Shown here piece after piece: positions 1 through 42,063 of a DNA stretch of 42,063 nt (its first letter is position 1; each line of letters starts with the position of its first letter). Below the pieces are notes generated by a model, which made no database searches, was not told where the DNA came from, and saw nothing but the letters and a program-made list of their open reading frames with translations. The translations under genes were made by a program, and so were the position numbers. Location of the stretch: assembly GCA_947371775.1 (NCBI GenBank), contig CANBQX010000002.1, forward strand, positions 1 through 42,063, written 5' to 3'. This DNA is from Comamonadaceae bacterium (lineage in GTDB: Bacteria > Pseudomonadota > Gammaproteobacteria > Burkholderiales > Burkholderiaceae_C).

Positions 1-1212
1 GCGCTGAAGACCTTGGCTGAGCAATTTGGAACGCCACTGTTTGTTTACTCCAAGGCGGCCATGCTTTCAGCACTGGCGGCGTACCAACGCGGCTTTGCGG
101 GCCGCAAGGCCCAGATTTGCTACGCCATGAAGGCGAACTCCACCTTGGCGGTGCTGCAAGTATTTGCGCAGGCCGGATGCGGCTTTGACATTGTCTCCGG
201 TGGTGAACTGGCGCGCGTGATTGCCGCAGGCGGCGACGTGGCCAAAGTCATTTTTTCTGGCGTGGGCAAGACGCGTGCGGAAATGCGCCTGGCGCTCGAG
301 ACCGGCATTGGCTGCTTCAATGTCGAAAGCGAGTCGGAGATCGACGTGCTCAATGAAGTCGCCACCGCCATGGGGCTACAGGCACCGATCAGTATCCGCG
401 TCAATCCCAATGTGGACCCCAAAACCCATCCCTACATCTCCACCGGTCTAAAGGGCAACAAGTTCGGCATTGCCCACGAGCGCACGCTGGCGGTGTACCA
501 GCATGCTGCGGCGCTGCCGGGTCTGAAAGTGGTCGGCATCGATTGCCACATCGGCTCGCAGATTACCGAAGTCAACCCCTACCTCGACGCGATGGACCGC
601 ATGCTGGACCTGGTGGAAACCATTGAGTCCCATGGCATTGCGATTGAGCACATCGATTTCGGCGGTGGTCTGGGCATTGATTACCAAGGCGACACGCCGC
701 CCCAAGCCGACGCCCTGTGGGCACAATTGCTGGCCAAGTTGGATGCGCGCGGTTTTGGTCAGCGCAAGCTCATGATCGAACCCGGGCGATCGCTGGTGGG
801 CAACGCCGGTGTGTGCGTTACCGAGGTGCTCTACCTCAAGCCTGGCGAGCAGAAAAACTTCTGCATCGTGGATGCAGCCATGAACGACCTGCCACGACCC
901 GCCATGTACCAGGCCTTCCACGCCATTGTTCCTTTGGACACCAGCGCCCCATCGACGCCCACCGCGCTGTATGACGTGGTAGGGCCGGTGTGCGAAAGCG
1001 GTGACTGGATCGGCCGTGACCGCAGCCTGCAGGTCGCACCGGGGGATAAGGTGGCTGTCATGTCGGCCGGTGCCTATTGCATGAGCATGGCCAGTAACTA
1101 CAACGCACGTGGCCGCGCGGCCGAGGTGTTGGTCGAAGGCACCAAGGCGAGCCTGGTGCGTGCCCGGGAAGCGGTTAGCGACTTGTTTGCGTTGGAGTCG
1201 CTGGTCGTCTAA
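1..1212 (+). CDS. lysA: Diaminopimelate decarboxylase, 5' end cut by window edge
   Basis: PLP-dependent enzyme that decarboxylates meso-diaminopimelate to L-lysine, the last step of lysine synthesis, in the cytoplasm. The frame is open from base 1 (ALKTLAEQFGTPLFVYS), so the TTG at 13 in the ORF track is not the start. The family normally has about 20 more N-terminal residues, which lie outside the window. Visible hallmarks are YAMKAN with the PLP lysine, HIGSQ, the glycine loop FGGGLGI, EPGRSLVGNAG, and CESGD, whose cysteine comes from the partner subunit in the active site of the dimer. The last 38 bases overlap the convergent msrQ. Its substrate, meso-DAP, is also the MurE substrate later in the window. 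Confidence 0.96.
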   Translation, partial: ALKTLAEQFGTPLFVYSKAAMLSALAAYQRGFAGRKAQICYAMKANSTLAVLQVFAQAGCGFDIVSGGELARVIAAGGDVAKVIFSGVGKTRAEMRLALETGIGCFNVESESEIDVLNEVATAMGLQAPISIRVNPNVDPKTHPYISTGLKGNKFGIAHERTLAVYQHAAALPGLKVVGIDCHIGSQITEVNPYLDAMDRMLDLVETIESHGIAIEHIDFGGGLGIDYQGDTPPQADALWAQLLAKLDARGFGQRKLMIEPGRSLVGNAGVCVTEVLYLKPGEQKNFCIVDAAMNDLPRPAMYQAFHAIVPLDTSAPSTPTALYDVVGPVCESGDWIGRDRSLQVAPGDKVAVMSAGAYCMSMASNYNARGRAAEVLVEGTKASLVRAREAVSDLFALESLVV

Positions 1213-1822
1213 AGCGCTTCCACACCCTCCATCCCAACAAGGCGGACAGGATGGCGGCGTAGACAGCCACCTCCGCATAATTGCGCTTGCCGGAGCGCAT
1301 CCAAAAAAAGTGCACGATGGCCATCACGGCGATGAGGTAGACCAGCCGGTGCAGCTGCCGCCATCGCTGGGCACCCAGTGCACGAATGGCCCTGTTCCAG
1401 GACGTCAACGCCAGTGGGGTGAGCACAACCAAGGCCAGAAACCCGACCAAAATAAAAGGCCGCTTGCCGATGTCCTGGGTGATATCGCCGACGTCCAAGC
1501 CCATGTCCAACCAGGCATAGGCGAGGAAGTGCAACAGGGCATAGAAAAACACAAACAAGCCCAGCATTCTGCGAAAGCGTGCGAGCGCGGGAAGCCCGGC
1601 AGTGACCCTCAGCGGCGTCACCAGCAGCACCAGGCACAGCGCGCGCATGGTCCAACTGCCCGAGGCCCGCACCAAAGCCTCGGCGGGGTTCGCACCCAGG
1701 TGGTCGAAAGCCGCGCCGTAGACCAACCACGCCAGGGGCAACAACCACAGAACAAACAGCAGGGGCTTGGCCGAAGGGCTTAAAAGCCAGCGCTGAACTG
1801 CAGAACGCAGCATTGAAAGCAA
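1175..1822 (-). CDS. msrQ: MsrQ haem-binding membrane subunit of the MsrPQ system
   Basis: Inner-membrane b-type cytochrome (YedZ family, ferric reductase-like fold) that passes quinol electrons to periplasmic MsrP. The 215 aa match the family size. About six hydrophobic helices are visible, with histidines suited to haem binding in the segments around LLHFLAYAW, QLHRLVYL and AIVHFFW. The ATG at 1822 lies six bases after the msrP stop, so the two genes form an operon with msrP first. The 3' end runs 38 bases into convergent lysA, leaving no room for a terminator between them. Family assignment is firm; haem ligands are inferred from family pattern. Confidence 0.93.
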   Translation of the reverse strand: MLSMLRSAVQRWLLSPSAKPLLFVLWLLPLAWLVYGAAFDHLGANPAEALVRASGSWTMRALCLVLLVTPLRVTAGLPALARFRRMLGLFVFFYALLHFLAYAWLDMGLDVGDITQDIGKRPFILVGFLALVVLTPLALTSWNRAIRALGAQRWRQLHRLVYLIAVMAIVHFFWMRSGKRNYAEVAVYAAILSALLGWRVWKRFRRPATPTQTSR

Positions 1823-1828
1823 GGGAAA

Positions 1829-2836
1829 CTAGAAATTGGCTTTCAGATCCATGCCCGCGTACAGCTGGCCGACCTGGGCTTCGTAGCCGTTGAACATCAG
1901 GGTTTTTCGCTTTTTCGCGAACAGCCCGTCCTCGCCGATGCGCCGCTCGGTGGCCTGGCTCCAGCGTGGGTGGTCCACCAGCGGGTTCACATTGGAATAA
2001 AAGCCGTATTCATTGGCGGCCGCTTTGTTCCACGCGGTGGCGGGCTGCTTCTCAGTAAATCGGATTTTGACAATGCTCTTGGCGCTTTTGAAGCCGTACT
2101 TCCACGGCACCACCAGTCGCACCGGCGCGCCGCTTTGGTTGGGCAACACCTCGCCATACATGCCAAAGCTCAGCAGGGTCAGGGGATGCAGAGCCTCGTC
2201 CAAGCGCAAGGCTTCGACGTACGGCCAGTCCAATAGACGGCTGCCCACAAAAGGCATGGTTTTCGGGTCGGCCAGCGAAACGAATTCAACATACTTGGCG
2301 CTGCCTAGCGGTTGCACTTTGGCGATCAGCTGCGCCAAAGAATAGCCGACCCAGGGAATCACCATGGACCAACCTTCGACACAGCGCAAGCGGTAGATAC
2401 GCTCTTCCATGGGGCTGAGTTTGAGCAGGTCTTCCAGTGCAAATTTGCCCGGTTTTTGCACCAAGCCTTCGACCTCCATGCTCCAAGGCGAGGTCTTCAG
2501 CGTATGGGCATTGGCAGCCGGATCGGCTTTGTCGGTGCCAAATTCGTAGAAGTTGTTGTAGCTGGTGGCGTCCTTGTAGGCCGTGGCCTTTTCCATCACC
2601 ACGGCGCCCGCCACTTTGCTCGGCACCGTCGTCAGCCGGGCCAGTTTGCCGGGCTTTTCTGTGCTGCTGGCAGCTTGGGCAAAGGCCTCGCGCGAGGCCC
2701 AGCCGGATGCTCCCAGTGCGGTGACGCCGTTGGCTGCGCGTTGCAGCCATTGCCGGCGGTTTTCAACTACTTGGCGATCGGTGATTTCACTGCTCAGGGG
2801 TGCATCGACCCCGGACCACAGGCGGCTCTTGTGCAT
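1829..2836 (-). CDS. msrP: MsrP molybdopterin methionine sulfoxide reductase, catalytic subunit
   Basis: Periplasmic molybdenum enzyme (YedY family) that reduces methionine sulfoxide in oxidised envelope proteins. A twin-arginine export signal is visible: NRRQWLQ around residues 26-32, then a hydrophobic stretch and an Ala-rich cleavage region. The Mo-binding cysteine lies in [10 protein letters not shown], near residue 152, followed by [13 protein letters not shown], typical of the sulfite-oxidase fold. The ORF track starts at a TTG (2854). I prefer the ATG at 2836 because GGGGAG sits about seven bases upstream. msrQ follows after six bases. Envelope oxidative-stress repair is the known family role. 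Confidence 0.94.
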
Positions 2837-2883
2837 GAAACGACTCCCCGGCAAAGTGACAAAGCAACTTGCCGGGAGCGGTA

Positions 2884-3525
2884 TCAGCGCAGACCGGCGA
2901 CGTAATCCGCGAGGGCTTTGATCTCGCGGTCGTTCAATTTTGCCGCGACTTGGGTCATCACGTTGTTGTTCTTGCGAATACCATCACGGAACGCTGTCAA
3001 TTGGGCTGCCGCGTACTCGGCGTGCTGGCCGCTCAGGCGGGGGTACTGCGACGGGATGCCCGAGCCGTTCGGGCTGTGGCAGCCTGCGCAGGCTGGCACT
3101 TGGCGATCGGAAATACCACCGCGGTAAATGCGCTCGGCCAGGGCCACAGTGTCTTTGTCTTTGGCAAATCCTGGCTTGGCCGTCTTGCTAGTGAGCCAGT
3201 ATGCGATGTTGCGCATGTCATCTTCTGACAATGCGGCTGCCATTCCGCTCATGACGGCGTTGGCACGCTTGCCGGACTTGAATTCTTTGAGCTGCTTGAC
3301 CAGGTACTCGGGGTGCTGCTGTGCCAATTTGGGATTCGATGGAGTGCCCGAATTGCCATCTGCACCGTGGCAGGCAGCGCACACCGCGCCAAAGCTGGCT
3401 TCGCCTTTGGCCAGGTCGGGCTTGGCGGCTTTGGCCGGTGCCTCGGGGGCCGCTGTATTCGCGGATACCGCGAACGAACCTGCAGCCAGCGCTGCGACGA
3501 GAAACAGTTGTGCAATCGACTTCAT
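2884..3525 (-). CDS. Dihaem cytochrome c4-like protein
   Basis: Periplasmic electron carrier of the cytochrome c4 / c553 type. The precursor has 213 aa with a cleavable signal ([19 protein letters not shown]) and an Ala/Pro-rich linker. It has two class I cytochrome c domains, each with a CXXCH haem site: CAACH near 49-53 and CAGCH near 146-150. Met-containing segments VMSGMAAAL and [10 protein letters not shown] probably supply the sixth haem ligands. The tracked TTG start at 3552 is less likely than the ATG at 3525, which begins directly with the signal peptide. The partner oxidase or reductase is not in the window. It is divergent from engB. Confidence 0.92.
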
Positions 3526-3560
3526 AGGGCGGTGGTGTATCTGAATAGGCAAAAAACAGG

Positions 3561-3578
3561 CTGCATTCTACAATGCAG
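3561..3578. promoter_or_regulatory. Perfect 7-bp inverted repeat in the divergent cyt c / engB promoter region
   Basis: CTGCATT-CTAC-AATGCAG is an exact palindrome with a four-base spacer. It is centred in the 88-base gap between the cytochrome c4-like gene and engB. It could be a dimeric regulator operator or a small hairpin in either 5' leader. No regulator can be named, and chance is possible. Confidence 0.3.
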
Positions 3579-3613
3579 CATTGGGTTTACCCGCTACAAC
3601 AACCATTACAAGC

Positions 3614-4342
3614 ATGACCGCCCTGCCCAATCCCGTCCCCCAAGCCCCTCCCACCGGTTCTGCGAATGACAAGACACGCGCCGCAATTGCCATGGGTTGG
3701 CTGCATACCGCTAAATTTCTGACGACGGCTCCGCAGCTGCATTTCCTGCCTGCGCTGGATGTGCCCGAAATTGCCTTTGTCGGGCGCTCCAACGCCGGCA
3801 AATCCACTTGCATCAACACGCTGACCCAGCAAAAACAGCTGGCCTTTGCATCCAAGCGCCCCGGGCGCACCCAGCATATCAACCTGTTCTCCTTGGGCAA
3901 GCAGGGCATCATGGATGCGGTGCTGACCGATTTGCCCGGCTATGGCTATGCCGCCGTGCCCAAGCAAGACAAGATCCGTTGGCAGCAGGTGATGGCCAAC
4001 TACCTGGTCAGCCGCGAGAACCTCAAAGCCATTGTGTTGATGTGCGACCCGCGCCACGGCATGACCGAGCTTGATGAGGTGCTTCTGGATGTCATCCGCC
4101 CACGCGTGGAGGAAGGGCTGAAATTTCTGGTCGTGCTGACCAAGGCCGACAAACTGACCCGCGCCGAGGGTGCCAAAGCGGTGTCGATCACCAAATTGCA
4201 AGCGGGAGGCGGTGAAGTGCGACTTTTTTCGGCCCCAAAACGCACGGGCGTTGAAGAGGTTGCCACCTTGCTCTGGGACTGGGCGCACCCCAAGGGCAAC
4301 CCGAGCGCGTCTGAGGCTTTGCCTACGCCTTCCAGCATCTGA
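3614..4342 (+). CDS. engB: Ribosome biogenesis GTP-binding protein EngB (YihA/YsxC)
   Basis: Essential-type GTPase of the TRAFAC class that assists late assembly of the large ribosomal subunit in the cytoplasm. Motifs seen: G1 GRSNAGKST (57-65), a switch I region with GRTQHINLF, G3 DLPGYGYA and G4 TKAD. At 242 aa from ATG 3614 (MTALPNPV) it is slightly longer than the roughly 200-210 aa family norm because of a Pro-rich N-terminal tail of about 25 residues. The longer tracked start at 3581 overlaps the palindromic promoter region and is less plausible. It converges on the acyltransferase operon, with 21 bases between stops and no clear terminator. Confidence 0.95.
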   Translation: MTALPNPVPQAPPTGSANDKTRAAIAMGWLHTAKFLTTAPQLHFLPALDVPEIAFVGRSNAGKSTCINTLTQQKQLAFASKRPGRTQHINLFSLGKQGIMDAVLTDLPGYGYAAVPKQDKIRWQQVMANYLVSRENLKAIVLMCDPRHGMTELDEVLLDVIRPRVEEGLKFLVVLTKADKLTRAEGAKAVSITKLQAGGGEVRLFSAPKRTGVEEVATLLWDWAHPKGNPSASEALPTPSSI

Positions 4343-4363
4343 GCCAGCTGCAGGCCACTGAGA

Positions 4364-5230
4364 CTAGTAGGGCGGCGTCATGCCAGGTGGCGGGTCTTTG
4401 AAGCGCTTATGAACCCAGTAGTACTGCGCAGGGGTTTGGTCAATGTAGCTTTGCAGGCGCAGGTTCATGCGCGCCGTGTCGGCCGCTAAATCATCGGTGG
4501 GATAGTTGGGCCAGGCTGGCGAAATTTCGACCTCATAGCCCTGGGCGGTAATTCGCGCCACCATGACGATCACCTTGGCGCGCCCCAGTTTGGCCACCCG
4601 CGGCAAAGAGGGAATCGTCGCAGCGGGTATTCCGTAAAAAGGCACATAAAGCGACTCGCTGGGCTCGTAGTTCATGTCGGGCAACAAGCACAAAGGCTCC
4701 CCGGCGCGCAGCCCGGCGAGCACCGGCTTGAATCCCAGCGTGCGATCAAAGGGGCGGCCGGTGCCAAAGCGCTGACGGCCCTTGAGGATCCAGGCGTCCA
4801 CCACCGCATTGGTTTGACGGGCGTAAATCGTCATGAACTTGCGGCTCACTTGCTGGGTCAAGGCGACCCAGCCCGCGTCCATTCCCACGAAATGGGGCGT
4901 AAAAATCAAGGTGGGGGCATTGCCGTCGAGCTCATGGACCGCACCCACCAGCTTGACCCGCTTGCGCGTTACCTCGGGCGACGCATACCAAAGCCAACCC
5001 CGATCCAGCCACGCTTGGGCAAAGTACACAAAGCACATCAAGGTTTGTTTGCGGCGCTGCGCTGTCGTCCATGCGGGAAAGCAAAGGCGTAAATTGGTAT
5101 CCACCACGTGGCGACGCGATGCAACGCCCAGGTAAAGCACCCCACCCATGAACCAGCCCAGCGCGCGCAGCCACGACAGCGGCAGCACGGCCAGCCATTG
5201 CGTGAGCAACAAGGGAATTCGGGTCAGCAT
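4364..5230 (-). CDS. Lipid A biosynthesis acyltransferase, LpxL/HtrB family (HX4D type)
   Basis: Inner-membrane-associated late acyltransferase that adds a secondary acyl chain to lipid A (family PF03279). An N-terminal hydrophobic anchor (residues 5-35) precedes the catalytic H-x4-D motif HFVGMD at 113-118. Later features are a KGRQRFGTGRPF block, LLPDMNYEPSES, and YYWVHKRFK near the C-terminus, which is a family signature. At 288 aa it is close to the family norm. It starts five bases after the stop of the upstream paralogue, so the two are co-transcribed. Which chain or position each enzyme adds cannot be told from sequence. Confidence 0.9.
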   Translation of the reverse strand: MLTRIPLLLTQWLAVLPLSWLRALGWFMGGVLYLGVASRRHVVDTNLRLCFPAWTTAQRRKQTLMCFVYFAQAWLDRGWLWYASPEVTRKRVKLVGAVHELDGNAPTLIFTPHFVGMDAGWVALTQQVSRKFMTIYARQTNAVVDAWILKGRQRFGTGRPFDRTLGFKPVLAGLRAGEPLCLLPDMNYEPSESLYVPFYGIPAATIPSLPRVAKLGRAKVIVMVARITAQGYEVEISPAWPNYPTDDLAADTARMNLRLQSYIDQTPAQYYWVHKRFKDPPPGMTPPY

Positions 5231-5235
5231 ATTTT

Positions 5236-6060
5236 TCAGTCCGCTCGCGGCTGCTTGTAACGTGCATAGCCCCAGAGGTACTGGTCGCTGCGTTGCAAGA
5301 CCAGGTTTTCGAGGGCGTTATTCAATGCCTCCAGGGCGGTTGCGCCATCGATGCCCTGCACATCGGGCACAGGCAATACGTGCACCACGTAACCCCTGCC
5401 CCATCGCAGGCGCTCACCCCAGGCCAGCAAAGTCGCCGCGCCGGTCATCTGTGCCAAACGCACGGACAGGGTCATGGTGTAAGCGGGTTTTCCAAAAAAC
5501 GGCAGCCACACCCCCTGACCCAAAGGGGGCACCTGGTCTGGCAAGAGGCCGACGCAATGCCCGGCTTTGAGCGCTTTGAGCATTTGCCTGACACCGGAGG
5601 TACTCGTTGGTGCGGTGCGCAATCCCGGGCGGGCGCGAACCTGCCCTTCCAAGTCCGCCAGCCAAGCCTGGCGCGCGGGACGGTACAAAGCCGTCATGGG
5701 GTGTGTGGAGCCAAACCGGTGCGCATACGCCTGTGCGGTGACTTCAAAGCAGCCCAGATGGGGGGTCACAAACACGACGCCCTGGCCACGCGCCAGGGCG
5801 GCGTCCACCAGTTCAGCGCCTTGCCATCGCACTGGAACCGACTTGCCCAACCAGAGCCTGGGCACTTCCAGCGCCAAGCGACCCGCCGCGCCTACGGCGG
5901 CACGCCATTTCGGCCCGGCAATCCCCGCCTGTTGGGCGTTGGCTAAAAAATTGCGCCGGTAGCCGGGCGACACCCAAAACACCATCCATCCCAGCGCGCC
6001 ACCCACAGCATGCAGCAGCCACAAGGGCAGTCTGGAGAGCACTTGGAATACGAACAGCAT
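5236..6060 (-). CDS. Lipid A biosynthesis acyltransferase, LpxL/LpxM family (HX4E type)
   Basis: Second late acyltransferase of the same family and first gene of the pair. An N-terminal membrane segment (LPLWLLHAVGGALGWMVFWV) is followed by the catalytic H-x4-E motif HLGCFE at 101-106, then LLPDQVPPLGQGVWLPFFGKPA and the C-terminal signature YLWGYARYK. The 274 aa length is normal for the family. The tandem arrangement suggests the two enzymes add the two secondary acyl chains in turn, but this is inference. The ATG at 6060 faces metK across a 184-base divergent region that may carry promoters for both directions. Confidence 0.91.
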   Translation of the reverse strand: MLFVFQVLSRLPLWLLHAVGGALGWMVFWVSPGYRRNFLANAQQAGIAGPKWRAAVGAAGRLALEVPRLWLGKSVPVRWQGAELVDAALARGQGVVFVTPHLGCFEVTAQAYAHRFGSTHPMTALYRPARQAWLADLEGQVRARPGLRTAPTSTSGVRQMLKALKAGHCVGLLPDQVPPLGQGVWLPFFGKPAYTMTLSVRLAQMTGAATLLAWGERLRWGRGYVVHVLPVPDVQGIDGATALEALNNALENLVLQRSDQYLWGYARYKQPRAD

Positions 6061-6244
6061 GGGTACAGTAAAATCGCGAAGGTCGCTGAGTTATGAACTA
6101 CTTGCAGGGCGACCACCACACGGGCAGACGCGCAAGCGCCGCGCCATTGTGCCTTGTCCATTCGGGCAGATCTGCTAAAGCGTTCGCTGACGGCTCCAAA
6201 GCCCAAGCAACGCAAATGCTTGTTTTTATTTGGAGAACCCATTT
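6061..6244 (+). promoter_or_regulatory. metK leader region
   Basis: This 184-base divergent gap contains a TAAAAT hexamer (6069-6074), a possible -10 box that would give metK a 5' leader of roughly 165 nt. The leader can form a stem from GGTCGC (6082-6087) with GCGACC downstream, which encloses a small AGTT-ATG-AACT hairpin. CGGGCAGA occurs twice, the second inside the palindrome GCAGATCTGC. It ends in a terminator-like hairpin (separate entry) and the metK ribosome binding site GGAG. I do not recognise a known SAM or SAH riboswitch consensus. Confidence 0.35.
6204..6231 (+). terminator. Terminator-like hairpin just before the metK ribosome binding site (possible attenuator)
   Basis: CAAGCA (6204-6209) pairs with TGCTTG (6217-6222) across a seven-base loop and is followed at once by TTTTTATTT. 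The stem is short (6 bp), so termination may be weak. The T-run abuts TTGGAGAACCC, the metK Shine-Dalgarno region. No gene ends just upstream on this strand, so its natural role would be attenuation of metK rather than ending another transcript. Confidence 0.4.
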
Positions 6245-7423
<1,179 letters not shown>

Positions 7424-7441
7424 GTCCGTGCCAATGCGCCC

Positions 7442-8686
7442 ATGAAACTTCAGACACAACGCTTCATTGACCGCTGGGTAGGCCAGCTCCTGTGTGGCGT
7501 GGTGTCTGTCTGGGCGCATTGCACCGCCGTTTTTTCACCTCAGCCCAGCATCGCCAAGGATGCAAAAAACATCCTGGTGATCCTGCTGTCTGAGATGGGC
7601 AGCGTCGTGCTGGCGGGACCCATGTTTGCGCAACTGCGCAGGCAGTACCCGCAAGCCAAGATTCACATTCTGCAGCTCAAGAAAAACCAAGAAGTTTCTA
7701 AGCTGCTGCAATTGACCGAGGCGCAGCACATGCACAGCCTCGACGACAGCTCCGGTGGCGCGCTCATTGGCGACATTCTGAAAGTCAGCCTGGCGATGCG
7801 CAAACTACGGCTGGACGCGGTGATTGATTGCGAGCTGTTTTCCCGCGTCAGCGCCCTGCTGTCGTTCACCACAGGCGCGCCCGTGCGGGTGGGCTTTACG
7901 GCACACACGCAAGAAGGCTTGTACCGCGGCAGCTTTATCAACCACGCGATTCCCTACAACCCCTACCAGCACATCAGCAAACAGTTTTTGTCCTTGGTGG
8001 ATGCACTGGACAGCGCGGGATCCATGCCACGCAACAAGGCTGGGGCCATTCGCGAGCTGCCCCAGGACACCGAGCTTTCGGTGCGCTTGAGCGACGCCGA
8101 ACTCGCCACCTACCAGCACCAGGTTCACACCGACCATCCAGTCACCCAGGGGCGCGCACTCGTGTTGCTGTATGCGGGCGGCGGCATCTTGCCCGAGCGG
8201 GCCTGGCCCGCAGCGCATTACGCGCGGGTGGCCCAGGGCCTGTGTGCCGCAGGTTTCGCGGTGGGTCTGATCGGACTCAAAGACGATGCGCCTTTGGCGC
8301 GTGAGCTGATGGCCCAAGTCCGCCATACCGCCTGCATTGACCTGACGGGTTACACCCGCAGCATCCGCGAACTGCTGATGCTGTTCCATGCCGCCCGGCT
8401 GCTGATCACCAACGACGGCGGGCCGGGGCACTTTGCCACACTCACACCCATCCAAACCATGGTGTTTTTCGGGCCAGAGACCGGCAAGCTCTATGGGCCC
8501 TTGGGCCAACGCAATGTGGTGCTGGAGTCTGGCATCGCCTGCTCGCCGTGCCTGTCGGCCTACAACCACCGCCTGACTTTTTGCGACGGCGACAACCAGT
8601 GCCTCAAGCGCATTGCGCCGGACCCGGTGCTGGCCGATGCGCTGGCCTTTTTGCAGTCCGCGGATGGATTGCAGGTGCCAGCATGA
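7442..8686 (+). CDS. Glycosyltransferase family 9 (heptosyltransferase-like)
   Basis: Resembles ADP-heptose:LPS heptosyltransferases (WaaC/WaaF fold, GT9), which transfer sugars to LPS core on the cytoplasmic side. Seen: an N-terminal extension of about 40 residues with a hydrophobic segment, ILVILLSEMGSVVLAGPMFAQLRRQYP typical of the first Rossmann domain, and the C-terminal nucleotide-sugar region NDGGPGHFATLTPIQTMVFFGPET. Four cysteines cluster near the C-terminus (CSPC, CDGDNQC). At 414 aa it is longer than E. coli WaaC/WaaF (about 320-350). It overlaps the next gene by ATGA. Donor and acceptor are unknown, and O-antigen or other glycan work is equally possible. Confidence 0.82.
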   Translation: MKLQTQRFIDRWVGQLLCGVVSVWAHCTAVFSPQPSIAKDAKNILVILLSEMGSVVLAGPMFAQLRRQYPQAKIHILQLKKNQEVSKLLQLTEAQHMHSLDDSSGGALIGDILKVSLAMRKLRLDAVIDCELFSRVSALLSFTTGAPVRVGFTAHTQEGLYRGSFINHAIPYNPYQHISKQFLSLVDALDSAGSMPRNKAGAIRELPQDTELSVRLSDAELATYQHQVHTDHPVTQGRALVLLYAGGGILPERAWPAAHYARVAQGLCAAGFAVGLIGLKDDAPLARELMAQVRHTACIDLTGYTRSIRELLMLFHAARLLITNDGGPGHFATLTPIQTMVFFGPETGKLYGPLGQRNVVLESGIACSPCLSAYNHRLTFCDGDNQCLKRIAPDPVLADALAFLQSADGLQVPA

Positions 8687-9162
8687 GCGGTGTGCAGCGG
8701 CTCATTCTTTGGGCCCTGGCTTGGATTGAGCGCTACCGGTATTTGAAATTCGGAATCGTAGGCGCCAGCGGTGCGGTGGTGAATCTGGTGGTGCTGCATT
8801 TCGGCCACGAGGTGCTGTTCAACACCATCGAATCCGCCTACCAAAAGCCCTACTTCTCTTTGGCGCTGGCCATTCTTATCGCCACCATCAACAACTTCAC
8901 CTGGAACCGCCTGTGGACCTGGAAGGACCGCGTCCAAACCTTGGAAGCCGATGAATCTCCCGGGCCCGTGGGTCTTCGCATGCTGGGGGTGGAATTCAGC
9001 CAGTACGCGACCGCCTGCGCCTTTGGCATTGGCCTGCAGTACGTGCTCACCATGCTGCTCTCGGGCCTGATGGATTACCGCCTGGCCAACGTCGTCTCCA
9101 TCGTGGCCGCCAGCGTGAGCAACTTTCTGGCCAACGACCGCTGGACCTTTCGCAAGTCCTGA
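8683..9162 (+). CDS. GtrA-like membrane protein (putative lipid-linked sugar flippase)
   Basis: A 159 aa protein with about four transmembrane helices. It shows the GtrA family pattern: FGIVGASGAVVNLVVLHFG near the N-terminus, ATINNFTWNRLWTWKD in the middle, and VSIVAASVSNFLANDRWTF at the end. GtrA proteins are thought to move undecaprenyl-phosphate-linked sugars across the inner membrane for cell-surface glycan modification. The start is the ATG at 8683, overlapping the upstream TGA; the tracked start at 8548 is inside the previous gene. The usual GtrB partner (GT2) is not adjacent. The ArnT-like gene eight bases downstream is a likely user of the flipped sugar (inference). Confidence 0.87.
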   Translation: MSGVQRLILWALAWIERYRYLKFGIVGASGAVVNLVVLHFGHEVLFNTIESAYQKPYFSLALAILIATINNFTWNRLWTWKDRVQTLEADESPGPVGLRMLGVEFSQYATACAFGIGLQYVLTMLLSGLMDYRLANVVSIVAASVSNFLANDRWTFRKS

Positions 9163-9170
9163 GCGACACC

Positions 9171-10952
9171 ATGCCGGGCCCCGCGACCGCCCCCCACCGC
9201 AAGCAGGCAGATGCCGTCTGGCCTTGGTTGGCGCTGCTGTCGGTGGCGGTAGCCCTGTATTTCTTCGGGCTGGGCAGTTTCTACGCCCCCACCAATGGCG
9301 ATGAGATGGTCTACATCCACATTGCCCGCCTCACGGCCGCATCGGGCCATTGGCTGCCCTTGGTGTCAGACCTGGAGCATATGCGCAACACCAAGCCGCC
9401 CATGCTGTTTTGGCAGTCTTTCATTGCCACCCACTGGGGTGCGAACTGGTCGCTGGTGGCACTTCGCCTGCCTAGCGTGGTCTACACCTTGTCCACGGCG
9501 GCGGCGGTGGCTTGGTGCGCCAAGCAGATGCGAGGAGACTGGCGAACCGGTGTGCTGGCGGCGCTGATTTATCTGGCCTTTTTCTCCACGTTTCGCTACT
9601 GCCGCGTCTTCCTGACGTCGGCGCCGGAAACGTTTTGGCTGTCGGTTCCCGTGGCGTTCGTGCTGTGGAGCGAATTGGCGCGGGCCAAGCAGGCAAACCC
9701 TGCCACTGGGCGTGCGCTCCCCATGCTCGCATGCTTCAGCCTGTTGGGCTTGTGCATGGGCATCGGGCTGCTCTACAAATCCTTTGCGCTGGTCGCCCCG
9801 GCCGCAGCCACCTTGTGGTGCGTGCTGCTGGTCAACGCTGCGCCGCGCTGGTCATCCGTTTGGAGGGTGACCCTGGCCGTGGCTTGGAGTGCGGTCCTTG
9901 CCCTGGGTGTTTTTGCGCTCTGGTTTGCGCTGGACCCCGATCCTGCTGCGGTATGGCAAGAGTTTGTGGTGGGCGAAAACGCAGGCAAATTGGCTGGCGG
10001 CCAGGGCTACTGGCACGCAGCTCTGTGGGGGGACTATCCCCTGTGGACACAGTTGCTGGCCTACCTTGAGAACGCAGGATTGCTGCTGTTGGTGGTGCTG
10101 GGATTGGCAACGGCTGGTGTGAAACGGCTGGCAAAGGGCCCTGTGTGGGCGCAAACGCCGCCAGCGCAGCGGATTTTGTGGCTGTGGCTGATCGTGTGGT
10201 TGGTGGTGTTCAGCATTCCCAGCCAGCGGTCCGCGCGCTATGTGATACCTGCCATGCCGGCCTTGGCCATTCTGCTGGCACTGCATTGGGAGCGCATCGC
10301 CCGCATCTGGTTTTTGTTGACCCTGCTGATCACCAGCACTGCCTTGCTCATCCTCGGACGCATTGCCTGGGTCGTCGGCGACATGGACATCGCTTCTCCT
10401 TGGACACGCGGGCTGGCCATGGCTACGGTGGTGGCCGGGCTGGCATCCGCGATCGCGGCCTTGGTGCGCAGCAGCTGGAGCCGCAATGCGGCGCTCGTGG
10501 GGTGCTTCAGCGTCTATGCCTGCTTTGGACTGATGGTGGCGCCGCTGGACAGTGCACAAGCCCAATTCCCGGCAAGCGCGCTGTCGCAGCTGTCCGGAAA
10601 ACGCGTGGCGGTGCCCAACGGATTTACCGCGCAGTACGAGCGTTTTCACTTCATCTTGCCGGACAGTACCTTCGTGCCTTTCGACGTAGCTGGGCGCAAC
10701 ACTGGCGCGCTGCACCCTGAGATGCCCGACGCACCCAGACTCGCGTTTTTGCTCGCGAATTTTGACGCCGTCATTTGGTTGGACGATGACTCACAAGCGA
10801 GCGCACCGCTGTGTGCGCCGCAATGCACAGTGCTGGGCTACCGCTGGCATGTCAAAAGCCGTCACAAGGCGGGCGAAGTGACGCTGTCAAATCTCTGGTA
10901 TCCGCAGCAGTGGTTGTTTGGGCGTGAATGGTTGCTGGCCGCGCAGCCCTGA
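9171..10952 (+). CDS. ArnT-like / PMT-family glycosyltransferase
   Basis: Polytopic inner-membrane GT-C transferase of 593 aa, like ArnT (GT83), which moves a sugar from undecaprenyl phosphate to lipid A or another acceptor on the periplasmic face. The N-terminal loop FYAPTNGDEMVYIHIAR contains the acidic pair expected for catalysis in this fold, followed by about a dozen hydrophobic helices, NTKPPMLFWQ in the next loop, and a C-terminal periplasmic part of roughly 130 residues. The short spacing puts it in one operon with the GT9 and GtrA-like genes. No polymyxin-resistance arn genes accompany it, so the sugar need not be aminoarabinose. It converges on the membrane-protein gene with 19 bases between stops. 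Confidence 0.85.
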   Translation: MPGPATAPHRKQADAVWPWLALLSVAVALYFFGLGSFYAPTNGDEMVYIHIARLTAASGHWLPLVSDLEHMRNTKPPMLFWQSFIATHWGANWSLVALRLPSVVYTLSTAAAVAWCAKQMRGDWRTGVLAALIYLAFFSTFRYCRVFLTSAPETFWLSVPVAFVLWSELARAKQANPATGRALPMLACFSLLGLCMGIGLLYKSFALVAPAAATLWCVLLVNAAPRWSSVWRVTLAVAWSAVLALGVFALWFALDPDPAAVWQEFVVGENAGKLAGGQGYWHAALWGDYPLWTQLLAYLENAGLLLLVVLGLATAGVKRLAKGPVWAQTPPAQRILWLWLIVWLVVFSIPSQRSARYVIPAMPALAILLALHWERIARIWFLLTLLITSTALLILGRIAWVVGDMDIASPWTRGLAMATVVAGLASAIAALVRSSWSRNAALVGCFSVYACFGLMVAPLDSAQAQFPASALSQLSGKRVAVPNGFTAQYERFHFILPDSTFVPFDVAGRNTGALHPEMPDAPRLAFLLANFDAVIWLDDDSQASAPLCAPQCTVLGYRWHVKSRHKAGEVTLSNLWYPQQWLFGREWLLAAQP

Positions 10953-10971
10953 GAGAAACCCGAAGGAAAAC

Positions 10972-11643
10972 TCAGCCCCAGCGCCAAGGCCTGCGCAGCA
11001 GGTAAGCCGACGCCACCAGCCACAGGCACGGATCCAACACCGCGTCCCACACATTGCCAGTGGGCCAACGCGTGAACCAATAAACCAAGAGCGCCGCGAG
11101 CATGGACCACACGGGGGCGGGGCGCAAACCCTGCTTGCCCGACACGATCCATGGCAGCAACGCAAGGCAGAGCGCCAGCGCAAACGCCAGGGGTGAAAAC
11201 CCCCATTGGTAAATGGAAAAATCGAAGCCTGCGAAGGTATCGAGCAAGAGCACAAGGCCAGTGACAACCGCTATCAGCACCCAAGCAAAGCCCCATTGGT
11301 TTGTCACTTGCGTGGATTCATTGGGCTGTGTCGTCTTACGCAAGACGCTATGCAGGAGCACGGACATCGCTAAAAAGGCAGCACTCAAACTGGGAATTTG
11401 GAACGCCAGTCCGAGCCAATAACTCGCCCCCCACGTGCCGGGCAACCAGGCCCACAGCCCCAGGATCCATGGCAACAATCGCGACAAACGGGGCAGACGC
11501 GGCATGCGGGTCGCCAGCCCCAATCCCACCGCTGCCATGACCACACTCCACACCAGATGGCGCGCCCACAAAAGGCTTTGCGCAGACGGCAGCAAGGGCG
11601 CGTAATGCAAAGTCAGTGCCGTACAAACTTCCGAGATATTCAT
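10972..11643 (-). CDS. Polytopic membrane protein of unknown function
   Basis: I do not recognise this family. The 223 aa protein has about seven hydrophobic segments (for example LVWSVVMAAVGLGLA, LAFQIPSLSAAFLAMSVLL, FAWVLIAVVTGLVLLLDTF and PLAFALALCLALLPWIV), with short polar loops and a basic C-terminus. The start is the ATG at 11643, which overlaps the stop of the sialidase-like gene as ATGA and has GGGAG ten bases upstream; the tracked start at 11682 lies inside that gene. Translational coupling suggests the two products act together, perhaps as membrane partner and periplasmic glycan-binding protein. This is inference. Confidence 0.75.
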   Translation of the reverse strand: MNISEVCTALTLHYAPLLPSAQSLLWARHLVWSVVMAAVGLGLATRMPRLPRLSRLLPWILGLWAWLPGTWGASYWLGLAFQIPSLSAAFLAMSVLLHSVLRKTTQPNESTQVTNQWGFAWVLIAVVTGLVLLLDTFAGFDFSIYQWGFSPLAFALALCLALLPWIVSGKQGLRPAPVWSMLAALLVYWFTRWPTGNVWDAVLDPCLWLVASAYLLRRPWRWG

Positions 11644-12800
11644 GGGGCCACGGCTCCCGGCTTCCAATCGAAACGCCGCCAAGCAATGCTTTTGCGTCGA
11701 TCCGTGTAGCTCACCCAGAGACTGTTATCAGCCCACGCCATCGCAGGATAGGAGTACTCGTGCCCCTCCGGGCCCTGCTCTAACTCCATGACAGAAGACC
11801 AGTCCGTGCCTGCACTGGACTTGGCCAAGGTCAATGCATTGCGTTTCTCATTTGACGGGTTGTAGGCCAACAAATGCATGTCGCCAATGCTGAGCGTTGC
11901 AACTCCCGCGTCCGGGTTGGGCAACGGAAGATCCTTGGCGTCCAGCCAAGTCGCACCACCATCCAAAGTCTCGGAGGCCCGAATTTTTCCGTCCTCGCCA
12001 TGGTCGCGCATCAGCGCCAGCCAGTGGGTGGGAGTCAAGGTGAGCAAAGCGGGTTGCAAGGTAAAGGTTCTCTTTGAAATGCGTGTCATGCCCAGAAAAG
12101 AGCCGTACTGGTCAAAACGCAGTGCAACGGAGACTTTGGCACCAATCTCAAAATACGCAGGCAGCACCATGCCACCATCGGCCAAAGGCAGCGGCGCGGT
12201 ACGCACCAGGTAGCTCACGTTCCACAACCAAGACAAAGGGATCACCCCCACCGGTTGAAACTGAAAGTTGCCGTCACCCACCGGGCTGGATTGCTCCAAA
12301 TGCAGGATGCGCGATGCCGACCATCCGCCCAAGCCGGTTGCCACCACAAACAAATGCAGTCGTCCACGGGGGTCTAGCCAGGCGATCGGATTGCCCAAGC
12401 GCCGAATGCCAGTGCCCAACACACTCGCTGCAACATGGCGATTGACCACCATTTGGGGTGCCGTCCAGGATTGGCTTTTCCGATTGAACTGGGAGGCCGC
12501 AATCTCCACATTGGGCGCGCTTTCGCGGTCTCCGGCAAACCAAAACGCACTGAGTGCCGCGGGGTCGGAGTCCGGCATAGCCACCAAAGCACTGGCGTGG
12601 GCGGCCAATACCCCGGCGGGCATAGGAATGCTGCCGCGCGCGCGCTCCACCCAGTGACCTGCGGCGTTGGCCTGACCAGGCGGCGCCTTGGCAGACGCTT
12701 GCAAGGGGCTTTCGACCCGCGCGCCAACCGTCCAGGCGATCATGGCGGCGATCAACGACAGCGACACAACAAGACGGCCCAACAATGGGAGGAGAATCAT
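11640..12800 (-). CDS. Sialidase-like beta-propeller protein (BNR repeat), exported or anchored
   Basis: A 386 aa protein starting with a hydrophobic signal or anchor segment (LVVSLSLIAAMIAWTVGA), so the propeller should lie in the periplasm. The body resembles the BNR_2/sialidase family: an Asp-box SETLDGGATW near residue 290, a degenerate one at SSAGTDWSSV, and HEYSYPAMAW...LWVSYTDRRKSIAWRRF at the end, typical of bacterial sialidase-like propellers. RRLGNPIAWL may stand in for the FRIP arginine region. Whether it is a hydrolase or only binds glycan cannot be decided. A GATAAT hexamer lies eight bases before the ATG, and I see no Shine-Dalgarno in that gap. Confidence 0.78.
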   Translation of the reverse strand: MILLPLLGRLVVSLSLIAAMIAWTVGARVESPLQASAKAPPGQANAAGHWVERARGSIPMPAGVLAAHASALVAMPDSDPAALSAFWFAGDRESAPNVEIAASQFNRKSQSWTAPQMVVNRHVAASVLGTGIRRLGNPIAWLDPRGRLHLFVVATGLGGWSASRILHLEQSSPVGDGNFQFQPVGVIPLSWLWNVSYLVRTAPLPLADGGMVLPAYFEIGAKVSVALRFDQYGSFLGMTRISKRTFTLQPALLTLTPTHWLALMRDHGEDGKIRASETLDGGATWLDAKDLPLPNPDAGVATLSIGDMHLLAYNPSNEKRNALTLAKSSAGTDWSSVMELEQGPEGHEYSYPAMAWADNSLWVSYTDRRKSIAWRRFDWKPGAVAP

Positions 12801-12875
12801 GGTTGGGCATTATCAACCGCTCTTGCGATGCTTGGATGACCCTTCCATTCCCCACCTTTTACCTACAGGCAAGCC

Positions 12876-13901
12876 ATGGCACAAAGCTCCAACATTCTTT
12901 CGATCGCCGCACTCGCAGCGCCGCCATGGCCGACCATCGATCCCTTTTTGTTTTGCGTGCACCACGTGGACGCCTATCCGCGCGGCAATGCGCAGATGGG
13001 GCCGGATGCCGCCTTAAGCGGGCGCAATCTGGGCCAGGACTTTGGCGGCAAAGACGGCTGGAGCATGTACCACGGCACCACGGTGCCAGGCTTTCCAGCC
13101 CATCCGCACCGGGGGTTCGAGACAGTCACCATCGTGCGCCAAGGCCATATTGACCATTCCGACTCCGTCGGTGCCACGGCCCGCTTTGGCCCGGGCGATG
13201 TGCAGTGGCTCACCGCGGGCAAAGGCATCGTGCACTGCGAGATGTTCCCACTGCGCAATACAGCGGCGCCCAACCCGACTGAACTGTTTCAGATTTGGCT
13301 CAACCTTCCGGCCAAAAACAAAATGGCAGAGCCCCACTTCACCATGTTCTGGGGAGAAAAGGTTCAAACCGTCCACCATGTCGATGCGCACGGGCGCACG
13401 ACCGATGTGGTGGTGGTGGCGGGTGCCCTGGAGGGCGCCAAAGGCCTGCCGCCGCCGCCTGACTCGTGGGCCAGCGAGGCGGACGCAGACCTTGCGATCT
13501 TCACAATTCGCATGGCGCCGGGAGCGCACTGGACACTGCCGCCCGCAGCGCATGCCGGAACGCGCCGCCAGCTGTATTTTTTCAAAGGCCACTCCATCGC
13601 CATGGATGGGCAGGACATTGGCGCGCCATCGGTCGTGGAAGTGCGGGCGCAGCATGGGCTGGAACTGGTCAACGGCGACCATGAGACAGAGTTGTTGCTG
13701 CTACAGGGCCGCCCGATTGCGGAGCCGGTGGCCCAGTACGGCCCGTTCGTGATGAATACCCAAGCCGAAATCCACCAGGCTTTTGCCGACTACCGACGCA
13801 CCGAGTTCGGTGGCTGGCCGTGGGGCCCCAGTGATCCGGTGCATGCGCGAGACAAAGGCCGCTTTGCACGGCACACCGATGGCCGTGTGGAAGAGCCTTA
13901 A
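12876..13901 (+). CDS. Pirin family protein (cupin metal-binding)
   Basis: A bicupin of the pirin family, 341 aa versus about 230-300 for most members. The N-terminal cupin carries the expected metal ligands: the two histidines of HPHRGFETVT, and the His and Glu of IVHCEMFP. Pirins include quercetin dioxygenases and regulators of central metabolism or stress, and the substrate here cannot be told from sequence. The central region has GALEGAKGLPPPPDSWA and the C-terminal cupin ends with EFGGWPWGPSDPVH, both familiar from the family. It is transcribed alone, divergent from the sialidase-like gene and convergent with the yqjK-like gene (16 bases between stops). Confidence 0.92.
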   Translation: MAQSSNILSIAALAAPPWPTIDPFLFCVHHVDAYPRGNAQMGPDAALSGRNLGQDFGGKDGWSMYHGTTVPGFPAHPHRGFETVTIVRQGHIDHSDSVGATARFGPGDVQWLTAGKGIVHCEMFPLRNTAAPNPTELFQIWLNLPAKNKMAEPHFTMFWGEKVQTVHHVDAHGRTTDVVVVAGALEGAKGLPPPPDSWASEADADLAIFTIRMAPGAHWTLPPAAHAGTRRQLYFFKGHSIAMDGQDIGAPSVVEVRAQHGLELVNGDHETELLLLQGRPIAEPVAQYGPFVMNTQAEIHQAFADYRRTEFGGWPWGPSDPVHARDKGRFARHTDGRVEEP

Positions 13902-13917
13902 GCCCTATTGACCCCGG

Positions 13918-14193
13918 CTATCGCAAAAAGCGGCTCAGCATGGTCCACAGCGTCCAAGCCCGGCCGATTTTTGACATGGCGTTGCGCGGCTTCAAGGCCA
14001 ATGTGGCGGCCGCCAAGGCAGCCATGCCAATCGGGTGTAGTCGCAACCACTGCACACCCCGCTGCAGGCGGTCGACTTGCGCCAAAGGGGCTCTCAAGAA
14101 TTCGCTTTGACAGACCACATCGGTTCGCAGCTGTGCGCTGCGACGCAGGATGCGCTCCTGGCGCATGCGCAAATCGGTAGCTTTGGCGCTCAC
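13918..14193 (-). CDS. YqjK-like small protein
   Basis: A 91 aa protein that begins at a GTG (14193) overlapping the stop of the YqjE-like gene as GTGA, so the ORF track shows it only within longer spurious frames. It is very basic, with an N-terminal helix MSAKATDLRMRQERILRRSAQLR, then VDRLQRGVQWLRLHPIGMAALAAATLALKP, in which one short hydrophobic segment follows an Arg-rich part. This pattern and the third position after YqjD- and YqjE-like genes fit the YqjK-like family. The role is unknown; a membrane-associated accessory is plausible. Confidence 0.72.
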   Translation of the reverse strand: MSAKATDLRMRQERILRRSAQLRTDVVCQSEFLRAPLAQVDRLQRGVQWLRLHPIGMAALAAATLALKPRNAMSKIGRAWTLWTMLSRFLR

Positions 14194-14606
14194 GACTCGC
14201 CCCGGTCCCGCGCCAGCTCTTGGGCACTGGCGTGGAACATGCCCAAAGGGTGGCGCAGGCGTCGCCGCGCCAGCAACACCAAAGCCACGCCACCCGCCAG
14301 GAAGAACATTGCCAGACCAGCGGCTGCTGCCAAGCGCCAGCCATCGGGAAACAGCAGGATCACCGCGCCGCACAGCAGCACCAATCCCAACGCCAAAAAC
14401 ACCAGCGCAAGAAGCGCCATCACCAGCACGTCGAAGAGGCGGCTTTTTTCCGCCTCCAGTTCGGTGCCCAACAACTCCAGGCGCACCTGCAGCGTCTCTA
14501 AAACAGTCTTCAACAGCTGCTTGAGCGAGGCGAGCAAGCCATCGGGGGCCGCGGCGTGCGCCCCAGGCGCTTGGCTGGAAGACTCAGTTTTCGGTGACTC
14601 ACGCAT
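14190..14606 (-). CDS. YqjE / phage-holin-superfamily membrane protein
   Basis: A 138 aa protein of the YqjE type (PF07332, putative holin-X superfamily; the name does not imply phage origin). A soluble N-terminal segment contains an amphipathic helix, LLASLKQLLKTVLETLQVRLELLGTELEAEKSRL. Two closely spaced transmembrane helices follow: VMALLALVFLALGLVLLCGAVILLF and LAAAAGLAMFFLAGGVALVLLA. The tail is Arg-rich. It starts 18 bases after the DUF883 gene and is coupled to the yqjK-like gene. The trio is a widespread envelope operon; function is not established. Confidence 0.88.
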   Translation of the reverse strand: MRESPKTESSSQAPGAHAAAPDGLLASLKQLLKTVLETLQVRLELLGTELEAEKSRLFDVLVMALLALVFLALGLVLLCGAVILLFPDGWRLAAAAGLAMFFLAGGVALVLLARRRLRHPLGMFHASAQELARDRGES

Positions 14607-14624
14607 CGGCTTGGTACCCCAGAA

Positions 14625-14936
14625 TTAGCGCCGTGCAATGAGCAAGCCCACCACCAGGCCCAGTCCTGCGGCAATGCCGATGGACTGCCAGGGGTGCTCT
14701 TGCACAAACTCGTCGGTCGCGTGTCCGGCCGCCTTCGCGCGGGCCACCACATCGTCTTGCAGGTGCTGCAGATCCCGTGTTGCGTCCGCAAGGCGCGCTT
14801 CCACCCGGGCGCGCACCCCCACGGCGCTGTCACCCACCTGGTCTGCCGTCATGCGCAGCAACTCCTGCGCATCGTCGATCACGACCCGCAGGTCACTCAT
14901 GAGTTTGGCTTTTTGGTCGGCATCCAGTGAAATCAT
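14625..14936 (-). CDS. DUF883 / YqjD-ElaB family protein
   Basis: A 103 aa protein with a long helical N-terminal region (LDADQKAKLMSDLRVVIDDAQELLRMTADQVGDSAVG) and one C-terminal transmembrane segment, IGIAAGLGLVVGLLIARR, preceded by the family signature VQEHPWQSIG. E. coli homologues YqjD and ElaB are C-tail-anchored inner-membrane proteins that bind ribosomes in stationary phase; whether this one does is unknown. The start is the ATG at 14936, with TTGGAG about eight bases upstream rather than the tracked 14966. It is the first gene of the yqjD-yqjE-yqjK-like operon. Confidence 0.9.
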   Translation of the reverse strand: MISLDADQKAKLMSDLRVVIDDAQELLRMTADQVGDSAVGVRARVEARLADATRDLQHLQDDVVARAKAAGHATDEFVQEHPWQSIGIAAGLGLVVGLLIARR

Positions 14937-15106
14937 CAAAACACTCCAAGTTGTAAATAGTCTCACTGTAGACGTAATGCGCCAGCCCTTTGCTGACGCA
15001 TGTCAACAAGTCAGGGCGCACTTTCGGGCTTTAGCGCCCGTGCTGAGCGCCGCTGGCAACGAGCCTGCGAAAATAGCGCCGTTCTCACTCCGATTGGAAA
15101 TCTCCT

Positions 15107-16162
15107 ATGTCCCTCATCCCCGCGACGATCTTGACCGGCTTTTTAGGCGCTGGCAAAACCACGGTGCTCAAACGCATCTTGCACGAGGCGCATGGCCAAA
15201 AAATCGCCGTGATTGAGAACGAATTCGGCGAAGAAAACATTGACAGTGACATTTTGGTGTCCGACACCACCGAGCAAATCATCCAAATGAGCAACGGCTG
15301 CATTTGCTGCACCATCCGCGAAGACCTGCGCGCAACTTTGCAAAGCTTGGCCGAGAAAAAGCGCAAAGGTGAGCTGGACTTTGACCGCGTGGTGATCGAG
15401 ACCACCGGTCTGGCCGACCCCGGCCCGGTGGCGCAAACCTTTTTTATGGACGATGAAGTGGCCGAGTCCTACCTACTGGACGCCATATTGACCCTCGTCG
15501 ACGCCAAGCACGCGCCCGAGCAACTCAACGACCGCCAGGAAGCGCGCCGCCAAGTGGGCTTTGCCGACCAGATTTTCATCAGCAAGTCCGAATTGGTGTC
15601 TGCAGCCGACCTGGACGCATTGCAACACCGCCTCAAGCACATGAACCCGCGTGCGCCCCAGCACCTCGTGCACTTCGGCGAAGTCGCGATCAAGGACTTT
15701 TTTGACCTGCGCGGCTTCAATTTGAACGCCAAACTCGATATCGACCCTGATTTCCTGACGCCAGATGCGCATGACCACGGACACGATCACCACGACCATG
15801 ACCACCACGATGCGCACTGTGACCATCCTTCCCACAGCCACCATGCGCACCACCACCATGTGGATGACGACGTCAAAAGCTTTGTGTTCAAGTCAGACCG
15901 CGCCTTTGACCCGGCGCGACTGGAAGACTTCCTGGGCGCCATCGTCAACATCTATGGCCCGCGCATGCTGCGCTACAAAGGCGTTCTGTATATGAAGGGC
16001 AGCGAGCGCAAAGTAATCTTCCAAGGCGTGCACCAGCTCATGGGCAGCGATTTGGGCCCGGCCTGGGGCGCTGATGAAGTGAAAAACAGCAAACTCGTGT
16101 TTATTGGCATCGATCTGCCCAAAGACATTCTGTTGCAGGGCTTGGAGCAATCACTGGTTTAA
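15107..16162 (+). CDS. COG0523 (CobW/YjiA/ZagA-type) metal-binding GTPase
   Basis: G3E-family P-loop GTPase thought to deliver metals, often zinc, to client proteins. Motifs: Walker A GFLGAGKTT (11-19), metal-binding GCICC (64-68), ETTGLADP, and a SKSE motif in place of NKxD for base recognition. A strongly His/Asp-rich insert (about 222-251, HDHGHDHHDHDHHDAH...) follows, then a CobW C-terminal domain. At 351 aa it has a normal size. It begins a co-directional set with dksA and the STAS gene. No cobalamin genes are near, so a cobaltochelatase role is unlikely. I did not find a convincing Zur operator upstream. Confidence 0.93.
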   Translation: MSLIPATILTGFLGAGKTTVLKRILHEAHGQKIAVIENEFGEENIDSDILVSDTTEQIIQMSNGCICCTIREDLRATLQSLAEKKRKGELDFDRVVIETTGLADPGPVAQTFFMDDEVAESYLLDAILTLVDAKHAPEQLNDRQEARRQVGFADQIFISKSELVSAADLDALQHRLKHMNPRAPQHLVHFGEVAIKDFFDLRGFNLNAKLDIDPDFLTPDAHDHGHDHHDHDHHDAHCDHPSHSHHAHHHHVDDDVKSFVFKSDRAFDPARLEDFLGAIVNIYGPRMLRYKGVLYMKGSERKVIFQGVHQLMGSDLGPAWGADEVKNSKLVFIGIDLPKDILLQGLEQSLV

Positions 16163-16182
16163 TTTTTCAGCGACAATAAGCG

Positions 16183-16201
16183 TATGCTGCGGTGCAGCAT
16201 A
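16183..16201. promoter_or_regulatory. Perfect 8-bp inverted repeat upstream of dksA (CTGC-N3-GCAG type)
   Basis: TATGCTGC-GGT-GCAGCATA is an exact palindrome 21 bases after the COG0523 stop. Its core CTGC-N3-GCAG matches the type of site described for the polyhydroxybutyrate regulator PhaR. It could also be a rho-independent terminator of the GTPase gene, but the following TTCTTGG is a poor T-run. GACAAT (16171-16176) lies just before it. The rest of the 226-base gap to the preferred dksA start holds no gene I can support. Confidence 0.35.
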
Positions 16202-16388
16202 TTCTTGGCCCGGTGATTCACGTGCTTCTGGAGACCCCATGTTGGTAGCGCTTTTGCAAATGATGGGGTTCCCCGCAACGAAGGCTGTACACTCCCGCGC
16301 CGAAGGGACGGGTGCATTGCCTGCCTCCAGCGCAGGGGAGCCGAAACACCCTACCCTCGACCATCGCGTTACAGTTAGGAGTCCAGCA

Positions 16389-17480
16389 GTGAAAGCCATC
16401 AAAGCAAGCCCGAGCAAGGCAAAGGCGAGCCCCATTGCGAAGCCAAAGGCCAAAGCGACCCCGCTTGCAGCCACGCCAAGCAAAGCCAAACCTGCTGTCA
16501 AAGCGCCTGTGAAAGCCGCACCCAAACCCGCGCCTGCGGCAAAGAAGCCCGCTGCGACAGTGGCCAAAACACCCGCTAAAACACCGGCCAAGTCGCCGGC
16601 CAAAGCACCCGTAAAGGCAAGCGCAAAAGCCGCTACCAAGGCGTCGCCGACCAAGGCCACCATCCCTGCCAAGACAAAGCCCAGCCCGGTCGCAAGCAAA
16701 CCTGCCGTGGCCAAGAAAGTGACTGCGTCACCCGCTGCGGTGAAAAAAGTACCAAGCAAAGCAACTCCTGCCATGGCGCCTGCCGCCGTGGTCGAATCCC
16801 CAACCAAAGCCCCTGTGAATTCATCTCCTTCCAAAGCCGTCGCCCCCGTTCCTGCACCAGTCGCAGCAAGCACCGTTCCCGTGAAGTCAGGCCGCCCTTC
16901 GTCGCGTCTGGCGATGTTGACCGTGCCGTCGATGGCGCAGTCCGTGGCATCCACTGCGGCCAAGGCCAGCTTCAACCCGTCGAGCCAAGCCGTTTTTGCG
17001 CCCCCGGTGATTCCGGCCATCGTGAAAAAAGACAGCAAACTGGCCAACAATTGGAAAACCACGCCAGTGGAGCGCCTCACAGATGCTGAGTTACTCGCCA
17101 TGCCGGACTCGGAGTACATGAACGAGGTGCAAATGGCAGCGTTCAGACTCAAGCTCAACGTACTCAAACGCGACATTTTGAGCAGCGCCGGCGAGACCAC
17201 AGAGCACTTGCGTGAGGACACCTCGGTGGTTCCTGACCCCGCTGACCGGGCCACCATTGAAGAAGAGCACGCCCTGGAGTTGCGCACCCGCGACCGCGAA
17301 CGCAAGCTGCTGAAAAAGATCGAACAGTCGATTGCCCGCATCGACGCGGGGGACTACGGCTATTGTGATGAGACAGGCGAAGCCATTGGCGTGGGCCGCT
17401 TGCTCGCACGTCCGACCGCTACGCTGTCGCTGGAAGCCCAGCAGCGCCGGGAACTCAAGCAAAAAATGTTTGGTGACTAA
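16389..17480 (+). CDS. dksA: DksA-type RNA polymerase-binding regulator with long H1-like basic N-terminal tail
   Basis: DksA binds the RNA polymerase secondary channel and, with ppGpp, mediates the stringent response. The C-terminal 124 residues (240-363) are a full DksA core: NEVQMAAFRLKL, coiled-coil tip DPADRA (283-288) with both aspartates and the alanine, EEEHALELRTRDRERKLLKKI, and a finger region. Only one of the four zinc cysteines remains (C326; the others are T329, S347, A350). Residues 1 to about 170 are low-complexity Lys/Ala/Pro repeats like histone H1 tails. Start: the GTG at 16389 has AGGAG seven bases upstream. The alternative ATG at 16239 also has GGAG and would add 50 residues that look non-coding. 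Confidence 0.9.
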   Translation: MKAIKASPSKAKASPIAKPKAKATPLAATPSKAKPAVKAPVKAAPKPAPAAKKPAATVAKTPAKTPAKSPAKAPVKASAKAATKASPTKATIPAKTKPSPVASKPAVAKKVTASPAAVKKVPSKATPAMAPAAVVESPTKAPVNSSPSKAVAPVPAPVAASTVPVKSGRPSSRLAMLTVPSMAQSVASTAAKASFNPSSQAVFAPPVIPAIVKKDSKLANNWKTTPVERLTDAELLAMPDSEYMNEVQMAAFRLKLNVLKRDILSSAGETTEHLREDTSVVPDPADRATIEEEHALELRTRDRERKLLKKIEQSIARIDAGDYGYCDETGEAIGVGRLLARPTATLSLEAQQRRELKQKMFGD

Positions 17481-17501
17481 AAAGCGAAAGCGCGGCACAC
17501 C

Positions 17502-19079
17502 ATGAGCGAAACCCCGTCATCACCTGCGAGTGTTGCCCCGAGGGAATCGCCGAGCGCTGGTGCCGATGCACTTACCCAATCCGCTCGCACCGAGTGGATG
17601 CGCCAAGTCAACCATGTGCGCAAGCAGGAGTTTGCCTATCTGCGCAGCGTACAAAAGCGCCAGGCCGGCGAGGTCTCAGAGCCCACGCTGGCCGGCCTTC
17701 CCACCCGCGCGCAACGCACGGGAACGGTGCGAGGCGATACGCTGAAGAAAATCGACGAGATTGAGGCCCAGCTGGACTCACTGTGGGTCTCCAGTCGCGG
17801 TAAGCCGTCCGATTCCAATTTCGGTGCAAGCGCATTGGTTGCAGGTGCAAACACCGAGTTTTCCACGTCCGTACTGGCGGCACCAGGCGTGCTGACCCAA
17901 ATGATGCACCACAGCGAAATGCCAGCCTCGGCATTGCTGGTGCAAAGCCTGGACGCGCATGCCGCCAAATCGGCATTGGCCGCCACCAGTGGCGAGCTCA
18001 GTGAACGGGCGGCCATTCGGTTTGCACCCAGGGGCGCTACGACCGGTGCAGAGCTGCCCGATGAGGTCTTGGCCAAAGCGGCTGAGCTATTTGCACAGGC
18101 CCAGTATGAGCTGGCGGAACAGCATTTGACGCGATCCCTGCGGGGCAATGAGATGCGATCTGAGCATGCGTTGCGCCGCTTGCTGGCCTTGCTCGATATT
18201 TACCGCGCAACAGGTAACCAAGCGCAGTTTGACTGGTCCGTGCTGGAGTATTTTGATTTTTGGGATGGACACACCCCCCAGTGGCGGCGCCACTCCAGTA
18301 CCAAGGCAGAACCTTTTGCCTCGCGCGACACGCTGGAAATACCCAAACGCCTGGAAAAACCGAATCAACCCACTGGTACGCGCTTTTGGCGCTGTCCCAG
18401 CGTGCTCAACCGCGTGGTTGCGCAGGAGCTCCAAACCCATTGGTCGCAAGGCGGGAACTGCACCATCGACTGGACGTCCTTGAGCACGATTGAGGCAGAC
18501 GCTGCAGTCCAGCTGACGGCGGTGTTCAAAGCGGAGCAGGCTTCGCCTGCGCAGCTGATGTTTATTGATACACCCAACCTGCTGTATGTCTTGGAGCAGG
18601 CAACGCCCATCGGCAGCCCGAAGATAAATCGCCATCTTTGGCAGCTGCGCTTTTGCCTGCTGGCCCTCATGGGCATGCGCGCTGCTTTCGACGCAGCCTG
18701 TACCGATTTTTGTCTGACCTACATTGAGCCTGCGCCTCTTTGGCGCCCAAGCACCGTTCACTTTATCGGTGATGCTTTGGCCACCACACCGGTGATGCCG
18801 GAGCCCCCGGGCAACTCGCCTTGGTACTTGCATGGCCACGTACTCGGGGAAACGGGTCTGGGATTGGCGGAACCCACGCCTGGCCCATTGCAGGTGGACT
18901 GCGCCACGCTGGTGAGGATGGACACCTCGGCCACAGCGCTCTTGCTGCGGTGGCTGCGAAAGGCGGCTGCGCGCAGCTCCGAGGTGCATTTCAATGACGT
19001 CGGCCTGCTGCTTGGTGCCGCTTGGCATGCCGCTGGTGTCGAGGCCCTTGCGCACGTGCATTTGCGCGATGCGCCTTGA
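17502..19079 (+). CDS. Protein with two STAS-like domains and a TPR-like middle, function unknown
   Basis: The 525 aa soluble protein begins with a Ser/Pro-rich tail and a helical stretch (30-100, RQVNHVRKQEFAYLRSVQKRQ). A TPR-like helical pair follows (about 188-245, LAKAAELFAQAQYELAEQHL). Residues about 296-370 look STAS-like (WRCPSVLNRVVAQELQ...IDWTSLSTIEADAAVQLTAVFK). Residues 461-525 are a clear MlaB/SpoIIAA-like STAS segment: VDCATLVRMDTSATALLLRWLRKAAARSSEVHFNDV. The MDTSA turn matches the phosphorylatable position of anti-sigma antagonists. No kinase or sigma gene is adjacent. It lies 21 bases after dksA, so it is probably co-transcribed. STAS assignment is by eye. Confidence 0.7.
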   Translation: MSETPSSPASVAPRESPSAGADALTQSARTEWMRQVNHVRKQEFAYLRSVQKRQAGEVSEPTLAGLPTRAQRTGTVRGDTLKKIDEIEAQLDSLWVSSRGKPSDSNFGASALVAGANTEFSTSVLAAPGVLTQMMHHSEMPASALLVQSLDAHAAKSALAATSGELSERAAIRFAPRGATTGAELPDEVLAKAAELFAQAQYELAEQHLTRSLRGNEMRSEHALRRLLALLDIYRATGNQAQFDWSVLEYFDFWDGHTPQWRRHSSTKAEPFASRDTLEIPKRLEKPNQPTGTRFWRCPSVLNRVVAQELQTHWSQGGNCTIDWTSLSTIEADAAVQLTAVFKAEQASPAQLMFIDTPNLLYVLEQATPIGSPKINRHLWQLRFCLLALMGMRAAFDAACTDFCLTYIEPAPLWRPSTVHFIGDALATTPVMPEPPGNSPWYLHGHVLGETGLGLAEPTPGPLQVDCATLVRMDTSATALLLRWLRKAAARSSEVHFNDVGLLLGAAWHAAGVEALAHVHLRDAP

Positions 19080-19392
19080 CGGATTCACCCCGGCTTTTTT
19101 GTCAGCACTGTCAGCCCGTTTCGCGTTGGTAGCCCGACGTCGCAGACGGGACGCCGGCATCTATTCAAGCAACACTTTCACTAGAAAGCCTAAGTGCTTA
19201 ATCTAGAACATATTTTTCCCTTTTTTAAGTTCAAAAAACGCGTCTAAGTCTTTGATTTCATTGGAAAAAGATTGTGGCAACCCGTCCCTAAACACCAAAT
19301 TTGCTGGTAAAGTGCAAAAAAGTGCAATTTAGTGGTAAATCTGGCAGCGCATGGCTGCAAAACCACGCGTGTTGGAAAAGAGGGTTGTTGTG
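19080..19392 (+). promoter_or_regulatory. AT-rich dcw control region upstream of mraZ
   Basis: This 313-base region holds no gene I can support; the ORF starting at 18994 is a shadow. From about 19160 it becomes AT-rich compared with its flanks. It contains an imperfect inverted repeat with CTAG ends (19181-19206), A/T tracts at 19213-19217, 19221-19226 and 19233-19238 that are roughly helically phased, and a possible extended -10 box TGG-TAAAGT (19305-19313) that overlaps the MraZ boxes. No convincing -35 box is seen. The region probably carries the main dcw promoter. Confidence 0.6.
19310..19335 (+). promoter_or_regulatory. Predicted MraZ operator: three AGTG boxes at 10-bp spacing
   Basis: AGTG recurs at exactly 10-base intervals (19311, 19321, 19331) as AAGTGC, AAGTGC and TAGTGG. 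MraZ is known to bind short GTG-containing direct repeats, one per DNA turn, in front of its own gene and to repress the dcw operon. The boxes overlap the possible extended -10 box and lie 58 bases before the mraZ start, which fits autorepression. Confidence 0.72.
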
Positions 19393-19821
19393 GTGTTTCA
19401 AGGTGCTTCGTCGCTCACGTTAGACGCAAAGGGAAGGCTTTCTGTGCCGACCCGGCACCGTGACGTCATCAGCGCCGTTGCCGCGGGCTTGCTGACAGTG
19501 ACCAAACACCCCCATGGTTGCCTGATGGTCTTTCCCCGCCCCGAGTGGGATTTGTTTCGTGACCGCATTGCCGCTTTGCCTATGTCTGCCCAGTGGTGGA
19601 AACGCATCTTCTTGGGCAATGCCATGGACGTGGAGCTGGACGGCACCGGGCGCATCCTGATCTCCCCCGAACTGCGCACCGCGGCAGGCATCAGCAAAGA
19701 CGCTGTGCTCCTGGGCATGGGCAACCACTTTGAACTCTGGGACAAAGCCACCTACGAAGCCCAGGAAGCCCAAGCCATGCAAGGGCAAATGCCCGACGTA
19801 TTCAAAGATTTCTCGTTCTGA
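19393..19821 (+). CDS. mraZ: MraZ transcriptional regulator of the dcw cluster
   Basis: AbrB-fold ring-forming DNA-binding protein that represses its own dcw operon. Two copies of the SpoVT/AbrB-like repeat are visible: [15 protein letters not shown] in the N-terminal half and [19 protein letters not shown] in the C-terminal half. I choose the GTG at 19393, giving [18 protein letters not shown] and 142 aa, the family length, with GAGGG eight bases upstream. The tracked ATG at 19351 adds 14 residues with no family support. rsmH follows after eight bases. The AGTG boxes upstream are its likely target. Confidence 0.95.
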
Positions 19822-19829
19822 GCGCTTCC

Positions 19830-20783
19830 GTGACCGCACCTCTCGCGCACACCACCGTCTTGCTGCAAGAAGCGGTGGATGCGCTCTTCGATAAGCCAAC
19901 AGAAAGCGCCAACCCGCCCGAAGACGGCGTTTACGTAGACGCCACCTTTGGCCGCGGCGGCCACTCGCGCAGCATCTTGTCACGCCTCTCGAGCCAAGGG
20001 CGTTTGATCGCCTTTGACCGGGACCCCGAAGCCATCGCTCGCGCTGACGACATGGTGGATCTGCGCTTTTCGATCCGACACGCGCCCTTTTCACAGCTCG
20101 GCGAGCTGCCAAACGCGAGCGTGGCCGGCATATTGATGGACTTGGGCGTGAGTTCACCCCAAATCGACAGCCCTGAGCGCGGTTTTAGCTTTCGCTTCGA
20201 AGGTCCGCTGGACATGCGCATGGACACCACGCGCGGCATCAGCGTCGCGCAATGGCTGGCCGATGCAGACCTGGAACACATTACGGAGGTGATACGTGAC
20301 TACGGCGAAGAACGGTTTGCTAGCGGTATTGCAAAGGCGATTGTTGCGCGCCGACAAGAGCACGGACCTCTTGCCACCACCACCGAACTGGCCCAACTCG
20401 TGGCTGACACGGTCAAAACCCGCGAGCCGGGCCAGAACCCTGCAACGCGCACATTTCAGGCTTTTCGGATTTTCATCAATGCCGAGCTTGAAGAGCTACA
20501 ACAGGCGTTAGACGCGGCCTTGGCCGTGCTGCAACCGGGTGGACGCCTGGTGGTGATCAGCTTCCATTCCCTGGAAGACCGCATCGTCAAGCAATTCATT
20601 GCCCAACACTCCAAGGATGTCTACGACCGCCGCACGCCCTTTGCAGCGCCCAAACCCATGCACCTGCGCGCTGTGGGGCGCAGCCGTGCCAGCGCCGCCG
20701 AAGTGGCTGCCAACCCCCGCGCACGCAGCGCCATCATGCGCATGGCGGTTCGCAGCGCCACCGCCTTGGGTGCACGCGCATGA
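19830..20783 (+). CDS. rsmH: 16S rRNA (cytosine(1402)-N(4))-methyltransferase
   Basis: SAM-dependent methyltransferase (formerly MraW) that N4-methylates C1402 in the 30S decoding centre. Motifs: [13 protein letters not shown] at the N-terminus, the SAM-binding [43 protein letters not shown], and the late signature [21 protein letters not shown] followed by [14 protein letters not shown]. At 317 aa it has normal length. It uses a GTG start eight bases after the mraZ stop. Its TGA overlaps the ftsL ATG, which starts the chain of coupled dcw genes. Confidence 0.97.
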
Positions 20784-21064
20784 CCCGCTTCAATGTTGCA
20801 CTCGTGCTGGCAACGCTGGCCAGTGCCATGTACCTGGTCGGTGTCCAGTATGAATCGCGCCGCTTGTTTACCGAGTTGGAAAAAGCGCACCGCGAAGCCC
20901 GCAACCTGAACACCGACTTTGAACGCCTGCAAGTGGAAAAGCGCAGCCAGGCGACACCGGCTCGGGTGGAGCGTGTGGCCCACGACAAACTGCAAATGCG
21001 CCAGGTCAGCCCGGGCATTACTTTGTACCTGGGCAAGGGCGAAAGCCCCGAGAAGCAGCCATGA
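20780..21064 (+). CDS. ftsL: Cell division protein FtsL
   Basis: Small bitopic divisome protein (94 aa) that forms a complex with FtsB and FtsQ and activates FtsWI. It has a short cytoplasmic start, one transmembrane helix (about residues 5-20, [17 protein letters not shown]), then a periplasmic coiled-coil region, [43 protein letters not shown]. It is poorly conserved as usual for FtsL, but size, topology and position between rsmH and ftsI make the call secure. ATGA overlaps occur at both ends. Confidence 0.93.
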
Positions 21065-22803
21065 GCCGCAGCATCCAGTACACCGCCAGCCCCTTGCTGA
21101 CCAGCCGCACGCCGGTGTGGCGCAGCAAATTCATCGTTGGCGCCTTGGCGCTGGGCTTTGCGGCTCTGGGTGCGCGCGCGGCCTACATCCAGGTGTTCAA
21201 CAACGACTTCTTCCAGCACCAAGGCGAGGTGCGCTACAACCGCACGCTGGAGTTGCCCGCCAACCGCGGGCGTATCTTGGATCGCAATGGGCTGATACTG
21301 GCCTCCAGCGTTCCTGCGCCCAGCATCTGGGCGATCCCAGAAGACGTGTCGCTGGAGCCGGGCGAACGCAAGCAACTCGCCAAGCTCCTGGGCATTGCCG
21401 AGGCGGATCTCGCCAAAAAGCTGGCCGACGAAGACAAGAGTTTTGTCTGGCTCAAGCGCCAGATCGACCCCGAAGACGCCAAGAAAATTGCCGAGCTCAA
21501 TTTCAAAGGCATTTACCAGCGTACCGAGTACCGCCGCCAGTACCCCGAAGGCGAGGCTGCCGCCCATGTCGTGGGCTTTACCAACGTAGAGGACAACGGC
21601 CAAGAGGGCGTGGAGCTGCTGTTCAATAGCGCGCTCTTGGGGCGCGCAGGCAGCCGCCATGTGATCAAAGACCGCCTGGGGCGCGCAGTCGAGCAAGTGG
21701 GCGAAACCGTGCAGCCGGAGGCGGGCAAAGATGTTCAGCTCAGCATTGACACCAAAGTGCAGTTTTTTGCCTACCAAAAACTGCGCGACGCAGTGCTGGC
21801 CAACCGGGCCCAGGCGGGAAGCATTGTGGTGCTCGATGCGCTCACCGGCGAAGTGCTGGCACTGGCCAACTACCCCAGCTACGACCCGGAAAAACGTGTC
21901 AACCTGAGTGGCGCCCAACTGCGCAACCGGGCACTGACCGACACCTTTGAACCAGGTTCGGTGATGAAACCTTTCACCATCGGTTTGGCCCTGAATACGG
22001 GCCGGGTGAAAACGTCCACGGTGATTGACACCTCGCCCGGCTCGGTCACGATCACCGGCGCCACGATCCGCGATGCCCACCCCCACGGGGCGCTCACGGT
22101 GGAGCAAGTGATTCAGGTTTCGAGCAACGTGGGCACCACCAAAATCGCCATGCAAATGCCCGCCACTGAAATGTGGGAAACGTTTTCTAGTGCGGGTTTC
22201 GGGCAAAAGCCCCAGATTGAATTTCCTGGCGCGGTATCGGGGCGCTTGCGTCCTGGCAAAACCTGGCGTCCCATTGAACAGGCCACGGCCTCCTATGGCT
22301 ACGGTCTGTCGGCGTCTTTGTTTCAAATGGTGCGCTCGTACACCGTGTTTTCGCACGACGGCCAAATCATCCGCGCCACCTTGCTCAAAAACAATGAGCA
22401 ACCTGCAGGCGTACCGGTATTTACCGCCGACACCGCCGCCAAAGTGCGCAAGATGCTGCAAATGGCCGCAGGCCCCGGCGGCACGGGACCCAAAGCACAA
22501 ACCGCCGGCTATTCGGTGGGCGGTAAATCCGGCACCGCCTACAAGCAGGTGGGCAAAGGCTATGGCAGTGACGGCAACCGCAAATACCGCAGCTGGTTTG
22601 TCGGTATGGCACCCATTGACCAGCCTCGCATCGTGGTGGGCGTGATGCTGGACGAACCCAGCGCAGGCAAATACTTTGGCGGCGAAGTGGCCGCACCCGT
22701 GTTCAGCGAAACCGTGCAGCAAACACTGCGGGTCATGGGCGTGCAGCCCGACATCGCTATCCGCCCCCAAGTCGTCGCAACGGGCGTGCAAGAGAGCTTC
22801 TGA
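21061..22803 (+). CDS. ftsI: Septal peptidoglycan transpeptidase FtsI (PBP3)
   Basis: Class B penicillin-binding protein that cross-links septal peptidoglycan with FtsW. A cytoplasmic tail and one transmembrane helix (about 24-44) precede the pedestal domain (RGRILDRNGLILASS) and the transpeptidase domain with all three active-site motifs: S300-VMK, S354-SN and K489-SG. At 580 aa it is typical. The start overlaps ftsL by ATGA, and its TGA shares one base with the murE ATG (TGATG). It is the target of beta-lactams such as aztreonam (family knowledge). Confidence 0.97.
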   Translation: MSRSIQYTASPLLTSRTPVWRSKFIVGALALGFAALGARAAYIQVFNNDFFQHQGEVRYNRTLELPANRGRILDRNGLILASSVPAPSIWAIPEDVSLEPGERKQLAKLLGIAEADLAKKLADEDKSFVWLKRQIDPEDAKKIAELNFKGIYQRTEYRRQYPEGEAAAHVVGFTNVEDNGQEGVELLFNSALLGRAGSRHVIKDRLGRAVEQVGETVQPEAGKDVQLSIDTKVQFFAYQKLRDAVLANRAQAGSIVVLDALTGEVLALANYPSYDPEKRVNLSGAQLRNRALTDTFEPGSVMKPFTIGLALNTGRVKTSTVIDTSPGSVTITGATIRDAHPHGALTVEQVIQVSSNVGTTKIAMQMPATEMWETFSSAGFGQKPQIEFPGAVSGRLRPGKTWRPIEQATASYGYGLSASLFQMVRSYTVFSHDGQIIRATLLKNNEQPAGVPVFTADTAAKVRKMLQMAAGPGGTGPKAQTAGYSVGGKSGTAYKQVGKGYGSDGNRKYRSWFVGMAPIDQPRIVVGVMLDEPSAGKYFGGEVAAPVFSETVQQTLRVMGVQPDIAIRPQVVATGVQESF

Positions 22804-24353
22804 TGCGCACCGCACTTTCCACACCCGAACACGCTGCGCAGTGGCTGCGCACGCTGGTGCCTGGCACGCTGGGCAGTGACAGCCGCAGCCTGAGCGCCGG
22901 TGATGGTTTTGTCGCCACGCCGGGTGCCATGGTTGACGGACGCCATTACGTCGCCCGGGCTTTGCAGCAAGGAGTGGCCGCCTGCTTGGTCGAGGCCCAG
23001 GACCTGGACGCCTTTGGCTTGGACGATAGCCGCGTGGCCGCCTACCAGGGTTTGAAGGCCGACGCAGGTGCCATTGCCGATGCCTTCTTTGACCACCCCT
23101 CCCACCATCTGAATGTGTTGGCGATCACGGGAACCAATGGCAAGACCTCGTGCGCATGGTGGTTGGCGCAAGCTTTGAGCGCATTGCCTGCCCCGATGAC
23201 CCAAGCCTGTGCCGTGGTTGGCACCTTGGGCGTGGGCCAGCCCCCGCTGCCCAAGGCACCCTCTGCAGCGCAACACCGTGATGCCTTGGCCGCGCTGCGC
23301 TCGACCGGCATGACCACGCCCGATGCGGTTTCGCTGCAAGCCGCATTGAAGCAATATGTGTCGCAAGGACTGCGCGCCTGTGCAATCGAGGCATCATCGA
23401 TTGGCATTGAAGAAGGCCGCTTGAACGGGTTGCGCATTCGGCTTGCCGTGTTCACCAATTTCACCCAGGACCATTTGGACTACCACGGCAGCATGCAAGC
23501 CTACTGGGAGGCCAAGCGCCGCCTTTTCCGTTGGAGTGGCTTGCAAAGCGCGGTGGTCAACATTGACGACGCCCAAGGTGCGACATTGGCCCAGGAACTG
23601 GCGAATGAAAGTCCGGAACTGGACCTTTGGACCACGTCCATGCAAGGCGCCGCTCGACTGCAGGCGCGCAACATCATGCACAGCGCAGGCGGCTTGCGTT
23701 TTGACCTGGTGGAAGAGGGACAAACGTGCACGCTGCAAAGCCAGGTGATTGGCCATTACAACGTCAGCAATCTATTGAACGTCGTGGCCACGCTGCGCGC
23801 ACTCGGCGTGGGCCTGGCTGTGGCGGTACAGACGTGCGAACAACTGCGCCCGGTGCCCGGCCGTTTGGAGTGCCTGGGCGGTGACGACGCCCCCTTGGTC
23901 GTGGTGGACTACGCCCATACGCCCGACGCCCTGGCGCAAACCCTGGACGCCCTGCGCCCGCTCGCGAAGGAGCGCGCGGGCCAACTGTGGTGCGTGTTCG
24001 GCTGCGGAGGCGACCGCGACGCCGCCAAACGCCCTTTGATGGGCGCGATTGCAGCCGCCAAGGCCGACCACACCGTGGTGACCAGCGACAACCCGCGCAG
24101 CGAAAAGCCAGCCAGCATCGTGGCGCAGATTCTGGCGGGCATGGCCGGACAGCCACAGGCCGAAGTCCAGGTGGACCGCAGCAGCGCCATCCAAAGCGCC
24201 ATTGGCCGCGCCGCCAAAGGCGATGTGGTCTTGCTGGCGGGCAAGGGACACGAAGAGACGCAAGAAATCAATGGCGTCAAATCGGTTTTTTCTGACCGCA
24301 CGCATGCGCTCGATGCTCTGGCCAAGCGCAAGGTTTTGGAGGTGCAGGCATGA
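22803..24353 (+). CDS. murE: UDP-MurNAc-L-Ala-D-Glu:meso-DAP ligase
   Basis: Mur ligase that adds meso-diaminopimelate to the peptide stem in the cytoplasm. ATP-binding motif [12 protein letters not shown] near 108-119, the central-domain motif NFTQDHLDYHGSM containing the Mg-binding His, and the C-terminal substrate motif SDNPRSEKP. DNPR is the signature for meso-DAP rather than lysine, in keeping with lysA in the window. VDYAHTPDAL and GCGGDRDAAKRPLMG are also present. At 516 aa it is a little longer than the E. coli enzyme (495). It overlaps ftsI by one base and murF by four. Confidence 0.97.
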   Translation: MRTALSTPEHAAQWLRTLVPGTLGSDSRSLSAGDGFVATPGAMVDGRHYVARALQQGVAACLVEAQDLDAFGLDDSRVAAYQGLKADAGAIADAFFDHPSHHLNVLAITGTNGKTSCAWWLAQALSALPAPMTQACAVVGTLGVGQPPLPKAPSAAQHRDALAALRSTGMTTPDAVSLQAALKQYVSQGLRACAIEASSIGIEEGRLNGLRIRLAVFTNFTQDHLDYHGSMQAYWEAKRRLFRWSGLQSAVVNIDDAQGATLAQELANESPELDLWTTSMQGAARLQARNIMHSAGGLRFDLVEEGQTCTLQSQVIGHYNVSNLLNVVATLRALGVGLAVAVQTCEQLRPVPGRLECLGGDDAPLVVVDYAHTPDALAQTLDALRPLAKERAGQLWCVFGCGGDRDAAKRPLMGAIAAAKADHTVVTSDNPRSEKPASIVAQILAGMAGQPQAEVQVDRSSAIQSAIGRAAKGDVVLLAGKGHEETQEINGVKSVFSDRTHALDALAKRKVLEVQA

Positions 24354-25816
24354 GCGCTGCACTGATGACGCTGGGACAGGTCGCCCAATGGCTCGCTGCC
24401 GGCGCTCAGGCCGCAAGTGTGCCCATGGCGGTGCAAGGTGACGCGTCAACCGCGATCACGCGGGTCCACACCGACACCCGCAGCATTGCCAGCGGCGATC
24501 TGTTTGTGGCATTGCAGGGCGAAACATTCGACGCCAATGCGCTGCTGCACGAGGCACAGGCCAAGGGCGCGGTGGCTGTCATTTGCCGCAGTGGTTTGGA
24601 CACGGATCGTCTGCCGCCTGGGCTGCCGCGCATTGAAGTGCAGGACACCAAAGCCGCGCTAGGCCAGTTGGCACGGGCATGGCGCGCGCAGTTTGATCTG
24701 CCGCTGATTGCGGTGACCGGCAGCAACGGCAAGACCACAGTGACGCAAATGATTGCGTCCATCCTGCAGGCCTTTGCCCCCGGCGAGGCCAGTCTGGCAA
24801 CCCAAGGCAATTTGAACAACGACATTGGCGTGCCCCTCACGCTGCTGCGCTTGCGCGCACACCATCGAATCGCGGTCGTGGAACTGGGCATGAACCACCC
24901 CGGTGAAATTGCGCAACTGGCCGCCATGGCCCAAGCCACCGTCGCCTTGGTGAACAACGCGCAGCGGGAGCACCTCGAATTCATGCACACCGTGGACGCT
25001 GTTGCCGCAGAAAACGGTGCCGTGCTTCAGGCCTTGGCACCCACCGGTTGTGCTGTGTTTCCTTTGGACGATGCCTACACCAGCGTCTGGCAGATGATGG
25101 CAGGCACGCGACCCACACTGGGCTTTGGCGCTAGCGCAAGCGGCCCGGCGGTCGTGGGCTTGAGTGCCACCTGGACAGACGGTGGCTGGGACGTGCAGGC
25201 CCGAGCCAACACCCCCGATGGAGAGGCGGTTTTGCGCTACCGCTTGGCCATTGCCGGTCAGCACAATGTGCGCAATTCCTGGGCCGCAGCCGCCTGCGCG
25301 CTGGCCGCGGGCGTACCCGCCGCAGCGGTGGAGCGTGGCCTGCAATCGTTCGAGCCGGTGCGCGGTCGTTCACGCGCGTTTGCGGTCGCGATGGGTGGCC
25401 GTCGCGTGACCGTGGTGGACGACACTTACAACGCCAACCCGGACTCGGTGCGCGCCGCCTGCGACGTGCTGCGCGACTTGCCGGGCCCGCGCCTGCTCGT
25501 GCTGGGCGACATGGGCGAGGTGGGTACGCAGGGGCCGCAATTCCACGCCGAAATCGGCGCTTATGCCAAGTCCGTAGGCATTGAACATTTACTGGCTGTG
25601 GGCGAACTCAGCCAGTCGGCGGTTCGGGCCTTTGGCAGCACCCAGAACGCGGCGCAACACTTTGACTCCATGGACGCGCTGAATGCTGCGCTGGAATCGG
25701 TCTTGCACAAGGCCAGCAGCGTGCTGGTGAAAGGCTCGCGCTTCATGAAAATGGAACGCGCAGTGGCCGCGATTCAAACGATCGCCAGCCAGCAAGGAGA
25801 GTCCGCATGCTGCTAA
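24350..25816 (+). CDS. murF: UDP-MurNAc-tripeptide:D-Ala-D-Ala ligase
   Basis: Adds D-alanyl-D-alanine to complete the pentapeptide precursor, using the dipeptide made by the Ddl encoded downstream. The N-terminal domain has [26 protein letters not shown]. The ATP site is [13 protein letters not shown]. The central part has [13 protein letters not shown] and [14 protein letters not shown], and the C-terminal domain has [15 protein letters not shown] and LGDMGEVG. At 488 aa it is somewhat longer than E. coli MurF (452). ATGA overlap with murE; its 3' end overlaps mraY by ten bases. Confidence 0.97.
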
Positions 25817-26985
25817 GCCTGGCCCAATGGCTGCAAGCCCAGAACCCCGAGTGGGGCTTTTTGCGCGTGTTTCAGTACCTGACCTTCCGCGCCGTCATGG
25901 CTGCGTTGACGGCACTCTTGATCGGACTCATCGCAGGGCCCGGCGTGATCCGGCGCCTGCGCGCGCTCAAAATCGGCCAACCGATTCGCGGCTATGGCAT
26001 GGAAAGCCACCTGGCCAAAAGCGGCACGCCCACCATGGGCGGTGTATTGATCCTGCTGTCCATCGCCAGCGCCACGCTGCTGTGGTCCGACGTGAGCAAC
26101 CGCTTTGTCTGGATTGTGCTCATCGTCACCCTGGGCTTTGGTGCCATCGGCTGGGTGGACGACTGGCGCAAGGTGGTGAACAAAGACCCGGAAGGCATGC
26201 GCTCGCGCGAGAAATATTTCTGGCAGTCGCTGATCGGCGTATTGGCAGCGCTGTACCTGGTGTTCAGCATTTCCGAAAACTCCAATGCGCGCGTGCTGGA
26301 GCTGTTCTACAACTGGGTGCGCTCGGGCTTTGACGTCAGCCTGCCGCCCAAAGCCGGTTTGCTGCTGCCCTTCTTCAAAGAGATCAGCTACCCGCTGGGC
26401 GTGCTCGGCTTTGTGGTCTTGACCTACCTGGTCATCGTGGGCTCAAGCAATGCCGTCAACCTGACCGATGGTCTGGATGGGCTGGCCATCATGCCGGTGG
26501 TGATGGTGGGTTCGGCACTGGGCGTGTTTGCCTATGTGACCGGCAGCACCGTGTATGCCAAATACCTGTTCTTGCCCCACATCGCAGGCGCGGGCGAATT
26601 GCTGGTGTTCTGTGCCGCGATGGCGGGTGCGGGCTTGGCGTTTTTGTGGTTCAACACCCACCCCGCCCAGGTGTTCATGGGCGACGTGGGCGCGCTGGCG
26701 CTCGGCGCTGCGCTGGGCACGGTGGCCATCATCGTCCGCCAGGAAGTGGTGCTGGCCATCATGGGAGGCGTGTTTGTGGTGGAAGCACTCTCGGTGATGG
26801 CGCAGGTGATGTACTTCAAGTACACCCGCAAGCGTTTTGGCGAGGGCCGCCGCCTTTTAAAGATGGCGCCTTTGCACCACCATTTTGAAAAACTGGGTTG
26901 GAAAGAAACGCAGGTGGTCGTGCGCTTCTGGATCATCACCATGTTGCTGTGCCTGGTCGGCCTGTCTACCTTGAAGCTGCGCTGA
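25807..26985 (+). CDS. mraY: Phospho-MurNAc-pentapeptide transferase MraY
   Basis: Integral membrane enzyme that transfers phospho-MurNAc-pentapeptide to undecaprenyl phosphate, giving lipid I. About ten transmembrane helices are apparent in 392 aa. Cytoplasmic signatures: [36 protein letters not shown] with the paired aspartates, [30 protein letters not shown], and the histidine-rich [15 protein letters not shown]. An AGGAGAG ribosome binding site lies inside the end of murF. The stop shares one base with the murD start. It is the target of MraY-inhibiting nucleoside antibiotics (family knowledge). Confidence 0.98.
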
Positions 26986-28514
26986 TGGAACAACAACTGC
27001 ACGACCAACACGTCCTGGTTCTGGGGCTCGGTGCCTCCGGGCTGGCCATGGCACGCTGGTGCGCTGCACAGGGCGCACGCGTGACGGTGCTGGACAACCG
27101 CGCCCAGCCGCCCCAAGCGGCTGCATTGGCTGCCTCCGTGCCTTCGGCCACGCTGGCCCATGGCGCGTTCGATGCTTCGTGGATCGCCGGACGGGACATT
27201 CGCGCCGTATTCATCAGCCCCGGACTCAGCCCCCAGCAGACGGCTGCATTGGTGGATGCGGCAACGGCGCAGGGCCTGTGGGTGGGCGGCGAACTCAGCT
27301 TGTTTGCCCATGCGCTTGCGGGTTTGGCACAGACCCAGCAGTACCAACCCAGCATCCTGGCCATTACCGGCACCAATGGCAAAACCACCGTCACAGCCCT
27401 CACCGGTGCGCTGCTGCGCGCTGCGGGCAAGACCGTGGCAGTCGCGGGCAATATCGGCCCCACGCTGCTGGACACGCTGAGCCAGGTGCTGACCGATGGC
27501 GCACTGCCGCAAGCCTGGGTCCTGGAGCTGTCGAGCTTTCAACTGCATTACGGCCAGGGCTTCGAACCCACGGCCGCCGTGGTACTCAACATCAGCCAGG
27601 ACCACCTGGACTGGCACCCCGACCTGGCGCACTATGCGGCCTCTAAAGCACGGATATTTGGTGCCCATACCCTGATGGTGCTCAACCGGGACGATGCAGC
27701 GGTCATGGCCATGCTGCCCGCACCGGTGCGGGCCAAGCAGCGCCTGGTGGAGCGTGCCCATGTGTGTTTTGGCGTGGATGCACCTCAGCGTCCGGGCGAC
27801 TATGGCCTGGAGTCGGTCGGTGGCATGGCGTGGATTGTCCGGGCCATGGAAGCCGACGAGACCCTCAAGCCCGCGCGATTTGGCGCCACTACCGAGGCAC
27901 CGGAGCTGCATATCCAACGCCTCTTGCCGGCCGAGGCCCTGCGTATCCGGGGTCGCCACAACGCGTGCAATGCACAGGCCGCACTCGCATTGGCCAGCGC
28001 GGCCGGCGGTGCCTTGGGCCCCATGCTGTTTGGCCTGCGTGAATACCGGGGCGAGCCGCACCGCGTGCAAGCCATTGGCAGCATTAATGGCGTGGAATTT
28101 TTTGACGACAGCAAAGGCACCAATGTGGGTGCCACCGTGGCCGCACTGCAAGGCCTGGGCGACGACCGCAAGCTGGTTTTGATTTTGGGCGGCGAAGGCA
28201 AGGGCCAGGACTTCCATCCCTTGGCTGAACCGGTGCGCAAGTATGTGCGTGCGGTGGTGCTGATCGGGCGGGATGCCGCGCTGATTCGCCAGGCGCTCGA
28301 AGACACGCCGGTGGATTTGCTGAACGCGGATTCCATGGAACACGCCGTAGCCGTCGCCAATGCGCAAGCACACGCGGGCGATGCGGTACTGATGTCGCCG
28401 GCCTGCGCCAGCTTTGACATGTTTCGTGACTATGCGCACCGCGCGCACGTGTTTTGTGACGCCGTGGCCGAACTGGCGCAGGCCCAGGGCACGCTGATGG
28501 AGGTGGCTGCATGA
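26985..28514 (+). CDS. murD: UDP-MurNAc-L-Ala:D-Glu ligase
   Basis: Adds D-glutamate to UDP-MurNAc-L-alanine. The N-terminal Rossmann domain opens with [30 protein letters not shown]. The ATP site is [13 protein letters not shown], the central motif [11 protein letters not shown] carries a catalytic His, and the C-terminal domain has [17 protein letters not shown] and [10 protein letters not shown], ending with [20 protein letters not shown]. The start is the ATG at 26985 (TGATG overlap with mraY); the tracked 26898 start is inside mraY. At 509 aa it is longer than E. coli MurD (438), partly from an insert around residues 265-310. Confidence 0.97.
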
Positions 28515-29764
28515 GCGCCGCGCAAGCGATGTGGAACCGCTGGTTCAAACCAGCTGTCTCCGAGTCGGACGAGCTGCCCGTGCGCCTGGGCCGCCGCGCC
28601 AGCTACAGCACAGGCGCCAGCGCAGGTCGCGTCAGCACCTTTGACAACTCGCTGGTCGCGGTGGTGATGGCGCTGGTGGTATGGGGCGCGGTCATGGTGT
28701 ATTCGGCCACCATTGCCATGCCGGACAACCCCCGCTTTGCCAACTACACGCACAACTACTTTTTGATCCGCCATGTGGCCTCTATTGCCGTTGCGGTGAT
28801 TGCGGCAGCCATTGCTTTTCAGGTGCCGCTGGAAACCTGGGAGCGCATTGCTCCCATGCTGTTCATAGCCTGCCTGGTGCTGTTGCTGGCGGTGCTCTTG
28901 CCCTTTATCGGCAAAGGCGTGAATGGCGCCAAGCGTTGGATCTCACTCGGTGTGACCAATTTCCAGCCTTCGGAACTGGCCAAGTTTTCTGCCGTGTTGT
29001 ATGCGGCGGGTTACATGGTGCGCAAGATCGAGCTCAAAGAAGACTTTGTCAAAGCGGTGTGGCCCATGGCCGCCGCCGTCGGCACCATGGGCAGTTTGTT
29101 GCTGGCCGAGCCCGATATGGGTGCGTTCATGGTGATTGCCGTGATCGCCATGGGCATCTTGTTTTTAGGCGGCGTCAATGCCCGCATGTTCTTCTTGATC
29201 TCAGGCGTGTTGGTCGGGGCCTTCGCACTGATGATTGCCTTCAACGATTACCGCCGTGCCCGCATCTTTGCCTACCTGGATCCCTGGACCGAACACAACG
29301 CGCTGGGCAAGGGCTACCAGCTCACCCACTCCTTGATTGCGATTGGCCGGGGCGAGGTGTTTGGTGTGGGCCTGGGCGGTAGCGTAGAAAAGCTGCACTG
29401 GCTGCCCGAAGCCCACACGGACTTTTTGCTGGCCGTGATCGGCGAAGAGTTTGGCTTGGTGGGTGTGGTGCTGCTGTTGGGCTTGTTTTTGTGGCTCACC
29501 CGCCGCTTGATCCACATCGGCCGCCAGGCTGTGGCCCTGGACCGCGTGTTTGCCGGCCTGGTGGCCCAGGGCGTTGGCATTTGGATGGGCTTTCAGGCTT
29601 TCATCAACATGGGCGTGAACCTGGGCGCTCTGCCCACCAAAGGCCTGACCTTGCCGCTGATGAGCTACGGCGGCTCGGCCATTCTGATCAACCTGATCGC
29701 ACTGGCCGTGGTCTTGCGGGTGGATTATGAGAACCGCCAGCTGATGCAAGGAGGCCGGTCATGA
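28511..29764 (+). CDS. ftsW: Septal peptidoglycan polymerase FtsW
   Basis: SEDS-family glycosyltransferase that polymerises lipid II at the septum with FtsI. The 417 aa protein has a cytoplasmic N-terminal tail of about 45 residues, then about ten transmembrane helices. Signatures: [31 protein letters not shown], the large periplasmic loop [62 protein letters not shown], and the conserved end [22 protein letters not shown]. It overlaps murD and murG by ATGA. Confidence 0.97.
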
Positions 29765-30843
29765 CCGCGTCTGCACGCACAGCACCCCGCACCGCACTGG
29801 TCATGGCAGGCGGCACGGGCGGGCATATTTTTCCGGGGCTGGCGGTCGCCCAGGCGCTGCGTGAGCGCGGCTGGCGGGTGCACTGGCTGGGTGCCCCTGA
29901 CAGCATGGAGAGCCGTCTGGTGCCTGCGCGTGGTTTCGTGCTGGAAACGATTGCTTTCTCAGGCGTGCGAGGCAAGGGCATCAAGACCTTGCTGGGGCTG
30001 CCTTTGCGTCTGCTGCGCGCACTGCTGCAAAGCCGCCAGGTGCTGCAGCGGGTGCGCCCTGATGTGGTGCTGGGCTTTGGCGGCTACATCAGCCTGCCCG
30101 CAGGTGTGATGGCCGCATTGCGGCGCATTCCTCTGGTGCTGCACGAGCAAAATTCGGTGGCCGGTGCGGCCAACCGCGTGCTGGCGCGCATGGCGCAGCG
30201 CGTGTTCAGCGCATTCCCCCACGCATTGCCCAATGCACAGCATGTGGGCAACCCCTTGCGCGAAGAATTTTTGAACCAGGCACCGCCCGAGCAGCGCTTT
30301 GCAGAGCGCAGCGGGCCCTTGCACTTGCTGGTGGTGGGCGGCAGTTTGGGCGCACGCGCGCTCAACACCGTGGTGCCTCAGGCGCTGGCGCGGATACCGC
30401 AAGCCCAACGCCCTGTTGTTCTGCACCAAAGTGGCGAGAAGCAAATGGACGAGTTGCGCGCCAACTACGCCGCGGCCGGTGTGGCTGCCGATCTGACGCC
30501 CTTTATAGACAACACGGCGCAAGCCTACGCACAGGCCGATCTGGTCTTGTGCCGTGCGGGTGCGAGCACGGTGACCGAGATTGCTGCGGTGGGCGCTGCG
30601 GCGCTGTTTGTGCCCTTCCCCTCGGCGGTGGACGACCACCAAACCCACAACGCACGCTTTCTGGTGGACCAGGGCGCGGGCTGGCTGGTGCCACAAGCCA
30701 CGCTCACGCCGGAATTTTTGGCCGACTGGTTGCAGCATTGCGACCGCGCCGAACTGCTGCAACACGCCCAAGCCGCCAAAGCATTGCAAAACACCCAGGC
30801 CACCCAGGCCATGGTGGCGGCCTGCGAGGAATTGGCGCCATGA
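29761..30843 (+). CDS. murG: UDP-GlcNAc:lipid I N-acetylglucosaminyltransferase MurG
   Basis: Peripheral inner-membrane GT28 enzyme that converts lipid I to lipid II on the cytoplasmic face. The glycine-rich loop [19 protein letters not shown] lies near the N-terminus, followed by [30 protein letters not shown], a second glycine loop [11 protein letters not shown] and the UDP-GlcNAc site [35 protein letters not shown]. At 360 aa it is typical. It is coupled by ATGA overlap to ftsW upstream and murC downstream. Confidence 0.97.
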
Positions 30844-32258
30844 AACACGCCATCCAACACATTCACTTCGTCGGTGTGGGCGGCTCCGGCATGTCCGGCA
30901 TCGCCGAAATCCTGCACAACCTGGGGTACAGCATCTCGGGCTCCGATCTGTCAGACAGCGCTACCTTGCGCCGCTTGGCATCCTTGGGCATTCACACCCA
31001 TGTGGGCCATGACGCCGCGCATGTCGCGCGCGCCGATGCGGTGGTCACCTCCACCGCCGTGCAAGCCAGCAACCCCGAAGTGCTGCGCGCCCGCGAACTG
31101 CGCATTCCGGTTGTGCCACGTGCGCTGATGCTGGCCGAGCTGATGCGCCTCAAACAAGGCATTGCCATCGCCGGCACCCACGGCAAAACCACCACCACCA
31201 GCCTGGTGGCCAGTGTCCTGGCGCAAGCCGGGCTCGACCCCACCTTTGTGATCGGCGGGCGCTTGAACAGTGCCGGTGCCAATGCGCGGCTGGGCAAGGG
31301 CAACTACATCGTGGTCGAAGCCGATGAGTCCGATGCCTCGTTTCTGAACCTCTTGCCAGTGATGGCGGTCGTGACCAATATCGACGCCGACCACATGGAC
31401 ACCTACGGCCACGACTTTGGCCGTTTGCAGCAGGCCTTTGTCGACTTTTTGCACCGCATGCCCTTTTACGGCACAGCCATTTTGTGCACCGACGACCCCG
31501 CCGTGCGCGCCATCGTGGACCAGGTCACCTGCCCGATCACCAGCTACGGCTTTGACGAAGGTGCCCAAGTGCGTGCCGTCAATGTGCGCGCTGTGGACGG
31601 TCAAATGCATTTCACCGTGCAGCGGCGCAATGGCGTGACGCTGCCCGACCTGGACATCGTGCTCAACCTGCCCGGTCGCCACAATGTGCTCAATGCCTTG
31701 TCGGCGATTGCAGTGGCCGTCGAGCTCAATATCGAGGACGCGGCCGTGCAGGCCGCACTCGCCGAGTTCAAGGGTGTGGGCCGACGCTTTCAGCGCTATG
31801 GCGACCATGCGCTGCCCCAGGGCGGCGTGGTCACCGTGGTCGACGACTACGGCCACCACCCGGTAGAGATGGCCGCCACGCTGGCCGCGGCGCGCGGTGC
31901 GTTTCCAGGCCGTCGCCTGGTACTGGCTTTTCAGCCGCACCGCTACACCCGTACACGCGACTGCTTCGAGGACTTTGTGCGGGTCATGGGCCAGGCCGAC
32001 GTGGTGCTGCTGGCCGAGGTCTATGCCGCAGGCGAAGCACCGCTGGTGGCAGCAGACGGGCGTGCGCTGGCGCGCGCCATGCGCATTGCGGGCAAGCTCG
32101 AACCCGTGTTTGTCGACGACATCCAGGCCATGGCGGCCACGGCAGTGGCCAATGCCCAGCCGAGCGATGTGCTGCTGTGCATGGGTGCGGGCTCCATCAG
32201 CGCCGTACCCGCCAAGGTGGTCGAACTGCTGCAACAGCGCCAAGGAGCATCGGCATGA
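30840..32258 (+). CDS. murC: UDP-N-acetylmuramate:L-alanine ligase
   Basis: First Mur ligase, adding L-alanine to UDP-MurNAc. It opens with [29 protein letters not shown], has the ATP loop [29 protein letters not shown], a central [15 protein letters not shown], and the C-terminal [20 protein letters not shown] with [16 protein letters not shown]. From the ATG at 30840 it is 472 aa, the normal size; the tracked start at 30549 lies within murG. It is coupled to murG and ddl by ATGA overlaps. Confidence 0.97.
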
Positions 32259-33226
32259 ACGTCGCACAGTTTGGCAAGGTCGCCGTGCTCATGGGGGGCG
32301 CCTCTGCAGAGCGCGAGATTTCGCTGCTCTCGGGCAACGGTGTGCTGCAGGCGCTGCGATCCAAGGGCGTAGACGCCCATGCCTTTGACCCCGCCGAGCG
32401 TGACCTCTCCGAGCTCAAAGCCCAAGGCTTTGCGCGCTGCTTTATCGCACTGCACGGCCGCTTCGGCGAAGACGGCACGGTGCAAGGTGCGCTCGAATTG
32501 CTGGGCATTCCCTACACCGGCTCAGGTGTGATGGCCTCCAGCATTGCCATCGACAAAGTCATGACCAAGCGCGTGTGGATCGCAGAGGGCATTCCCACAC
32601 CGCAGTACAAGGTCTTGCACCAAGGTAATTTCGACAAGCGGGAGGTCATTGAGATTCCCGACGCCCTGGGTCTGCCGCTCATCGTCAAGCCCGCGCGCGA
32701 AGGCTCGTCTCTGGGGGTGACCAAGGTGATGGGCTATTCCGGTATGACCGAGGCGGTGAATTTGGCGGGTGATTTGGACGCGGACATTCTGTGCGAGGAG
32801 TGCATTGAGGGCGACGAGGTGACCTGCCCGGTGATTGGCGAAGGTGCCCATGCGCGCGCCTTGCCGGTGATTCGCATCGTGGCACCCGAGGGCAATTACG
32901 ACTACCAGCACAAGTACTTCACTGACGACACGCATTACCTGGTCCCCTGCGGACTCCCGGCCGGCGAAGAAGAAGCCATTCAGGCGCTGGTCCTCAAGGC
33001 CTACCGGGTGCTGGGTTGCCGTGGCTGGGGGCGTATCGACGTGATGATTGACGGCAAGACGCGCAAGCCCTCTTTGCTGGAGATCAATACCTCGCCCGGT
33101 ATGACCGGCCACTCCCTGGTGCCCATGTCTGCGCGCGCAGCGGGCACCAGCTACGAGGATTTGTGCCTGCAGATTTTGTCGCTGGCCGCGCTTGACAGCA
33201 CGCCGCGCGCAAGGAGCGCCCCATGA
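32255..33226 (+). CDS. ddl: D-alanine:D-alanine ligase
   Basis: ATP-grasp enzyme that makes D-Ala-D-Ala, the MurF substrate. Visible motifs: [19 protein letters not shown] at the N-terminus, [37 protein letters not shown], the ATP-binding [15 protein letters not shown], the omega-loop region around [18 protein letters not shown], and the Mg-binding end [20 protein letters not shown]. The tyrosine in the omega-loop region fits a D-Ala rather than D-Lac enzyme. It is 323 aa from the ATG at 32255, in the DdlB position of the dcw cluster. It overlaps murC and ftsQ by ATGA. Confidence 0.97.
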
Positions 33227-34008
33227 ACCGCGCAGAGAACTCGGGCATGGATTTGCGTGTGATGAACGGCCTGGCCGTCGCACTGTTTGCCATCTTCGTA
33301 GGATCGGTGTTGGTAGCCGCGACCCGCTGGGTGTCCAACCGCTCGGTGTTTGCGCTGCACAGCATCACGGTGCTGGGCGATGTAACGCACGCCAACGCGC
33401 CCACCGTGCGCGCCCATGTGGTGTCGCGTGTCACGGGCTCATTTTTCAGCGTCGACTTGGCACGCACCCGCACCGTGTTGGAGGCCATGCCCTGGGTGCG
33501 CCATGCGGTGGTGCACCGTGACTTCCCCAACAAACTGCGCGTGCAGCTGCAAGAACACCAAGTGGCCGCTTACTGGGGCGACGCCAACGAGCCGCGCTTG
33601 CTCAATACCTTTGGTGAAGTGTTTGATGCCAATGTGGGTGAAGTGGAAGTAGACGACCTGCCGCACCTCAACGGCCCGCTGGCGCAAAGTGCCACCGTGC
33701 TGGCCGCCTACCGCGCGCTGGCGCCACAGTTTGCCGCCATGGACTTGACGCTGGAGAGCCTGGACCTGACCAACCAGGGCAGCTGGCGCATCGGCCTGAG
33801 TGGCGGTGCCACCCTGGAAGCTGGTCGCGGTGATTTGGAACAAATCCAAACCGATGTCGCCCAGTTCTTAAAAACACTGACACGTGTGCTGGCGCGCTAC
33901 CAACGCCCCGCCGGAGCGCTGGAGTCTGCCGACCTGCGCTACAAAAACGGTTATGCAATTCGGCTGCGCGGCGTCAGCACCCTTGCCGCTGCGGCACCCA
34001 CCCCTTAA
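33223..34008 (+). CDS. ftsQ: Cell division protein FtsQ
   Basis: Bitopic divisome protein that recruits FtsL and FtsB. A short cytoplasmic tail is followed by a transmembrane helix (about 14-34, [21 protein letters not shown]). A POTRA domain follows ([76 protein letters not shown]). The C-terminal beta domain ends in [12 protein letters not shown]. Length is 261 aa. It overlaps ddl by ATGA. It is the last member of the overlapping chain: ftsA starts 24 bases later. Confidence 0.96.
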
Positions 34009-34032
34009 AGACTTACAAACAGGTACGAAACT

Positions 34033-35262
34033 ATGGCCCGTGAATACAAAGATTTGGTCGTCGGACTGGACATCGGCACCGCCAAAGTGATGGCGGTGGT
34101 AGCCGAGGTACTGCCCGGCGGCACCCTGCGCCTGGCGGGTTTTGGCTCCGCGCCCAGCAATGGACTCAAGCGCGGCGTGGTGGTCAACATTGACGCCACC
34201 GTGCACAGCATTCAGCAAGCGCTCAAAGAAGCCGAGCTGATGGCGGACTGCAAAATCACCCGTGTCTACACCGGCATCACGGGCAGCCACATCCGCGGCA
34301 TCAACTCCAGCGGCATGGTGGCGATCAAGGACCGCGAGGTCACCCAGGCCGATGTGACCCGTGTGGTGGAAACTGCCAAGGCCATTCACATCTCCAGCGA
34401 CCAGCGCCTGCTGTTGGTCGAACCCCAAGAATTCATCATCGACGGCCAAGACGTCAAAGAGCCTATCGGCATGAGCGGTATGCGCCTGGAAGCCAAGGTG
34501 CATATCGTGACCGGCGCACAAAGTGCGGCCGAGAACATCATCAAGTGCGTGCGCCGCTGCGGCCTGGAAGTCGAGCAGCTCATGCTCAACCCGCTGGCCT
34601 CGAGCCTGTCGGTGCTGACCGAAGATGAGCGTGAACTCGGCGTGGCGCTGGTCGATATTGGCGCAGGCACCACCGACATCGCCATCTTTACCAACGGCGC
34701 CATTCGCCACACCGCCGTTATTCCGATCGCAGGCGACTTGATTACCAGCGACATCGCCATGGCGCTGCGCACCCCGACCAAAGACGCTGAAGAAATCAAG
34801 GTCGAAAGCGGGCACGCCAAGCAGGTGCTGGTAGACCCCGACGTGCAGGTCGAAGTGCCGGGCCTGGGCGACCGCAGCCCGCGCATGCTCAGCCGCCAGG
34901 CACTGGCAGGTGTGATCGAGCCGCGCATTGAAGAAATCTTTACCCTGGTGAACCAGGTCATGCGTGAGTCGGGCTTCGAAGAAGTGCTGTCTTCGGGCAT
35001 TGTGCTCACCGGCGGCAGCTGCGTCATGCCGGGCATGGTGGAGCTGGGCGAGGACATCTTCCTCAAGCCGGTGCGCCGCGGCATTCCGCTGTATTCCAAC
35101 GCGCTGGCGGACATGGTGGCCCAGCCCCGCGCGGCGGTGGTCATGGGCTTTCTGGAAGAGGCCCGTATCGCGCGCATGCGAGGCATCAAAGTGGCGCAAA
35201 AAAGCGGCTCCGTCAAGAGTGCTTTTGGCCAGATCCGAGACTTCTTCGCGGGGAACTTTTAA
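34033..35262 (+). CDS. ftsA: Cell division protein FtsA
   Basis: Actin-fold ATPase that tethers FtsZ to the inner membrane and signals to FtsWI. Motifs: VGLDIGTAKVMAVVAEV (phosphate 1), VYTGITGSHIRGINSSGMVAI in the 1C region, VDIGAGTTDIAIF (phosphate 2), VLTGGSCVMPGMVELGEDIF, and a C-terminal amphipathic membrane-targeting helix, SAFGQIRDFFAGNF. At 409 aa it is close to E. coli FtsA (420). It has its own start site after a 24-base gap from ftsQ. Confidence 0.97.
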   Translation: MAREYKDLVVGLDIGTAKVMAVVAEVLPGGTLRLAGFGSAPSNGLKRGVVVNIDATVHSIQQALKEAELMADCKITRVYTGITGSHIRGINSSGMVAIKDREVTQADVTRVVETAKAIHISSDQRLLLVEPQEFIIDGQDVKEPIGMSGMRLEAKVHIVTGAQSAAENIIKCVRRCGLEVEQLMLNPLASSLSVLTEDERELGVALVDIGAGTTDIAIFTNGAIRHTAVIPIAGDLITSDIAMALRTPTKDAEEIKVESGHAKQVLVDPDVQVEVPGLGDRSPRMLSRQALAGVIEPRIEEIFTLVNQVMRESGFEEVLSSGIVLTGGSCVMPGMVELGEDIFLKPVRRGIPLYSNALADMVAQPRAAVVMGFLEEARIARMRGIKVAQKSGSVKSAFGQIRDFFAGNF

Positions 35263-35414
35263 ATGCATCAATTTATACCGTTTGATACGCAAAAATCGGT
35301 CTCGCACAGGGCACAATTACGGTGGCTGCCGCGTGCCGGGCCGCTATGGCGAAGTTCCACTTTTTTGATACCGCTTTTTTCATTTTCCGTTTGCAAAACC
35401 ATTAGGAGCTCCGC
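35263..35414 (+). promoter_or_regulatory. ftsA-ftsZ spacer with probable ftsZ leader
   Basis: This 152-base gap inside the otherwise tight cluster is AT-rich near the end. It contains TTTGATAC twice (35281-35288 and 35364-35371) and ends with the strong ribosome binding site TAGGAG before ftsZ. I see no terminator for ftsA and no confident -35/-10 pair, but the length and composition suggest an extra ftsZ promoter or post-transcriptional control. Confidence 0.4.
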
Positions 35415-36704
35415 ATGTCCATCGAACTAATTGAAGACGAATCGTTCAACCAAGGTACCTTGATCAAGGTCATTGGCGTGGGCGGCGGCGGAGGCAACGC
35501 AGTCGAGTACATGATCCAGTCTTCGGTCAACGGCGTGGAGTTCATTTGCGCCAACACCGATGCCCAGGCACTCAACCGCAGCAGTGCGCACCGCCGCATT
35601 CAATTGGGCGAGAGCGGTTTGGGTGCAGGCAGCCGTCCTGACAAGGGCAAACTGTCCGCCGAGCAGGCGGAGGCCGATATCCGCATCGCGCTGGAAGGCG
35701 CCAACATGCTCTTCATCACCGCCGGCATGGGCGGCGGCACCGGAACCGGCGCCGCACCCATCATCGCCAAGGTGGCCAAAGAGATGGGCATCCTGACGGT
35801 GGGCGTGGTGACCAAGCCCTTTGAATTCGAAGGTGGCCCGCGCATGAAAAATGCCGATGCCGGTCTGGCCGAACTCGAAAACAATGTCGACTCCTTGATC
35901 GTGGTGCTCAACGAGAAATTGCTCGAAGTGCTGGGCGACGACGTGAGCCAGGACGAGGCCTTTGCCTATGCCAACGACGTGCTGAAAAACGCCGTGGGCG
36001 GCATTGCCGAAATCATCAACGTGCCTGGCCATGTGAACGTCGACTTCGAAGACGTGCGCACCGTCATGAGCGAGCAAGGCAAAGCCATGATGGGCACCGC
36101 CCTGGCCAAGGGCCCGGACCGTGCGCGCATTGCCGCCGAGCAAGCGGTGGCCTGCCCTCTGCTCGAAGGCATTGACCTCTCCGGCGCCAAGGGCGTTCTG
36201 GTGTTGATCACCGCTGCCAAGGGCTCGCTCAAATTGAGCGAATCCAAACTGGCGATGAACACCATCCGCGCCTTTGCCTCGTCCGAAGCGCATGTGATTT
36301 ACGGCACGGCCTACGACGACAGCCTGGTCGACCAGGTGCGCGTCACCGTGGTCGCGACCGGCCTGGGCCGTCAGGGTACGCACCGCCGCACCGCACCTCC
36401 GCTGCAAGTGCTGCGCACCGGTACCGACAACGTGCCCTTCAACGTGCCCACCTTGAACAATGCCGTCGGCAACGCGGGCGTGCAGCGTGGCTCTAGCGTG
36501 AGCCCCATGGCTTCCATGGGTGGCGCAAGTGCTGCCACCAGCATGGGCGCCAGCGCCGCACCCCAGGCGGACTACGGCACCATGAGCACGCCTGCTGTCT
36601 GGCGCGGAACCCGCACCTCGGCAGCGCAAAAAGTGGACGCGCTGTCCAGCGGCGGTATGGACGACTACGAAATCCCGGCGTTCTTGCGCAAACAGGCGGA
36701 TTGA
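35415..36704 (+). CDS. ftsZ: Cell division GTPase FtsZ
   Basis: Tubulin-like GTPase that forms the Z ring. Motifs: IKVIGVGGGGGNAVEYMI, NTDAQAL, the tubulin signature GGGTGTG (106-112), TVGVVTKPFEFEG, NVDFEDVRTVMSEQGKAMMG (T7 synergy loop region), a variable linker of about 80 residues rich in Gly, Ser, Ala and Met, and the conserved C-terminal peptide DDYEIPAFLRKQAD that binds FtsA. At 429 aa it is somewhat longer than E. coli FtsZ (383), mainly through the linker. A strong ribosome binding site, TAGGAG, precedes it, and a UUCG-loop terminator follows. Confidence 0.98.
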   Translation: MSIELIEDESFNQGTLIKVIGVGGGGGNAVEYMIQSSVNGVEFICANTDAQALNRSSAHRRIQLGESGLGAGSRPDKGKLSAEQAEADIRIALEGANMLFITAGMGGGTGTGAAPIIAKVAKEMGILTVGVVTKPFEFEGGPRMKNADAGLAELENNVDSLIVVLNEKLLEVLGDDVSQDEAFAYANDVLKNAVGGIAEIINVPGHVNVDFEDVRTVMSEQGKAMMGTALAKGPDRARIAAEQAVACPLLEGIDLSGAKGVLVLITAAKGSLKLSESKLAMNTIRAFASSEAHVIYGTAYDDSLVDQVRVTVVATGLGRQGTHRRTAPPLQVLRTGTDNVPFNVPTLNNAVGNAGVQRGSSVSPMASMGGASAATSMGASAAPQADYGTMSTPAVWRGTRTSAAQKVDALSSGGMDDYEIPAFLRKQAD

Positions 36705-36736
36705 TCGTCGTTGACGAACCTCTGAGTTCGATTGCA

Positions 36737-36765
36737 TGCGGGCCCTTCGGGGCCCGCACTGCTTT
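36737..36765 (+). terminator. Rho-independent terminator after ftsZ
   Basis: TGCGGGCCC-TTCG-GGGCCCGCA forms a perfect 9-bp stem closed by a cUUCGg tetraloop (36737-36758), followed by CTGCTTTT. It lies 32 bases after the ftsZ stop and 20 bases before the lpxC start. It should end or reduce transcripts coming from ftsZ, so lpxC probably relies on its own promoter at least in part. Confidence 0.75.
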
Positions 36766-36771
36766 TACAAT
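36766..36771 (+). promoter_or_regulatory. Possible -10 box of a leaderless lpxC transcript
   Basis: TACAAT matches the sigma-70 -10 consensus in five of six bases and lies six bases before the GTG start of lpxC, right after the terminator T-run. There is no Shine-Dalgarno sequence in between. Transcription would begin at or very near the start codon. No good -35 box is present, because that area is occupied by the terminator stem. Confidence 0.35.
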
Positions 36772-36777
36772 CCATCG

Positions 36778-37701
36778 GTGCTCAAACAAAGAACCCTCAA
36801 ATCCATCACCCGCGCCGTAGGTGTCGGCTTGCACAGCGGCCAGCGGGTGGAGATCACCCTGCGGCCTGCCGCGCCCAACACCGGCATCGTGTTTAGGCGG
36901 GTGGATTTGCCCCACCCCGTGGACATTGCGGTCTCGACCGACGCGGTCACGGATACGCGCCTGGCGTCCACGCTGTCGGCGGGCGGCGCCAAGGTGCACA
37001 CCGTAGAGCATTTGATGTCGGCCTGCGCCGGTTTGGGCGTGGACAACATGGTGGTGGACATCACTGCCGAAGAAGTTCCCATCCTGGACGGCTCGGCCGC
37101 ATCGTTTGTGTTTTTGCTGCAAAGCGCGGGCATTGAGATGCAAAACGCGCCACGTCGCTTTATCCGTGCCAAAGCGCCCATCACCGTGCGCGAAGGTATG
37201 CCTGGCAATGAAAAATGGGCCACGCTGGAACCCTTTCATGGCTTCAAGCTCACCTTTGCCATCGACTTCAACCACCCCGCAGTGGACTCCACCGGTCAGA
37301 TGGTGGAGTTTGATTTGAGCGTGGGCTCGTATGCCCGTGACATTGCGCGCGCACGCACCTTCGGTTTCACCAAAGACGTCGAAATGATGCGCTCCAACGG
37401 CTTGGCGCTGGGTGGCGGTCTGGACAACGCCATCGTGATGGACGACTACAAAGTGCTCAATGCGGACGGCTTGCGCTACGACGACGAGTTTGTGAAGCAC
37501 AAGATTTTGGACGCCATGGGCGATTTGTACATCGTGGGCATGCCCCTGCTGGCGCACTACCGCGCCCACCGTTCGGGCCATGCGCTCAACAACCTGCTGC
37601 TGCGCCAGCTCCAGGCCCAGCCCGAGGCCTGGGAGGTGGTGACCTTCGAAGAAGAGCGCAAAGCGCCCGCCGGATTTGCGCAGCTCGCGCCGCAGTGGTA
37701 A
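36778..37701 (+). CDS. lpxC: UDP-3-O-acyl-N-acetylglucosamine deacetylase
   Basis: Zinc deacetylase for the committed step of lipid A synthesis. Motifs: [20 protein letters not shown] at the N-terminus, zinc-ligand region [35 protein letters not shown], the [14 protein letters not shown] block with further His and Asp ligands, and the catalytic-base histidine in [15 protein letters not shown]. It is 307 aa from the GTG at 36778, as expected for the family (305). The tracked start at 36736 falls in the ftsZ terminator stem, so I reject it. It closes the dcw cluster and converges on ruvC. Confidence 0.96.
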
Positions 37702-37714
37702 GGCGTAACGCGCC

Positions 37715-37750
37715 TAAACCACAACGTTTACCACAACCTTCACCGCAACC
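37715..37750. repeat. Three tandem imperfect 12-bp repeats between lpxC and ruvC
   Basis: TAAACCACAACG, TTTACCACAACC and TTCACCGCAACC lie end to end, immediately after the ruvC stop codon on the minus strand. They share the core ACC-RCAAC. They fill nearly the whole 49-base convergent gap. The repeat may be a slippage product; no function is evident. Confidence 0.6.
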
Positions 37751-38296
37751 CTAGCGGCTGCGGCCTGCCCGGTAGCTGCCGTCCCCCGCACCCAGACCGT
37801 CGGCCTTGGCAATCCGGGCCATGGCCGCCCCCGCATGGGCATGGGTGATGGCCAAACCCAAGCCATCGGCAGCATCGGGCCCGGGCAAGCCCGGTAGCGA
37901 AAGCAAGCGCCGCACCATTTCTTGAATTTGCGTTTTGTCCGCGCGGCCATAGCCCACCACCGCCTGCTTCATTTGCAGTGCGGTGTACTCGGCCACCGCC
38001 AGGTTGGCGTGTACCAAGGCAGTGAGCAAGGCACCGCGCGCCTGACCGAGCAAGAGTGTGGACTGCGGGTTGACGTTCACGAAGACGATTTCAATCGACG
38101 CGCAGTCCGGCTGGTAGCGCTCAATCACTTCACCCACGCCATCGAACAGCACTTTCAGCCGCGCGGGCAGCGCTTTGGTCTCGAGGTGGTGGGTGGTGAT
38201 GGTGCCGCTGGCCACGTAGCGCAGAGTGGCACCCTCCTGGTCGATCACGCCAAAACCTGTGGTGCGCAAACCGGGGTCGATGCCCAGAATTCTCAT
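37751..38296 (-). CDS. ruvC: Holliday junction resolvase RuvC
   Basis: Dimeric endonuclease that cleaves Holliday junctions with the RuvAB branch-migration motor. The RNase H-like fold is shown by [18 protein letters not shown] with the first catalytic Asp, the second acidic site in [27 protein letters not shown], and [14 protein letters not shown] with the last two acidic residues. At 181 aa it is close to the E. coli protein (173). ruvA and ruvB are not beside it. It overlaps mtgA by ATGA and is the last gene of the rnb-tonB-mtgA-ruvC operon. Confidence 0.95.
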
Positions 38297-39036
38297 GGTG
38301 CTTTCCCGGGCAAGCGGGCATCGCCCATGCGCCCCACAATCACCAATGCCCGCGCGCTGAGGTAGTCGGAATTGGGAAGTTTTTCAAAATAGCGGGGCCG
38401 GGGCAGCATGACGACCAAGCGCGCGGCCTCATAGGCACTGAGGCTGGCCGCGCTTTTGCGAAAGTAATGCTGGGCTGCGGCCTCGGCACCAAACACGCCC
38501 TCACCCCACTCTACGCTGTTGAGGTAAATCTCCAAAATGCGCTGCTTGCCCAGCAGCTTTTCCAGCAGCAGGGTCAGCACCAATTCCTGGGACTTGCGCA
38601 GCAGGGTGCGCTCGCCCGACAAAAACAAATTCTTGGCCAGTTGCTGGGTGATGGTGGAGCCACCCACCACTTTGGGTGGCTTGGCGTTCTTGCTGTTGGC
38701 CGCCGCCGTTTGGCTGGCGCGGTCTTCGGCTTTGGCATTTTTCGCCCAGGCTTTTTCCAGCGCCGCCCAGTCCAAGCCGTCGTGCGTGCTGAAGCTGTCG
38801 TCCTCGGAGGCAATCACCGCGCGCTTGAGTTGGGTGCTGAGCTGGGCATCGTCGCGCCACTGCTGCTTCCAGCGCACGCTGCCACGGTTTTGCAGCAATT
38901 GCCAGGCCTGTGAACGCTCAAAAGCTGTGGACTGCGGAGCGATCCACTGCATGCTGGCAATGCGCAGCACAAAAAACAGCTGCAGGCCCACCAGCGCACA
39001 CAGGCACACGACCAAAAATCGCATCAGCACTCTCAT
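38293..39036 (-). CDS. mtgA: Monofunctional peptidoglycan glycosyltransferase MtgA
   Basis: GT51 transglycosylase that polymerises lipid II into glycan strands without a transpeptidase domain. An N-terminal membrane helix (about 4-26) is followed by the family motifs: [25 protein letters not shown] with the catalytic Glu, [65 protein letters not shown] Lys/Ala-rich insert of about 20 residues lies between the first two motifs. The length is 247 aa. ATGA overlaps tie it to tonB upstream and ruvC downstream. Confidence 0.95.
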
Positions 39037-39911
39037 TGCGGCACCATCGCTTTGGTTTGCAAGGTCGCGTCCTTGGTAAAGGTAAACCGCGACACCAGCA
39101 CCAACTGGTCCACGGTCTTGCGCATTTCCGGCGTGAAGGGTCCAAACGGCCCCGCCGTGCGCGCAATGGCTTGGGCGCGGCGGTCCAGGTCGGGGTTGCC
39201 CGAATGCTTGACCACCTCCGCCTCCAGCACCACGCCGCGCGCGTCCACCGTGAGCACCATGGTCAGGCTGCCATAGAGTTTTTGCCCGCCCTTCTCGGGA
39301 AAGTGTGCATCGCCCTGGGCTTCAATCGCTTGGCGCATGGTGTCGTAGTACAGCGCATAGCTGGCCTCTTTGACAGCCGGGCTCAAAAAACGTTTGCGTG
39401 GACGTGCGTTCTCTGCATTGATGCGGTTCTCAATTTTGGCCAGAAGGTTGACCATTTCACGCCGTTTTTTTTCTTGCTCTGCGCGCTGCTCTGCGGTCTG
39501 GTTGCTGCGCGCCTGTGCCTCGGTCAGTGCGGCGAGTTGCTGTTTGACACGGCTCAGCAGCAGGTTTTGTTGCTGCTGCAGGTTTTGGCGCGTGGCATCT
39601 GCTGCGGTTGCGGTCAGATCTCCGTCCTGGGACGAAGGTGCGTTGGCCATCATGGTGCTGGCCATGCCCTGGGCGGCGTCGCCGCCACCGGCCAAGGACG
39701 CTTGCGCCACGGCTTGCGCCTCAACGGGGGGAACTTCGCTGCGGGCGTTGACCAGCACCACTTCCAGGGCGTTGTCGGCAAAGATGCGGTCGAACTGCTG
39801 CGGACTGACGATGCGCAAGGTCAGCACGGCCCCATGCAGCGCCAGCGACACCAGCAAGGTCTTTTGGAACAGGCTGCGTTGCAGCCACCAACGGGTCAGC
39901 GTCTGTCGCAT
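39033..39911 (-). CDS. TonB-like energy transducer / cell envelope protein
   Basis: A 292 aa protein with one N-terminal transmembrane helix (about 17-33, KTLLVSLALHGAVLTL). A periplasmic Gln/Ala-rich and charged helical region of about 120 residues follows (NLQQQQNLLLSRVKQQLAALTEAQARSNQTAEQRAEQEKKRREMVNLLAKIENRI). The TonB C-terminal fold ends the protein (LYGSLTMVLTVDARGVVLEAEVVKHSGNPDLDRRAQAIARTAGPFGPF). It lacks the usual Pro-rich TonB spacer, and no exbB or exbD is adjacent. A role in envelope assembly rather than iron uptake is possible, given coupling to mtgA, but this is inference. Confidence 0.8.
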   Translation of the reverse strand: MRQTLTRWWLQRSLFQKTLLVSLALHGAVLTLRIVSPQQFDRIFADNALEVVLVNARSEVPPVEAQAVAQASLAGGGDAAQGMASTMMANAPSSQDGDLTATAADATRQNLQQQQNLLLSRVKQQLAALTEAQARSNQTAEQRAEQEKKRREMVNLLAKIENRINAENARPRKRFLSPAVKEASYALYYDTMRQAIEAQGDAHFPEKGGQKLYGSLTMVLTVDARGVVLEAEVVKHSGNPDLDRRAQAIARTAGPFGPFTPEMRKTVDQLVLVSRFTFTKDATLQTKAMVPQ

Positions 39912-39928
39912 GCTTGGCGCGCCCGTCT

Positions 39929-41971
39929 TTAGCTGGCGTCCCCCACCGGGGCCTCATCGATATCCACAGCAATGGCGATCGGCCCGGCCGTGTCTTCGTC
40001 ATCGTCTGGCGCCTCATCGGCCGGCGCATCACTGGCATCCGGTACATCCAAACGCTCTATGACAGTGCCCTGAATGTCCAAGGTGATCAAGTCCATCTCG
40101 CCGAGCCGAACCTGCACGCGTGCGCCACGCGGCAAGCCTTGGGCACCCACCACCGGCAGCACCAATGGCAGGGCGTCGGCGCGCACCATGTTGTCCTTGA
40201 ACACGGTGCATACCAGCGTCTCCACGCTGTTGTGTTGCAGGTACTTCAAGGTCCAAAAACGCTCCATGGCGCTTTGGTAGCCGTTGTACGCGCTGTAGGC
40301 CGCGTCGAAGCTGGAAATAATGGAAAACAGCGCCGCGTCTTTGGGCTTGAAAGGCGCGGCCAAAGCCGCCGTGCTGCCGTGCCGGGCGCAGGCAATGATT
40401 TGCCACTGGTTCACCAGGTCGGTGTAGCGGCGCAGGGGCGAGGTGCTCCAGGCATAGCTTTTGACGCCAATGCCGGCGTGCGGGAGCGCTTTGGTGCCCA
40501 TGCGCACTTTGACGCCCGGCGCCAGCGACGCCTGGCTGCGGTAGATGGCGGGCACCCCGAGCTCGGCCATCCAGGAGCCCCAGCTGCTGTTGGCCAAAAT
40601 CATGGCTTCGGCCACGATCAGGTCCAGCGGTGCGCCGCGCTGGCGGGTGCTGATCAGCACCTGCTCGTCGCCCTGGGGCACCACGCCGTTATTGCCCACG
40701 AGTTTGAAGTTGTAATCCGGCCGGTTGAAGGTCTCGGGTTTGCCCCGTACCACTTCGCGCTTGGCCTTGAGGTCGCGTGCCAGTCGGTGCAAAAAGGCCA
40801 GGCTGGGCTGCAGTCCGGTCAAGGGCGCAGGCTCGCTGCCGGCTTCTGCCAGCGGGGTTTGCAACCATTCTTCGGTGACGATGGCGTCCAACTGGTCGTG
40901 GCGCAGGTTGTGGCTGATGGGCACGCTCTCCAGACGCGTCTGCGTTGACGTGATCGTGAGCGTGGCCTCGTCAAAAGTGACGTACAAAGACACTGCCGGG
41001 CAGTCGCGGCCCTCTTGCAAGGTGTAGGTCTGCACCACCGCATCCGGCAGCATGGTGACTTTGTAGCCCGGCATGTAGACGGTGGACAGGCGCGCACGGC
41101 CCAGGCGGTCGATCTCACTGTCTGGCTGCACAGCCAAACCCGGCGCGGCAATGTGCACGCCCACGGTGACCGATCCGCTGCCCAAGCCTTGCACCGACAA
41201 AGCGTCGTCAATCTCGGTGGTCGCGGAGTCGTCGATCGAAAAGGCCGACACGCTTGCGCGCTCCAGCACCTCAGCCACCTGCGGCGCGGCAAGGGCCGCA
41301 AAGCCCACCCCCTGCGGAAAGTTTTCCAGCAAGAAGCGCTTCCAATGGAACTGGTAGGGCGAATCAATCGCGCCGCTGCGCTGCAGCAAGTCCAGGGGGG
41401 CTGTGCGGGTGGCCCGCGAGGCGTCCACCACCGCCTTGTATTCCGGGGCGTTTTTGTCGGGCTTGAACAGAATTTTGTACAGCTGCTCGCGCACGGGTTG
41501 CGGGCACACGCCGTCGGCCAACTCCTGCGCCCACTGCGCAATCAGCGCCACCGTGGCTTTTTTCTTTTCAATCGCTGCGAGCGCCTGGGCAATCACATCG
41601 GCCGATGCTTTGCGAAAAAAGCCTTTGCCTGCGCGGCGGAAGTAGTGCGGCGCCTCAAACAGGCGAAACAACATGGCCGCTTGCTGCTCCAGCGTCGCGT
41701 CCTTGCTGAAGTACTCGCGCGCCAGGGTGGCAAAGGCAAACTCTTCCTCCGGGGAAAACTCCCAGGCCAGCTCCAGCTCAATGCTTTCACTCAGGGCCTG
41801 GGCCGACGCCATGAACGCGGCCGGCGCGGGCTTTTCGAAGCGCAGCAGCACATGGGCCGCCTTGACCTTGACGCGCTTGCCACTGTCGAGCTCGACTTGC
41901 ACCGAAGCATCGCTCTCTGACAGCACCCGACCGGCCATGAATTTTCCGGCTTCATCAAACATTACAAACAT
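39929..41971 (-). CDS. rnb: RNB-domain exoribonuclease (RNase II family)
   Basis: Processive 3'-5' exoribonuclease. The RNB catalytic core has FSIDDSATTEIDDALSVQGL with the metal-binding aspartates, then VGVHIAAPGLAVQPDSEIDRLGRARLSTVYMPG, LIVAEAMILANSSWGSWM, and SPLRRYTDLVNQWQI carrying the catalytic arginine region. The N-terminal part is a degenerate cold-shock-like region and the C-terminal part an S1-like tail ending in acidic repeats (DAPADEAPDDDEDTAG). From the ATG at 41971 it is 680 aa. GACAAT lies seven bases before that ATG and there is no Shine-Dalgarno. It heads the operon with tonB, 17 bases downstream. RNase R is less likely from length. Confidence 0.9.
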   Translation of the reverse strand: MFVMFDEAGKFMAGRVLSESDASVQVELDSGKRVKVKAAHVLLRFEKPAPAAFMASAQALSESIELELAWEFSPEEEFAFATLAREYFSKDATLEQQAAMLFRLFEAPHYFRRAGKGFFRKASADVIAQALAAIEKKKATVALIAQWAQELADGVCPQPVREQLYKILFKPDKNAPEYKAVVDASRATRTAPLDLLQRSGAIDSPYQFHWKRFLLENFPQGVGFAALAAPQVAEVLERASVSAFSIDDSATTEIDDALSVQGLGSGSVTVGVHIAAPGLAVQPDSEIDRLGRARLSTVYMPGYKVTMLPDAVVQTYTLQEGRDCPAVSLYVTFDEATLTITSTQTRLESVPISHNLRHDQLDAIVTEEWLQTPLAEAGSEPAPLTGLQPSLAFLHRLARDLKAKREVVRGKPETFNRPDYNFKLVGNNGVVPQGDEQVLISTRQRGAPLDLIVAEAMILANSSWGSWMAELGVPAIYRSQASLAPGVKVRMGTKALPHAGIGVKSYAWSTSPLRRYTDLVNQWQIIACARHGSTAALAAPFKPKDAALFSIISSFDAAYSAYNGYQSAMERFWTLKYLQHNSVETLVCTVFKDNMVRADALPLVLPVVGAQGLPRGARVQVRLGEMDLITLDIQGTVIERLDVPDASDAPADEAPDDDEDTAGPIAIAVDIDEAPVGDAS

Positions 41972-42012
41972 GGCGGGGATTGTCCCATGGCGCAGGCAAC
42001 GACCGCCCACCG

Positions 42013-42018
42013 GATAAT
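42013..42018 (+). promoter_or_regulatory. Possible -10 box before the right-edge gene
   Basis: GATAAT, one mismatch from TATAAT, lies six bases before the ATG at 42025 with no Shine-Dalgarno between them. The divergent rnb gene shows a similar arrangement 30 bases away on the other strand. No -35 box is apparent. Confidence 0.3.
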
Positions 42019-42024
42019 CGCACC

Positions 42025-42063
42025 ATGGCAGTCCCCTTTGGAACAATCAGTTTGCGCAGCCGC
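42025..42063 (+). CDS. Possible 5' end of a divergent gene, cut by window edge
   Basis: An ATG at 42025 opens a frame (MAVPFGTISLRSR) that remains open to the window edge, only 13 codons. A GATAAT hexamer directly upstream and the divergent position to rnb make a real gene start plausible. Too little sequence is present to name a family. Confidence 0.35.
   Translation, partial: MAVPFGTISLRSR

Follow-up and report, generated by a model that had tools for sequence, protein, structure and literature searches.

The DksA of Comamonadaceae normally carries a maintained, polycationic Lys/Ala/Pro tail

DksA, a stress-response factor of bacteria that binds RNA polymerase, is a global regulator known mostly from the short E. 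coli protein. In the window, by which we mean the whole 42,063-nt stretch of Comamonadaceae DNA that was analyzed, the dksA gene encodes a protein with a long Lys/Ala/Pro-rich N-terminal extension, and the question is whether such an extension is indeed made and maintained and, if so, what it could do for an RNA polymerase factor. An earlier note, written from the same DNA, had described a DksA fused to a histone H1-like tail in which three of the four zinc-finger cysteines had been lost. Its reading frame and coordinates, from the GTG codon to the stop, were right, and they are given with the other features of the locus in Table 1.

Table 1. Features of the dksA locus (positions in the window)
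Feature	Position	Strand	Basis or remark
COG0523/CobW-type GTPase with His-rich segment	15107..16162	+	Pfam cobW, CobW_C; upstream of dksA
Promoter-like block	16288..16301	+	-10-like TACACT (16288-16293), then G+C-rich CCCGCGCC (16294-16301); 101 nt before GTG
Shine-Dalgarno-like AGGAG	16377..16381	+	7 nt before GTG, read from sequence
dksA gene	16389..17480	+	363 aa, GTG start at 16389, stop 17478-17480; Pfam and NCBIfam matches
Lys/Ala/Pro-rich, presumably disordered tail, residues 1-162	16389..16874	+	composition; net charge +31
Linker motif, residues 168-195, GRPSSRLAMLTVPSMAQSVASTAAKASF	16890..16973	+	alignment of 73 relatives
DksA core, residues 220-363	17046..17477	+	coiled coil, DPADRA tip, one-cysteine finger
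DPADRA tip, residues 283-288	17235-17252	+	aligns to E. coli DPVDRA
Sole finger cysteine C326	17364-17366	+	
Protein with C-terminal STAS domain	17502..19079	+	Pfam STAS_2; 21 nt after dksA

Pfam places DksA_N at residues 248-318 (E 2.4e-26) and the zf-dskA_traR finger at residues 321-355, both with scores over the cut-off, and the NCBIfam dksA profile TIGR02420 is matched with 136.8 bits against a cut-off of 115.5. These matches and the position of the tip agree on a DksA core in which the DPADRA motif is intact, as the earlier note had it. The AlphaFold model is of low confidence overall; its core, with two long helices as expected for the coiled coil, agrees with the E. coli DksA structures (5vsw and 1tjl). 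Hence, this gene and that of E. coli share a coiled-coil core, the DxxDRA tip and the fold, and both are genes for a global RNA polymerase factor. The E. coli protein differs in being 151 aa long, with four finger cysteines and without a basic tail, whereas the protein described here has 219 residues before the core and a single finger cysteine. No CarD_CdnL_TRCF domain was matched by Pfam in the 363-aa protein.

The finger itself is unremarkable for the order. Thr, Ser and Ala replace three of the cysteines and C326 alone is kept, an assignment that the alignment bears out, so one cysteine is found where a classical C4 zinc-finger DksA has four. The same one-cysteine state occurs in all 137 Comamonadaceae loci and in 46 of the 47 other loci of the order. 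It is the rule there, in line with the earlier note, which had called degenerate fingers known from other alpha- and betaproteobacterial DksA, and the loss of cysteines was dismissed as a special feature of this protein.

A DksA core was found at E ≤ 1e-20 in 300 of 301 Comamonadaceae genomes, nearly always exactly once, and the 363-aa protein is therefore the housekeeping DksA. The other two DksA-like matches in the genome are short C4 TraR/DksA-like proteins, encoded at positions 1249-1629 of locus L001 and 1137-1565 of locus L002 (contigs C123 and C220); each gene is followed by one for a related short protein (MSTFHAVVWLDHQEAHVMMFD...) without a convincing Pfam match, and the two similar genes with their followers make up a duplicated gene pair. 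The gene order cobW-dksA is reminiscent of the dksA2-COG0523 zinc-response unit of P. aeruginosa, whose DksA2 (PA5536, 4ijj) likewise lacks part of the cysteine set and has a COG0523 gene next to it (PMC10393844). However, DksA2 is a tail-less zinc-starvation backup that accompanies another DksA, whereas the protein described here is normally the sole canonical DksA, and a second DksA beside the main one was absent from nearly all of the 300 genomes.

Of 80 related loci, 75 have the COG0523/CobW GTPase upstream of dksA and 57 have, judged by similarity, the STAS-domain protein downstream of it. The latter, encoded between dksA and mraZ, is only ~24-30% identical in relatives as compared with ~65-89% for its neighbors, and it evolves unusually fast for its position. 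The end of a CobW-like gene with a His-rich stretch was also seen by eye upstream of dksA in a locus of another family (L029), which indicates that the neighborhood is older than the Comamonadaceae tail or independent of it. A region of the Comamonadaceae cobW-dksA type occurs in CALPVM020000003.1 as well, a record titled as an Akkermansia muciniphila MAG that is probably mislabelled or contaminated.

The tail is highly biased in composition: residues 1-162 contain A48 K32 P30 V16 S16 T13, and K, A, P, S, T and V together account for 96%. No comparable 160-residue stretch is present in any frame in the other open reading frames of at least 100 aa in the window, and in the genome, which is ~80% complete, no other protein was found to share the tail or the linker (E ≤ 1), one chance-level match (E 0.23) aside. 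Residues 1-219 match no Pfam family even at E 5, the linker-histone and HC2 profiles included, so the term "histone H1-like" refers to composition and not to homology. The earlier note had counted an extension of about 239 residues with some 170 of them in repeats. The extension is there, and its repetitive part is now refined to a K/A/P tail of about 162 residues; the remaining residues belong to the conserved linker (168-195), to a spacer and to the beginning of the core.

The note had also pointed out that an assembly error in the repeat region would undo the finding. This objection was not upheld. At a score of 30 no tandem array was detected in the tail DNA, and the codons are mixed, which makes a slip of the assembly in a DNA repeat unlikely; furthermore, homologous tails are present in independent assemblies, isolate genomes included.

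Is the long form translated? The Shine-Dalgarno-like AGGAG stands 5-9 nt ahead of the start codon in most relatives, and among 116 loci with a strong site, which include two tail-less loci outside Comamonadaceae, the start codon is GTG in 98, TTG in 10 and ATG in 8. No Shine-Dalgarno-preceded start was found between the GTG and the core. Further upstream, a match to TGTACACTCGCGCGCC with at most three mismatches precedes the start codon in 77 of 114 related loci, at a distance of 56-233 nt (median 107), and shuffling left no match at all; an exact 17-mer of this block is found in 41 of 198 loci, and T, A, A and T of its -10-like hexamer are invariant across 75 aligned copies. A full sigma-70 match upstream of dksA was not returned by a simple scan, and the block is a putative promoter. 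Promoters inhibited by DksA and ppGpp have a G+C-rich stretch after the -10 element. Such a stretch also follows the -10-like hexamer here, which resembles promoters under negative stringent control and suggests that dksA may be autoregulated. An in-frame ATG near 16240, with GGAG nearby, was considered as the true start and judged unlikely because it lies ahead of the -10-like block, which is conserved, as is the AGGAG-GTG further downstream.

Comparison of close relatives gave a dN/dS of 0.25-0.47 for the tail, 0-0.16 for the linker and 0.005-0.04 for the core, values that in low-complexity sequence are a rough guide only. Taken with the AGGAG-GTG pair, the promoter-like block and the lack of an internal Shine-Dalgarno-preceded start, they make it almost certain that the long form is translated. 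Translation from near the core, which the earlier note had named as the outcome that would refute it, would make the long form an annotation artefact; the mere 151 residues of E. coli DksA speak for this, and all of the above contradicts it. So does published work on a parallel long DksA: the dksA of X. euvesicatoria, annotated as 147 aa, was shown by peptides and start-codon mutagenesis to be translated from the first GTG upstream, and the study saw a processed DksA variant in addition (PMC5559785). We hence give the artefact hardly any chance. What the gene encodes is a DksA whose core features are intact and whose polycationic tail is maintained.

The composition of this tail is alike between relatives and its sequence is not. 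A K/A/P stretch of at least 60 residues occurs in 115 of 128 distinct Comamonadaceae loci, and one of at least 100 residues in 107 of them, these loci being best matches and not a random draw; the other 13 have no tail, and several of the 13 retain the linker. The named loci of the family include those of Rhodoferax, Limnohabitans, Polaromonas, Curvibacter, Ramlibacter, Variovorax and Acidovorax. In 114 loci whose start is clear, some near-copies among them, the extension has a median length of 205 aa and a median net charge of +35, and tail length ranges from 76 to 323 aa among relatives. Seven further families of the order and three gammaproteobacterial families also have tails of at least 60 aa; many of these loci had been picked for long open frames, and the counts are not frequencies. 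A tailed DksA is normally the sole canonical DksA of Comamonadaceae. The earlier note was right to single out the tail as the point of interest, but not in taking it as unusual for a DksA: it is the rule in this family and is seen again in other lineages. The linker, the promoter-like block and the status as normally sole canonical DksA had escaped that note.

On a tree of 81 cores, the tail state changes at least 14 times, of which three changes are forced by well-supported branches, so few because 124 columns resolve little. Repeated gain is likely, and the number of gains is uncertain. The DksA of Xanthomonas sacchari (WP_082028934.1, annotated as 383 aa) is alike in its GTG start, its long Lys/Ala/Pro N-terminal tail and its one-cysteine finger; the experimental evidence for a long form and an upstream GTG comes from X. 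euvesicatoria (PMC5559785), and the tail composition was read in X. sacchari. However, the Xanthomonas protein has a distant core and another segment between tail and core, and it belongs to a separate lineage, which makes its tail probably an independent gain. The X. sacchari dksA lies together with yidD on a 508-kb "plasmid" (NZ_CP010410.1) that is possibly a piece of the chromosome, as both genes are normally chromosomal. Apart from the Xanthomonas start-site study, no earlier description of the tail was found in the open literature. The tailed DksA is widespread and under-described.

These data bear on the simplest account of the tail, namely that it is a weakly constrained, expansion-prone segment of low complexity with little function, which drifts nearly neutrally and is tolerated since the N-terminus of DksA is exposed. 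The several-fold variation in length, the unconserved sequence and the losses in some members of the family would fit. However, the dN/dS of the tail, its stable composition and positive charge, its retention in the great majority of the family loci and the repeated appearance of a tail of this composition at one and the same end of DksA all argue the other way, and we consider this account unlikely.

Tail and core are joined by a 28-residue linker with the consensus GRPSSRLAqLTVPSMaqsVASTAAKASY throughout Comamonadaceae, which is kept in five tail-less members of the family. Elsewhere in the ~80% complete genome, a search with the linker returned its own gene and one chance-level match (E 0.23). 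The low-confidence AlphaFold model predicts it to be unfolded on its own, with pLDDT below 50, and gives no support to the idea that it is folded on the core. Probably, the linker serves as a docking site for a partner, with RNA polymerase as the likeliest candidate, or as a site of processing.

The charge of the molecule is split, with a pI of 11.4 for residues 1-219 and 5.1 for the core. It is conceivable that the basic tail acts on DksA itself by folding on the acidic core or by linking molecules to each other, so that activity is restrained or condensates are formed until proteolysis, possibly in the linker, frees a short DksA. The opposite charges, the conserved linker at the boundary and the processed variant in Xanthomonas (PMC5559785) are consistent with such a scheme. 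On the other hand, the processing in Xanthomonas was seen in another lineage, in which the linker differs, and in the model the linker does not pack on the core; we regard the scheme as improbable. As Xanthomonas has a processed variant, the tail may nonetheless be removed in part of the DksA pool.

The most plausible role of the tail is the binding of DNA or another nucleic acid. The earlier note, too, had inferred such binding, and its proposal that the tail may tether DksA to the chromosome or lead to clustering is plausible. We favor, with a probability of roughly 55%, a tethering mechanism, in which the disordered polycation holds DksA near DNA or RNA around RNA polymerase. An otherwise ordinary DksA would be made as a 363-aa protein with a presumably disordered N-terminal polycation. 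The tail would contact nucleic acid without sequence specificity, thereby concentrating DksA locally at RNA polymerase on DNA or at the nucleoid, and the acidic core would enter the secondary channel and act with ppGpp as in E. coli; the linker would dock on its partner or be cut. Such an arrangement would work like Myxococcus xanthus CarD, which also combines an RNA polymerase-binding domain with a basic, disordered, chromatin-like tail and stays functional when this tail is swapped for histone H1 or an H1 tail (PMC8156234). CarD differs in that its domain is unrelated and binds the beta subunit, and in that its tail is C-terminal with AT-hooks. Against tethering, the tail sequence drifts fast, and its composition fits DNA, RNA, polyphosphate or another polyanion alike. 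As the tail varies in length and is lost in parts of the family, it is not essential for DksA action.

Lys/Ala/Pro repeat tails are also found in AlgP, PhaF, PhaM and HC2-like proteins, for which DNA binding was shown or proposed; they sit there on other domains, and these proteins are granule organizers, not RNA polymerase factors. KPAA peptides of AlgP bind DNA, and AlgP is enriched at polyphosphate granules, the spacing of which requires its tail (PMC9239181). Hence, targeting of DksA to polyphosphate or PHB granules, which would couple the stringent response to storage polymers, stays alive as an alternative. In this role, KPAA tails serve AlgP (polyphosphate) and PhaF and PhaM (PHA/PHB). 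A Lys/Ala/Pro-rich HC2-like protein is abundant on the PHB granules of Herbaspirillum, where a dksA homologue is located upstream of one PHB synthase gene (PMC3783465), and a polyphosphate kinase is encoded in the present genome. However, DksA has no granule-binding domain, and DksA on granules was not reported in the literature found, so we think granule targeting quite unlikely. As AlgP-type proteins are thought to bind DNA too, an association with granules need not exclude the binding of DNA.

In a wider reading of the tethering mechanism, which we offer tentatively and hold to be possible but doubtful, several lineages have independently made their only DksA chromatin-tethered or condensate-forming by means of an H1-like tail, and the stringent response would then depend on the state of the nucleoid, RNA or polyphosphate through the length and charge of the tail. 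Since tails of different length, and losses of the tail, occur naturally in a single family, comparative work and simple deletions can put its role to the test. If a tailed, polycationic form is the only DksA in whole families, the rules established in E. coli may not carry over to them, and nucleoid, RNA or polyphosphate could feed directly into the stringent response.
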